Assembly (NCBI GenBank): GCA_029778565.1
Contig: JAKOQC010000379.1
Location: forward strand, 1-52,704
Reading direction: 5' to 3'
DNA from: a bacterium
GTDB taxonomy: Bacteria > Patescibacteriota > Saccharimonadia > CAILAD01 > BJGX01
Length of the DNA stretch: 52,704 bases
Below are positions 1 through 52,704 of the stretch, piece by piece. Each line of letters begins with the position of its first letter. Within the stretch, counting starts at the first letter, position 1. The position numbers and the translations under genes were made by a program. Under the pieces are notes generated by a model, which was not told where the DNA came from, did not search any database, and saw only the letters and a program-made list of their open reading frames with translations.

Positions 1-141
1 GGTATATTCAACTTTCTTTTTATTATTTTTCCATATTTTATAACCCAAAAACGCCGCAATGAGTGTCCAGCCCCAAAACGTAAACAATACGGTACCTATT
101 ACCTGAAATAAACTTGAGAAAAATGTAATGAGTTGATTCAT
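1..141 (-). CDS. N-terminal part of a small membrane protein, truncated by window edge (MNQLITFFSSLFQVIGTVLFTFWGWTLIAAFLGYKIWKNNKKKVEYT...)
   Basis: Open reading frame on the minus strand from ATG at 141 to window edge with no stop; hydrophobic segment followed by a lysine-rich stretch. Not in the supplied ORF list. Confidence 0.6.
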   Translation of the reverse strand, partial: MNQLITFFSSLFQVIGTVLFTFWGWTLIAAFLGYKIWKNNKKKVEYT

Positions 142-221
142 AATAGATGTATAAGGTTCGCGATAGAAACTACCTGAGTAAGTCTGTTATTCCCTCCTAA
201 AGAAAGTACTTTTTTAGCAAA

Positions 222-1307
222 TTACGCTTTGGCAGGTTTGCGACCACCACGAGTACGGCGACCAGTTTTTTCTGGTGTGTATCCAGCGTTGAGCTGATAC
301 ATACCCTTGGCAACGCGTTCAAATTGAGACTTTTCTTGTAGATTTAGCGTAATAGTAGTGGTTTTTACCTGTCGACGTGCAAGCACACGAGAAATAATTT
401 CTGCCTTACTGAGCGGTGACTCTTCGCGTAGTACCTCTTCTATAATATCAGCCACAGTACCGGCTTGATAGCCCCACTCGCCGAGGGCATATATACCACG
501 ACCAATTAAAACGAAACGGTCGTCTTTAATAAGTTCGTTATGTACAGCCTGAGTAGTAACTTTTTTAGGGTTAGCTGGTAGGTCGGTAATACGGGTGGCA
601 ATTTCGGTAAAGTGCATTGGCCGTCCACCCTTTTTAAGAATGAGATAAATTTTATCACGAATACTTTTTGGGTTTACTTCTGGCCAAACGCTAAGACCCC
701 AAATACTTTCGAGATTTGCCATTTCATTCGATACAGTGGCAAGTTCCATGAGAGCTTCTTTTTTGTGACTACCAGCAATAACATTGGCAATTTTATCGAA
801 TTTTACTGGTTTACCAATATTTTTGGTGGTAGCAATAAGCTCATCGTGTAGCTTTAGTACATCATTTTCTTTATATGCTTCACTGAGGAATAATACATCA
901 CCATGACGATCATTCTTATCGAGAAACGTAAAACGTGGGTTAAGTTTTACCAAGAAACTCAGATGAGGTTTTACTGAGCCATTAGCACCAACTTCACTTA
1001 CGAGTGATGCAAAACCAATAATTCCACCCTTTTGGTCGGTAATAGCTACTAAAACGTCATTTAGCTGATGATCATGATTAAACTGCTCGCGAATTTTTAT
1101 CATGGCAGCTTTTTCAATCTGTCGTACACGCTCACGGGTAATACCAAGATCTTGACCAATTTGTTCGAGAGTTTGGGTTTTGCCTGTCGCAATACCATAG
1201 CGGCGAAGCAAAATTTCGCGGTCGCGGTCTTTTTTGAGTAACTCCAGGCTCTCGGCAATGAGCTTATCTAGCTGTGCCTTGGTGATCGTATTTTTGGCTG
1301 AACTCAT
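222..1307 (-). CDS. Sigma-70 region 4-like HTH protein with HARE-HTH domain
   Basis: N-terminus DREILLRRYGIATGKTQTLEQIGQDLGITRERVRQIEKAAMIKIR is sigma region 4; SIRDKIYLILKKGGRPMHFTEIATRI...RFVLIGRGIYALGEWGY resembles HARE-HTH/RpoE-delta; basic C-terminal tail. No sigma region 2 seen. Confidence 0.8.
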   Translation of the reverse strand: MSSAKNTITKAQLDKLIAESLELLKKDRDREILLRRYGIATGKTQTLEQIGQDLGITRERVRQIEKAAMIKIREQFNHDHQLNDVLVAITDQKGGIIGFASLVSEVGANGSVKPHLSFLVKLNPRFTFLDKNDRHGDVLFLSEAYKENDVLKLHDELIATTKNIGKPVKFDKIANVIAGSHKKEALMELATVSNEMANLESIWGLSVWPEVNPKSIRDKIYLILKKGGRPMHFTEIATRITDLPANPKKVTTQAVHNELIKDDRFVLIGRGIYALGEWGYQAGTVADIIEEVLREESPLSKAEIISRVLARRQVKTTTITLNLQEKSQFERVAKGMYQLNAGYTPEKTGRRTRGGRKPAKA

Positions 1308-1383
1308 CTGTTCTCATCTCACTTTCTAATTTTATCGCTTTTATAAAGGCGAATCACCCGCTCTCTCGGGGTGATTACACCGA

Positions 1384-1430
1384 ACTTGAATACGATTATA
1401 TCATCTAAGCATAATAAAATCAACGCTTTT
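1384..1430 (-). promoter_or_regulatory. Predicted sigma70 promoter (TTGATT-17-TATAAT) for the sigma4/HARE gene, overlapping the topA 3' end
   Basis: Minus strand reads TTGATT ttattatgcttagatga TATAAT just at the topA stop codon, followed by an ~85-nt leader with hairpin AATCACCC..GGGTGATT. Confidence 0.6.
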
Positions 1431-3693
1431 TAGGAGATTTTTTGCGTTCTTGCAAGAGCTGTTTGGCTAGTTTTTCTGTAATCTTCTTAGGGTCTTGATC
1501 TTTAGGGATTTTAGCATTAGTAGTGCCATCAGTAATGTAGGGACCAAACCGGCCGTTTAATACCGAAATGCCTCCACTAAATTCAGCAATTACCTTCTCT
1601 TTATCGGCTTTAATCTTAGCGGCTATGAGTTCGCGAGCAGTTTTTTCACTTATCGTAAATGGATCATCATCTTTAATAGAGACATAGGTGTTACCAAACT
1701 TCACATATGGTCCAAACCGACCAATGTTGCTGGTAATCTCTTCCCCCTCGGTAGTTGTACCGACCACACGTGGGAGTTTAAACATCTCAAGAGCCTCATC
1801 TAAGGTAACATCAGCCAATGTTTTACCAGCTGGCATTGGCGCAAATTTTGGTTTTTCTTCGTCTTCTGCCTGCCCTATTTGAATCATCGCACCAAAACGA
1901 CCAAGCCGTGCAATAACCGGCTTACCACTCTTAGGGTCTTTGCCGAGTTCTCTGCCCTGATTAGCATCTTGACGGCTAATATCATCACTTTTTTCGACTA
2001 GCTTATGAAACGGACCATAAAAATCGGCAATCATTCTATTCCACTGTTCTTTGCCATCGGCGATTTTATCAAATTCAGCCTCTACTTCGGCAGTAAAGCC
2101 ATAATCTACCACATCAGCAAAGTACTTTACTAAGAAATCAGATACCACTTTGCCAGTGTCGGTAGGAATAAGTTTATTCTTAATCTCTCCATATGTTTCT
2201 TGCTCTACCGACTGCGATACCTTGTTGTCTTTGAGTGTATAGACAGTAATATCGCGTTGTTTGCCTTCTACATTACCCTTTTCGACATACCCCCTGGCCT
2301 GAATAGTTGATATGGTAGGTGCATAGGTAGATGGTCGACCAATGCCCTCGGCCTCAAGTTTTTTTACCAAGCTAGCTTCGGTATATCGGGCCGGTGGCTT
2401 TTCGTGGACTGGTCTGGCGCTAATTTCTTTTGCGCTTAAGTCTTCACCTTCTTTTAGCGCGGGCAAAATTTTATCTTCTGCGCCCTTTCCCCAGACCTTT
2501 AAAAATCCATCAAAAGTAACAACTTCACCTTTAGCAACAAAGAAGCGTTTACTATCTGTTGAGATAGCTATTTTAAGCTCGGTTTTTTCGACTAGTGCAT
2601 CAGACATTTGGCTGGCAAGGGCTCGAGCACGAATAAGTTTGTACAGGCGCTTTTGTTTGTCGTCGGCACCAGCTGCTTCGAGGCTAAAGTTGGTTGGACG
2701 AATAGCCTCGTGAGCTTCTTGAGCACCAGCTGATTTGGTTTTATATACCCTAGTTTTTAAATATTTGTCACCATATGCTGAGGTAATTACCTTGCTGGCC
2801 TGGTCGATAGCTGTTTTCGAGAGGTTAAGTGAGTCGGTACGCATGTAAGTTATGTGCCCGGCTTCGTACAGCTTCTGGGCCAAAACCATAGTTTGGCGCA
2901 CGCTATAGCCCAAACGATTACTTGCAGCCTGTTGCAGCGTAGAGGTGGTAAATGGTGCACCTGGGCTACGTTTGCCAGGTTTCTGTGTAATTGCACGTAG
3001 TGTATAACTAGCCTTTATAATAGAATCTAAAAAATTCTCAGTAACTTTTTCGTCACTCAGTTTTTCGTTTAATTCGGCCTCAAATACTTCTCTGCTCGAG
3101 CCATAAAACTGGCCAGTTACTTTATAATTTACCTTACCATCAAAAGCCTCTATCTCGCGCTCGCGTTCTACGATTAACCGTACCGCAACAGACTGTACAC
3201 GTCCGGCCGAGAGCCCAGGGCGAATCTTCTTCCATATAACTGGGCTGAGCTCGTAACCTACGAGTCTATCTAATACTCTACGGGCCTGTTGGGCGTTAAC
3301 CAGATTGATATCTATGTACCTAGGGTTGGCTACAGCATCTTTTATAGCTCCTTCGGTAATCTCATGAAATACAATTCGCTTGGTGGTTTTGGGGTCTAAC
3401 TTAAGAGCCTCACACAAGTGCCAGCTAATAGCTTCTCCTTCGCGGTCTTCATCGGTAGCGAGCCAAACAGTTTTACCTTTGGCTGCACGCTTTAGCTCGT
3501 TTACTGTCTTGGTCTTATCGTCGGGAATGATATATTCAGGCTCAAACTTATGTTCTACATCAATAGCCATACCAGATTTTGGCAAGTCGCGAATATGTCC
3601 ATAGCTAGAAAGCACTTGGTAATCAGAACCCAAGTACTTCTCTATGGTTTTGGCCTTTGCCGGGCTTTCTACTATTAATAAATTCTTTGCCAT
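1420..3693 (-). CDS. topA: DNA topoisomerase I
   Basis: MAKNLLIVESPAKAKTIEKYLGSDYQVLSSYGHIRDLP (TOPRIM), active-site region ITYMRTDSLNLS, C-terminal repeats GRFGPYVKFGNTYVSI. Confidence 0.97.
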   Translation of the reverse strand: MAKNLLIVESPAKAKTIEKYLGSDYQVLSSYGHIRDLPKSGMAIDVEHKFEPEYIIPDDKTKTVNELKRAAKGKTVWLATDEDREGEAISWHLCEALKLDPKTTKRIVFHEITEGAIKDAVANPRYIDINLVNAQQARRVLDRLVGYELSPVIWKKIRPGLSAGRVQSVAVRLIVEREREIEAFDGKVNYKVTGQFYGSSREVFEAELNEKLSDEKVTENFLDSIIKASYTLRAITQKPGKRSPGAPFTTSTLQQAASNRLGYSVRQTMVLAQKLYEAGHITYMRTDSLNLSKTAIDQASKVITSAYGDKYLKTRVYKTKSAGAQEAHEAIRPTNFSLEAAGADDKQKRLYKLIRARALASQMSDALVEKTELKIAISTDSKRFFVAKGEVVTFDGFLKVWGKGAEDKILPALKEGEDLSAKEISARPVHEKPPARYTEASLVKKLEAEGIGRPSTYAPTISTIQARGYVEKGNVEGKQRDITVYTLKDNKVSQSVEQETYGEIKNKLIPTDTGKVVSDFLVKYFADVVDYGFTAEVEAEFDKIADGKEQWNRMIADFYGPFHKLVEKSDDISRQDANQGRELGKDPKSGKPVIARLGRFGAMIQIGQAEDEEKPKFAPMPAGKTLADVTLDEALEMFKLPRVVGTTTEGEEITSNIGRFGPYVKFGNTYVSIKDDDPFTISEKTARELIAAKIKADKEKVIAEFSGGISVLNGRFGPYITDGTTNAKIPKDQDPKKITEKLAKQLLQERKKSPKKR

Positions 3694-3806
3694 ATGTTTG
3701 ATTATGCTAACGCTTAATGAGTGTTAGTGCAAGTTTTTTTACTTGCTCACAAGTTCTGCACTATATATGAGTGGGTAATAAATTGTCAAATTTTATAAAT
3801 AAAAAA

Positions 3807-3824
3807 CCTCATCTTTCGATGAGG
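3807..3824 (-). terminator. Rho-independent terminator
   Basis: CCTCATCGAAAGATGAGG followed by TTTTTT on the minus strand. Confidence 0.8.
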
Positions 3825-3834
3825 CTAAGGGCCT

Positions 3835-4983
3835 TTACTCACTTGCTAGTTTGAGATTGTGTTGTGCAAGTACAGTAACAACTACCTCTAAAGATTTTTT
3901 GCCAAAGTTGGTAAGTGCGAGCAAATCTTTCTCTGTCTTTAGTAGTAGTTGTTGGGTGGTAACAATTTGTGCTCTACTGAGACAATTACGTGGTCGTTCA
4001 GTATATTTTAGCCCACTATTATCTAAAAGCATTGATACTGTTTTAGGTACTCCACTTGGTAGGTATTCACGTCCTGGCGGCGGCATAAGTTCGAGATCTA
4101 ATTCACCCAGCGCCTTAACCACTGCACCTGTTGTCCACCATCGACTATTACCTCTGTGACACAGTTGAGCATAATCGAGCTGTAATACATCTCTTACTGT
4201 CTTTATACCAATCTGCTCTAAGTCTGCCAAATTTCTCTTTCTAACATTTGCTGCAGCATCAACTTTTGGTACAGGGACTAAATCAGTAATTGACCTATTG
4301 AGAATATACTCAGGTACACTTGCAAGATATTCTTGTAAATTTTGGGGTAACTGTTTAGTAACATTATCAACACTCAAACCCGTTTCGGTATAAAAAAGAT
4401 TAACGTGTTTATGTTTTGGTAAACTATCTAAGATAGCTTGGCATGTCCCTGGCAGATTTTGTTCTGGTCTGCGCTTAATTACATTTACTGTCGCAGCAAC
4501 GATTTCTTCTAGAATACTAACTCGCATTCGCTCGGAGTCTGGGCCTTCCATAAATCTATCAAGTACAGGGTCTGCCATAATCTGAAATTCTAGACGGTTG
4601 AACGACTTATTCTCTTGGTAAAACATATTGAGTCTGCGTAACTCAGTTTTAATACCACTTTTTCCTCTAATAAGAACACAGATTCCAAAAAAACAAGTAG
4701 ATCGGTTTCGGTAGTGGTGGTTTTCTAAGCCATACACAAGATTACCAACTCTTACATAGACTGTGAGAATATAATGATTTTTTCTAGGTGTATTTTTTAA
4801 TTTGTAGCCAAGCAACACAAAGCTATCGTCGTTAAAAACTAATCTCAACCAAGAAGCAATAACATTAACACGGTCTAGCCAAATTTGGCCCTGCCTAGCC
4901 ATTTCTTCTTCTTTACTTTTGGCAGCCTCTTCTGCGAGGGACGTATTAAGAAGCTCGCTAAAACCCTGCGACTTATCTGTCAT
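3835..4983 (-). CDS. Protein with C-terminal RNA polymerase alpha-CTD-like (helix-hairpin-helix) domains
   Basis: LLDNSGLKYTERPRNCLSRAQIVTTQQLLLKTEKDLLALTNFGKKSLEVVVTVLAQHNLKL matches the alpha-CTD pattern; a preceding KRNLADLEQIGIKTVRDVLQLDYAQL segment looks like a second module. SD AAGAAGGA before the ATG. Confidence 0.65.
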   Translation of the reverse strand: MTDKSQGFSELLNTSLAEEAAKSKEEEMARQGQIWLDRVNVIASWLRLVFNDDSFVLLGYKLKNTPRKNHYILTVYVRVGNLVYGLENHHYRNRSTCFFGICVLIRGKSGIKTELRRLNMFYQENKSFNRLEFQIMADPVLDRFMEGPDSERMRVSILEEIVAATVNVIKRRPEQNLPGTCQAILDSLPKHKHVNLFYTETGLSVDNVTKQLPQNLQEYLASVPEYILNRSITDLVPVPKVDAAANVRKRNLADLEQIGIKTVRDVLQLDYAQLCHRGNSRWWTTGAVVKALGELDLELMPPPGREYLPSGVPKTVSMLLDNSGLKYTERPRNCLSRAQIVTTQQLLLKTEKDLLALTNFGKKSLEVVVTVLAQHNLKLASE

Positions 4984-5051
4984 GGTCCTTCTTTCTCCGG
5001 AAGTCGAAAGATCAGAGATATACTACTATTTTTTTGTAAATTTGTAAATAA

Positions 5052-5903
5052 TTACCGCACTATCCACTGCCCGGCGCCCATGTTGCGGATTTTACCGGTA
5101 ATTTCCATCAGACTAAGTATGCTGGCTATTTGCTGAGCACTAATATTACTCTGCTCTATTAGATCATGGGTAGTGTTTACTCCATCATTTAGTAGTTCTA
5201 ATATCCTTGCTTCTTCTTTACTATCTGCTTTAACAGTTTTGGGTGCCAACTTAGGGCTTACCAACTCTAGCTCGGCAAGAATATCTACCGCATCACAGAC
5301 GGGTTTGGCACCAGTTTTTAATAAATTGTTGGGGCCAGCACTACGTGGGCTATCTATGTTGCCAGGCACTGCCATTACGAGGCGGTTATTGGTAATGCCA
5401 AAATTAGCGGTAATCAGGCTACCACTACTAGCATCGGCCTCGGTAACTACTACTGCTAAGCTAAGGCCGGCAATAATACGGTTTCTGGCTGGAAAATTAA
5501 AGCGTTGAGTATTGGTACCTACCGCATATTCGCTAAGAATGGCGCCATCTTTTTTGAGGATGTCTTTGGCTAAGCTCCGGTTGGCGGCCGGGTAAATAGT
5601 ATCGAGTGGTGTGCCAAGCACGGCTACTACCTGGCCACCCGATTCTAGTGCGGCTTGGTGTGCAATAGCATCTATGCCATAGGCCAAGCCACTAACCAGG
5701 CAGATGCCAGCTCTGGCGAGATCGGCAGCTATTCTATAGGTTGTTTTGCGCCCATACTCGGTGGGTCTACGTGTACCCACGATAGCCACCATTGGCAAGT
5801 CTGGGATTGTACCCAAACAGTAGAGTTCTTTGGGTGGTGAAGAAATATCACGTAAAAGTTCGGGATAATACTTGCTTTTATATTTTATGTGTTGTATATT
5901 CAT
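5052..5903 (-). CDS. dprA: DNA-processing protein DprA (start re-assigned to MNIQHIKYKSKYYPELL)
   Basis: Rossmann core VAIVGTRRPTEYGRKTTYRIAADLARAGICLVSGLAYGIDAIAHQAAL, FPARNRIIAGLS, C-terminal winged helix. Confidence 0.93.
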   Translation of the reverse strand: MNIQHIKYKSKYYPELLRDISSPPKELYCLGTIPDLPMVAIVGTRRPTEYGRKTTYRIAADLARAGICLVSGLAYGIDAIAHQAALESGGQVVAVLGTPLDTIYPAANRSLAKDILKKDGAILSEYAVGTNTQRFNFPARNRIIAGLSLAVVVTEADASSGSLITANFGITNNRLVMAVPGNIDSPRSAGPNNLLKTGAKPVCDAVDILAELELVSPKLAPKTVKADSKEEARILELLNDGVNTTHDLIEQSNISAQQIASILSLMEITGKIRNMGAGQWIVR

Positions 5904-5971
5904 ATTTCTGGCTACTCCTGATAAGAATAAGCGCATTAAAAATAACAGCAAATAATATCAAGTAAAAATAC

Positions 5972-6000
5972 TTGACAAATAAGCATAGGCGTGATACAAT
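5972..6000 (+). promoter_or_regulatory. Near-consensus sigma70 promoter for ncRNA
   Basis: TTGACA (5972-5977), 17-nt spacer, TACAAT (5995-6000). Confidence 0.85.
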
Positions 6001-6006
6001 ACACGC

Positions 6007-6230
6007 GTAAATTAAAAGTTCAATATTCCTTTCAATTTGTCAAAGGGAATAGTCTGCTAGCTGAGGCTAAGATCTAAAACTCACCCTCCTTTTAGATTTC
6101 TCACTAGCAGACTATTCCCTTTAACGCCACGGTCTATGAATGATTTATGAGACCGATAAAACCAGTTTAGGGGGTGTTAAAGGGTGTTACAAGCAGATCT
6201 GTTCGATTCGTACGGCAGGTCTGCTTTTAA
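6007..6230 (+). ncRNA. Orphan structured small RNA, family unknown
   Basis: Strong promoter upstream; perfect 19-bp hairpin 6042-6060/6104-6122; inner stem 6072-6079/6090-6097 with C-rich loop CTCACCCTCC; CGGTCT/AGACCG hairpin; terminator-like hairpin 6192-6225 followed by a short U-run; no credible ORF. Confidence 0.75.
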
Positions 6231-6311
6231 TATAACGGACTTTTCTATGCCGTGCTAGCATGGAGCGGAATAAACTTTTTATTTTATGCAAATAGGTGCG
6301 CATTAAGTAAA

Positions 6312-6334
6312 AAAGTCGAGATATTCTCGACTTT
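6312..6334. terminator. Bidirectional terminator
   Basis: AAAGTCGAGATATTCTCGACTTT hairpin between the ncRNA and convergent genes. Confidence 0.7.
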
Positions 6335-6354
6335 ATTGTACAAGTTATTGGGTC

Positions 6355-6576
6355 TTATTTAGTACGGATAACTTCATTAAGCTCTGTCAGCTCGCCCTCA
6401 ATAAACTTGCTCAAACGAAGACGGAAGTCGTGGCTCGATTCACCACGCGTTACACCAGGAACACCGTAACGCTCAGCCATCTCTACAAGTACGTGTTCGG
6501 CTGGTCTATGTTCTAGTTTATGCAAATCGAGCATGCCTTGGTTAAAAAATGCTTGCATTTCTGCTAAGGTACTCAT
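6355..6576 (-). CDS. Small hypothetical protein, possible paralogue of the upstream ORF
   Basis: ORF overlapping the preceding ORF by 4 nt (ATGA-type coupling); shared pattern GV.G.TR.....R with the neighbour. Confidence 0.7.
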   Translation of the reverse strand: MSTLAEMQAFFNQGMLDLHKLEHRPAEHVLVEMAERYGVPGVTRGESSHDFRLRLSKFIEGELTELNEVIRTK

Positions 6577-6839
6577 TTTGTTACCACACTTTCATCTGAA
6601 TTTTGTGCTGCAATCATTTCATGAGCAGTAACCATTTTACTATCAATTAGACTTAATAATTGTTTGCAGAGTATCCTTAAACCATGCCTTGTCTCGCCAG
6701 TGTCGACACCATGATTTCTGGCAATAGCATTAATAGTATCCATTCTTTCTAGATGGTTTTGTAAAGCTACTATTTCTAACAATCTTAGTCTTTGTAGAGT
6801 AAGCTTGTTGAAATACGTCTGTTGAGGTGATGGTTCCAT
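6573..6839 (-). CDS. Small hypothetical protein (start re-assigned to MEPSPQQ)
   Basis: ATG at 6839 preceded by AGGAGG; helical ORF. Confidence 0.7.
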   Translation of the reverse strand: MEPSPQQTYFNKLTLQRLRLLEIVALQNHLERMDTINAIARNHGVDTGETRHGLRILCKQLLSLIDSKMVTAHEMIAAQNSDESVVTK

Positions 6840-6898
6840 AAGGCCTCCTAGGTACAAGATTTAGCTAAAGTATATCTCAAGTATATAAATAAGTAAAA

Positions 6899-6924
6899 AG
6901 CCGTACACATTGCTGTGTACGGCT
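6899..6924 (-). terminator. Rho-independent terminator
   Basis: AGCCGTACACAGCAATGTGTACGGCT followed by TTTT on the minus strand. Confidence 0.8.
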
Positions 6925-6945
6925 AAAGGTAAATAGGGCTGGCTA

Positions 6946-7242
6946 CTACTTGCTGAACCGGTGGTGAATCTGCATCTGCAGACGGCGACGCTCGGTCTCG
7001 AGCGTCTTGATCTTGGCTTCGTGCACATCGATGCTCGAGCAGATCTCGTCGATCTCGGTTTCGGCGACCAGTGCAGATGCTGATCCGGGCTCGCTCTCTT
7101 CGCGCAACTTCTGCGCTGCTGCGAGATCGTTGCGGGCCATCACTACCTTGCCCTGCAGCTCAATGATGTCCTCCTCAACGAGAAGGATCTTGAGCTCCGG
7201 ATCGCTCGTTGCGCTCGTTGCGGGAGAAGGCTGTTGAGTCAT
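6946..7242 (-). CDS. Small coiled-coil hypothetical protein (start re-assigned to MTQQPSP)
   Basis: Heptad-rich ORF (EEDIIELQGKVVMARNDLAAAQKL...) followed by its own terminator; GC-richer than neighbours. Confidence 0.7.
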   Translation of the reverse strand: MTQQPSPATSATSDPELKILLVEEDIIELQGKVVMARNDLAAAQKLREESEPGSASALVAETEIDEICSSIDVHEAKIKTLETERRRLQMQIHHRFSK

Positions 7243-7335
7243 GGGTATTCCCCTCTGGTTTTGGTACGGATCGAACAAATATATTGTATCATAAATAATA
7301 CTATTTGTAAAGTATTACGTGGCAGAAACTAGTTA

Positions 7336-7887
7336 TTATTGCTGTTTTGGTGTGGTTTTATTTGTTAGTGCTTGTGTAAGTATGGTAACGGTATTTTCTA
7401 TGACTTTCGGTAATTCTTTTACCTGCTCATTCGAAAAAGATTGTAATACATAGGCTTCAGAGGGAATATTGTGAGCTCGGTTACTCCCTACTCCTACTCG
7501 AATTCGTACAAAGTCTGGCCCGATACTGTCGATAATGTTTTGTAGACCATTATGTCCACCACTACTACCACTGTTGCGAACTCGAATAGCACCGAGCTCT
7601 AGATCGATATCATCACTCACTACCCAAATATCCTCTGGTTTTAGTTTGTAAAACTGAGCGATTTTTTGTACAGCAATACCACTTACATTCATAAAAGTTT
7701 GTGGCTTGGCCAACAGAATAGTTTCTTCACCATACATAGTGGCGAGCATTTCAGACTTGAGTTTTTTATTGGCCTCAAAATGTACTCCCCACATTTCTGC
7801 TAAGGCATCGAGCACCATAAACCCTAAGTTGTGCCGAGTAGTTTCATATTCTCTGCCAGGGTTTCCCAGACCTACAATAAGTTTCAT
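7336..7887 (-). CDS. pth: Peptidyl-tRNA hydrolase
   Basis: MKLIVGLGNPGREYETTRHNLGFMVLD, LLAKPQTFMNVSG, DDIDLELG, GSSGGHNGLQNI. Confidence 0.97.
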   Translation of the reverse strand: MKLIVGLGNPGREYETTRHNLGFMVLDALAEMWGVHFEANKKLKSEMLATMYGEETILLAKPQTFMNVSGIAVQKIAQFYKLKPEDIWVVSDDIDLELGAIRVRNSGSSGGHNGLQNIIDSIGPDFVRIRVGVGSNRAHNIPSEAYVLQSFSNEQVKELPKVIENTVTILTQALTNKTTPKQQ

Positions 7888-7911
7888 ACTTTTTAGTATA
7901 AAGCATTCTTC

Positions 7912-9264
7912 TTAATTACGTCGGTTCTCTTCGGAATATTTCGAGCGATATTCGATAATAATTGGCACCCCAGAGAGTTCATAATTTTCACGTAGTCGAT
8001 TCTGTAAGAATCGAGTGTAGCTCCAGTGCATTTGGTTGGGATGCGTACAGAATATAGTAAATTTTGGTGGTCGGGTACCAGTCTGCGTAGCGTAGTTTAC
8101 TTTTGGTCGACGCGTTTTAACCGCACTCGGTGGATTAATGGCATTGGCATCTTCAATAAATCGGTTCAATTTGGCGGTAGGCAGGGAAAAATCTAGACGA
8201 GCATACACATCTACAATAAGCTTCTTTAAATCTTCGAGGTTTTGTCCGGTTTTCGCACTGGTAAAGATAAGGGGTGCCCAGTAAATGTATTGCAGCTTAG
8301 ACCGCAATGCCTCGCTATATGCAGCCATAGTATGGCTATCTTTATCTTCTATGTTATCCCACTTGGTGACCACTACAATACAGGCTTTGTGTTCGTCTTT
8401 TAAAAGGCCGAGTATTCGTTGGTCTTGGGCCGTAAGTGGTTCGCTACCATCTACTAATGCGAGACAAATATCAGCAGACTCTACGGCTTTCTTTGTGCGC
8501 ACCGAAGAATAAAACTCAATTTCACTGCCCACTCCTTTGCGGCCAATCTTGCCAGGCCGGCGCAAACCTGCTGTATCAATTACTTCAATCTCTCGCCCAA
8601 AAAAATTAAGCGCAAATCGATTGGTGTCGCGTGTAGTATGAGCAGTCTCGCTTTCTATGGCTAGTTTTTCACCGGCCAAGGCATTTAACAGGCTAGACTT
8701 ACCTACATTAGGACGACCAAGCAAGGCAACGCGTATTGGGTCTTTAGTCTTCGTGGGTTTTGCTACTGGTACTACTTCTAAAACATCAGTAATTAGCTCA
8801 TCAACACCTCTCCCATCGAGGGCAGCGATGGCATAACTTTGTTTGAATCCAAGTTTTGTAAAATCTTTGCTTGGTTGAAGTAGTTTTGTTCTATCTACTT
8901 TATTAATAGCAAAAAATACTGGCAACTCACTCTTGTGTAATTGCTTGGCTAATTCTCTGTCGGTTTGAGTAAGTGAGGTTGTACCATCTACCAAAAAAAT
9001 AACAGCTTGGCTTTTTTTGAGCTCATGTAAAAGTAGCTGCATAGCCTCGGCAATAATTGGCTCATTTGGCCTGGTAAAGCCGGCACTGTCTACTACCCAA
9101 AAAGCGCGTTCGCCAAAGCGCGCTACAGCTTTATTTGTATCACGTGTGGTGTTGGGTTGTTCAGAAGTAATTGCTGCACTCGAATGCGTTAAACGATTAA
9201 AGAGTGTACTTTTACCACTATTGGGCAAGCCAACAAGAAGAATTTGAGGGATTTTAGTGCTCAT
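7912..9264 (-). CDS. der: Ribosome biogenesis GTPase Der (tandem GTPase)
   Basis: Two G domains: GLPNSGKSTLFN and GRPNVGKSSLLNAL; NKVD and TKWD motifs. Confidence 0.96.
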   Translation of the reverse strand: MSTKIPQILLVGLPNSGKSTLFNRLTHSSAAITSEQPNTTRDTNKAVARFGERAFWVVDSAGFTRPNEPIIAEAMQLLLHELKKSQAVIFLVDGTTSLTQTDRELAKQLHKSELPVFFAINKVDRTKLLQPSKDFTKLGFKQSYAIAALDGRGVDELITDVLEVVPVAKPTKTKDPIRVALLGRPNVGKSSLLNALAGEKLAIESETAHTTRDTNRFALNFFGREIEVIDTAGLRRPGKIGRKGVGSEIEFYSSVRTKKAVESADICLALVDGSEPLTAQDQRILGLLKDEHKACIVVVTKWDNIEDKDSHTMAAYSEALRSKLQYIYWAPLIFTSAKTGQNLEDLKKLIVDVYARLDFSLPTAKLNRFIEDANAINPPSAVKTRRPKVNYATQTGTRPPKFTIFCTHPNQMHWSYTRFLQNRLRENYELSGVPIIIEYRSKYSEENRRN

Positions 9265-9270
9265 AGTAAA

Positions 9271-10206
9271 TTATTGCCAGATATAACTATTGAACGCATA
9301 GTTTACCATATTTTGGCTCTCAAGGAAACGATTTGGGCTACGTAAAACCACAGTAACGATTTCGTTACCTGATTTATTGCGCCCGAGAAGCACCAAACAT
9401 TCACCCGCTAGGTCTGTTTGGCCAGTCTTTATACCATATACATTTGGCAGTGCTAAATCATGATTAGTGGTGGTGAGTGTGTATATTTTTCCGCTATTTG
9501 AGGTGATGGTAGTTTTTTCGGTGTTTACTATCTCGCGTACTTTAGGACTATGTAAAAGAATGGTACTGAGTAAAACAAGGTCTTCAGCACTCGAATAATG
9601 ACCCTCGGCATCGAGGCCAGTAGGATTTTTGTACTGACTATGTTTTAGACCCCAGTTGCTTGCCTGGTTGTTCATTTTCTCAGCAAATGCATCTATAGAG
9701 CCCGCATCCCAAATTGCCAGTGCATTCGCTGCATCGTTTGCCGAGTAGATTAGTGTGGCTTTTAGAAGATCGCGCAAGCTAAATTGTTCACCGGGAGTTA
9801 TTCCAATTTTTTGGTCTGCTGGACCAAGGGATGGTAGACTATCTGGAATAGTTACTATTTCGTCAAGATTCTGATGATTTTTTAATATCGTTAGTACCGT
9901 TGTTATTTTGGTAAGCGACGCCATTGGTAATTGGTTGGTAGTGTTTTGGGCATACAGCACTTTCCCGCTATTAACATCATAAATCTCGGCGGCCGCTGCA
10001 GTGGCAACGTAGTTGCTCGAACCGGGCTTTTTGACGGCAGCAAACTGGTTAGGGGTTGGTCGATAGGCTATTTTTTCTATTTTTGGTAGTGGCGCCTGAC
10101 CAAGTGAATGCATAATGCTAGTAAGTTTGCCGCCAACACCCTGTGTGCCTAGTAGTGATTGTAGTAATAGGCCAAGGGCTAGTATGAAGTTTGTAACAAT
10201 ATTCAT
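9271..10206 (-). CDS. D-alanyl-D-alanine carboxypeptidase (PBP5/6 family)
   Basis: SxxK (SLTK), SAN (YSANDAANAL), KTG (GIKTGQTD); N-terminal signal/anchor; start re-assigned to MNIVTNF. Confidence 0.92.
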   Translation of the reverse strand: MNIVTNFILALGLLLQSLLGTQGVGGKLTSIMHSLGQAPLPKIEKIAYRPTPNQFAAVKKPGSSNYVATAAAAEIYDVNSGKVLYAQNTTNQLPMASLTKITTVLTILKNHQNLDEIVTIPDSLPSLGPADQKIGITPGEQFSLRDLLKATLIYSANDAANALAIWDAGSIDAFAEKMNNQASNWGLKHSQYKNPTGLDAEGHYSSAEDLVLLSTILLHSPKVREIVNTEKTTITSNSGKIYTLTTTNHDLALPNVYGIKTGQTDLAGECLVLLGRNKSGNEIVTVVLRSPNRFLESQNMVNYAFNSYIWQ

Positions 10207-10207
10207 C

Positions 10208-10882
10208 TTACAATACCCCTTCGGGTTGAATGACAGTATGTTTACCACTTGGTAGTGTAGAAAGCCCATAGTTACCAACCCGTATACGCTGCAATTGAAT
10301 TACCGTATAACCGAGCGCCTCAAACATTCTACGTATTTGCCGATTTCTCCCCTCTGTAAGAATTACCCGAAAGGTAGTTGGGGTTATTCGAGTTATTGTT
10401 AAAAATGTACGCTTTTCTCCATCAATTACTACACCATGAATTAACTGCTTCTTATCGCTTGCCTGTAATGCTTTATCTAGACCAACAATATATTCCTTCT
10501 CTTTTTGGTTAGATGGATGAGTAAGTTGATGAACAAAATTTCCGTCCGAGCTTAAAATTACCAGTCCACTACTATCTTCATCGAGCCGACCAGCAATTTT
10601 TAGGTGGGCAAAAGATTTTGGCAATAAAGAAAATATCGTTTTACTATTGCCTTGGGCAACGTGCGAGCAGACGTAGCCAACAGGTTTATTTAGCGCGACA
10701 TAAATCGGCTTTCTTGTAACCCCAGACTTACCACGTAACTGTATGGTGTCACCTTCACTAACTACTGTACCCAAACCGGCTGCCTGACCATTCACCGTTA
10801 CTTCCCCCGCCCGAATAGCTTCGTCGGCCTTTCGGCGTGAAGTAACCAGACTAAGTTCGACCAAGCGCTTATTGAGCCGCAT
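10208..10882 (-). CDS. rluB: RsuA/RluB-family pseudouridine synthase
   Basis: S4 domain at N-terminus, GRLDEDSSGLVILSSDG, EGRNRQIRRMFEALGY; downstream of scpB. Start re-assigned to MRLNKRLVEL. Confidence 0.9.
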   Translation of the reverse strand: MRLNKRLVELSLVTSRRKADEAIRAGEVTVNGQAAGLGTVVSEGDTIQLRGKSGVTRKPIYVALNKPVGYVCSHVAQGNSKTIFSLLPKSFAHLKIAGRLDEDSSGLVILSSDGNFVHQLTHPSNQKEKEYIVGLDKALQASDKKQLIHGVVIDGEKRTFLTITRITPTTFRVILTEGRNRQIRRMFEALGYTVIQLQRIRVGNYGLSTLPSGKHTVIQPEGVL

Positions 10883-11384
10883 TTGGTGCCTTATTTTTAG
10901 GTAGAGGTGGTAATTCACGTAGTGAGGTAATACCAAGGTGAGCTAAGAACGCTTGAGTAGTAGAATAGTGTGGTATAGAAATACCATCTATTTTTTTTGC
11001 CTTTGGCTGTATTAAATTACGCTCTACCAATCCTTTAATTGTTTGCTCGCTACCTATTCCACGCATAGTTTCAATTTCTAGTTGAGTAATTGGCTGATGA
11101 TAGGCAACAATTGTTAATACCTCGAGCAAAGCAGCACTTAATTGTTCACTTCGCAATTCTTTTTGTAAATCTTTTGGTAATATGTCTGTTTGAGCGGCTA
11201 ATTGCACTATCGTTTCAGTTTGTAGTAATACAACACCACTTTTATTTAAGTATTCAGAAAGCTCTGTAAGGTTTTTTTCTAGCTCATCGGTAGAAACATT
11301 TAACAATTCTGCTAGTTTTAATTTTTCTAAACCACCAGTATTTATCATTAGTAGGCTATGAAGTTGTTGAGTGATTAAATTCAT
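10869..11384 (-). CDS. scpB: Segregation and condensation protein B
   Basis: ALLEVLTIVAYHQPITQLEIETMRGIGSEQTIKGLVERNLI; adjacent to scpA. Confidence 0.92.
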   Translation of the reverse strand: MNLITQQLHSLLMINTGGLEKLKLAELLNVSTDELEKNLTELSEYLNKSGVVLLQTETIVQLAAQTDILPKDLQKELRSEQLSAALLEVLTIVAYHQPITQLEIETMRGIGSEQTIKGLVERNLIQPKAKKIDGISIPHYSTTQAFLAHLGITSLRELPPLPKNKAPNAAQ

Positions 11385-12058
11385 ACAAGCTCCACCATAA
11401 TTCCTTTCGTATCATTTACGATTTTTGCTTTATTATCTTTTACCATCTCGAGAGCCAACAAAAAGCATACTACGGTTTCATAATGCGAGTCGCAATAGGT
11501 ATGTAATTGTTGAATTTCGAGTTGTTGATTAGCTTGCCACATAGAATGAAGTTTTTTACGTAAATAAATAGGGTTTTGTCGTTTGAGTTTGAATGATTTA
11601 GTGGTTGGTTTTAACTGATGTTGCTTGGTAGGATAAAACTGTGTAAAGTTTACTAAATCTAAATTTGTAAAATGAGAAACTTTTGTATTTGTACTACTTT
11701 TTTTAGCGAATTGCAGGCTGGGTTTGGCCGAGTCTGTAATTTGCTTAATGGCTTGGCGGATTGCGGAGAGTTCTTGTAGCTGTTCGGTAAGGTCTTCCAG
11801 CGGCTCTTGATTATCTTGGTTATGGTTAGGTAATAGCGCACGGCTCTTAAGGAGAATAAGTCTGCTCGCAATATCTAAAAACCAATTGGCAGTTGCCGGA
11901 TCTAGCTCTATATTTTGAATACTTGTTAGGTAATCATTCGTAACTTTAGCAAGCGAAATATCGCAGATATCAAGTTTATTACGTTCGATTAATTGCAATA
12001 ACAGGTCGAGTGGACCAGCAAAATTTTCGAGCTGAACAGTATATGTCGAACCCTCCAC
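11381..12058 (-). CDS. scpA: Segregation and condensation protein A
   Basis: YTVQLENFAGPLDLLLQLIERNKLDICDISLAKVTNDYL; GTG start with AAGGAG SD. Confidence 0.92.
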   Translation of the reverse strand: MEGSTYTVQLENFAGPLDLLLQLIERNKLDICDISLAKVTNDYLTSIQNIELDPATANWFLDIASRLILLKSRALLPNHNQDNQEPLEDLTEQLQELSAIRQAIKQITDSAKPSLQFAKKSSTNTKVSHFTNLDLVNFTQFYPTKQHQLKPTTKSFKLKRQNPIYLRKKLHSMWQANQQLEIQQLHTYCDSHYETVVCFLLALEMVKDNKAKIVNDTKGIMVELV

Positions 12059-12069
12059 TGTAATGCTCC

Positions 12070-13386
12070 TTACGGTGCCAAGCGCTGCATATCGCGCGGG
12101 AATAAGGTGGCTTCTTTAACGTTTTCAAGACCAATAATCTTTTGGGTTAAACGCTCTAGGCCGAGTCCAAACCCCCCATGCGCAGGCATTCCATATTGAA
12201 ATGCCTGCAAGTAATGTTTGAATCCAGGATGCTTAGGGTCGCCACCAATAGCTTCTAGTTGTGAGAGTAGCGTTTGATAATTATTTTCACGCATAGACAA
12301 TGTAGTTATTTCTACACCTCTAAAAATGAGGTCGGCACGGTCTGCTACTTTAGGGTTTTTTGCGTTTTTACGATGGTAAAACTTCATTGCAGATGCAGGA
12401 AATTCGGTAATATATATTGCTTCACTGCCCCATTTTTTTAATGCATATTCGCTTGCAAACCGTTCTTCTGCGGGTGTTGGATCTTTTTCGTTGCGTGTAT
12501 CTTCGTTGGTGGCTTTAAAGTATAGCTCGTGTAACTCAGCTAGGGTAATTTCTGGAATTTTTTTAGTAAGTTTTACCGGTTTGGCCTGTAATTTTTCGAG
12601 CTCACTCTTATGTTTGCTCCAGAGTTTCTCGCATACATAATTAATCATACCGCTAAGAAATTCACACACTTCTTCGAGCTGGGTAATAAATCCCATCTCG
12701 CCATCTACGCTAATGTATTCACTCATATGACGTGTGGTAGTACTTGGTTCGGCTCGGTATACTGGCCCTATCTCGTATACTCTCTCATATACTCCGACCA
12801 TCATTTGTTTATAAAACTGAGGGCTTTGTGCTAAGGTTGCTGTTTTACCAAAATAATCCATCTTGAACACCTCTGCTCCCCCTTCGGTAGGTTCGGCCAA
12901 TAATTTTGGGGTATGAATATTTACAAAGTTATGACTCTCAAAATATTCTCGTATATAGCGCTCGACAGCTGCCTCAATTTTGAAAATCAGCTGCTCGTTG
13001 GTGTTACGCAGCCCAATAGTACGGTTTTCAAACAACGTAGCATGATGTTCTGGCTTGTGACTAATAGGCTTATCTATCTCAATAGGCATAACATCTTTTA
13101 CCGCGGTCAAAATTTCGAGCTGAGGCTTGTGAATTTCTACACCCCCTGGAGCACGATCATCAGTGAATACTTCGCCCGTAACTGTTAAGACGGTTCCCAG
13201 TTGCAAACCATCAAGTTTTTTTAGTTCACTCTCATCTTCTAACAATATTTGTACTAAGCCAGTTCTATCACGAACAACAAGAAAATTAAGCCCACCCAAA
13301 AGGCGACGTTTGTATAACCATCCTGAAATGCTGGCAGTTTTTCCAGCTAATTTTGGCAAATCTGCAACTAATACTCTGTTTTTCAT
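12070..13386 (-). CDS. aspS: Aspartyl-tRNA synthetase, archaeal-type short form (possibly non-discriminating)
   Basis: OB-fold N-terminus, class II motifs, GGFGLGLERLTQKIIGLENVKEATLFPRD; 438 aa, without the large bacterial GAD insertion. Confidence 0.9.
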   Translation of the reverse strand: MKNRVLVADLPKLAGKTASISGWLYKRRLLGGLNFLVVRDRTGLVQILLEDESELKKLDGLQLGTVLTVTGEVFTDDRAPGGVEIHKPQLEILTAVKDVMPIEIDKPISHKPEHHATLFENRTIGLRNTNEQLIFKIEAAVERYIREYFESHNFVNIHTPKLLAEPTEGGAEVFKMDYFGKTATLAQSPQFYKQMMVGVYERVYEIGPVYRAEPSTTTRHMSEYISVDGEMGFITQLEEVCEFLSGMINYVCEKLWSKHKSELEKLQAKPVKLTKKIPEITLAELHELYFKATNEDTRNEKDPTPAEERFASEYALKKWGSEAIYITEFPASAMKFYHRKNAKNPKVADRADLIFRGVEITTLSMRENNYQTLLSQLEAIGGDPKHPGFKHYLQAFQYGMPAHGGFGLGLERLTQKIIGLENVKEATLFPRDMQRLAP

Positions 13387-13429
13387 ATCATCCTATTATA
13401 GCTGACAGATACGATTTGCTCAAATACCT

Positions 13430-13996
13430 TTACTGCGTGGGTGGTGTTGGGGGTGCTGGAGATGGTGTATTGTCGTCTGGCGTTGAAGGATTCGGTGCTT
13501 CGCTTGGCTTGCCTTCTATTTGTGGGGCTGGTGCAGGTGTCGAAGTAGTATCTGGTGCTGGTGCCTCTGCGCGTTGCCCACCACTCCCAAGTACCTGCTC
13601 ATTATTACCTGTAGTAGGCGCAGCCGAAGAAAGCACTTGCTTAATAGCATCTACCATTTCCTCGAGCGTTACTTGTGACTTTACTAGGTATTTATCTACG
13701 CCGAGCTTTTCACCACGTTCTTTGTCTTCTGGAGCCGAAAGTGCTGTCATCATTATTACGCGTGTATGGGCAATTTCTGGAGTAGTACGTACTATATCGA
13801 GTACATCAAACCCAGAAATCTTGGGCATCATAACGTCGAGCAAAATAAGATCGGGACGCTCTTTTACGGCAGTGGCCAGGGCCTCTTCTCCATTGGCGGC
13901 AACGGCTATCTGATAACCTTCTGCTTCTAAGCGAGCCGAATAAACATCGCGCAAGCTAACATCGTCTTCTACAATTAATATTTTTGACATTCGCAT
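13430..13996 (-). CDS. Response regulator receiver protein with Pro/Ala-rich C-terminal tail
   Basis: KILIVEDDVSLRDVYSARLEAEG, DLILLDVMMPKISG, MTALS, K at VDKYLVKSQ; disordered tail. Confidence 0.93.
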   Translation of the reverse strand: MRMSKILIVEDDVSLRDVYSARLEAEGYQIAVAANGEEALATAVKERPDLILLDVMMPKISGFDVLDIVRTTPEIAHTRVIMMTALSAPEDKERGEKLGVDKYLVKSQVTLEEMVDAIKQVLSSAAPTTGNNEQVLGSGGQRAEAPAPDTTSTPAPAPQIEGKPSEAPNPSTPDDNTPSPAPPTPPTQ

Positions 13997-14036
13997 ATTC
14001 TCCTTATCTACTTTGGTTTTATTGTACCACTTATGT

Positions 14037-15737
14037 TTAGCTCTTGACTAGCGGTAAGGTAAAGGTAAATGTTGATCCCTTGCCCGGTGCAGAATCTACC
14101 CAGATTCTCCCACCATATAGCTCTACCAACGTGCGAGCAATATACAGCCCGAGTCCTGTGCCACCTACCTCGCGGGTCATAGAGTTATTTACTCGGTAAA
14201 ACTTCTCAAACATATGCTTTTGCTCTTCGGCCGGAATACCAATACCCGTATCCCTAACACTTACCTTTACGTTGTTTCTATCCCCAGTAAGTGTAAGGTC
14301 TACACTACCATTTTGAGTGTATTTGATAGAATTACTTACTAGATTGGTAATAATTTCACGTACTCTATCTGGGTCAGCATTTACTTTAAACTGTGGTGCT
14401 ACCACTAACTCAGTACCATTGCCGGCTCCCTCACTCCCAATGTGACTATAGAAACTCAAGCCTTTTTTCTTGGCAGATATTTCCATTTCTGAAGCAACCT
14501 GGCTTACTAAGTCGGTCATATTAAACACCTGTCGCTGGTCATTTAAGCGCTGGTCTTCTATTTTGGTAACAGATAATAAATCTTGAAAAAGCTTACCTAA
14601 ATGCAGTGCAGAATTTCGGGCTTTTTCTAAAAAGTTACGAGCTCTATCGTCAACAGTGGCTAAATTGGGGTTTGTTGCCATAGAAAGATAACCCTCTATT
14701 GCTGCTACTGGAGTACGCATCTCATGACTGGCGGTCGAAACAAACTCATTTCGCTGGCGCTGCAGGGCTTTTTGTTCTGAAATATCATGAAACACGGCTA
14801 TAGCACCATTAATCTCGTTTTGCATATCAAATGTTGGAGCTACAGAAATAGAAAAGCTAATTTTGGCGTTGTTGTGAGTTAGAATATGAAATTCATCGGT
14901 AGTGAGTTGCTCACCGGTACTAAAGACCTTTAAAAAAGGATTATTGGCTTTAGTAGTCTGGTTATCGTTTGAGTCGAGTAATTTTATTACACTACTAAAT
15001 AACGTATTTTGGGCGTCCTTTGTACTCCAGTTAGTTAAGTCTTCTGCAGCCGAGTTAAACAAGATTATCTCGAGTTTTTTATTTACCCCAATCACCGGGT
15101 CTGCAATTGCCGCTAGCATGAAGCGCTCACTTAATTGTGTGCTATCGAGCTGATTGGTAATGGTGGTAGCAAGATGAGAAGTTTCTACATAATGATCAAT
15201 CGCCCTGGCTACTAGAAGGCCAAAAATGATGCCGATGAGTGAGTAAAATATTTCTGGTAAGAATAAATTAAGTTTGTTTGTATTTATCACATTCAAAATG
15301 ATAGCGACAACTACAAATAGCGCTAGACCGCTACTACTCATTAGACAGGCTCGTGCGCCGAGTATACAACTCGCCATAACCAAAATTACTAGTACCGGAA
15401 AATATACCGATGCTAGTCCACCACTATAGACTACGCCAATTACCAGACATATCGCCACAAAAGCCAGTGAAATATATGTACTACCAAATGGCCAGCGTCC
15501 TTCAATTTTAGGCCAGACAAAGAAGTTATAAATTACCCCAAGTAATGCAATAGGAATTACTGTATATGCAATTGGTATTCTATTGGAAATATCAATATTC
15601 AAAACAGCCACTATTGCAAAAAATACAATCGACGCGGCTAAACTAAGAGTTGTAGCCGATAGAACGAAAGTTTGTAAGCTTCTGTCGTAGCTTTGTTTGG
15701 TGGGTTTGTTTACCGAGTTTGCAGGGGAATTTTCCAC
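14037..15737 (-). CDS. Membrane sensor histidine kinase (TM segments, PAS, HisKA, HATPase)
   Basis: FVSTASHEMRTPVAAIEGYLSMA H-box, GTGLGLYIARTLVELYGGRIWVDSAPGKGSTFTF; GTG start 6 nt after TATAAT. Confidence 0.93.
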   Translation of the reverse strand: MENSPANSVNKPTKQSYDRSLQTFVLSATTLSLAASIVFFAIVAVLNIDISNRIPIAYTVIPIALLGVIYNFFVWPKIEGRWPFGSTYISLAFVAICLVIGVVYSGGLASVYFPVLVILVMASCILGARACLMSSSGLALFVVVAIILNVINTNKLNLFLPEIFYSLIGIIFGLLVARAIDHYVETSHLATTITNQLDSTQLSERFMLAAIADPVIGVNKKLEIILFNSAAEDLTNWSTKDAQNTLFSSVIKLLDSNDNQTTKANNPFLKVFSTGEQLTTDEFHILTHNNAKISFSISVAPTFDMQNEINGAIAVFHDISEQKALQRQRNEFVSTASHEMRTPVAAIEGYLSMATNPNLATVDDRARNFLEKARNSALHLGKLFQDLLSVTKIEDQRLNDQRQVFNMTDLVSQVASEMEISAKKKGLSFYSHIGSEGAGNGTELVVAPQFKVNADPDRVREIITNLVSNSIKYTQNGSVDLTLTGDRNNVKVSVRDTGIGIPAEEQKHMFEKFYRVNNSMTREVGGTGLGLYIARTLVELYGGRIWVDSAPGKGSTFTFTLPLVKS

Positions 15738-15767
15738 GACTTAATTATAGCATAAGTGTATTCAGCC

Positions 15768-16952
15768 TTACCCTATTGAAAGTCGAGCTCCAAGACAATA
15801 AGTATGGAGTGTAGTTGTTAAGCGTAAATTACCTTTACTATCAATAAAGGTAAAAAGTTCTTGATTAAAGTTGTCATTACTTCTAGGTTGTAGGTTAAAT
15901 GCTCTTACAAGTGTTTCATTAAATAAGGCTACTTTATCTGTGACCGCATTGCGAGAATCAGGAAGTTGACCTAAAGACCGTAAAGTAAATACTAATGCTA
16001 CCCCTTCTAAAATACTTGGAACACCTATATCCAAATTTGGTCTCATTCCTCTAATTTGTGTGAGAATCTTTAGCATTTTTTGTGTATTCCCACTTTCTGC
16101 CTCCGGGCCACCTTTATATTCGGCAAACTCTAAATTTGGCTTAGATGGTAATAATCTAAGTCGTAAGGGTTGCTCTGGATTAGTTACAAGGCCACTCAAT
16201 TCTGAGGGACTAAATTGACTACATAATTGTTCTACCTTTTTTTTGATTTTATATTCTATTTCTGTTAAGTGTTGCTCTCTAAAACTATCTGCTAATGAAA
16301 TGATTTGTTCATAATCAAATTCAGCATTTGGTACTGGAACGATGTTATGTCGATTATTATTTCTTATGAGTTCAATTGTAAGGTAATCGAACACACCTCG
16401 TTCCTCCCAGTCTTTCATTTTTTCTTTGAGAATGTATATATAGGCCTCTGGTTTATAGTCTTCTCTACCCAGACCCTCCATAATTTGACTCAGTGTTTTT
16501 GAGGTCTGGATAACGTTCTTTTCAGATCGCAGTCGCTCAATAATAAGGCTCTTTACTTGCTCGAAGTCGCGAAGGTGTTTTATTTCATCATCACTCATTC
16601 CTTCATGAAAGCCACGTCTTTTCTTTATGCCTTCAGTAAGGGTACTTAAAGCTTCATTTGCTAGATCTTTGTCGACACTATAGACCAAGCTTGCCTCATC
16701 TTGAGATAGCTCAATTTCAGGATTGTCAATTACACGTGCATATAACTTATCTAAAATATCAAGCTGTTCAGCTTGGCTAAGTTCGGTAAGAGTACGTGGC
16801 TTTGGTTCTTCTGTTTCTCTTTGACTATCACCAAGTTCCATGTAAACATTCGGTCTCGAAGGCCTTTGTGTGCCGGTAAAAAAAGGATCATCAAATTCAC
16901 TCGGATCTACTTGAGGGTGTCTTTTGGGCTTTGGTACGCCAAAATAACTCAT
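15768..16952 (-). CDS. Hypothetical protein, helical
   Basis: 394-aa ORF; ATG 8 nt after TATACT on the minus strand. No family recognised. Confidence 0.75.
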   Translation of the reverse strand: MSYFGVPKPKRHPQVDPSEFDDPFFTGTQRPSRPNVYMELGDSQRETEEPKPRTLTELSQAEQLDILDKLYARVIDNPEIELSQDEASLVYSVDKDLANEALSTLTEGIKKRRGFHEGMSDDEIKHLRDFEQVKSLIIERLRSEKNVIQTSKTLSQIMEGLGREDYKPEAYIYILKEKMKDWEERGVFDYLTIELIRNNNRHNIVPVPNAEFDYEQIISLADSFREQHLTEIEYKIKKKVEQLCSQFSPSELSGLVTNPEQPLRLRLLPSKPNLEFAEYKGGPEAESGNTQKMLKILTQIRGMRPNLDIGVPSILEGVALVFTLRSLGQLPDSRNAVTDKVALFNETLVRAFNLQPRSNDNFNQELFTFIDSKGNLRLTTTLHTYCLGARLSIG

Positions 16953-17003
16953 AATGCTTAAGTATAGTTGAAAAGTATTAATTTGTCATTTGTCATATCT
17001 AAA

Positions 17004-17732
17004 CTAGTACTTCTCTTTATAGCCAGGAAACCAATCTTGATGAATATGTTTTTCAGTAACATTTATCTTTAGTAAGGTTTCTTTCATGGCATCTACCATG
17101 GGTTCGGGACCCGAAATATATATTTGTCGTTTTAGATGGTCTGGTACAGCCCTTTGAATGAGCGGTGCGGTAATATAGCCAGTATAGCCTTCCCATTTGG
17201 GAGGTTTAGACTCAGAAAGTACTTGCACAAGTTTAAACCGTGGCATTACGGCCTGGCACTGTTTAATTAACTCAACTGCTGGTTCTTCATTAATCGATCG
17301 CAAACCATGAAGTAAGACAATATCACGGTTATATTCTTCGGTATCTAGTAAATATTGCAACTGCGAGATAAACGGCGTAATACCAATTCCGCCAGCTATC
17401 CATAAAATTTTGGCGGATTTTGCCGGCAAAACAAAATCTCCCATCGGGCCTTTGGCGTCTATTTTGTCACCAGACTTCAGTGCAAATAAATCATCTTTAA
17501 ACTCAGAGTGTTGTTCTACCAGACGGGTTGTAATAATAATATCGGCCTGGGTTGGTGAGGCACTAATAGTAAACCATCGTTGGTTTCCTCTCTCATCTGG
17601 ATTTGGATCGTCAATATTAACTTCTAAATATTGACCGGCAGTATAGGTAAAACCCCGTGGCTTTTTAAAGTGGAGCTGCCAGATGTCGGAGGTAACGTGA
17701 TTGCGACTAATAAATTCAAGTTTGGTGTTCAT
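17004..17732 (-). CDS. FAD/NAD(P)-binding ferredoxin reductase-like oxidoreductase
   Basis: RWFTISASP flavin-binding motif, GPMGDF, ILWIAGGIGITPFISQLQYL, YISGPEPMVDAM. Confidence 0.9.
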   Translation of the reverse strand: MNTKLEFISRNHVTSDIWQLHFKKPRGFTYTAGQYLEVNIDDPNPDERGNQRWFTISASPTQADIIITTRLVEQHSEFKDDLFALKSGDKIDAKGPMGDFVLPAKSAKILWIAGGIGITPFISQLQYLLDTEEYNRDIVLLHGLRSINEEPAVELIKQCQAVMPRFKLVQVLSESKPPKWEGYTGYITAPLIQRAVPDHLKRQIYISGPEPMVDAMKETLLKINVTEKHIHQDWFPGYKEKY

Positions 17733-17736
17733 CTGA

Positions 17737-17746
17737 TATAATTATA
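17737..17746. promoter_or_regulatory. Palindromic shared -10 element TATAATTATA of two divergent genes
   Basis: TATAAT on plus at 17737-17742 and on minus at 17746-17741; start codons are 8 nt away on each side; the whole intergenic region is 18 nt. Confidence 0.65.
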
Positions 17747-17750
17747 CCCT

Positions 17751-18791
17751 ATGAAAGACACAAACCCGCTTATAAATCACAAAAAGATTCCAATTACGGT
17801 AATTCTGGGCTTTTTGGGTGCCGGTAAAACCACCTTGCTTAATTACATTCTTACTCATAACCAAGGTATGAATATTGGTGTAGTGGTGAATGATTTTGGT
17901 GATATTAATATTGATAATGAGCTGGTAAAAAGTAAGACCGACAAAAAACTCGAGCTTACCAGTGGTTGTATTTGCTGTAGTTTACAAACACTCGACCTAC
18001 AAGAAGCGATCGATCAGTTTACTTATCCAGGGAGTAATATCGACTATATAATTATAGAAGCTAGTGGCTTGGCCGAGCCAAGAGATTTGGCAATGACTCT
18101 CAAGCAGACTATTGGCGTGCGTGTGCGCCTAGATGGTATTGTTACGGTTTTAGATGCCCATAATCTAACTAAGAATGCTAAAGACCATTCTGCTATAGCC
18201 CGAGATCAGCTTCTCTTTACTGACTTTGTCGTTATTAATAAAGTTGATTTAGCCAGCAAAGAACAGCTTGCTGAAGTACGAGAGATGATAGCCTCGTTTA
18301 GCCCGAAAGCGCGAATCCTCGAATCTATAAAAGGCAAAATAGATGTACGTTTAATTCTTGACCAAGATCAGTATAAGGTTCGCACTCAGCAAGAAAAACC
18401 AAAAGAAGATGATAACCATATTCACCACTCTCACCTACACGAGCAGTATTCTACTTTTAGCTGGACCAGCCAGAAACCCCTCGACCCTATGAAGATGCAA
18501 GAATTTATCAATCGCAAAATCCCAAGTAATGTATATCGAGCTAAGGGTTTTCTCAACTTCGGCACTAAAGGTCATATGCGCAAGTATATTTTTCAATTAG
18601 TTGGAGCTCGCCCAGAGATAGTCTGGGAGAACTGGAAGAATATTACACCCGAAACCAAGCTGGTGTTTATTGGTAGGGATATTGATGAAGCTAAAATTAT
18701 ATCTGAACTCGAACAATGTATCGATAAAGATCCAGAAGGTTCATTGCCTGAAGGTATTGAGCTACAGCTACCTCAAAAAGCTGAACTCTAG
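17751..18791 (+). CDS. CobW/P47K-family GTPase (COG0523 metallochaperone-like)
   Basis: VILGFLGAGKTTLLNYIL Walker A, SGCICCSLQ CxCC motif, EASGLAEP, NKVDLA, histidine-rich HIHHSHLH linker. Confidence 0.95.
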   Translation: MKDTNPLINHKKIPITVILGFLGAGKTTLLNYILTHNQGMNIGVVVNDFGDINIDNELVKSKTDKKLELTSGCICCSLQTLDLQEAIDQFTYPGSNIDYIIIEASGLAEPRDLAMTLKQTIGVRVRLDGIVTVLDAHNLTKNAKDHSAIARDQLLFTDFVVINKVDLASKEQLAEVREMIASFSPKARILESIKGKIDVRLILDQDQYKVRTQQEKPKEDDNHIHHSHLHEQYSTFSWTSQKPLDPMKMQEFINRKIPSNVYRAKGFLNFGTKGHMRKYIFQLVGARPEIVWENWKNITPETKLVFIGRDIDEAKIISELEQCIDKDPEGSLPEGIELQLPQKAEL

Positions 18792-18793
18792 GC

Positions 18794-19216
18794 TTATTGC
18801 GTTACGGTAACGATACCGGTCATGCTTGGGTGAATAACACAACGGTATTTATACGTACCCGGTGTGTTAAATGTATGACTATATGATTTTCCTTTGGCTA
18901 AGCTATCACTTGCAAAGCTTCCATCGTTAGCTGTAACGGTATGAACCTGACTATCTTCATTTGTCCAGGTAACTGTAGCACCTGCTTTGATAGTTATATT
19001 ATCTGGTGTAAATGCCATATCTTTTATGGTGACTGCGTTTGTAGTAACTGGAGAACCGGTTGAGCTGGTTGTGGTGGTTGCTGTTGAAGTGCTGTTTGGT
19101 GCGGTAGCGGTTTTCTTTCTATTGAGAACGTAAAATAAACCAACTGCCAGTAACAGCACGGCAATTATTGCTACTGCTATTAAGAGGGCCGAACCTTGTC
19201 GTTTTTTACTTTGCAT
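18794..19216 (-). CDS. Membrane-anchored cupredoxin (plastocyanin/azurin-like)
   Basis: N-terminal TM, then ...WTNEDSQVHTVTANDGSFASDSLAKGKSYSHTFNTPGTYKYRCVIHPSMTGIVTV with type-1 Cu ligand set H, C, H, M. Confidence 0.92.
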   Translation of the reverse strand: MQSKKRQGSALLIAVAIIAVLLLAVGLFYVLNRKKTATAPNSTSTATTTTSSTGSPVTTNAVTIKDMAFTPDNITIKAGATVTWTNEDSQVHTVTANDGSFASDSLAKGKSYSHTFNTPGTYKYRCVIHPSMTGIVTVTQ

Positions 19217-19277
19217 GTTTTTTTAAGTTTCCTTGTTTAATACTTATGCTAATTTTAGCACTTTATCGTTACTCGAG

Positions 19278-19757
19278 CTAACAGTTAATTGAGCGTAAAT
19301 TGTTTTGATACTGGGCGTTAATAGAACTTAAATTTGCTGAGTGTGTAGCATCTTCAGCAGCAATTGCTGCAGCCGACGCTCCACTTGAAGTTAAAAAGTT
19401 AATAACGTTTTGATGACGGGTATTTTCGGCAGCCACTTGAGAATTATACTGAGAAGTAAACGAATTGCGCTGAGTAGTATTACAGCGCTGAGTTGTGCTA
19501 CTGCTACCACCAGTATTTACCTGTGGTTGGGTAATATTGGGGTTAGACTGATTATTTGTAGGGGCGCTGTTTTGATTGGTATTGGTGTTCGTTGTGGTTT
19601 GGGTATTGGTAGGAGTTTTTGGCAAACTTGCGGCATATCTTGCCGTGCTCCCAACACCAACAATAGCAAGTACCGAGAGTACTGCAACAGCCGCAATACG
19701 TAGTGGCATGCTAATATCGCTAAAGTGAAAGCTAAATTGATCAGGGGTTGGCCGCAT
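19278..19757 (-). CDS. Putative secreted or membrane-anchored Thr/Asn-rich hypothetical protein
   Basis: Hydrophobic N-terminal segment, low-complexity TNTNQNS linker, C-terminal domain with two Cys; ATG 8 nt after TATAAT. Confidence 0.7.
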   Translation of the reverse strand: MRPTPDQFSFHFSDISMPLRIAAVAVLSVLAIVGVGSTARYAASLPKTPTNTQTTTNTNTNQNSAPTNNQSNPNITQPQVNTGGSSSTTQRCNTTQRNSFTSQYNSQVAAENTRHQNVINFLTSSGASAAAIAAEDATHSANLSSINAQYQNNLRSINC

Positions 19758-20005
19758 ATAGCTATATTATAATTCTATATCTCTAAAAAGCATAACTTTT
19801 ATTGAGATTCTATATAAAACAATATTCTTACAATAAAACAATGCTAGACGCAGCAGCTACTTCGGCGTAATATTAAGTATAAGTTTTGTTTTTGAGGCGG
19901 AGTTTTTACAAAGGGGGTATTTTTACGTTATCTAGACTGTAGATAGTGTACTTTCGTACTATGTTCGTATATACTACATATATACACACTGCGTAAAGTA
20001 TGTAG

Positions 20006-20034
20006 TTGACGATGCAAATAAAGCCATATATAGT
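20006..20034 (+). promoter_or_regulatory. Predicted nrdAB promoter (TTGACG-17-TATAGT)
   Basis: TTGACG 20006-20011, TATAGT 20029-20034; overlaps the first NrdR-box-like site. Confidence 0.65.
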
Positions 20035-20068
20035 GTCTATTAGTTAGCACAAGCACTATATGTAGTGA
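20021..20068 (+). promoter_or_regulatory. Two NrdR-box-like 16-mers upstream of nrdA
   Basis: AAGCCATATATAGTGT (20021-20036) and GCACTATATGTAGTGA (20053-20068), 32 bp start to start, compared with canonical ACACTATATATAGTGT pairs. Confidence 0.75.
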
Positions 20069-20104
20069 TAGTCACAACAATTAATAAGTCTTTTTGGAGG
20101 GTAA

Positions 20105-22834
20105 ATGACTTTTACAAATATAAAAAAACGCAATGGACAGGTGGTAGATTTTGACCGCGAGCGAATAGAATTAGCTATTTCAAAAGCTAATTCGACTGTC
20201 GATGAAGAAATTCCTGCCGATGGCATTACAGCTTTGGTCGATAATGTTATCTCACACCTCGAAAGTGTTACCCCCGATGGTGTGCCAGAAGTAGAAACCA
20301 TCCAGGACTTAGTTGAACAAGAGTTGATGCGTGCAGACTATTTTAAAACTGCTCGCTGTTATATTCTGTATCGTGAAGAACATAAAGCTTTGCGCGAACT
20401 TGAAGCCGAAAGAAGTGCAGAAAAACTTGAACATAATGCTCTTAAGGTTACTCAACCCGATGGCAGTGTTGAGAACTTCAGCTACTCTCGCCTTATTACC
20501 GATTTAGTTGAAACAAGTAGCGGGCTTGAAACTGATATAGATATTGATGAGTTGGCTCAACTGGCTAAAAGTAATCTTTACGATGGTATTACAGTAGATG
20601 AGTTGCAAGAAGCATTGGTAATGGCCGCCAAAACAAATATCGAAAAAGATCCGGCCTACTCTACATTAGCTGCTCGTCTCCTTCTTCGTAAGGTGTACCG
20701 CGAAGTGTTGGGTGCTGATAGCGAAACCGAGCTAAAAGAAGCATACAAATCTACATTTGTAAATTTCGTTAAAGATAACGTTAAAGGTAATCGTCTGGAC
20801 AAACGTCTTTTAGAGTTTGACTTAGAGGCGTTGGCTGATTATATGCAACCAGAACGCGACCATGAATTTGATTATATGGGGCTTGATATGTTGCATGATC
20901 GCTATTTTATGCAAATAGAAGGTCGCGGTACTCGCCTAGAAGCGCCACAGATTTTTTGGATGCGGATTGCTATGGGTCTTTCGGTACTTGAGAAAAAGAC
21001 TGATAAAGATGCATCAGCTAAGAAGTTTTACGATGTTCTTTCTACGTTACGTTATGTACCCTCAACTCCTACCCTATTTCATTCTGGCACAACCTTTGCG
21101 CAGCTTAGTTCGTGCTTTTTAAATACCGTAGAAGACGATCTTAAGCACATATTTAAAGTGTATCTCGATACTGCTCTAATGAGTAAATTTTCTGGTGGCA
21201 TTGCGACCGACTGGACAAATATTCGAGCTACAGGCTCACTAATTAAAAAAGTGAATATTCCATCGCAAGGTGTTATTCCCTTCTTAAAGATTGCCAACGA
21301 TACTACTGTAGCTATTAGCCGTTCTGGTAAGCGTAAGGGTGCAACGTGTGTGTATCTCGAAACATGGCATCTAGATATTGAAGACTTTCTAGAGTTGCGC
21401 AAAAATACTGGCGATGAGCGCCGCCGCACCCACGATATGAATACCGCCAATTGGATTCCAGACCTCTTTATGAAAAGAGTCGAAGCTAATGCTGAGTGGA
21501 CGCTCTTTTCGCCAAATGAGGTACCCGAACTACATCATCTTTACGGCAAAGAATTTGAGAAGAAATATGAAGAATACGAAAAACTAGCTGACGAAGGCAA
21601 AATAGAAATGTTTCGCCGTATTCCAGCCAGCCAGCTATGGCGTAAGATGCTGACTATGCTTTTTGAAACCGGTCATCCATGGGTAACCTTTAAAGATCCA
21701 TGTAATGTGCGTAGTCCGCAAGATCACGTTGGTGTTATTCACAACTCAAACCTCTGTACCGAAATTACCCTTAATAATTCAAAAGAAGAAACTGCTGTGT
21801 GTAATCTTGGTTCGGTTAATCTTGGTCGGCACATTGTGGATGGTAAGCTCGACCAAAAACTTATGGAAGACACTGTTACAACAGCTATGCGTATGCTTGA
21901 TAATGTTATTGATATTAATTACTACACTACCAAAGAATGTGAAGTATCAAATATGCGCCATCGCCCAGTTGGCCTGGGTATAATGGGCTTTGCTGATGCA
22001 CTCTTTATGCTTAATATTCCTTTCAATTCAGAAGAAGCTGTCGCCTTTGGTGATGAATCAATGGAGCTGGTGAGCTATTACGCAATTCTTGGTTCTAGTC
22101 AGTTAGCGAAAGAAAAAGGTAAATACAAGAGCTATAAGGGTAGTAAATGGGATCGCGGTTTATTACCAGTTGATACTCTCGACCTACTCGAACAAGAACG
22201 TGGCCAAAAAATAGACGTAAAACGCCGCGGTAAGCTTAATTGGAAACCGGTGCGTGATCATGTCAAAAAATATGGTATGCGTAACTCTAACACCATGGCT
22301 ATCGCACCAACTGCATCTATTAGTAACATTTCTGGATGTTACCCTTGTATTGAGCCGATTTATAAAAACCTATATGTTAAATCTAATATGAGTGGTGACT
22401 TTACGGTAATTAATAGTTACCTAATTGAAGACCTTAAGAAGCTCGATATGTGGAATGAAGAGATGCTTAAAAAAATTAAATTCCATGATGGCTCTATTCA
22501 GAAAATTACTGAAATACCACAAGAGATTCGCGCTAAATACCAAGAAGTGTTTGAGATAGATCCAGAATGGTTGGTTAAAATAGCTGCCCACAGAGGAAAA
22601 TGGATAGACCAAAGCCAAAGTCTAAATATCTTTGTGCAGGGTGTCTCTGGCAAGAAGTTGAGTGATATTTATACCTATGCCTGGAAGACCGGATTAAAAA
22701 CCACCTACTACTTGCGCTCGCTAGCTGCTAGTCAGGTAGAAAAATCTACTGTAGACACTGCAGAGTTTGGATCGACTCACAAACGAGAATTTGCCACAGT
22801 TGCCGAAACAGCACCGCAAAAAAGTAACGAATAA
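20105..22834 (+). CDS. nrdA: Ribonucleoside-diphosphate reductase alpha subunit (class I), ATP-cone containing
   Basis: ATP-cone N-terminus, SSCFLNTVEDD, NSNLCTEITLNN...AVCNLGSVNLG, MRNSNTMAIAPTASISNISG; SD TTGGAGG. Confidence 0.97.
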   Translation: MTFTNIKKRNGQVVDFDRERIELAISKANSTVDEEIPADGITALVDNVISHLESVTPDGVPEVETIQDLVEQELMRADYFKTARCYILYREEHKALRELEAERSAEKLEHNALKVTQPDGSVENFSYSRLITDLVETSSGLETDIDIDELAQLAKSNLYDGITVDELQEALVMAAKTNIEKDPAYSTLAARLLLRKVYREVLGADSETELKEAYKSTFVNFVKDNVKGNRLDKRLLEFDLEALADYMQPERDHEFDYMGLDMLHDRYFMQIEGRGTRLEAPQIFWMRIAMGLSVLEKKTDKDASAKKFYDVLSTLRYVPSTPTLFHSGTTFAQLSSCFLNTVEDDLKHIFKVYLDTALMSKFSGGIATDWTNIRATGSLIKKVNIPSQGVIPFLKIANDTTVAISRSGKRKGATCVYLETWHLDIEDFLELRKNTGDERRRTHDMNTANWIPDLFMKRVEANAEWTLFSPNEVPELHHLYGKEFEKKYEEYEKLADEGKIEMFRRIPASQLWRKMLTMLFETGHPWVTFKDPCNVRSPQDHVGVIHNSNLCTEITLNNSKEETAVCNLGSVNLGRHIVDGKLDQKLMEDTVTTAMRMLDNVIDINYYTTKECEVSNMRHRPVGLGIMGFADALFMLNIPFNSEEAVAFGDESMELVSYYAILGSSQLAKEKGKYKSYKGSKWDRGLLPVDTLDLLEQERGQKIDVKRRGKLNWKPVRDHVKKYGMRNSNTMAIAPTASISNISGCYPCIEPIYKNLYVKSNMSGDFTVINSYLIEDLKKLDMWNEEMLKKIKFHDGSIQKITEIPQEIRAKYQEVFEIDPEWLVKIAAHRGKWIDQSQSLNIFVQGVSGKKLSDIYTYAWKTGLKTTYYLRSLAASQVEKSTVDTAEFGSTHKREFATVAETAPQKSNE

Positions 22835-22863
22835 AATAAAACTACTCGAAGGGAGATAATAAG

Positions 22864-23898
22864 ATGCCAGTTAAAATGACCAAAGTAAGACCTGATGTAA
22901 ATAAGCGTCGTATAATTAATGGCGAGGATGCCGATGTTATTCAGCTACACCCAATGAAGCACAGTTTTGCTTGGGATGCCTATCTAGCTGGTAATGCCAA
23001 TCACTGGTTACCAACCGAAATTGCTATGCAAGACGATATTGAGCTCTGGAAGTCTCCACGACTCTCTGATGACGAACGACTGGCATTTAAGACGGCGCTT
23101 GGGTTTTTTACTACTGCCGATAGTATTGCAGCCAATAACTTAGTATTAGCCTTTTACAAGCACGTAACGAGCCCAGAATGTAGAATGTATCTACTAAGAC
23201 AAGCCTTCGAAGAAGCTATCCATACTCATGCGTATCAATACATTGTAGAAAGTCTCGGTATTGACGGTGGCGAGGTCTTTAATATGTACCGCGAGAACAC
23301 TGCTCATAACTCGAAAGCCAATTTTATTCTTGGTTTTAATGAGGGTATATTTGATGACAATTTTCATACTGGCACATTCGAAAATGATCAAAAGTTTCTC
23401 GAAAACCTATGTGTATTCTCGCTAATTTTAGAAGGAATATTCTTCTATAGTAGTTTTGCGGTAATATTTGGGTTTCAGCGTCAAAACAAACTAGTCGGTT
23501 CTGCCGAACAAATTCAATACATTATGCGTGACGAGTCTCAGCATCTTAACTTTGGCATTAATATGATTAATGCTATTAAGGAAGAACAGCCAGAACTTTG
23601 GACAGATGAATTTCAGAAAAGAATTATCAATCTAGTAAAAGAAGCTGCAAAACTCGAGTATAGTTATGCACAACAAGTATTTCCAAAAGGAATATTTGGT
23701 ATGAATGCCGATGGATTTAAGCAATATATAGAGCACATCGCTGATAGACGATTAAGTGCTGTTGGCTTGCCTAAGCAATTTAATGTAAAAAATCCTTTCC
23801 CATGGATGAGCGAAGCAGTAGATCTTAGCAAAGAAAAGAACTTCTTCGAAACGCGGGTTACCGAGTATCAGACCGGCGGTACTCTCAGCTGGGACTAA
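22864..23898 (+). CDS. nrdB: Ribonucleoside-diphosphate reductase beta subunit (class I)
   Basis: Diiron helix motifs (FTTADSIAANNL, EEAIHTHAYQYI, DESQHLNFG), C-terminus FFETRVTEYQTGGTLSWD. Confidence 0.97.
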   Translation: MPVKMTKVRPDVNKRRIINGEDADVIQLHPMKHSFAWDAYLAGNANHWLPTEIAMQDDIELWKSPRLSDDERLAFKTALGFFTTADSIAANNLVLAFYKHVTSPECRMYLLRQAFEEAIHTHAYQYIVESLGIDGGEVFNMYRENTAHNSKANFILGFNEGIFDDNFHTGTFENDQKFLENLCVFSLILEGIFFYSSFAVIFGFQRQNKLVGSAEQIQYIMRDESQHLNFGINMINAIKEEQPELWTDEFQKRIINLVKEAAKLEYSYAQQVFPKGIFGMNADGFKQYIEHIADRRLSAVGLPKQFNVKNPFPWMSEAVDLSKEKNFFETRVTEYQTGGTLSWD

Positions 23899-23902
23899 AA
23901 AA

Positions 23903-23922
23903 ACTCGAAGTCCCCTTCGAGT
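23903..23922. terminator. Terminator hairpin downstream of nrdB
   Basis: ACTCGAAgtccccTTCGAGT flanked by A-run and T-rich sequence. Confidence 0.65.
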
Positions 23923-23934
23923 TATAAGTATCTA

Positions 23935-24534
23935 TTAAACATTACGCTGCTTACTTAGCTGTACTCCACGCCGAATTTTACTTATCCGTTCTGGTGAAAG
24001 TCTCTTGCTTTTCATTTGATGAGGTTTGCGTTCAACTACAGGAAAGCTAATTTGAGCCTCTAGAAACTTAATTGTACTAAGCAAATTTTCGTCTTTGGAG
24101 TTTAATAAAAATTCAATCTTATTTCGTGCAGACACCATTGTTGTGTGGTCGCGTTTATCAAAGTAATTACCCATCCAAACAAAAGATACCGGAACGAAAC
24201 GATAAATAAGGTAAATAGCAATATTTCTAGGTTGACTGACTACGTATTGGCGTTTTCTACCAAGTAGATCATCATAAGAAATGCCAAAATGTTTTGCCAC
24301 TAGGTTTAGTATATAGTCAACCTGCCGGGAGACAGTAAGTGGTGCTAAATCTTCAAACGTAACATTAATGTTGACCTGTGCAAGAGCACCTGTTAACTCT
24401 GCTTTTAGTAGCAACATTCTCTCTTGTGTATCAGTTATAGCAATACTAAAAATGTTCTGAATGTCCAATTCAGCAGAGTTAAATATCGCGTAGATCCTTT
24501 TTTTAAGTTGTTCGGTGCAATCCGGCTCTACCAT
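23935..24534 (-). CDS. DnaA domain IV-like DNA-binding protein lacking the AAA+ domain
   Basis: VDYILNLVAKHFGISYDDLLGRKRQYVVSQPRNIAIYLIYRF...WMGNYFDKRDHTTMVSARNKIEFLL matches the Bac_DnaA_C pattern; no Walker A/B in the 199 aa; SD AGGAG. Confidence 0.75.
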   Translation of the reverse strand: MVEPDCTEQLKKRIYAIFNSAELDIQNIFSIAITDTQERMLLLKAELTGALAQVNINVTFEDLAPLTVSRQVDYILNLVAKHFGISYDDLLGRKRQYVVSQPRNIAIYLIYRFVPVSFVWMGNYFDKRDHTTMVSARNKIEFLLNSKDENLLSTIKFLEAQISFPVVERKPHQMKSKRLSPERISKIRRGVQLSKQRNV

Positions 24535-24617
24535 AGCTTCTCCTGCTATTTTGAAGAATAGATCTTAAATAGTATTGCACAAAAATATGAAGGAATAAAA
24601 GCTCAGGCGCTTAGAAT

Positions 24618-26099
24618 TTATAATTGAGAGATAATGGTCTGAATTCTATTGAGCGACTCTTCTTTGCCGAGTGTGGCAAGAATATCAAATAGTCCGGGTG
24701 CTTGCTCACGGCCAGTGAGCGCAATGCGGATAATAGAAAAAAGCTGCCCAGTTTTAATACCGAGTTTTTCAACCAAATCTCTAAGACTTTTTTCTAGGTT
24801 GTCGTGACTAAAACTGTTCTCTTCTAGTATATTAATCGTTTCAGTTAACCAAAGGTTAACGTTAGATTTTGATTCTTTTTTGGTAAGGAGTTGAGTTTCT
24901 ACTTTTGGTGCTTCAAAGAATATCTCCATAACAAACTTGGCTTCATCGAGTCGCTTAAGCCGGTCTTTATCGAGCGTTAAGACTTTTTCGAAGTAGGCCT
25001 GGTCTTTGTACCATTCTTTGGGTACAAATGGTTGTAATTTGTCTGACAGCTCGGTTAGGCTTAGTTGCCGAATGTATTCGCCATTCATCCAGTCGAGCCG
25101 CGTAATGTCGAATACCGCAGGGCTTTTTTGTAATCTATCTAAGCTAAATTTACTAATAAGCTCCTGCAAGGTAAGAACTTCCTGCTCGCTGCCATCATTC
25201 CAGCCAAGTAGTGCTAAGAAATTTATCAAGGCCTCTTGTAGATATCCCTTGGCTTCGTATTCGAGTACGTTAACGTCGCCATCACGCTTGCTAAGCTTCT
25301 TTTTACCATCTAGGCCTAGAATTGGTGGCAAGTGTACAAACTTTGGCTCTTTCCATCCGAGCACTTTATATAGCAATACGTGCTTGGCAGTACTGCTTAA
25401 AAACTCATCACCTCTAATAACATGACTTATCTGCATTAAATGGTCATCAACTACGTTAGCGAAGTTGTAGGTTGGATATCCATCGGCCTTCATAATAATA
25501 AAGTCATCCATGTTTACTAGGGCATCAGAGAATTCACCTCGAATTTCATCGTCCCAATCCACTCTTTCATATAAAAATGAATGTTTTTCTTTCTTGAATT
25601 TATCGCGTATTGCTGCTATATCAATACGAATTGGAAAATTACCCTCAGGTGGTTGTAGTTTGGGGTCATGATACTCGGCTTCCAGATGTTTTGAGTAAAC
25701 AAAGGTTCTACGATTTTTGATTGTTTCCTCTTTCCACGAGTTATATTGCTCAGGAGAAATATAAGAATAATAGGCTAATCCTCCATCAATTAATTCTTTA
25801 GCATATTTTTCATAATGTGGCAGCCGCTCTGATTGAATATACGGACCAACTTCACCGAGTTTTGGTTTGGCTTCGTACCATACACCTTCATCTGGGTGAA
25901 GACCAATCCAGTCAAGACTCTTGATAATTTGTTCTACGCCTTCGGCAACAAAACGTTCTCTGTCGGTGTCTTCAAGGCGTAAAATAAATTCACCATTATT
26001 TGCTTTGGCAAATACATAGTTAAATAGTGCGGTGCGCACTCCACCTATATGCAATAGCCCAGTTGGGCTGGGTGCAAATCGAGTTCTAACTTTATTCAT
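24618..26099 (-). CDS. gltX: Glutamyl-tRNA synthetase
   Basis: RFAPSPTGLLHIGGVRTALFNYVFAK, LSKRDG motif; ATG 7 nt after TATAAT. Confidence 0.96.
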   Translation of the reverse strand: MNKVRTRFAPSPTGLLHIGGVRTALFNYVFAKANNGEFILRLEDTDRERFVAEGVEQIIKSLDWIGLHPDEGVWYEAKPKLGEVGPYIQSERLPHYEKYAKELIDGGLAYYSYISPEQYNSWKEETIKNRRTFVYSKHLEAEYHDPKLQPPEGNFPIRIDIAAIRDKFKKEKHSFLYERVDWDDEIRGEFSDALVNMDDFIIMKADGYPTYNFANVVDDHLMQISHVIRGDEFLSSTAKHVLLYKVLGWKEPKFVHLPPILGLDGKKKLSKRDGDVNVLEYEAKGYLQEALINFLALLGWNDGSEQEVLTLQELISKFSLDRLQKSPAVFDITRLDWMNGEYIRQLSLTELSDKLQPFVPKEWYKDQAYFEKVLTLDKDRLKRLDEAKFVMEIFFEAPKVETQLLTKKESKSNVNLWLTETINILEENSFSHDNLEKSLRDLVEKLGIKTGQLFSIIRIALTGREQAPGLFDILATLGKEESLNRIQTIISQL

Positions 26100-26125
26100 A
26101 AAGCCAATTATACCAGATTGGCAAG

Positions 26126-26464
26126 CTAATCGCTTAACATTTCTTCGGGGGTAATTTCATTCCAATACCCATCAGGCATTTGTCGATAAAAAATAACCTT
26201 TTTACTGGTTTCTTCTGGGTCGTAAATATACTCCACATGATTCGCTGCACCACGGTGGTGATAAATAGTCTTCTTATCGAGAATAGTAGGACTTTCTACG
26301 TTATCAATACGATATTTTGTATTGTCTTTTTCAAATTCAATGCGCTCGATGGTTCGACTAAATTTTGGGTTATCGGGTAATTTCTCGCTAAATTTGTTAC
26401 GCACATCAATCGTATACATATCGTCGATACGCATGGTTAACTCATCCCAGTTTTTCTCATTCAT
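26126..26464 (-). CDS. Hypothetical protein
   Basis: 112-aa ORF overlapping the upstream stop by 4 nt (ATGA). Confidence 0.7.
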   Translation of the reverse strand: MNEKNWDELTMRIDDMYTIDVRNKFSEKLPDNPKFSRTIERIEFEKDNTKYRIDNVESPTILDKKTIYHHRGAANHVEYIYDPEETSKKVIFYRQMPDGYWNEITPEEMLSD

Positions 26465-28005
26465 AAGCTAGTAGCCATGCGAATAAGTTGATCTTGACTG
26501 AGATTGGTATTATCACCCTCTATTCGGTACCAGGTACCATTGTTCACCCAGCTAGCTTGATTCCCGTAGACATAGATGGTTAACCCGGCTGCTTGTAGTG
26601 AGAGGTATTTGTCAGACTTATTACTTACATAATTTTCTGCCAATGCCTGACTATCCCAATCGGTCTTACTCTGATTGACAGTAGCAGAAGCCCTACCATC
26701 AGCTGAGCTTATCTGGTAAGAGATAGTACCGGGGCTAGAACTGATATTATTAGAAACTTGCCAGCCACTTGGTAAATAACCTGGAATGCTTGCATTAATA
26801 CCGGCTTTAGAACTGGCCACCTTTAAGGCTAAGTTGGGGTAGTTTACTTGCCATACATAAGCTCCTAACAACAGTAACCCGGCCATGGTTAGTGTTACGG
26901 TAGCGGCTTTGGCGCCCTTTTTGCCAAGAGAAGATTTCTTTTTTGGGGGCAGTAATGGCTCATCTGGCAACGAAGGCGTACTTGTGAGTGTAGGTTCTGG
27001 TTGTAAATTTGATTCAGGCTGAACAACACCAGGCGTAACAGTTGAAACCGATGCACTCGCGGAATTGATTGCATCCGGATTTAGTAGGGGCTGGGGTTTT
27101 GGTTGTTGTGTCGCCGCTGGTTGTGTTGTGGCTATCGGCTGAACTGAAGCTGCGACAGGTGCAGGAATAGCACTAGCGGCAGATGTTTGTGCAGCCACTG
27201 GTCGGATGGTATCCATCGGCACAACAACTGGTGCAGGGGCTGGTTTAGTATTTAAGTCTTTTACTGCTGCCGGGCGTTCATTACCTGAGTTGGCTAATTG
27301 ATTAAATTGATCATCAGAAAATACTTCTTCATCTTTACTGTCTAATGAGGCTATCTCATTACCTGGTGAATTCAGACCTGGCGCAACTGAGGATGGTGCA
27401 TTAGTTATTACTGTATCAACCGAATTACTATTTGGTGGTGTTACGCTTGAATTTGGTTGAGGTGTAGGTTGATTATTCTGCGCAACCGGACGAAGATCGG
27501 TAATATTAGTTGATGGCGTGAATTTATTAATAGATGAAGGCGGCGTAGTCATTGATGGTGCCTGCGGAGCGGGTTGCTGTTCTGCCGTAGGCGCTATATT
27601 ATCTGTTGATGGACTAGCGGTGGGGGTTTCGATAATCCATGAACTTGCAGACTGATTCTCATCTGCCGATTGAGTAGATGTGGGAGTATCTGTGGTAGAT
27701 ACCTGATTAGTAGGTTCGACTGGTTTTCCTGAAAGAGTTGCGGTTAAACTATTTACAATATCGTCTCCATCGTTGGTTGAGGTAGTGCCAGTGCCTGTAT
27801 TTGTGGTTGCTACATCTGTGCTTGGTGCCATACCTATACTTGGTGAGTAACTGTGGATTGAAGGATTTGGTGTAGTACCACCATCTATCACTTCATTACC
27901 TACTGCTGAAGCAGTAGCTGTACCACAATTAGCACAAAACGTTTTACCGGCTATGCTAATTTGCTCGCTAGAGCTACAATTTTGACAATTATCTGTACTA
28001 TTCAT
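26461..28005 (-). CDS. Zinc-ribbon protein with long low-complexity linker, TM helix and C-terminal domain
   Basis: CQNCSSSEQISIAGKTFCANCG zinc ribbon; Pro/Thr/Gln-rich ~300 aa; TM GAKAATVTLTMAGLLLLGAYVWQV. Confidence 0.8.
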   Translation of the reverse strand: MNSTDNCQNCSSSEQISIAGKTFCANCGTATASAVGNEVIDGGTTPNPSIHSYSPSIGMAPSTDVATTNTGTGTTSTNDGDDIVNSLTATLSGKPVEPTNQVSTTDTPTSTQSADENQSASSWIIETPTASPSTDNIAPTAEQQPAPQAPSMTTPPSSINKFTPSTNITDLRPVAQNNQPTPQPNSSVTPPNSNSVDTVITNAPSSVAPGLNSPGNEIASLDSKDEEVFSDDQFNQLANSGNERPAAVKDLNTKPAPAPVVVPMDTIRPVAAQTSAASAIPAPVAASVQPIATTQPAATQQPKPQPLLNPDAINSASASVSTVTPGVVQPESNLQPEPTLTSTPSLPDEPLLPPKKKSSLGKKGAKAATVTLTMAGLLLLGAYVWQVNYPNLALKVASSKAGINASIPGYLPSGWQVSNNISSSPGTISYQISSADGRASATVNQSKTDWDSQALAENYVSNKSDKYLSLQAAGLTIYVYGNQASWVNNGTWYRIEGDNTNLSQDQLIRMATSL

Positions 28006-28098
28006 TCTTGCTTCTTGCCCTATTCGTTTATAGAATTACAAACTTTACCGTAAGCGGTTATCGTTATTGTAGCAAATATTACTTATGTTTAACAGTTT

Positions 28099-28937
28099 TT
28101 ACTGCTGTTTTGACTGTTTTTTTACTAACCAAACAAATTTAGGAATAGATGACTGTCTGCCTATACGTTTTGGTTGGCGCAAAAGCCGCCACAACCATTC
28201 TGTTCCGCTCTTTTGCATCCATAATGGAGCTCGTTTTATTGGTCCACCCATTTCGCTATAATCAAATGTTCCACCCTCGCCAATCATTACTTTCGCGAGC
28301 TTGTTTTCTCGATTTCTAAACATAAATCGCTCTTGTCGCGGAAATCCCATAGCAACAAATAATACATCGAGTTTTGCTTCGATAATTTCTTTTACTACAT
28401 CACCTTCTTTGTGCTGAGCGACTTCTTCTGGTTCAAAAAATCCTTTCCATGTTTTTACGAATGCTAATTTGGGAAATCTCTTAATTACAGCATTATGTAT
28501 TTCTTCTGGTGAATTAAGACCACCAATAATGCCGATGCGCCATTTATTTTTTTCGGCTAAGGTTAGTAAAGCTTTGGTTTGGGTTACACCAGCCATTTTT
28601 TCTGGTAACACTTGGTTACGCCACTCAGTGTTTTGCAACCAACGCAGACCACTGCGTGGTACTTTTAATGTTTTTTTGGCGGGTTGGCCATATAAAAAAC
28701 TGGCTGCCCACTGCAATGAAACACCATCGGCAATGCACAGATCGGCAGCATTTAGAATATTCTTTATCTCTGGGTTATTTTGAGCAGCGGTAAGAAACTC
28801 GACATAAGGTTTGACTACGATTTTTGAGCGATTTTTGAGTGGTGTATTTACAAACTGCGCAATAGTATTGTTTGCTTCTGTAATGGTGAGCTTATCAACT
28901 TCTACGCCCAGTATGTCTATAGTGTTATTTCTTGTCA
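28099..28937 (-). CDS. WecG/TagA/CpsF-family glycosyltransferase
   Basis: ADGVSLQWAASFLYGQPAKKTLKVPRSGL, VLFVAMGFPRQERFM, GGTFDYSEMGGPIKRAPLWMQKSGTEWLWRLLRQPKR; start re-assigned to MTRNNTIDILG. Confidence 0.92.
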
Positions 28938-30055
28938 TGATACTGATTATATAATTTTGTAATCTTACTAGGAAATTCCTTTGTAAAACTTTCGGTAGAA
29001 AATTGCTTAGCAGCTGCATGTAATGTCTGCTGAGAGAAAGAAGTATTCGCAAATCTAGTAAGAGCAGACTTTAGCGATTTCGTACTGGGGGTATCAAAAA
29101 AAATACCAGTCTTGTTTTCTTGAATAGTCTCTAATAAGCCACCTGCTTTTAAAGCGATTACTGGAGTGCCGGTAGATAGAGCCTCCACTGGTGCAATACC
29201 AAAATCTTCAATGCTCGGAAATATAAACGCCCTCGCGCCCTGTAATAGTTTAATTTTACGTTCTTCACTTACTCTGCCAACAAATTCAATATTGCTACTG
29301 TTAGTAGCTATTGATTCTAAGCGAGATCTGTCGGGTCCATCCCCTGCAATAATTAATTTCTGACCAGTCTCCATAAACGTACGAATAACAAGCTCGATGT
29401 TTTTATATTGCGAAAGAGTTGAGACACACAAAAAGTATTCTCTGGAGATGGTTTTTTCTGGTAGTGAGTAAATCTTAACTGGTGGATAAACCAATTCGCT
29501 TTCGCGATGATAGTATTTTATAATTCGGCTGCCAATGTAGTGACTTATAGCAATAAAATTATCAACATTTTTTGACTGGTAAAAATCCCAGAGACGCAAT
29601 TTAGAGACTCTACGCGTAATAATAAAGCGGCTAACAGCACCTAGTTTGAAAGGACCAAGCTTTTGTGTATCGAGGTATTTGGGCCAGCTATCCCAGATCA
29701 TCCTGGCTGGACTATAACAATAACTAATATGGCACGTCTTCTCTGGGACAGTAATGTTTTTTACCCATGCGCTCGAAACTGAGATAACTAAGTCGTACCC
29801 AGTAAAGTCCAATGTATTTACCGCCTTTTGAATATGAGACAGTAACAGATAGGGGCGTTTTTTAATAAATTTTGGAAACTTATTGAGAGAACTTGTAAAA
29901 ATGGTACGATTACCAAGATATTGGGAAAATAATTGTTTATTGTAAACCAAACAATATATATCAGCATCAGGGTAAAGTTTAGCAATTTCAAAAAACGTTG
30001 TTTCGCCACCTCCAACTTTTACATTCAACCAGTCGTATACTAAGGCGACTTTCAT
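28925..30055 (-). CDS. GT4-type glycosyltransferase
   Basis: FLCVSTLSQYKNIELVIRTF, FIFPSIEDFGIAPVEALSTGTPVIALKAGG. Confidence 0.92.
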   Translation of the reverse strand: MKVALVYDWLNVKVGGGETTFFEIAKLYPDADIYCLVYNKQLFSQYLGNRTIFTSSLNKFPKFIKKRPYLLLSHIQKAVNTLDFTGYDLVISVSSAWVKNITVPEKTCHISYCYSPARMIWDSWPKYLDTQKLGPFKLGAVSRFIITRRVSKLRLWDFYQSKNVDNFIAISHYIGSRIIKYYHRESELVYPPVKIYSLPEKTISREYFLCVSTLSQYKNIELVIRTFMETGQKLIIAGDGPDRSRLESIATNSSNIEFVGRVSEERKIKLLQGARAFIFPSIEDFGIAPVEALSTGTPVIALKAGGLLETIQENKTGIFFDTPSTKSLKSALTRFANTSFSQQTLHAAAKQFSTESFTKEFPSKITKLYNQYHDKK

Positions 30056-31341
30056 TTATCTCTCCCCTTTATTATTCCCAGCAAACTAAATCCGATTATT
30101 GATAATGTAGAATCTGCTGGAGCATGAAGAAACATTGAGGCAACACCAACTGCGATGAGTATTGCTAGTCCAGCTGATGGCCATATAGGTTCTATACCCT
30201 TGCGGCTTCTCATTTGATAATATTCTCGTCCCAGCAAAGTAAAGTAAGCCAGATAAAGCAACAAACCAAGTATTCCGGTTTCTATGGCGAGTTGAAGATA
30301 CCAATTTTCGGTAATCAGTGGCTTGGCACTATAAAAACTGGCAGGTCCAGCCGAACCAAGTCCATAACCAAATGGCTGTTGTGTTATGGTCGCAACTCCT
30401 CTGCGTTGTGACTCAACTCTCTGCTTATCAGACCCGCTCAGTAGTCCCGTATCACAGCTACCATGAATTAATGGTTTGGGTAATGCATTCACAAACGTAC
30501 ATTGATTTGGTGAGAGAAGTAAAAATAGTAGCCCTGCTAGCACTACAGCAAGACTAGCAAAAGTGGCCAGTCGTAGCTTAGATGGCAACCGGAGTGCTAT
30601 CAATACGGCAATACCAAAGATTAAACCAATCAGTGCACTTCGAGAATATGTTACATAAACACCCAAAGAAAATAGTGTTGCCAAGCATAGATATGTCCAT
30701 TTTTTTTCAAAAATGAAATATCCAAAAGCTATAAGAGCCGGAATAAGCAAGTATGTTCCTAGCTGGTTAGGACCACCAAGGGTGGCAAATGCCCGTACGG
30801 TTGTGGCAGCGGATTCGATATATTGTCCAGCCAAAATAGTGCCACTTGCTCCTTCTGGACCATAGCCAATTCTTAATAGCAAACTAGGATGAAATACATA
30901 GGGCTGTATAATTGCTAAAACCGTAACAATCGCGGCTGGAATAAAGAGTAAATATCTTAGTTTTTTATTATCGAACCCGCTAGAAAATATCTGTGCAATT
31001 GCAAATAACAGCAACGGAAATATATTTGTTTTAAGCCCTACTAAAAAAGCACCTTGGTGAGTGAGGTTTGCAATACTAATCAGCAAACTAAGTCCAACAA
31101 TTCCAAGAGCTAAAGTATTGATGGCATCAAATTTATATAATGATTTATTTTTAAACCAATAGACTAGTGCAGAAATCGACAGTAATACTATTATTATTTC
31201 TTTCCAGGCAGAAATAAGTGTTTTGTGTCCAATAAAATGTGCACTTACGGTAACAAAAAATGCATGAAAGGGCATTAATACAAACAAAGCAGATAATAAT
31301 ATCGTGCTCCACCATGCTATTCGAGAGTATGTGCTAGTCAT
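30052..31341 (-). CDS. O-antigen ligase/polymerase-like multi-TM protein
   Basis: Many TM helices with YVTYSRSALIGLIFGI and TENWYLQLAIETGILGLLLYLAYF typical of the Wzy/WaaL superfamily. Confidence 0.82.
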   Translation of the reverse strand: MTSTYSRIAWWSTILLSALFVLMPFHAFFVTVSAHFIGHKTLISAWKEIIIVLLSISALVYWFKNKSLYKFDAINTLALGIVGLSLLISIANLTHQGAFLVGLKTNIFPLLLFAIAQIFSSGFDNKKLRYLLFIPAAIVTVLAIIQPYVFHPSLLLRIGYGPEGASGTILAGQYIESAATTVRAFATLGGPNQLGTYLLIPALIAFGYFIFEKKWTYLCLATLFSLGVYVTYSRSALIGLIFGIAVLIALRLPSKLRLATFASLAVVLAGLLFLLLSPNQCTFVNALPKPLIHGSCDTGLLSGSDKQRVESQRRGVATITQQPFGYGLGSAGPASFYSAKPLITENWYLQLAIETGILGLLLYLAYFTLLGREYYQMRSRKGIEPIWPSAGLAILIAVGVASMFLHAPADSTLSIIGFSLLGIIKGRDK

Positions 31342-31344
31342 ATG

Positions 31345-32352
31345 TTATCTATTACTTATTACTGAGCGCATATAGTCATCAAGATTTTCTAGGGCTATTC
31401 CTGTACCTTTTGCAACACATAGTAGTGGTTCTTCGGCAACATACGTTGGTACGCCGGTTACTTTTGTCATAAGTTTGTCGATATTTCTTAATAAACTACC
31501 ACCGCCGGTCATAATCATTCCCCGATCAATAATGTCTGATGACAGTTCTGGCGGGGTTTGTTCTAACACTGCCTTTACCGCCAAAATAATATCATCTAGC
31601 CTATCAGAAATAGCAGCGGTTATATCGGTAGAATTTAGCTCTATAGTCTTTGGTAGACCAGCCACCACATCTCGTCCTCTTACCTTCATTTTCATTGGCT
31701 TATCGAGAGGTAAAGCCGAACCAATTTCTTTTTTTATATCTTCTGCGGTTTGAGCACCAACAACTAGACCATATTTTTTGCGGATAAAGTCTGCAATAGC
31801 ACTATCAATTTTTGCACCAGCTACCCGAACACTATGTTCGGCAACGATACCACCAAGGCTTATAATAGCCACTTCGGTAGTTCCCTCACCAATATCGACA
31901 ATCAAATTACCCGCTGGAGCAGCAATAGGAACATTAGCCCCAATAGCAGCTGCGACGGGTGCTCGAATAATGTATACACGCCTAGCACCAGCACTCATAG
32001 CCGCATCAATAACCGCTCGTCGCTCAGTTGATGTTATTCCTGTTGGCACGCTTATCATTAATTCTGGTCTGGTAATACGAACTCGACCAGCAATCTTACC
32101 AATAAGATATTTTAATAAGGCTTGAGTTATCCGATAATCAGCAATCACTCCATCTTTAAATGGACGGCTGGCAGTAATAATATCGGGCGTTCGGCCAAGC
32201 ATTTCTTTTGCCTCATTACCGACAGCAACTATTCTATTATCATCAACACTAACTGCGACAACTGATGGTTCGTTTGCAACAATACCTTTCTTTGGGAGGT
32301 ATACTAAAGTATTGGCTGTGCCCAAATCTATAGCGAGACGTTTTTTTAACAT
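31345..32352 (-). CDS. mreB: Rod shape-determining actin homologue MreB
   Basis: KRLAIDLGTANTLVYLPKKGIVANEPSVVAV; IVDIGEGTTEVAIISLGGIV; start re-assigned to MLKKRLAID, 7 nt after TACAAT. Confidence 0.96.
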   Translation of the reverse strand: MLKKRLAIDLGTANTLVYLPKKGIVANEPSVVAVSVDDNRIVAVGNEAKEMLGRTPDIITASRPFKDGVIADYRITQALLKYLIGKIAGRVRITRPELMISVPTGITSTERRAVIDAAMSAGARRVYIIRAPVAAAIGANVPIAAPAGNLIVDIGEGTTEVAIISLGGIVAEHSVRVAGAKIDSAIADFIRKKYGLVVGAQTAEDIKKEIGSALPLDKPMKMKVRGRDVVAGLPKTIELNSTDITAAISDRLDDIILAVKAVLEQTPPELSSDIIDRGMIMTGGGSLLRNIDKLMTKVTGVPTYVAEEPLLCVAKGTGIALENLDDYMRSVISNR

Positions 32353-32441
32353 AGACTCTATTGTAGCTAATAATACACTAAATTTACAGACAGCCACTTA
32401 ACGGTTTTTGCTATGTATTGTATAATCATTACTGATTCACT

Positions 32442-33806
32442 ATGAAAAAATCTCGCAAACCCCTTCAGTGGTTAATGTACACTATCGCGATTGGTGTGCT
32501 CGTTTTTGGCACAATTGGTTTGGTGTATTTTGCGCAAGGCTATAGCTATGACTTTAAAAGTGGTCAAATCCGCAATAGTGGACTAGTCTTAATTGATTCT
32601 CATCCAAATGGTGCCTCTATTGCTCTCAATGGTAAATCTATTCCTGATAGAACCCCCTATCGATATGATAGTGCACCTGGGGGTGATATTACTGTTGATT
32701 TACAAAAACAGGGATACAGAGATTGGAAGACCAAGCAAAAAGTTGTTCCGGGAGAGGTTACATTTATTGAATATCCTCTTTTACTACCCAACACATTGCC
32801 TCGACAACAAATAAATGAGCCCATTACTTTATCTGGTATGAGCAGTAATTATGAACACAAAAAAGCTGTGAGTGTGAGTGGTCAAAAGGATCTTTATCTT
32901 GTTTTAGATAATGGTAATGTCACCCGTATTTATTCAGCCGGTGTAAATACTATTACTTCAGCAAAAATTGCACCAGATGGTAATCGGGCATTAATTCAGC
33001 AAACCAACACTGACAACTCGATAAATCAAATTCTCGTCAGTACAACAGGTGGTCAGGCGATAAATTTAACAGCTCAGTACGGCTTTGTGTTTTCTAATTT
33101 AGAGTTTAGCCCACAAAATTCAGCAGACTTGTTTTGGCTCAACAATGGCTTGTTACGCAAAATTGACACCAATAACAGGAATATTAGCTCGGCTTTGCTA
33201 AGTAATGTTATAAGTTATTCACTTAGTCGAGATAGAATTATTGCTACTTTGCCTGGGTCTATTCCAGAATTAACCAATATGATAGTTAGTACAAATTTAT
33301 CTGGTAACGATCGGTATGATGTTGCTGCTATACCAGCTGACAAACTTGGATATAGTGGGATAATTATCCATTCACGTTTTCATACATATTTGACGGTACT
33401 CGCGAATTCAGAGCCAAAGAATCTTTACTATATATACGAACCTTTTAGCCGCAACGCCTTGCCGTTTAAAATTGCAACGGGGGTAAAATTATTCACATCA
33501 AGTCCAAATCAAAAATTCTTAACCTACATAGATGCAAACAATATTTATTCTATAGATCTAGAAACTACTCGTGAATATCGTCATTCGCTCGAAACCAAAC
33601 AAATTACCACTCTTAATTGGTATGACGATTATCATCTTATCTTGCACACAGCTAGTGAGAGCTCGATAATTGATTTTGATGGATACAATCAACACAGTAT
33701 TATGACAAACACATCACCTGACTTTCTCTTGCCTGGTGATAGTAAGTCGGTGTTGTATATCGCACCTTCTAATATAGTAGAAAAAGTTTTCTTAGAAACA
33801 AAATAG
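32442..33806 (+). CDS. PEGA-domain membrane-anchored protein
   Basis: N-terminal TM, then SGLVLIDSHPNGASIALNGKSIPDRTPYRYDSAPGGDITVDLQKQGYRDW (PEGA). Confidence 0.85.
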   Translation: MKKSRKPLQWLMYTIAIGVLVFGTIGLVYFAQGYSYDFKSGQIRNSGLVLIDSHPNGASIALNGKSIPDRTPYRYDSAPGGDITVDLQKQGYRDWKTKQKVVPGEVTFIEYPLLLPNTLPRQQINEPITLSGMSSNYEHKKAVSVSGQKDLYLVLDNGNVTRIYSAGVNTITSAKIAPDGNRALIQQTNTDNSINQILVSTTGGQAINLTAQYGFVFSNLEFSPQNSADLFWLNNGLLRKIDTNNRNISSALLSNVISYSLSRDRIIATLPGSIPELTNMIVSTNLSGNDRYDVAAIPADKLGYSGIIIHSRFHTYLTVLANSEPKNLYYIYEPFSRNALPFKIATGVKLFTSSPNQKFLTYIDANNIYSIDLETTREYRHSLETKQITTLNWYDDYHLILHTASESSIIDFDGYNQHSIMTNTSPDFLLPGDSKSVLYIAPSNIVEKVFLETK

Positions 33807-33814
33807 CTATTAGG

Positions 33815-34951
33815 TCAGCTAACTTCTGGTAAGTGGTTAGGTTGTGTAGTGTTGGGCTGTGTGGTGGGAGTATCGCTACTATTATTACTGGAACCACCAA
33901 AGAAGCGCGAAAAGAACCCGGCTACAGAACTTTGAATTTGTGTAAATATAGAGGGTGATGCACTGGGTAGTACCCCAGACTGAGTTGCAGCAACAGTATT
34001 CTGTGTGGTCTGCTGGGTTGTCTCAGCCTGCTCAGTACTCGGTGCACTTGGTGCAGGTTCAATCTGGTCTGCGCTTACCACAAAGCGACGCCAACTCGTA
34101 CCTGGAGGTGTACAGGTAATGAGTGTTGAAGTGGGTGTGCTTGTTTGAGTAAGAACACTAAGATCTGTCGGCGCTACTACCTTTGTATTTGTAACTTTGT
34201 ACACATATTTATGTGATTGATAATGAATCTCATATGTGTCACCAGGAACGAGTTTCTCAAGCAGTACAAATACAAACTTATAATTCCCCGGCTCCCACCA
34301 ATCATTGCTAGAATGCCCAAAAAAGACTGCGTTACCATTTTCACCTGGGTTAGCTGTACCGGCATAATGAACAACACCATTTTGTAATGCTTTTAACATT
34401 TCAGCCTCAGAAAGAGAATTAATAAATATCAAAGGTGCACGTACGCCAATTTTTGGAATAATTAAAACATCTTCTGGACCGACTACCTCAGCAGGAGCCG
34501 TGGTTGTTGTACTGGTTTTTTGTACGGTGGTAGTAGGAGTGGTCTGAGTTTGTGTAGAGGTTGTTTTGGGAGTAAAAAGAAAGAGTATTTGACTGTAAAT
34601 AACTTGAAAATTAAAGACTATTAAAAACACAATAAAGCTAATTATGGCAAATCGTACTGTTCCATAATGTTTATGTTGGCGTATCTTTTTAAGCTTCTCG
34701 CGAGCTTTGCGCTTTTTTTCGGTCTCAACTGTCCCGGGGTGAACATTTGACTGCGGTAGTGTAGGTCGATGGACTGTTGGCTTATTTTCTATTGGCTGGG
34801 TTGGGGCACCTGCTTGTTCCTTTTGAGGAGTTGATTGGTTCTGTGGATTAACAAAAGGTTTTATACCTTGAAGAACCGGAGAGTTTTCGTGTGGTGGCTC
34901 TTGGTGCGGTACTGGATATTCATCTGGATGTTGTGGGTTGGGGTTAGGCAT
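33815..34951 (-). CDS. Sortase with long N-terminal Pro-rich cytoplasmic region
   Basis: IPKIGVRAPLIF, FGHSS, STLITCTPPGTSWRRFVVSADQ (His/Cys/Arg catalytic triad). Confidence 0.88.
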   Translation of the reverse strand: MPNPNPQHPDEYPVPHQEPPHENSPVLQGIKPFVNPQNQSTPQKEQAGAPTQPIENKPTVHRPTLPQSNVHPGTVETEKKRKAREKLKKIRQHKHYGTVRFAIISFIVFLIVFNFQVIYSQILFLFTPKTTSTQTQTTPTTTVQKTSTTTTAPAEVVGPEDVLIIPKIGVRAPLIFINSLSEAEMLKALQNGVVHYAGTANPGENGNAVFFGHSSNDWWEPGNYKFVFVLLEKLVPGDTYEIHYQSHKYVYKVTNTKVVAPTDLSVLTQTSTPTSTLITCTPPGTSWRRFVVSADQIEPAPSAPSTEQAETTQQTTQNTVAATQSGVLPSASPSIFTQIQSSVAGFFSRFFGGSSNNSSDTPTTQPNTTQPNHLPEVS

Positions 34952-35020
34952 TTCTATTTTTTGCTACTTTCTATTATAATACACTTTAGCTTTCGAGTAA
35001 TTTGTTTAAATGTACTTTAC

Positions 35021-35105
35021 GCCGCTGTGGTGGAACTGGTAGACACGCACGACTCAAAATCGTGTGTCGAAAGACATGTCGGTTCGAGTCCGACCAGCGG
35101 CACCA
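35021..35105 (+). tRNA. tRNA-Leu (anticodon CAA), CCA encoded
   Basis: Acceptor GCCGCTG/CAGCGGC, anticodon stem CACGA-CTCAAAA-TCGTG, long variable arm TGTCGAAAGACA, T-loop GGTTCGAGTCC, CCA at 35103-35105. Confidence 0.96.
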
Positions 35106-35143
35106 AAATATAGCTATAACAAGAATATGTTATAGCTATATTT
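35106..35143 (+). terminator. Terminator hairpin after tRNA-Leu
   Basis: AAATATAGCTATAAC/GTTATAGCTATATTT perfect 15-bp stem. Confidence 0.8.
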
Positions 35144-35157
35144 TATTAACTTACGTT

Positions 35158-36015
35158 TTACTGAGTGATGGTACTTTTTAGTCCAGATATAAAACCATTC
35201 TCACTAGCAAGACTTTTGCGCAGCAAATAACCAGCAGTGAGTATCCTTGCCATAATATCTTGATTGGTATTAGCGGTGTCACACAATAGACCGAGTAAGA
35301 GTGCAGTATACAAATAATCGAGAGTAAGATGGCCAGGATTATTAATATTTACAATAGCTGCTTTTGAGGTATCGCTATAGCTACAGGCAAGGATTTGATA
35401 GCTCTCTACACAGATAATGTGAGCCTGCAAATGTTTGGCAAGTTCTTTTAGTAAACCTATTTTATTATAGATACCAGCATTTGGTTTAAAAGATATGGGT
35501 ACGTGAAGATAGTTAGCTAATTCTATAAGACTTTTCGTCGAGCAAACATACAAATCCCCAGCTCTGCTTTTTACCAATTGAGGAGATGTTTTAAATAGAC
35601 CTATAGATTCGGAGGTAAAAACGACCGGTGCTTTTCTGCTAACAATACATTTTTCGAGAAAAATCTGTAGTCGTGAACCAATTTCGATATCCATACCGAC
35701 AACTGCATAACTACACTCACTAAGAGCTAGAATGGCCTCGTCTGAATTACTAAATGGATCAGATATCTTTCTACCAGCGTGTAAGTATACTTCTGCGGGT
35801 ACTCCTACTGTTTGCAATTCTGCCTCGGCTACAATGATCGTTTCGTGATTCATTGCTTGAATTATCTGATGGATATCGTTAATTTTTTTTAAGCGAGCAT
35901 GTTTGCCAGCTAGAAGCCCGATTTTTCTGGCTTGCAATCTACTAATTGGCCGTTCGAAAAGAATTTTCTGATAAAGACTCTCGTTTTCGTCTCGAATTAA
36001 GGTTACATCCTCCAT
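35158..36015 (-). CDS. Hypothetical protein, possibly degenerate NnrD (NAD(P)HX dehydratase)/ribokinase-fold
   Basis: Fold-level resemblance only: LSECSYAVVGMDIEIG, PVVFTSES, KELAKHLQAHIICVESYQILA, NNPGHLTLDYLYTALLLGLL...AGYLL. Confidence 0.4.
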   Translation of the reverse strand: MEDVTLIRDENESLYQKILFERPISRLQARKIGLLAGKHARLKKINDIHQIIQAMNHETIIVAEAELQTVGVPAEVYLHAGRKISDPFSNSDEAILALSECSYAVVGMDIEIGSRLQIFLEKCIVSRKAPVVFTSESIGLFKTSPQLVKSRAGDLYVCSTKSLIELANYLHVPISFKPNAGIYNKIGLLKELAKHLQAHIICVESYQILACSYSDTSKAAIVNINNPGHLTLDYLYTALLLGLLCDTANTNQDIMARILTAGYLLRKSLASENGFISGLKSTITQ

Positions 36016-36022
36016 GTTGCGC

Positions 36023-36403
36023 CTACCAGTACCTATTGAGGTCGCTTGGTAATACAGAAGATAACCTTTGCTTTAATTGCGGCTGAACAACAGCGAGTGC
36101 GTGCATTACGCTAGTAATTCTATTCTCTGCTTCTGTATTGTCAGTTAGGTCTAGTGTTTTTACAATTCTAGTAAGAAATATTTGCTCGTTAAACTGCTTG
36201 AGTTCTTTTTTTCGATGTAAGAAAAACTGGCGTTTGGGCTTTATCTGCAAGTAAATAGGTAGTGTAGAGTTGATGCGAAAGAATATGTCCTCATCGAGTG
36301 TTGCTGCCAAACTCGAAACAACCGCAGCTGCACTTCGCTGGGCTTCGTTATTATTTGCTAAGTTTGCTTCTTGTTTAACCAGTGCTAAAAAATGATCTGG
36401 CAT
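36023..36403 (-). CDS. DUF2267-like protein
   Basis: Two helical repeat halves FLALVKQEANL..AAAVVSSLAATLDEDIFFRINSTLP and FLTRIVKTLDL..ITSVMHALAVVQPQLKQRLSSVLPSDL. Confidence 0.55.
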   Translation of the reverse strand: MPDHFLALVKQEANLANNNEAQRSAAAVVSSLAATLDEDIFFRINSTLPIYLQIKPKRQFFLHRKKELKQFNEQIFLTRIVKTLDLTDNTEAENRITSVMHALAVVQPQLKQRLSSVLPSDLNRYW

Positions 36404-36456
36404 TACCTACCTCTGTTTTATCTGCCGATAATACCATAAAAAATTAGAAATGTCTA

Positions 36457-36687
36457 TTATTTTTTGTTATCGAATCTGGTCTGTATGGTGGTTATTGTAT
36501 TCTCAGCTTCAGTCAAATAATCTTGTAGCTCACGAGCAAGTTCACTCGCCTCTTTAAATTGCGCCAGCGCTTCTTCGACATTGCTGTCGGTTTCGAGTGA
36601 ATGGGTAATTTCTTCTAAACGATGCATTTTCTCGGCGAAATTGAAGTTATTATCTTTAGATTTTTTTGGTGATTTAGTTTGAGTCAT
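36457..36687 (-). CDS. xseB: Exodeoxyribonuclease VII small subunit
   Basis: NFAEKMHRLEEITHSLETDSNVEEALAQFKEASELA; overlaps xseA end. Confidence 0.9.
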   Translation of the reverse strand: MTQTKSPKKSKDNNFNFAEKMHRLEEITHSLETDSNVEEALAQFKEASELARELQDYLTEAENTITTIQTRFDNKK

Positions 36688-37846
36688 CCTGCACCTTCTT
36701 TGCTATTAGTTTTCCTTTGGCTAATTGTACCATAAGCAAAGTATTATCCTTGATTTGGTGTGGATCATAAACAGTTTTACCATCAACAGTCACTATTGCA
36801 TAGCCACGTTGTAATATTGCTGCAGGGTCGAGTGATTTAATAAGTTCTAGTTGATGCACTACCCGTAAACGCTGTTGAGTAACAATGGTATTAATATTGC
36901 TAACAGCTCGCGATGATAACTCGGTTATTCGCTGCTGAGTAGAAGCGATATACTGTTTGTATACCTGTTGAAATTCACCTAACTCAGATTGTAAACGCAA
37001 TACTTGTTCTAATAATCTGTTGCTACTACGAGAAACAGTCTCATTAAGAGAAGATATAACGGCATGCTTATCTGGAACGAGAAGACGGGCAGCATCGGTA
37101 GGTGTTGCTGCTCGCACATCGGCTACGAGCTCACCTAGACAGGTATCAGTCTCATGCCCTATTCCTACCAGAGTTGGTATTTTGCTCGCATATATTGCAC
37201 GTACTACCTCTTCATTATTAAAAGCCTGTAAATCTTCTGCGCTACCACCCCCGCGAATTATTACTAAACAATCGTAATCACTACTTTTGTGATTAAAATA
37301 TTCAATTGCAGCTACTATTTGTTTAGGAGCATCTATGCCCTGTACTTGCACTTGTGCATGGTCAATTGTAACTCCCGCCCAGCGATCGTTGAGTATTTTT
37401 GTAAAATCCGCAAATGCTGCTGCTTCTGCAGAGGTAATGAGTCCTACCCGGCCCGGATACAGTGGTAACGCCCTTTTTCTTTCAGTTGAGAATAATCCTT
37501 CTTGTTCAAATTGAAGTCGTAGCTTCTCAAAAGCTTTTTGTACACTGCCCTCGCCAGCCTGTTCAATTGCTCTTATGGTTAAGGAAAACTTCCCCCACTT
37601 AGTTATATTTGGATAGGCCTTAACTCTTACTAACATGCCGTCTTCTATTGCTGTTTTTAGTTGGTAAATTGGCATAAAACAAGAAATAGTTGTCTCACTA
37701 TCTTTTAGATCAAAAAATACCCATTTACCTTGATTTATTTTATAGCTAGAGACCTCTCCTTCGATTATTACTTCGGGATATGCATATTGCAAAGTTTGAT
37801 TTACCAGGGCGTGAAACTCAGAAACTGTAAGAATTTGCTCTTCCAT
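36674..37846 (-). CDS. xseA: Exodeoxyribonuclease VII large subunit
   Basis: OB-fold N-terminus, GRVGLITSAEAAAFADF, IIRGGGSAEDLQAFNNEEVVRAIYASKIPTLVGIGHETD. Confidence 0.95.
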   Translation of the reverse strand: MEEQILTVSEFHALVNQTLQYAYPEVIIEGEVSSYKINQGKWVFFDLKDSETTISCFMPIYQLKTAIEDGMLVRVKAYPNITKWGKFSLTIRAIEQAGEGSVQKAFEKLRLQFEQEGLFSTERKRALPLYPGRVGLITSAEAAAFADFTKILNDRWAGVTIDHAQVQVQGIDAPKQIVAAIEYFNHKSSDYDCLVIIRGGGSAEDLQAFNNEEVVRAIYASKIPTLVGIGHETDTCLGELVADVRAATPTDAARLLVPDKHAVISSLNETVSRSSNRLLEQVLRLQSELGEFQQVYKQYIASTQQRITELSSRAVSNINTIVTQQRLRVVHQLELIKSLDPAAILQRGYAIVTVDGKTVYDPHQIKDNTLLMVQLAKGKLIAKKVQDDSN

Positions 37847-38868
37847 TATTCTAGTTGACTCTTTTTATTGTTTGCTTCGTCAATAGTGGTGTGTTTATAA
37901 AAAAACAGACCGATTGGCAAAAATAACCACAGGGCAATTACGCGATAAACTATGGTTACCGAGAAAGCTAAATCGAATGGAATACCCAAGCCGGTAAACG
38001 TTGCAATCATCCCGGCTTCGTATGCACCTACGCCCGCAGTAAATATTGAAGCAAGCGAAGTAAGAGTCGCAATAACGTATCCAGTCATCACCACCCCTGG
38101 GTTGACAAGCTTGCCAAAAGCTAAAAAGACCACAAAAATTGATGCCATATCGAAAAATACCATCAAAAATGCATATCCGAAGGGTTTGTGGAGGTCTGAC
38201 CAATTAAGACGTAAGAAATCAATAGACGTACGAAGTTCGGCATAAAATTTTTCGATACGTTTTTTGCCATATGGTCGTTTTTTAGCTTTGCGTAAGACTG
38301 CATTTACGGGTCTTGCAAAAAAATAGGTAATTTCTTCGGTTAATCCTTTGTTAAACAAGAATATGACCAGACTTATTGCAATAAATAACAGTACAAACAC
38401 AATTACCAAAAGCAAGCGAGAGCTGATACGCACTACTTGGTTACTAAGAAGCAGTAAGACAAAACCAAGACCAAGCATTATCACATAACTCAGAGCAGTC
38501 AACAGATACCAGACAAGCTGTCCTAGCGTACTGTCTGATTTTTCTATATCGGGTGATAACTGTTGAGTAAAATAGGTAATACCAGAGATGCCAGCTGTTG
38601 GAAAAGCAATGTTTACAAAATTAAGCGTGGTGGTTGCCGAAAAAAGTGGATTAAACTTTAGCTTTTTTTTAAAGACTTCAAAGAAGCGTTTAAAATAGAG
38701 CGTATTTGCCCAGTAATAGCAAACACGAAGTAAAATGACCAATAGTAATACCCACCAGTGAGTTTTTTTAAGCAGAAGGACAAAATTTTGGATTTGTCCA
38801 AACTGCGCCACTATTATAACGATTACCAAAACCAGACCAACAAAAAAGAGAAAGTGGCGGATCTTCAT
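37846..38868 (-). CDS. Lysylphosphatidylglycerol synthase TM region/UPF0104-family membrane protein
   Basis: Multi-TM ORF with FPTAGISGITYFTQQL and GAYEAGMIATFTGLGIPFDLAFSVTIVYRVIALWLFLPIGL. Confidence 0.8.
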   Translation of the reverse strand: MKIRHFLFFVGLVLVIVIIVAQFGQIQNFVLLLKKTHWWVLLLVILLRVCYYWANTLYFKRFFEVFKKKLKFNPLFSATTTLNFVNIAFPTAGISGITYFTQQLSPDIEKSDSTLGQLVWYLLTALSYVIMLGLGFVLLLLSNQVVRISSRLLLVIVFVLLFIAISLVIFLFNKGLTEEITYFFARPVNAVLRKAKKRPYGKKRIEKFYAELRTSIDFLRLNWSDLHKPFGYAFLMVFFDMASIFVVFLAFGKLVNPGVVMTGYVIATLTSLASIFTAGVGAYEAGMIATFTGLGIPFDLAFSVTIVYRVIALWLFLPIGLFFYKHTTIDEANNKKSQLE

Positions 38869-38932
38869 AATTCATATTGTAGCCTATTGCCTATCTATAG
38901 GCCAATTACCTGATTGGTTGTATAATAAAGCG

Positions 38933-40096
38933 ATGTTTATTGCTATTACCGGTCGAGAAACTGAGTTGGCGCGTGCCGAACTAGAATCTATTTTTTCGAC
39001 AATTACCATACTAAATCGTAACGTTGTGAGTATTGATACAGAAGATATTTCTTCTGCTCATTTCGAGCATATTGGCTTTACAAAAAAGATTGCCAAAGTA
39101 ATTAAATCGGAAAATCAAAAAGATACCTTAGCTCAAAATATTGCTACTGCAATTTACGAAAACTCTCATTCTGAGAGTGAAGGTAAACTATCATTTGGTA
39201 TAAGTTGGTTGTGCGATCAGCCAGCCAACAAAAAGAATTATATTAATTTGGCCAAGCAAGTAAAAAAACACATTCAGACAGAAGGTCGTTCAGCCCGATT
39301 TATTCAACCAAAAGATGGGTATGAGCTAAATGCAGCTCAGCTACATTACAACAAGTTGCTTACAAAGGGGTGTGAAATTATCCTTTTTGGTAGTGCTAGC
39401 AACCCAAGTATTGCGATTACTACTTGGGTATTTAACCCAAATAGCTACTCTCGCCGAGACTATGATAGACCGGCACGATCTGCCAAGGTAGGTATGTTTC
39501 CGCCCAAGCTCGCTCAAAACCTTATAAACCTAGCAAGACCAAACCAAACTGATGTTGTTTGTGATCCTTTTTGTGGTAGTGGTGTTGTGCTACAAGAAGC
39601 CCTTTATGCTGGTTATGATGTTGTAGGTTCTGATAATTCTATCGAGATGGTACATGCCGCTCAAGAAAACCTCGATTGGTTTAAAAAAGAATTTCGCATT
39701 AAGCAGACTTTCTCACTCAAACAAATGGATGCTCGTGATTTTACTGCACCACAACAGTCTTATGTTGTAGTCAGTGAAGGATATTTAGGACCTGCTCTTA
39801 GTAAAAAACCCAATCTGGCAATACTAGAACCAATTAAGGTTAATTTGGAGCGCTTATATATTAGCTTTCTTACCCACCTAACCGAATTAGAAAATAAACC
39901 TCAAAGTGTAGTGATAACCATTCCATTTTGGCGTTCCACAACAGGAATAAACTACTTAAAAGTTATTGACCAAATTAGTGACTTAGGCTATACTATAAGG
40001 CAGTTCAATTCGGTTGATTCATCACAATTACTCTATATACGAAATGAGCAAATCGTAGGTAGACAGGTGATGGTTCTCGAATTAAAAAAGTCTTAA
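38933..40096 (+). CDS. TRM11-like (THUMP/MTase) methyltransferase
   Basis: DVVCDPFCGSGVVLQEALYAGYDVVGSDNS; start re-assigned to ATG at 38933, 6 nt after TATAAT. Confidence 0.8.
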   Translation: MFIAITGRETELARAELESIFSTITILNRNVVSIDTEDISSAHFEHIGFTKKIAKVIKSENQKDTLAQNIATAIYENSHSESEGKLSFGISWLCDQPANKKNYINLAKQVKKHIQTEGRSARFIQPKDGYELNAAQLHYNKLLTKGCEIILFGSASNPSIAITTWVFNPNSYSRRDYDRPARSAKVGMFPPKLAQNLINLARPNQTDVVCDPFCGSGVVLQEALYAGYDVVGSDNSIEMVHAAQENLDWFKKEFRIKQTFSLKQMDARDFTAPQQSYVVVSEGYLGPALSKKPNLAILEPIKVNLERLYISFLTHLTELENKPQSVVITIPFWRSTTGINYLKVIDQISDLGYTIRQFNSVDSSQLLYIRNEQIVGRQVMVLELKKS

Positions 40097-40111
40097 TAAG
40101 AAAAGGAAGTT

Positions 40112-40387
40112 ATGTCACATACTAAAGCCGGCGGTACTACAAAAAATGGCCGCGATTCACAAAGTAAGCGTCTTGGAAATAAACTATATGGTGGTCAAAC
40201 CGTTAAAGCCGGTGGTATTATTGTACGTCAACGTGGGACGAAATTTGAGGCAGGTAACGGTGTGGAGCTCGGTAAAGACTATACTATCTTTGCAACTCAA
40301 GACGGTATAGTAGAATATTCACAAAAACGTATTAGTAAGTTTACCTCAGCAAAAAAATATAAAACAGTTGTTTCTGTAGTTAATTAA
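40112..40387 (+). CDS. rpmA: 50S ribosomal protein L27
   Basis: [48 protein letters not shown]. Confidence 0.98.
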
Positions 40388-40410
40388 GAGCCGTCAAAAA
40401 ACTGTAAAGC

Positions 40411-40440
40411 AAAACAACTACCCTTAGGTAGTTGTTTTGT
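40411..40440. terminator. Bidirectional terminator between rpmA and pyrG
   Basis: CAAAACAACTACCcttaGGTAGTTGTTTTG. Confidence 0.8.
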
Positions 40441-42070
40441 TGAATATGGGTTTTGCATTGGTTTTTGTTCTGTTATAGTGTGTGGCTGCCCCAATAAAGT
40501 CACGAAATAGTGGGTGTGCTCGATTTGGGCGAGATTTAAATTCTGGATGAAACTGACTAGCTACAAAAAATGGATGATTAGCAAGCTCGACAATTTCTAC
40601 TAACTTACCGTCTGGACTAAGACCACTAATTACTAAACCGTTGTCTTGCAAGATTTCGCGGTAGTCATTGTTAAATTCATATCGGTGACGATGACGTTCT
40701 ACAATATTTTGTGTGCCATATGCTAAATAGGCACGCGATTTTTTTGTTAATTTAGTTGGATAATCACCTAGTCGCATTGTACCGCCCATGTCTACACCCA
40801 CCTGATCTGGCATTATGTGCACAACTGGATGTACTACATCTGGATCTATTTCTGCTGAATTGGCAGATTTTGTTTTTAATACTTCGCGAGCAAACTCGAT
40901 AACTGCCACTTGCATACCCAAACAAATGCCAAGGTAAGGAACGTTATTCTTTCTTGCATATCGAGCAGCTGCAATTTTACCTTCTACCCCGCGACTGCCA
41001 AAGCCACCTGGCACCAAAATACCCTGCACTTCAGCTAGCTCTTTTTCGATGTAGTCAACATTTTCGGCGTTTATCCAGCGTATCATTACCTTTATATTAT
41101 GATGCCAGCCTGCTGCTCGTAGTGATTCAAAAATACTCATATAGGTATCTTCGTGGTTCATATATTTTGCAATCACACCAATATTAACTGTTTTATCTAC
41201 AGACTTAATTTTATTAACTAGATTACTCCAGTCAGTCAGCCTGGCTTTACGTTTGGGTAACTTTAATTGTTTGCAAATATAATCAGCTATGCCGGTTTCT
41301 TCCATGCGCAATGGCACTTCATAGACTGTCTCGGCAGTCTCGAGCCCCACTATCGCCTCTTTGGCTACATCGCAGTACAAACTCATCTTATCAAGCCCTT
41401 CGGCATTGAGAGGGTGGTCAGAACGAACAAATAATACATTTGGTGATATCCCTGCCTCGCGCAAATCTCGCACGCTATTTTGCGCCGGCTTGGTCTTAAT
41501 TTCTTTGCTAGCTTGCAGGTATGGCAAAAAGACTAGGTGAGCATACAGAACATTTTCTTCTCCCACAAGTCGTTTCATCTGTCGAATCGCCTCTATAAAA
41601 GCCATAGCTTCATAGTCACCAACGGTACCACCAATTTCGACTATATGAATATCAAATTTTTTACCTGCTTCAATAATTCGCCGGTGTATTTCAGAGGTGA
41701 CATGGGGAATAATTTGCACGGTTTTACCAAGGTAAAGGCCCTTACGCTCATTTGCAATTACTTGCGAATATATTTGTCCCGAAATTGTCGAGCTGCTACG
41801 CTCAAGTTCTTTATCGATAAAGCGCTCATAATGGCCAAGGTCTAAATCGGTCTCTGCACCATCTTTAGTAACAAATACCTCACCATGTTCAGCTGGGTTA
41901 AGGGTGCCAGCATCGGTATTAAGGTAAGGGTCGCATTTTTGCATATTAACAGAAAAGCCTCGGGCTTTTAAAATTTTACCGAGACTTGCCGCGGTGATAC
42001 CTTTACCGAGTCCTGAAACTACCCCACCGGTTACAAAAATATATTTTGTCTTGGTTTTTTTTGTTGCCAT
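40424..42070 (-). CDS. pyrG: CTP synthase
   Basis: KYIFVTGGVVSGLGKGITAASLGKILKARG; glutaminase LGICLGMQ. Confidence 0.98.
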   Translation of the reverse strand: MATKKTKTKYIFVTGGVVSGLGKGITAASLGKILKARGFSVNMQKCDPYLNTDAGTLNPAEHGEVFVTKDGAETDLDLGHYERFIDKELERSSSTISGQIYSQVIANERKGLYLGKTVQIIPHVTSEIHRRIIEAGKKFDIHIVEIGGTVGDYEAMAFIEAIRQMKRLVGEENVLYAHLVFLPYLQASKEIKTKPAQNSVRDLREAGISPNVLFVRSDHPLNAEGLDKMSLYCDVAKEAIVGLETAETVYEVPLRMEETGIADYICKQLKLPKRKARLTDWSNLVNKIKSVDKTVNIGVIAKYMNHEDTYMSIFESLRAAGWHHNIKVMIRWINAENVDYIEKELAEVQGILVPGGFGSRGVEGKIAAARYARKNNVPYLGICLGMQVAVIEFAREVLKTKSANSAEIDPDVVHPVVHIMPDQVGVDMGGTMRLGDYPTKLTKKSRAYLAYGTQNIVERHRHRYEFNNDYREILQDNGLVISGLSPDGKLVEIVELANHPFFVASQFHPEFKSRPNRAHPLFRDFIGAATHYNRTKTNAKPIFNKTTT

Positions 42071-42174
42071 AGTTTCACCTCTCCCCTTATTAACTCAATT
42101 ACTATTAATGATAGTCCTTGTGGTGGGTGTACGGCAATACAAAAAATGTAGTATTTTTTACAGCTAAAGCATTT

Positions 42175-43431
42175 TTATTGCGCTAACTTTTGTTTGGCAA
42201 CTTCTAGGGCCTTGTCGAGTTGTGGATCGCGCCCAGCATTAATATCTTCTGAGGTAATTTTAACTTCTACATCGGGCTTGATACCTTCTTTGCTAATATT
42301 TACTCCATTTGGCGTATACCAGTGCGCCACGGTAACTTTTAGGGTATCGTCTGGGCAGGTTGATGTTAAGTTAAGCCCTGTTAAACAAATTATCTCTTGC
42401 ACCGAACCCTTACCAAATGTCTTCTCTCCCACTAGTGTAGCCCGGTTATTATCGTGCAATGCACCCGCCATAATTTCTGACGCCGATGCTGATCCGCCAT
42501 CGACCAACATGACCACTGGAATTACAGTCATTTGTCCGCCTGGTAGGGCAGTAAATTTCTTATTTTCACCTTTGCGTGATCGCTCTTCTACGATTGTGCC
42601 CGAACTCATAAATTGTGAACTAATTTTAACTGCACCATCAAGATATCCTCCAGGGTTACCTCGAACATCTATAACAATTGCCTTAGCGCCCTGGCTTTTA
42701 AGAGAAGTAATAGCATTTTGTACGTCTTGGATAGTATTTTGACCAAACTCACTTATCTTAATATAACCAATTTGTCCTGGTTTCATTTCACTCTTCACAC
42801 TAGGAACTGTAATATCTGCACGCGTAATTGTATATTCTTTTGGTTCTGCACCAGCTCTTACGATACCTAATTTAACCGTGGTGTCCTTTTGGCCGCGAAT
42901 CTTGGTTACAGCTTCATCTACAGTCATCTTTGAGGTATCGGCACCATCAATGGTAGCGATAATATCACCAGATTTTAGTCCAGCATTAGCAGCTGGTGTA
43001 CCCTCTATAGGCGCAATAACAGTCAGATGATTATTCTTTATACCGACTTCTATACCAATTCCGCTCAGTTTACCCTTAAGCTGATCGGCCAACTCTTGGT
43101 TTGCTTTCTTATCTAGGTAAACGGTGTAGGGGTCGCCCAGCGAAGATACCATACCTGTAATAGCACCTTCGGCCTGTTTTTTAGGATCAATATCTCCATC
43201 GAATTTTTGTTTAAGCAGTGTATTGACCTGCCAAAACTTTGTTAAATCAATGGGTTGTTGATTATTACCACCTGGACCAAAAGTTACCTTGGCACCAAAG
43301 GCATTAAAGCCAAAACCTAGTATAAAAAAGATTACGCCAACAATGATAAACTGCCAGGCCGACGAACTATATCGGCGTGGTTTTTTTATGACAGAATTAG
43401 ATTGATTATCTGGTGGATTTGGATTTTCCAA
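42175..43431 (-). CDS. ctpA: C-terminal processing (S41) peptidase with PDZ
   Basis: PDZ GIGIEVGIKNNHLTVIAPIEGTPAANAGLKSGD; VDGGSASASEIMAGALHDNNRATLVGEKTFGKGSVQ. Confidence 0.93.
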   Translation of the reverse strand: MENPNPPDNQSNSVIKKPRRYSSSAWQFIIVGVIFFILGFGFNAFGAKVTFGPGGNNQQPIDLTKFWQVNTLLKQKFDGDIDPKKQAEGAITGMVSSLGDPYTVYLDKKANQELADQLKGKLSGIGIEVGIKNNHLTVIAPIEGTPAANAGLKSGDIIATIDGADTSKMTVDEAVTKIRGQKDTTVKLGIVRAGAEPKEYTITRADITVPSVKSEMKPGQIGYIKISEFGQNTIQDVQNAITSLKSQGAKAIVIDVRGNPGGYLDGAVKISSQFMSSGTIVEERSRKGENKKFTALPGGQMTVIPVVMLVDGGSASASEIMAGALHDNNRATLVGEKTFGKGSVQEIICLTGLNLTSTCPDDTLKVTVAHWYTPNGVNISKEGIKPDVEVKITSEDINAGRDPQLDKALEVAKQKLAQ

Positions 43432-43439
43432 TATAATAC

Positions 43440-44582
43440 CTAGAAGTGAATAAACTGCAAGCCGGCTATCGAAACATCACTTGTTGAATATTGACCATCC
43501 CAATTCGCATTATATTGACTTACATGAACTTTATTTCCATTGACCGACTCAACATACATTGCGTGTCCAAAACTACCTGCCATAGAAATCGCAACATCAC
43601 CTGGCCGCGGATTGCCATCTACAGGTATACCTGCAGCGCGAGCATTGCTTGGCCACTGATAAGCATTCCCCCTACCGCCCCAATAAGGCATATGACGTCC
43701 GCTTGAAGCTACTTTCCAAGCTGTATAGCTTACACACTGACGTTGATACATACCCCATGGGTCAGCAATACTATTCGGGAAAGGTGCTCCTGCCCAGGGA
43801 TAACCGCCACTTCCGCCATACCGCACATTACTTGAGAATGAGGCAATTATTGCTGCTTGCTGGCGACGCAGATCTGCAATTTTTGCATTGTCTTGATCGG
43901 CTAACTTACGGTAATTTGCTTCATCACCCTGAGTTTGCGCTAATAGGTTTTGTTGCTCGGTTTTTTTTGCATTAATTCCAGCAACTACACTTGCCTGTTG
44001 ATTTGATTGCGCATCTAGCTGATCCTTTTTATTTGCAAGTTCTTTTTTTAAACTATCAATTTTCTTTAGATTATCATCAATTTTTTGTTTTATCGCGCTC
44101 AAATACTCCTGCTGTGCCACAAAATCACTTAAATCCCGCGATGAGGCCACCACCTCTATTGGTGAAACATCACCCTGTTTATAGATAGTGCGCAAATTGT
44201 CTTTTAAGATTGCTTTCTGATGGTCTAATTCTCTATTAGCCGCTTCAATTCGTACTTGAGTCTGTTTTATTTCAAGATTAGTAAGATCTAGTTGATGTTG
44301 AGCAGCGTCTATATCAGCTTGAATACTAGCAATTTTACCCTTTAATGTATTAGCATCGGCTGCTTTTGCATCTGCAGCAGCTTGTGTAGCTTGTACTTGT
44401 TTCTTTAGTGCGGCAATCTGTGCATCAAATTGATCAGCCTTGGCTGGTCGGGAAGAAATTGTAAAAACAGACAACAATACAGCAATCATTCCAATTGCTG
44501 CTAAAGCTTTTGTTTTGGTAATTTTTACGTGATTTTTAGAAGTTTTCTGTAATTTTGTGTGAATAGTCACTATATCTGTCAC
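43440..44582 (-). CDS. PcsB/CwlO-like coiled-coil murein hydrolase with CHAP domain
   Basis: N-terminal export segment, long coiled coil, then QRQCVSYTAWKVASSG...GRGNAYQWPSNARAAG...PRPGDVAISMAGSFGHAMYVESV; downstream of ftsEX. Start codon uncertain (GTG at 44582 abuts the SD; GTG at 44570 possible). Confidence 0.9.
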   Translation of the reverse strand: MTDIVTIHTKLQKTSKNHVKITKTKALAAIGMIAVLLSVFTISSRPAKADQFDAQIAALKKQVQATQAAADAKAADANTLKGKIASIQADIDAAQHQLDLTNLEIKQTQVRIEAANRELDHQKAILKDNLRTIYKQGDVSPIEVVASSRDLSDFVAQQEYLSAIKQKIDDNLKKIDSLKKELANKKDQLDAQSNQQASVVAGINAKKTEQQNLLAQTQGDEANYRKLADQDNAKIADLRRQQAAIIASFSSNVRYGGSGGYPWAGAPFPNSIADPWGMYQRQCVSYTAWKVASSGRHMPYWGGRGNAYQWPSNARAAGIPVDGNPRPGDVAISMAGSFGHAMYVESVNGNKVHVSQYNANWDGQYSTSDVSIAGLQFIHF

Positions 44583-44603
44583 CCTCCTTTGACATCAAGT
44601 TAC

Positions 44604-44632
44604 AGTATACCAAATAAAATGCTTATGTTCAA
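44604..44632 (-). promoter_or_regulatory. Predicted promoter TTGAAC-17-TATACT for CHAP hydrolase/ctpA
   Basis: Minus strand TTGAAC ataagcattttatttgg TATACT. Confidence 0.65.
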
Positions 44633-44651
44633 GTTTGATGGTGGTAATTAT

Positions 44652-45566
44652 CTACAATTTTAGGTAACGCATAAGTGCAAGCCAACTACTTACCACACCA
44701 ATAAAGACACCCACCACTAACATGCTCAGTGCAATTATGCCAAAATGCGCACCAAAGTATTCTAGAGTCGGCCCAGCACCCAGCTTATCAATAAGGAATG
44801 GACCAACGCCCCTACTAAAAGGAATGAGTAATACTAATGCGATTAATGTACCAAATACCCCATAAAGAGTTCCCTCAACCAAGAATGGTCCTCGAATAAA
44901 CCACTTGGTTGCACCTACGAGCTTCATAATTTCAACTTCTTCACGACGAGTAAAGATTGCCATCCGGATTGTATTAAAGATAATCAGAAGAGCAATTATC
45001 AAGAAGACTACACTAAGTGCCAAACCGATCTTACTAACCGCATTGCTTATTTTAATAACATTCTCTACTACCCCTTGTCGGTTTTCATCGCGATTATCAT
45101 AGCTGGTATCAGTGATAATCTTAGATTCTTCAAGGCCCTTTATATCGCTATTAGTCTGACTTATGAGATCGATGTTGGTTAGTTTTACCTCAAAACTTGC
45201 TGGTAATGGGTTACCAATACTTTGGGCTGATTGAGCCAATTTCTCACCTTCCGAGCTACTAGTAGAAAGTCTATTTAGGGCATCAGCTTTAGAAACATAA
45301 TCGACTGATTTGACATTACCTAATGTATTAATTTTACTCTGTAGGGCTTGAATTTGGTCGGCCGTAGCATCGTCAGAAAGGAATATACTTAAGTCTATTT
45401 TTTGTCGTACCTGAGCAACTTGCTTGCGTACAAATATAGTTGAGAACGCAAAAAACGTCATTATGAGCAGTGTAACCACCATAATTGCCGTTGCTGCAGT
45501 AGAAAGCCAGGCATTGCGAAAGATGTTGCGGAATCCAGTCCGCCAAATGCGCCAGAACGTTATCAT
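44652..45566 (-). CDS. ftsX: Cell-division ABC transporter permease FtsX
   Basis: FRNAWLSTAATAIMVVTLLI, IRMAIFTRREEVEIMKLVGATKWFIRGPFLVEG. Confidence 0.94.
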   Translation of the reverse strand: MITFWRIWRTGFRNIFRNAWLSTAATAIMVVTLLIMTFFAFSTIFVRKQVAQVRQKIDLSIFLSDDATADQIQALQSKINTLGNVKSVDYVSKADALNRLSTSSSEGEKLAQSAQSIGNPLPASFEVKLTNIDLISQTNSDIKGLEESKIITDTSYDNRDENRQGVVENVIKISNAVSKIGLALSVVFLIIALLIIFNTIRMAIFTRREEVEIMKLVGATKWFIRGPFLVEGTLYGVFGTLIALVLLIPFSRGVGPFLIDKLGAGPTLEYFGAHFGIIALSMLVVGVFIGVVSSWLALMRYLKL

Positions 45567-46243
45567 AGTGAGTATTTCCCTATCTTTTCATCTTTTACTA
45601 CCCGACCACGATTAATTGTAATAACGCGTTTTTTTAGAGCATCGACAATTTCTTTGTTGTGTGTTGTCAGAACAACGGTAGTACCAAAACGATTAATTTT
45701 CAGCAGTAGTTCAATAATATCCCAAGAATTCTTAGGGTCTAAATTGCCCGTTGGCTCATCGGCAATAAGAATTTTGGGGTTCCGCACCAGCGCTCGAGCA
45801 ATAGCGGTACGTTGTTTTTCACCACCAGAAAGTTCACTTGGGTAATTGTGCATTTTTTCTGACAAACCAACAAGTTGTAAAATCTTTGGCACAGCACGTT
45901 TAATTTCGCTAGTTTTTACACCCGAAACTTCTAGCGCGAAGGCAACATTCTCATAAACAGTTAGATTGGGTAATAGCTTAAAATCTTGAAACACCACTCC
46001 AATTCGACGACGTAAGTGTGGAATATTCGCCTTATCGATAGTGTCGTAGTCGATAGAACCAACAATAATTTTACCCGAAGTTGGCACTTCTTCTTTTATT
46101 AAAAGACGAATAAGGGTAGATTTGCCGGCACCTGAGGCACCGACAATAGTTACAAATTCTTTGGGGTTGATGTGAAGCGAGATTCCAGAGAGTGCAACCG
46201 TTTTGTTTGGATACATCACTGTCACTCGGTCGAGCAATATCAT
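45563..46243 (-). CDS. ftsE: Cell-division ATP-binding protein FtsE
   Basis: GASGAGKSTLIRLL, LSGGEKQRTAIARALVRNPKILIADEPTGNLD. Confidence 0.95.
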   Translation of the reverse strand: MILLDRVTVMYPNKTVALSGISLHINPKEFVTIVGASGAGKSTLIRLLIKEEVPTSGKIIVGSIDYDTIDKANIPHLRRRIGVVFQDFKLLPNLTVYENVAFALEVSGVKTSEIKRAVPKILQLVGLSEKMHNYPSELSGGEKQRTAIARALVRNPKILIADEPTGNLDPKNSWDIIELLLKINRFGTTVVLTTHNKEIVDALKKRVITINRGRVVKDEKIGKYSL

Positions 46244-46316
46244 ATTGTCTTATTGTAACAGAAAAACCCTTGTCCTTTCAAAGCACTATTCAATATTTTA
46301 TTGCTACAATAGAAAA

Positions 46317-47402
46317 ATGAAACAATTAGTTACTAAGCTTTCTAATATGCTCGAGGCAGTTAATCTAGCTATGCATCAGCTTGGTTTAGCTGAAGATGAA
46401 AAAACTCTCGCTAAGCTAGAGTCACAGATTCTCGAGAACGACTTTTGGAGCAACCCAGAATCTGCTGAATTAATTAGTCGCCAGGCGGCCGAGCTCCGTC
46501 GCTATATTGATACCTGGAAAACATTGGCTGCTGATTTAACCCTTACTCTAGAACTTATTGAGATGGAAGTGGATGATTCCTCAGAAAAACAATTTTCTAC
46601 AACTGTTGCAGACTTAGAACAACGCTATAACGAGCTGATGATTGCTACGAAGCTCAATGGTGAGTTGGATAAAAACCCTGCTCTCGTACAAATTTCGGCG
46701 GGTGTGGGTGGCACTGATGCGCAAGACTGGGCCGATATGCTCATGACTATGTATATCAAATATGCCAATACTCACAATTTGACTGTAGAGGTGTTAGAAA
46801 CCAGCTATGGTGAAGAAGCTGGTATTAAGTCGGCTACACTTCGTATTTCTGGCCCATTTGCCTATGGTAAATTGATTGCCGAAAAAGGTGTACACCGTCT
46901 TGTTCGTCTCAGCCCATTCAATAGTGATAATCTGCGTCAAACCAGTTTTGCATTGGTAGATGTTGTGCCAGAACTAACTGACACACACATTCATCTTGAT
47001 GAGAAAGATTTAAAAATCGATACTTATCGTAGCAGTGGACATGGTGGACAAAGTGTAAATACCACCGATTCTGCGGTACGTATTACCCACCTCCCTACCG
47101 GACTAACAGTCGCCATTCAAAATGAACGCTCACAACTCAAAAATAAACAGCGCGCCCTGAGTATTCTAGAGTCCAAGTTGGCTGAGTTGGCACGTTCACA
47201 AAAACTCGATGATATTTCTAAACTTCGGGGCAGTGTAAAATCTGCCGACTGGGGTGCGCAGATACGTAGTTATGTTTTACATCCATACAATAAGGTAAAA
47301 GATCATCGCACTAGCTACGAAACCAGTGATACGGCCGGGGTTTTGGGTGGAGACATAGAGCCTTTTATAGAGGCCTATTTGGATCAAAAAATTAAAAAGT
47401 AA
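46317..47402 (+). CDS. prfB: Peptide chain release factor 2
   Basis: SPF anticodon-like motif (RLSPFNSD), GGQ (SSGHGGQSVNTTDSAVRI); start re-assigned to ATG 46317. Confidence 0.93.
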   Translation: MKQLVTKLSNMLEAVNLAMHQLGLAEDEKTLAKLESQILENDFWSNPESAELISRQAAELRRYIDTWKTLAADLTLTLELIEMEVDDSSEKQFSTTVADLEQRYNELMIATKLNGELDKNPALVQISAGVGGTDAQDWADMLMTMYIKYANTHNLTVEVLETSYGEEAGIKSATLRISGPFAYGKLIAEKGVHRLVRLSPFNSDNLRQTSFALVDVVPELTDTHIHLDEKDLKIDTYRSSGHGGQSVNTTDSAVRITHLPTGLTVAIQNERSQLKNKQRALSILESKLAELARSQKLDDISKLRGSVKSADWGAQIRSYVLHPYNKVKDHRTSYETSDTAGVLGGDIEPFIEAYLDQKIKK

Positions 47403-47409
47403 CCAAACA

Positions 47410-47443
47410 AAAAAGACCCGCGAAATAATTCTTGGGTCTTTTT
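47410..47443. terminator. Bidirectional terminator after prfB
   Basis: AAAAAGACCC...GGGTCTTTTT. Confidence 0.75.
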
Positions 47444-47451
47444 GCAAAGTA

Positions 47452-48711
47452 TTATCGAGATTTATTAACTTTAGTAGTTACTAAACCCTTTTTACTTTTA
47501 CGATACGCACGGGTAAAGCCGGCAAGACCGGTCATACCAATAGCAGCAGCCAAACCAGACTCCATACCAGTTGCTGGCAAACTAGGAGTGCCGGGAGTTG
47601 GTGTAGGGGTTGGGGTTGGAGGAATTGGAGTTGGTGTAGGGGTTGGAGTTACAACATTGGCAGTATCACAAATTGGGAATGGTTCTTCGTTAGAACGAAC
47701 ACATGCACTATTTGTAAATGTACCAGTGGCATCAGGCTTAACAGTTACTTGCATAAGCACGTAACCATTAATCTTTGCAGCGTAATCGCCAACACTTTGT
47801 CCACCTGCGCTAAAGAGCGTATTGTCTGGCAATGCCATACCATTTGGGTTTTCAGTATTGTAGAGCTTAATCGTACCAGGAATAAGCTGCACTTGGGCAG
47901 GCAATTTATCGGTTAGGGCTAGATTGTGCTGTACAACATTTGCAGAGTTGTTAAAGTCTATCTTGTAGTACAGTCTATCACCTGGTTTAGCTTCTACGGA
48001 TTTTGCAAAAGCTTGGCTAGGATGAGCAACAGACTTAGTAATAGCGAGCGGAACAGCTTCAACTTTTACCTTTACAATCACATACTCGGCATATTCAAAA
48101 CAACCTGGAATGTTACCATCAGCTTGGTTTTCACCAATTAATGCACCTGTAGTAACAATACTATCTGAAAGCTTAAGATTAGCATTTTGGCGAGTTACAG
48201 CATGAGCTGAACCAGCTACATAGCTGAGATGAAATGGTGTACCATTTGCGCTCTTAAACTCTGTGGTGTCAAAAACACTGCCAGGTTGTGCATTAGATGC
48301 ACTTATCTGACTAACTGCGTTCATAGCAGTACCAACAGTACTAGGTAGTTGGATTTTTACAGTCGTATTTCGTGCTACACCAGGACCATCAAAGTTGGCA
48401 CCGTTTAGGTTGGGGCCAGCTCCGTTGTGTACATATGTACGCAAGTAAATTTCTTGTCCTGGTTGAACATTTTGTACGTCTGTGTAGGTGGGGTTAGCAC
48501 TCTGAGCACTATCAAAGAATTCTGTTTCGTTACCATACCCTGGGGTATTGTAAAACGAGTTGAAGGTAACATGATCAAAGCCTGGGGTATTTGGACCGTC
48601 CCATTTGCGAATTTCGCGATTAGGATACCAACCAGCAATGGTCATAAGCGGCGCTGCAATAGCAACAAAGGTTGCAAGCGAGGCCAAACCTATTTTGGTT
48701 GTGAGTTTCAT
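47452..48711 (-). CDS. Secreted surface protein with DUF11-like repeat and C-terminal LPATG sorting signal
   Basis: Signal peptide MKLTTKIGLASLATFVAIAAPLMTIAG; KPGDRLYYKIDFNNSANVVQHNLALTDKLPAQVQLI; PTPTP linker; LPATGMESGLAAAIGMTGLAGFTRAYRKSKK. Confidence 0.88.
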   Translation of the reverse strand: MKLTTKIGLASLATFVAIAAPLMTIAGWYPNREIRKWDGPNTPGFDHVTFNSFYNTPGYGNETEFFDSAQSANPTYTDVQNVQPGQEIYLRTYVHNGAGPNLNGANFDGPGVARNTTVKIQLPSTVGTAMNAVSQISASNAQPGSVFDTTEFKSANGTPFHLSYVAGSAHAVTRQNANLKLSDSIVTTGALIGENQADGNIPGCFEYAEYVIVKVKVEAVPLAITKSVAHPSQAFAKSVEAKPGDRLYYKIDFNNSANVVQHNLALTDKLPAQVQLIPGTIKLYNTENPNGMALPDNTLFSAGGQSVGDYAAKINGYVLMQVTVKPDATGTFTNSACVRSNEEPFPICDTANVVTPTPTPTPIPPTPTPTPTPGTPSLPATGMESGLAAAIGMTGLAGFTRAYRKSKKGLVTTKVNKSR

Positions 48712-48798
48712 ATAAAAACTCCTTTCGTTATTGATTAATATTGGGCGGTGTTTTGACAAACTCCAATTAATATTTCAAAGATCGTGCGTTCGCTATAA

Positions 48799-48827
48799 AT
48801 AATATCATACATAAGTGCTTATGTCAA
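48799..48827 (-). promoter_or_regulatory. Strong promoter TTGACA-17-TATTAT with embedded 16-bp palindrome
   Basis: Minus strand TTGACA taagcacttatgtatga TATTAT; palindrome ACATAAGTGCTTATGT at 48809-48824. Confidence 0.75.
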
Positions 48828-48886
48828 TAGTTTTTATGGTATTTTATTATCAAGAGCCTATCTGTTAAAATTTTCACAAAGTAAAG

Positions 48887-48911
48887 CCCCCTACCGAATT
48901 TCGGTAGGGGG
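48887..48911 (-). terminator. Terminator hairpin
   Basis: CCCCCTACCG..CGGTAGGGGG followed by CTTTACTTT on minus. Confidence 0.75.
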
Positions 48912-48929
48912 TAAAAGGTATTACCACTC

Positions 48930-49904
48930 TCAGGCCGGAGCCGTTGGTGGTGAGGTAATGGGTGCCGTCACAGTTGGCTGCGGTTGCGGCAAGGGAGCCG
49001 GCGGTGGCAGAACTGACGAAGGCGGCACAACAGTAACAGTCGGCTGCGTAGAATCCGGCGGGCGTGGCGTCGGCGGTCCAACTCCTGGCTGGCAGGGATG
49101 GGCCGGATCGGCACACTGCGCCGGTGTCGGCGGCACATACGGCTTACAGCCCTGCGGGACCGTACACCCGGTGGTGGTCGGAGGAGTCGTAGTAGGTGGC
49201 GTCGTTGTCGGCGTCGGACCACAGTTCCTCGTACACACCGGTGGTGGTGTCGGTGTCGGACCACCGGTCGGTGGCGCAGGTGGCGGTGTACCTTCAGGAG
49301 GCGGTGGGAACTGTCCCACGGGCTGGAACCCGCAGTCGAGTTTGTAGTCCCACTGGCTGCCATCTGGGCACGAGAATCGCAAGACCTGGTAGCTCGGCCT
49401 GTCCGGATCGGCTGGGTAGCTCGACGGAACCGGCTGAGTCCCCTTCATGTACATGGTCTTGTATTCACCGCTCATGGTCTCGACCGAAGCTGAGCACTTG
49501 GCTTCTGCAGCCTCCATGATGCCAACCGCATTTGCCCAACTAGCACGGTCATTCACATAACCATTTGTAACATCGAGCAGAGCTTGCGTTCCCGCAAAAC
49601 TGCCCGACTGATAACTGGCATGCTGAGCAACCAACGCAGGGTCGCTACAACGCCGGGTGTGCAACTCTGCTTTCGCAGCATCCACCTCGGTGGGCGCGGC
49701 AGGACCATTGTTGTCAACAGAAACATCATAGCGGTAATAATGCACATTACTGGTGCAGTCACCAGCTGGCGGTCCACCGGGTGGTGTTGGTGGCTGCGCA
49801 TCCACTCGTGCCACAATGGGCACAATGAGAAGCAGAGCCACAAAGGCAGCCAGACTGAAGCCCAGCAACAATCGTCGCCTCATCTGATCATCACGTGTAT
49901 TCAA
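48930..49904 (-). CDS. Secreted Cys- and Pro/Thr-rich protein
   Basis: Signal peptide RRRLLLGFSLAAFVALLLIVPIVARVDAQ; cysteine-rich; low-complexity PPTTTPPTTT C-terminal half. Confidence 0.75.
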   Translation of the reverse strand: MNTRDDQMRRRLLLGFSLAAFVALLLIVPIVARVDAQPPTPPGGPPAGDCTSNVHYYRYDVSVDNNGPAAPTEVDAAKAELHTRRCSDPALVAQHASYQSGSFAGTQALLDVTNGYVNDRASWANAVGIMEAAEAKCSASVETMSGEYKTMYMKGTQPVPSSYPADPDRPSYQVLRFSCPDGSQWDYKLDCGFQPVGQFPPPPEGTPPPAPPTGGPTPTPPPVCTRNCGPTPTTTPPTTTPPTTTGCTVPQGCKPYVPPTPAQCADPAHPCQPGVGPPTPRPPDSTQPTVTVVPPSSVLPPPAPLPQPQPTVTAPITSPPTAPA

Positions 49905-49993
49905 GGTGCTTCCTTTCCTCTAGGAGGGTTCTTACGAACAGGACACTTTCTCACATACCATATATGAGAAAGTCGCTATTTTCAAGAAATATT

Positions 49994-50027
49994 TCTGGTG
50001 AGGGTCTTTTGCAAGACCCCCACCAGA
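49994..50027 (-). terminator. Terminator hairpin
   Basis: TCTGGTGaGGGTCTTTTGCAAGACCCcCACCAGA. Confidence 0.7.
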
Positions 50028-50048
50028 TTAAAAGTGAGAAAAACGCTA

Positions 50049-50774
50049 CTACTGCGCGGCCGGTGCCGGAGCGTTGCCACCCTGGCCGACGTTGGCAGCA
50101 GCATTGGCCGGCGGCGGTGGGGCCGCAGGCAACTCGAGCGTCGGCGCGGGCGCCGGTGCCGGGTTGGCAGCAGCATTGGCCGGCGGAGCTGCATTCGAGC
50201 GGTTGTTCCTGCGAGGCAAGATGAAGCTGAGCACGAAGGCGACAGTAAACATCACAACCACACCACAGGCAATCGAGACAACCCACATCCTACCCGGATC
50301 TGCCGGGATGTCCACGACCAGCTGGTTCTTGGGATCAGCGAAGTGCTTGCCCAGACCATACTGCTCGAACACCCAGAAGTACCAGAACGGGACTGAAACA
50401 AGACCAATCACAAACGAAATCAGCAACACCATCGCCCAGTCGACACGGTCGCCCATGCGGGCGAAGATGGCACGGAACCAGTTGTCATGCTCATTGATCT
50501 GCAACTCGTGACGATCAACGTGGGTCGCAGTGGTCTCATGCGCCTGACGAAGCATGTCCTGCTGCTGACCCTGACGATCAACCAGACCAGTCAAATCACC
50601 CAAATTGGTCTCAACCGTATCAACACGACCCCCGAGTGCATCGATCTGTGCACCCTGAGCCTGAAAACGACGGCCAACTGCCTGATTGTGCGCATGCTGA
50701 GCACGATCACGGGCTTCAACACGCGCAGCAATACGACGCAAATTGGCTTGAATTCTCTCTGACTCTGTTGTCAT
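50049..50774 (-). CDS. Coiled-coil protein with two TM helices and Ala/Pro-rich tail
   Basis: Helical heptad-like N-terminus, VDWAMVLLISFVIGLVSVPFWYFWVF and MWVVSIACGVVVMFTVAFVLSFILP, then PPANAAANPAPAPAP repeats. Confidence 0.75.
   Translation of the reverse strand: MTTESERIQANLRRIAARVEARDRAQHAHNQAVGRRFQAQGAQIDALGGRVDTVETNLGDLTGLVDRQGQQQDMLRQAHETTATHVDRHELQINEHDNWFRAIFARMGDRVDWAMVLLISFVIGLVSVPFWYFWVFEQYGLGKHFADPKNQLVVDIPADPGRMWVVSIACGVVVMFTVAFVLSFILPRRNNRSNAAPPANAAANPAPAPAPTLELPAAPPPPANAAANVGQGGNAPAPAAQ
50091..50186. repeat. 24-bp direct repeat GTTGGCAGCAGCATTGGCCGGCGG, two copies
   Basis: Exact copies at 50091-50114 and 50163-50186 within the Ala/Pro-rich tail coding region. Confidence 0.9.
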
Positions 50775-50863
50775 TCTATTTTTTCTCCTCTATCGGGGAC
50801 TAGAAGGTACCGCGTACGTGCCACAACCGAAGTTATGTCACGTAGTAAGACTTCTAAAAATGC

Positions 50864-50895
50864 CGGCAGGGGTGGGTGTTACCCCACCCCTGCCG
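50864..50895 (-). terminator. GC-rich terminator hairpin
   Basis: CGGCAGGGGTGGGtgttaCCCCACCCCTGCCG, TTTTT downstream on minus. Confidence 0.8.
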
Positions 50896-50913
50896 AGAAA
50901 AGAGAAAGATTTA

Positions 50914-51804
50914 TCAGCTATCGAGCAACTCAACCAAGCTTCGACAACCCTTCACAAACCAATCATCATCCAGATCGCTCAAAGGGTCGTCTGGATCGAC
51001 AGTGATGTACTCATAGCCGGTTACCGGCGCAGGGTCATCAACCTGCAGACTGTCATCGGTCGGGTCGGCCTTTGCTGAAGGTTTGATACCGTTATCAAGC
51101 TCATCTTCATGCTCTTCGTAATCAAACGGCTTGTCATTGGGGTTCGAGATGCCCTGCAGCGCCTCAGCAACCTTCTTGCGCGAAACCATAGTCTTGGCAT
51201 TACTGCCCTTTGCTGCATCAGCAAGGGCCAGTACATCAACTACGGCACACTTCAGAAAGGCTGCCAACTCACCAGCAGCAACCAAATCGGCATCGACATC
51301 TCGCTTTGGCTCGACATACTCTTGCGGAGTAATATCGTTCCAAGCCAACTTGCCCTGCAGAAAGCTACGCACCTGAGCATTCAGGTTGCGATAGTCAACT
51401 CGCTTGTCATCCCGCTTCAGTTGACTACGACGATATGCCAAGCCGCTCAAAACACGAACGACTGCTTCAGAAGGAAGATCTTGTTGACTGCAGAGGGTGC
51501 TAACCAGCATCTGCGTCTCATCATCAGAAGCAGCAACGGTATCGAGTACCGCCGAAACCTGACGATCGAGCTGTCGCAAGTCCTTGGGGTCAGCTTCGGT
51601 AATGGCAGCCAGAATGATCGTAATCGAGTTTGGCTCGGTCACATCACTCGGCTTAGCCTCATCATCCTCTGGCTTCTCATCATCATCATGATTGTCTCCA
51701 GCCGAGGGGGGATCTTGCGTATCGGCAGCCCTCCTTTCTTCATCAACAAGTTCATCAAAGATATCGCCAAGCTCAGCATCGCTCAAGCCTGTTTCATCTG
51801 TCAC
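50914..51804 (-). CDS. Acidic hypothetical protein
   Basis: 296-aa ORF, Asp/Glu-rich termini, helical middle; own terminator. Confidence 0.7.
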   Translation of the reverse strand: MTDETGLSDAELGDIFDELVDEERRAADTQDPPSAGDNHDDDEKPEDDEAKPSDVTEPNSITIILAAITEADPKDLRQLDRQVSAVLDTVAASDDETQMLVSTLCSQQDLPSEAVVRVLSGLAYRRSQLKRDDKRVDYRNLNAQVRSFLQGKLAWNDITPQEYVEPKRDVDADLVAAGELAAFLKCAVVDVLALADAAKGSNAKTMVSRKKVAEALQGISNPNDKPFDYEEHEDELDNGIKPSAKADPTDDSLQVDDPAPVTGYEYITVDPDDPLSDLDDDWFVKGCRSLVELLDS

Positions 51805-51886
51805 TGTTGTCTCTTTTCTCTCATCGGTTCAAGGAACCTGGTTACCATAATTGATAACCAAGTAATTAAATCGAAAAAAACTTGAT

Positions 51887-51912
51887 GCTGGGGCACCACT
51901 TTGTACCCCAGC
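51887..51912 (-). terminator. Terminator hairpin
   Basis: GCTGGGG..CCCCAGC followed by TTTTTTT on minus. Confidence 0.8.
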
Positions 51913-51927
51913 ACCAATCACAATTAC

Positions 51928-52704
51928 TTACAAGATTGCTTTGGCCTTTTGCAGGATCTCATCCTTGCGGGCAAGGGCCTCATCATATGTCAGACCTTCA
52001 ATCTCGCTACGGATGAAGGCCTTCACCGAACGGATTGTCCGCTCTCGCTCAGCATCCTGCTCGGAACTAGCAGGGGGCGGTACAGGTACAGGATTGGACC
52101 GACGCGGCGGCCGCTTGGCCAGGAGATTCTCCTTAGGCTGAGCATCGCGCTCTGCCCACTCTCTCTGCTTTTCAGCAAGAAATGCGCGAAGCTGATCGGC
52201 ATCAGCACCCTTAATTAGCTCACTGCGAAGCCAACCAAGCAGCGTGCTGTCTACCGGCAGATCAAGCAGATGTGCAATATCTTCTTTGAGTGCCTCATTG
52301 TCTTTGCGGGTCATCAGGATGTAATTGCGCGGGGTGCCACGCTGATCGGAGCCATCCTCACTACGTGGAACAGAGTCGAGAATGAGCTGTCGAAGAGCCT
52401 CGGTATCACCCGGGTTGGTGACAGCGGCCAGTTCTTGATCGGTAACACGCCTGTCAAACTGACCCTGATAAGGAGAATCCTCACTGCCCTTCCAGGGATT
52501 GTTGTCCTTACCTAGAATTGAGTCATAGCTTAGCAACCAGGCATGATTACTCTGTGCTTGGCGCAAGCGAACCGTCTCGGCACGCGGAACGAGCACGTGT
52601 TTACCATCAATCTCAACTTCCTCGACTTTGCGAGCGAACTCACCAGCCAGGTAAGAGAGATAGTCAGCAAGTTGGGTCAAATAGTTATCATCAACACTCT
52701 CACC
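51928..52704 (-). CDS. Hypothetical protein, 5' end probably beyond window
   Basis: Frame is open from the TTG at 52680 to the window edge (GESVDDNYLTQLADYL...), so the listed start is likely internal. Confidence 0.65.
   Translation of the reverse strand, partial: GESVDDNYLTQLADYLSYLAGEFARKVEEVEIDGKHVLVPRAETVRLRQAQSNHAWLLSYDSILGKDNNPWKGSEDSPYQGQFDRRVTDQELAAVTNPGDTEALRQLILDSVPRSEDGSDQRGTPRNYILMTRKDNEALKEDIAHLLDLPVDSTLLGWLRSELIKGADADQLRAFLAEKQREWAERDAQPKENLLAKRPPRRSNPVPVPPPASSEQDAERERTIRSVKAFIRSEIEGLTYDEALARKDEILQKAKAIL

Follow-up and report, generated by a model that had tools for sequence, protein, structure and literature searches.

A Patescibacteria RNA family with a constant C-rich loop and candidate targets in nucleotide reduction and cell wall cutting

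We find that an RNA gene next to dprA, within the 52.7-kb stretch of Saccharimonadia DNA analysed here (the window), belongs to what sequence comparison identifies as a real family of structured RNAs. At a probability of roughly 60%, we read it as a stand-alone, trans-acting sRNA of Patescibacteria whose C-rich loop masks the ribosome-binding sites of a few mRNAs. The sRNA would be transcribed from its own promoter and end at its own terminator, and its hairpin P2 would display an unvarying C-rich loop with the core CCCUCC (UCACCCUCCUU in the source family). Resembling the 16S anti-Shine-Dalgarno with an extra C, this loop is predicted to base-pair with GGAGGGU(GA) where ribosomes bind the mRNAs of nrdA, a small CxxC peptide and a PcsB-like peptidoglycan hydrolase, possibly along with a few more. 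Ribosomes would thereby be kept from the site and translation repressed, so that a growth signal would govern both wall cutting and the supply of dNTPs; the signal and the direction of regulation are guesses on our part. Since CCCUCC fits the ribosome-binding sites of growth genes (nrdA, pcsB), the RNA probably regulates growth and division. Most members of the very large group Patescibacteria are uncultured; a covarying RNA family that several classes of this group share, and that combines an unchanging loop with few predicted targets, would make post-transcriptional control directly testable there, and the predicted functions, nucleotide reduction and wall cutting, touch on how these ultra-small episymbionts limit their growth.

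A stand-alone RNA gene beside dprA

The RNA gene lies at about 6007-6228 on the forward strand, between the divergent dprA and a small ORF (6573-6857, reverse strand). Family labels such as f1 and f2, used here and below, are the anonymous ones of the genome dataset searched.

5052-5951, reverse strand: dprA, the divergent neighbour (NCBIfam TIGR00732)
5972-6000, forward strand: near-consensus promoter, read directly, with TTGACA (5972-5977), a 17-nt spacer with an extended -10 TG, and TACAAT (5995-6000)
6007-6228, forward strand: predicted RNA of ~220 nt, its start placed from the -10 box and its end from the terminator T-run
6191-6228, forward strand: intrinsic terminator hairpin and T-run, from direct reading and the fold, kept in f1 relatives

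Direct reading bears out the promoter described in an earlier note on this DNA. It is the sole match to TTGACA-N16-18-TANAAT in the window (0.19 expected), and all six letters of TTGACA are invariant across 16 aligned relatives. The terminator-like hairpin of that note is likewise present in the fold, with a stem at about 6191-6201/6216-6226 and a 14-nt loop, followed by the T-run; a pattern scanner did not call it because the scanner permits loops of 3-8 only. As dprA and the small ORF are both on the opposite strand, the RNA constitutes its own transcription unit, with a promoter and terminator independent of the neighbouring genes, as in trans-acting sRNAs that mask Shine-Dalgarno sites. 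Regulation of dprA in cis was rejected because dprA is transcribed away from the RNA. A coding function was rejected as well: no conserved reading frame runs through the RNA stretch in the alignment of relatives, and alignment gaps of 1, 2 and 4 nt break the frame and therefore argue against a coding region, in agreement with the earlier judgement that no credible ORF is present. The terminator loop (6202-6215) shows a peculiarity of its own, in that UUCGA...UACGG is kept in f1 relatives while the stem varies, exceeding the needs of a plain terminator.

Fold, family and two helices sharing a strand

The features of the fold are as follows.

6042-6060, forward strand: P1 5′ strand AAAGGGAATAGTCTGCTAG, supported by covariation, its lower part (6042-6051) conformer-specific
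6104-6122, forward strand: P1 3′ strand, pairing perfectly with 6042-6060
6072-6097, forward strand: hairpin P2 (6072-6079/6090-6097), presenting the loop CUCACCCUCC (6080-6089)
6117-6128, forward strand: shared strand CCCUUUAACGCC, whose partner is either 6042-6047 (lower P1) or 6173-6184 (P3)
6130-6155, forward strand: hairpin H3 (6130-6135/6150-6155), inside P3, supported by covariation
6173-6184, forward strand: P3 3′ strand GGUGUUAAAGGG

The region has a folding energy of -79.8 kcal/mol, compared to -48.8 ± 4.7 kcal/mol for shuffled sequences (z = -6.6; 0 of 200 shuffles as low). Both the perfect 19-bp pairing and the inner 8-bp stem with its loop had been pointed out previously and were found exactly as described, the loop reading CTCACCCTCC. 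Within this loop, UCACCCUCCUU is invariant in 16 relatives while the stems vary, and the core CCCUCC recurs in every lineage seen. With no C-rich loop in either H3 or the terminator hairpin, it is the single one in the whole RNA. Two further pairings were discarded. A conserved pseudoknot between the loop and an internal GGGGG run was rejected because the run reads GCGGA in G013 and GGTGG in G014. Pairing of a 5′ leader CCTTT with the main stem, proposed in the earlier note one base off its actual position (6028-6032), is not kept among the 16 aligned relatives.

That note had regarded the RNA as an orphan, a view that does not hold: at least ten Saccharimonadia families have relatives of it, as do other Patescibacteria classes. 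A DNA search found the RNA in 17 of 147 relatives, one of which (G050) has only a promoter-side fragment, and the 16-sequence core has two-sided changes at 11 of 34 pairs, compared to 5.0 ± 1.3 in shuffles. A covariance model (R1) detected it in 28 of 393 Saccharimonadia genomes, and a rebuild on 23 sequences (R2), the kind of model from relatives that had been suggested at the outset, in 29 of 393. In the R2 alignment, which had been fitted to the tested structure and so favours it, two-sided changes occur at 25 of 37 pairs (98 such cells versus 27.5 when shuffled), with a covariation score of 0.400 compared to 0.191 ± 0.010 in shuffles; sliding the strands gives no comparable signal. R2 also recovers loci outside its training set (G028, E = 3.6e-12; G474, E = 9.9e-10). 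Outside Saccharimonadia it finds the RNA in f62, f72, f83 and f129, which belong to other Patescibacteria classes. These distant copies show the same hairpin (e.g. ACCUUAACCACCCUCCUUAAGG) behind a TTGACA-type promoter, mostly with an adjoining dprA. Weak matches in f7 (G205) and f25 (G113) retain both P3 and the CCCUCC loop, carried on longer arms, beside dprA/topA, whereas a match in G092 is probably due to chance because the stretch has neither promoter nor P3. Overall, dprA or topA adjoins the RNA in nearly all relatives.

Which of the helices define the fold? The earlier note had built the structure around the unbroken 19-bp stem and mentioned the complementarity of CCCTTTAAC and GTTAAAGGG as an alternative. 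That alternative is real and extends further than described, comprising 12 bp including G-U between 6117-6128 and 6173-6184, and this helix (P3) is universal, being present in 22 of 22 lineages tested. P3 strands pair at an average of -17.8 kcal/mol with their own partners, compared to -13.8 when swapped between lineages (0 of 20000 permutations). Families f1, f3, f4, f72, f83 and f129 have a strong lower P1, which is weak or missing elsewhere (f2, f6, f7, f8, f11, f14); where present, it too prefers its own partners (-9.0 versus -6.1 swapped; 0 of 20000 permutations). G013 has a disrupted lower P1 alongside a perfect 12-bp P3 helix with compensating changes. With P3 in all lineages and lower P1 missing from several, the comparison assigns P3 to the core fold and makes the perfect 19-bp stem a lineage-specific feature that competes with it.

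Because lower P1 and P3 draw on one common strand and covariation supports each of them, two conformers of the RNA are likely, in support of what the earlier note had considered possible. At any one time, the 3′ arm of the main stem can pair with just one of its two conserved partners, and the RNA may therefore switch between two folds; the competition may equally reflect a folding path in which P1 forms first and P3 later, the sequence being compatible with either. In the strongest version of a switch, the RNA would act mainly via its own fold, with a signal selecting lower P1 or P3 and the loop being one of its outputs. The shared strand and the covariation of both helices would fit such a bistable device, but in the six families named above lower P1 is weak or missing, so that a switch could not be universal, and apart from the loop we saw no conserved unpaired core, nor a ligand pocket. 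We consider this version improbable.

Comparison with known RNAs

The Rfam covariance search that the earlier note had proposed yielded no known family: against Rfam 15, nothing in the window reached the gathering threshold and at E ≤ 10 there were only below-threshold, mostly microRNA-type matches, while six relatives searched at E ≤ 1 again gave below-threshold matches only. In particular, there was no match over the RNA to 6S, SRP, RNase P or tmRNA (E ≤ 10 for the window, E ≤ 1 for five relatives), a tmRNA match of 8.1 bits falling on the promoter and not on the RNA, which agrees with the initial dismissal of RNase P, tmRNA and SRP RNA. Likewise, 6S RNA resembles the present RNA in length, strong own promoter and long-stem hairpin, but the consensus structure has neither the large open bubble between an end-closing stem and an apical stem (the bubble had already been judged missing from the single sequence) nor any closing stem of the two ends, and an Rfam match is lacking. 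What had been proposed as a new regulatory RNA thus is a new structured RNA, given no Rfam match, strong covariation and a conserved promoter, and its regulatory role is probable.

Small RNAs with C-rich unpaired motifs offer closer parallels. In Gram-positive bacteria, RsaE/RoxS and LhrC use such a motif to pair with Shine-Dalgarno sequences and repress translation. The present RNA shares a C-rich unpaired motif complementary to Shine-Dalgarno sequences, whereas RsaE/RoxS and LhrC have UCCC/CUCC-type motifs in other scaffolds, and no Rfam match to them was found here. In Mycobacterium abscessus (Actinobacteria), the 6C RNA B11 has two C-rich loops and represses eccB4, which has a six-G run in its 5′ UTR (PMC10470900). 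The likeness lies in a small stand-alone RNA that opposes a C-rich hairpin loop to G-rich 5′ UTR sequences (in our case by predicted complementarity). However, rather than two hairpins each with a C-rich loop, the RNA described here has one such loop, CACCCUCC, which tops a long stem in two parts, in addition to P3 and H3; it also comes from another lineage, and at E ≤ 10 Rfam gave no match to an sRNA family of this type. PmaR of Agrobacterium combines a long stem, an accessible C-rich loop and peptidoglycan-related targets, and mostly activates, via sites that are mostly off the ribosome-binding site (PMC6234868). All three structural and functional traits have counterparts here, the peptidoglycan-related targets as candidates; the mostly activating mode and the position of the sites set PmaR apart, and sequence relation was assessed by Rfam search. 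Taken together, our RNA most likely represents a family of its own that works like the C-rich-loop sRNAs. Our literature search, with most subscription papers and all supplements outside its reach, found neither an RNA of such kind nor any other described regulatory RNA in Patescibacteria, although a large RNA survey, for example that of the human microbiome (PMC8040213), may have listed it earlier.

Loop complement and candidate targets

Which mRNAs might the loop address? In the genomes examined, the 16S tail is the usual GGATCACCTCCTTT, which the loop resembles with one extra C. An altered 16S anti-Shine-Dalgarno as the cause of GGAGGG was hence rejected, and the extra G of the target sites matches the RNA and not the ribosome; a letter matched by the RNA and unneeded by the ribosome argues for selection by the RNA. 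Two candidate targets lie in the window.

20096-20104, forward strand: candidate site GGAGGGTAA before nrdA (ATG at 20105), with GGAGGG and loop pairing
20105-22834, forward strand: nrdA, ribonucleoside-diphosphate reductase alpha with ATP-cone (an orthologue), followed by nrdB at 22864-23898
44579-44590, reverse strand: candidate site AAAGGAGGGTGA before the pcsB-like gene, a 12-nt complement of the loop region
43440-44570, reverse strand: pcsB-like gene for a secreted coiled-coil and CHAP peptidoglycan hydrolase (Pfam CHAP, E = 1e-13)

GGAGGG occurs at 2 of 47 gene starts in the window, those of nrdA and pcsB only. When the 47 leaders are ranked by pairing with the loop, pcsB comes first (-21.2 kcal/mol), pyrG second and nrdA third (-14.0 kcal/mol); for 1.3% of random 50-nt stretches, pairing with the loop is as good as for the nrdA leader. 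The loop complement AAGGAGGGTGA has two further sites in its own genome, both of them ribosome-binding sites (of the pcsB-like gene in the window and of a 32-aa peptide gene). Across 15 genomes, AGGAGGGTGA has 29 non-self sites, at least 22 of them at gene starts and 18 in four families: pcsB-like, nrdA, the CxxC peptide and a secreted SYAPGAGSNNPAAF-type protein. The control AGGAGGHTGA, covering the other three letters together, has 25 sites in 13 genomes; the 20 that were read are mostly inside ORFs and show no repeated family. An unpaired, conserved loop complementary to the ribosome-binding sites of recurrent genes is a trait that the RNA shares with trans-acting sRNAs masking Shine-Dalgarno sites.

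Conservation at the individual genes points the same way. GGAGGG is found in 13 of 13 nrdA orthologues examined (3-9 nt ahead of the start codon, the flanks varying), in 11 of 11 CxxC peptide genes (two paralogues are without it) and at pcsB in 20 of 22 assessable RNA-bearing genomes (G013 and G026 are without, G004 is uncertain), counts that are not independent since orthologous leaders share ancestry, and to which ordinary translation contributes since GGAGGG contains the normal Shine-Dalgarno GGAGG. Among five genomes without detected RNA, none has GGAGGG at pcsB, although two have GAGGGT, and these genomes may hold divergent copies of the RNA (f7 has one, in G205). In distant families, only pcsB keeps GGAGGG at its start, the following letters often mismatch the loop, and general AGGAGGGTG sites are mostly inside ORFs, with no concentration at gene starts and no common set.

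This weaker target set in distant families is one reason to ask whether the RNA might be a housekeeping ribonucleoprotein RNA (6S-, SRP- or ribosome-associated-like), in which CCCUCC binds a protein or the ribosome and its fit to GGAGGG simply follows from resembling the anti-Shine-Dalgarno. Such a role would suit an RNA that is widespread in Patescibacteria and has a strong promoter and a loop of extreme invariance. We nevertheless deem it rather unlikely, for it leaves unexplained why the same genes keep GGAGGG and not the GGAGGT preferred by the 16S tail, and the RNA has neither the Rfam matches nor the end-closing stem and open bubble discussed above. Alternatively, the loop could act positively on its targets, e.g., by making leaders accessible or shielding the mRNA 5′ end. 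A number of pcsB leaders appear very short, GGAGGG lying near the likely transcript start with, in some, a -10-like box 12-25 nt before it, and PmaR provides a precedent for activation by a C-rich loop (PMC6234868). The complement, however, coincides with the ribosome-binding site, and pairing there normally prevents initiation; positive control appears as improbable to us as the fold-driven switch.

Masking by a trans-acting sRNA remains the preferred reading. It might be carried further, into a tentative scheme which we hold to be possible rather than probable: a bistable, dprA-linked mimic of the anti-Shine-Dalgarno, spread across Patescibacteria classes, would jointly silence the minority of leadered genes that have GGAGGG, those for dNTP synthesis, wall hydrolysis and the small CxxC peptide, while genes that are leaderless or have ordinary sites go on. 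Many other genes in the window look leaderless or have weak sites.

Several observations accompany these loci. The nrdA leaders (20060-20104 in the window, and those of relatives) contain NrdR-box-like palindromes, e.g. acactatatacagaca, and the reductase may thus be under both transcriptional and RNA control. In two pcsB leaders (L215 of G009 and L217 of G011), no well-placed ATG, GTG or TTG follows GGAGGGTG; an in-frame ATT is present, possibly a rare start codon. A peptide of 32-44 aa ending in CPIDPxELxECEACQ (L240-L250; in the source genome at G000:C343 18503-18592, reverse strand) is kept in 11 genomes and matches nothing in Pfam or NCBIfam. The pyrG leader AAGGGGAGAGGTGAA (gene at 40424-42070, reverse strand), which ranks second in the window for pairing with the loop, has an ordinary site that pairs well with 16S rRNA, too. 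A metallopeptidase-like gene with a HEISHA motif (L031, L113, L126) has AGGAGGGTG at its start in f1, f8 and f11 and may be another target. Finally, many genes in the window have a TATAAT-like box ~6-12 nt before the ATG and no Shine-Dalgarno sequence, as expected for leaderless mRNAs.
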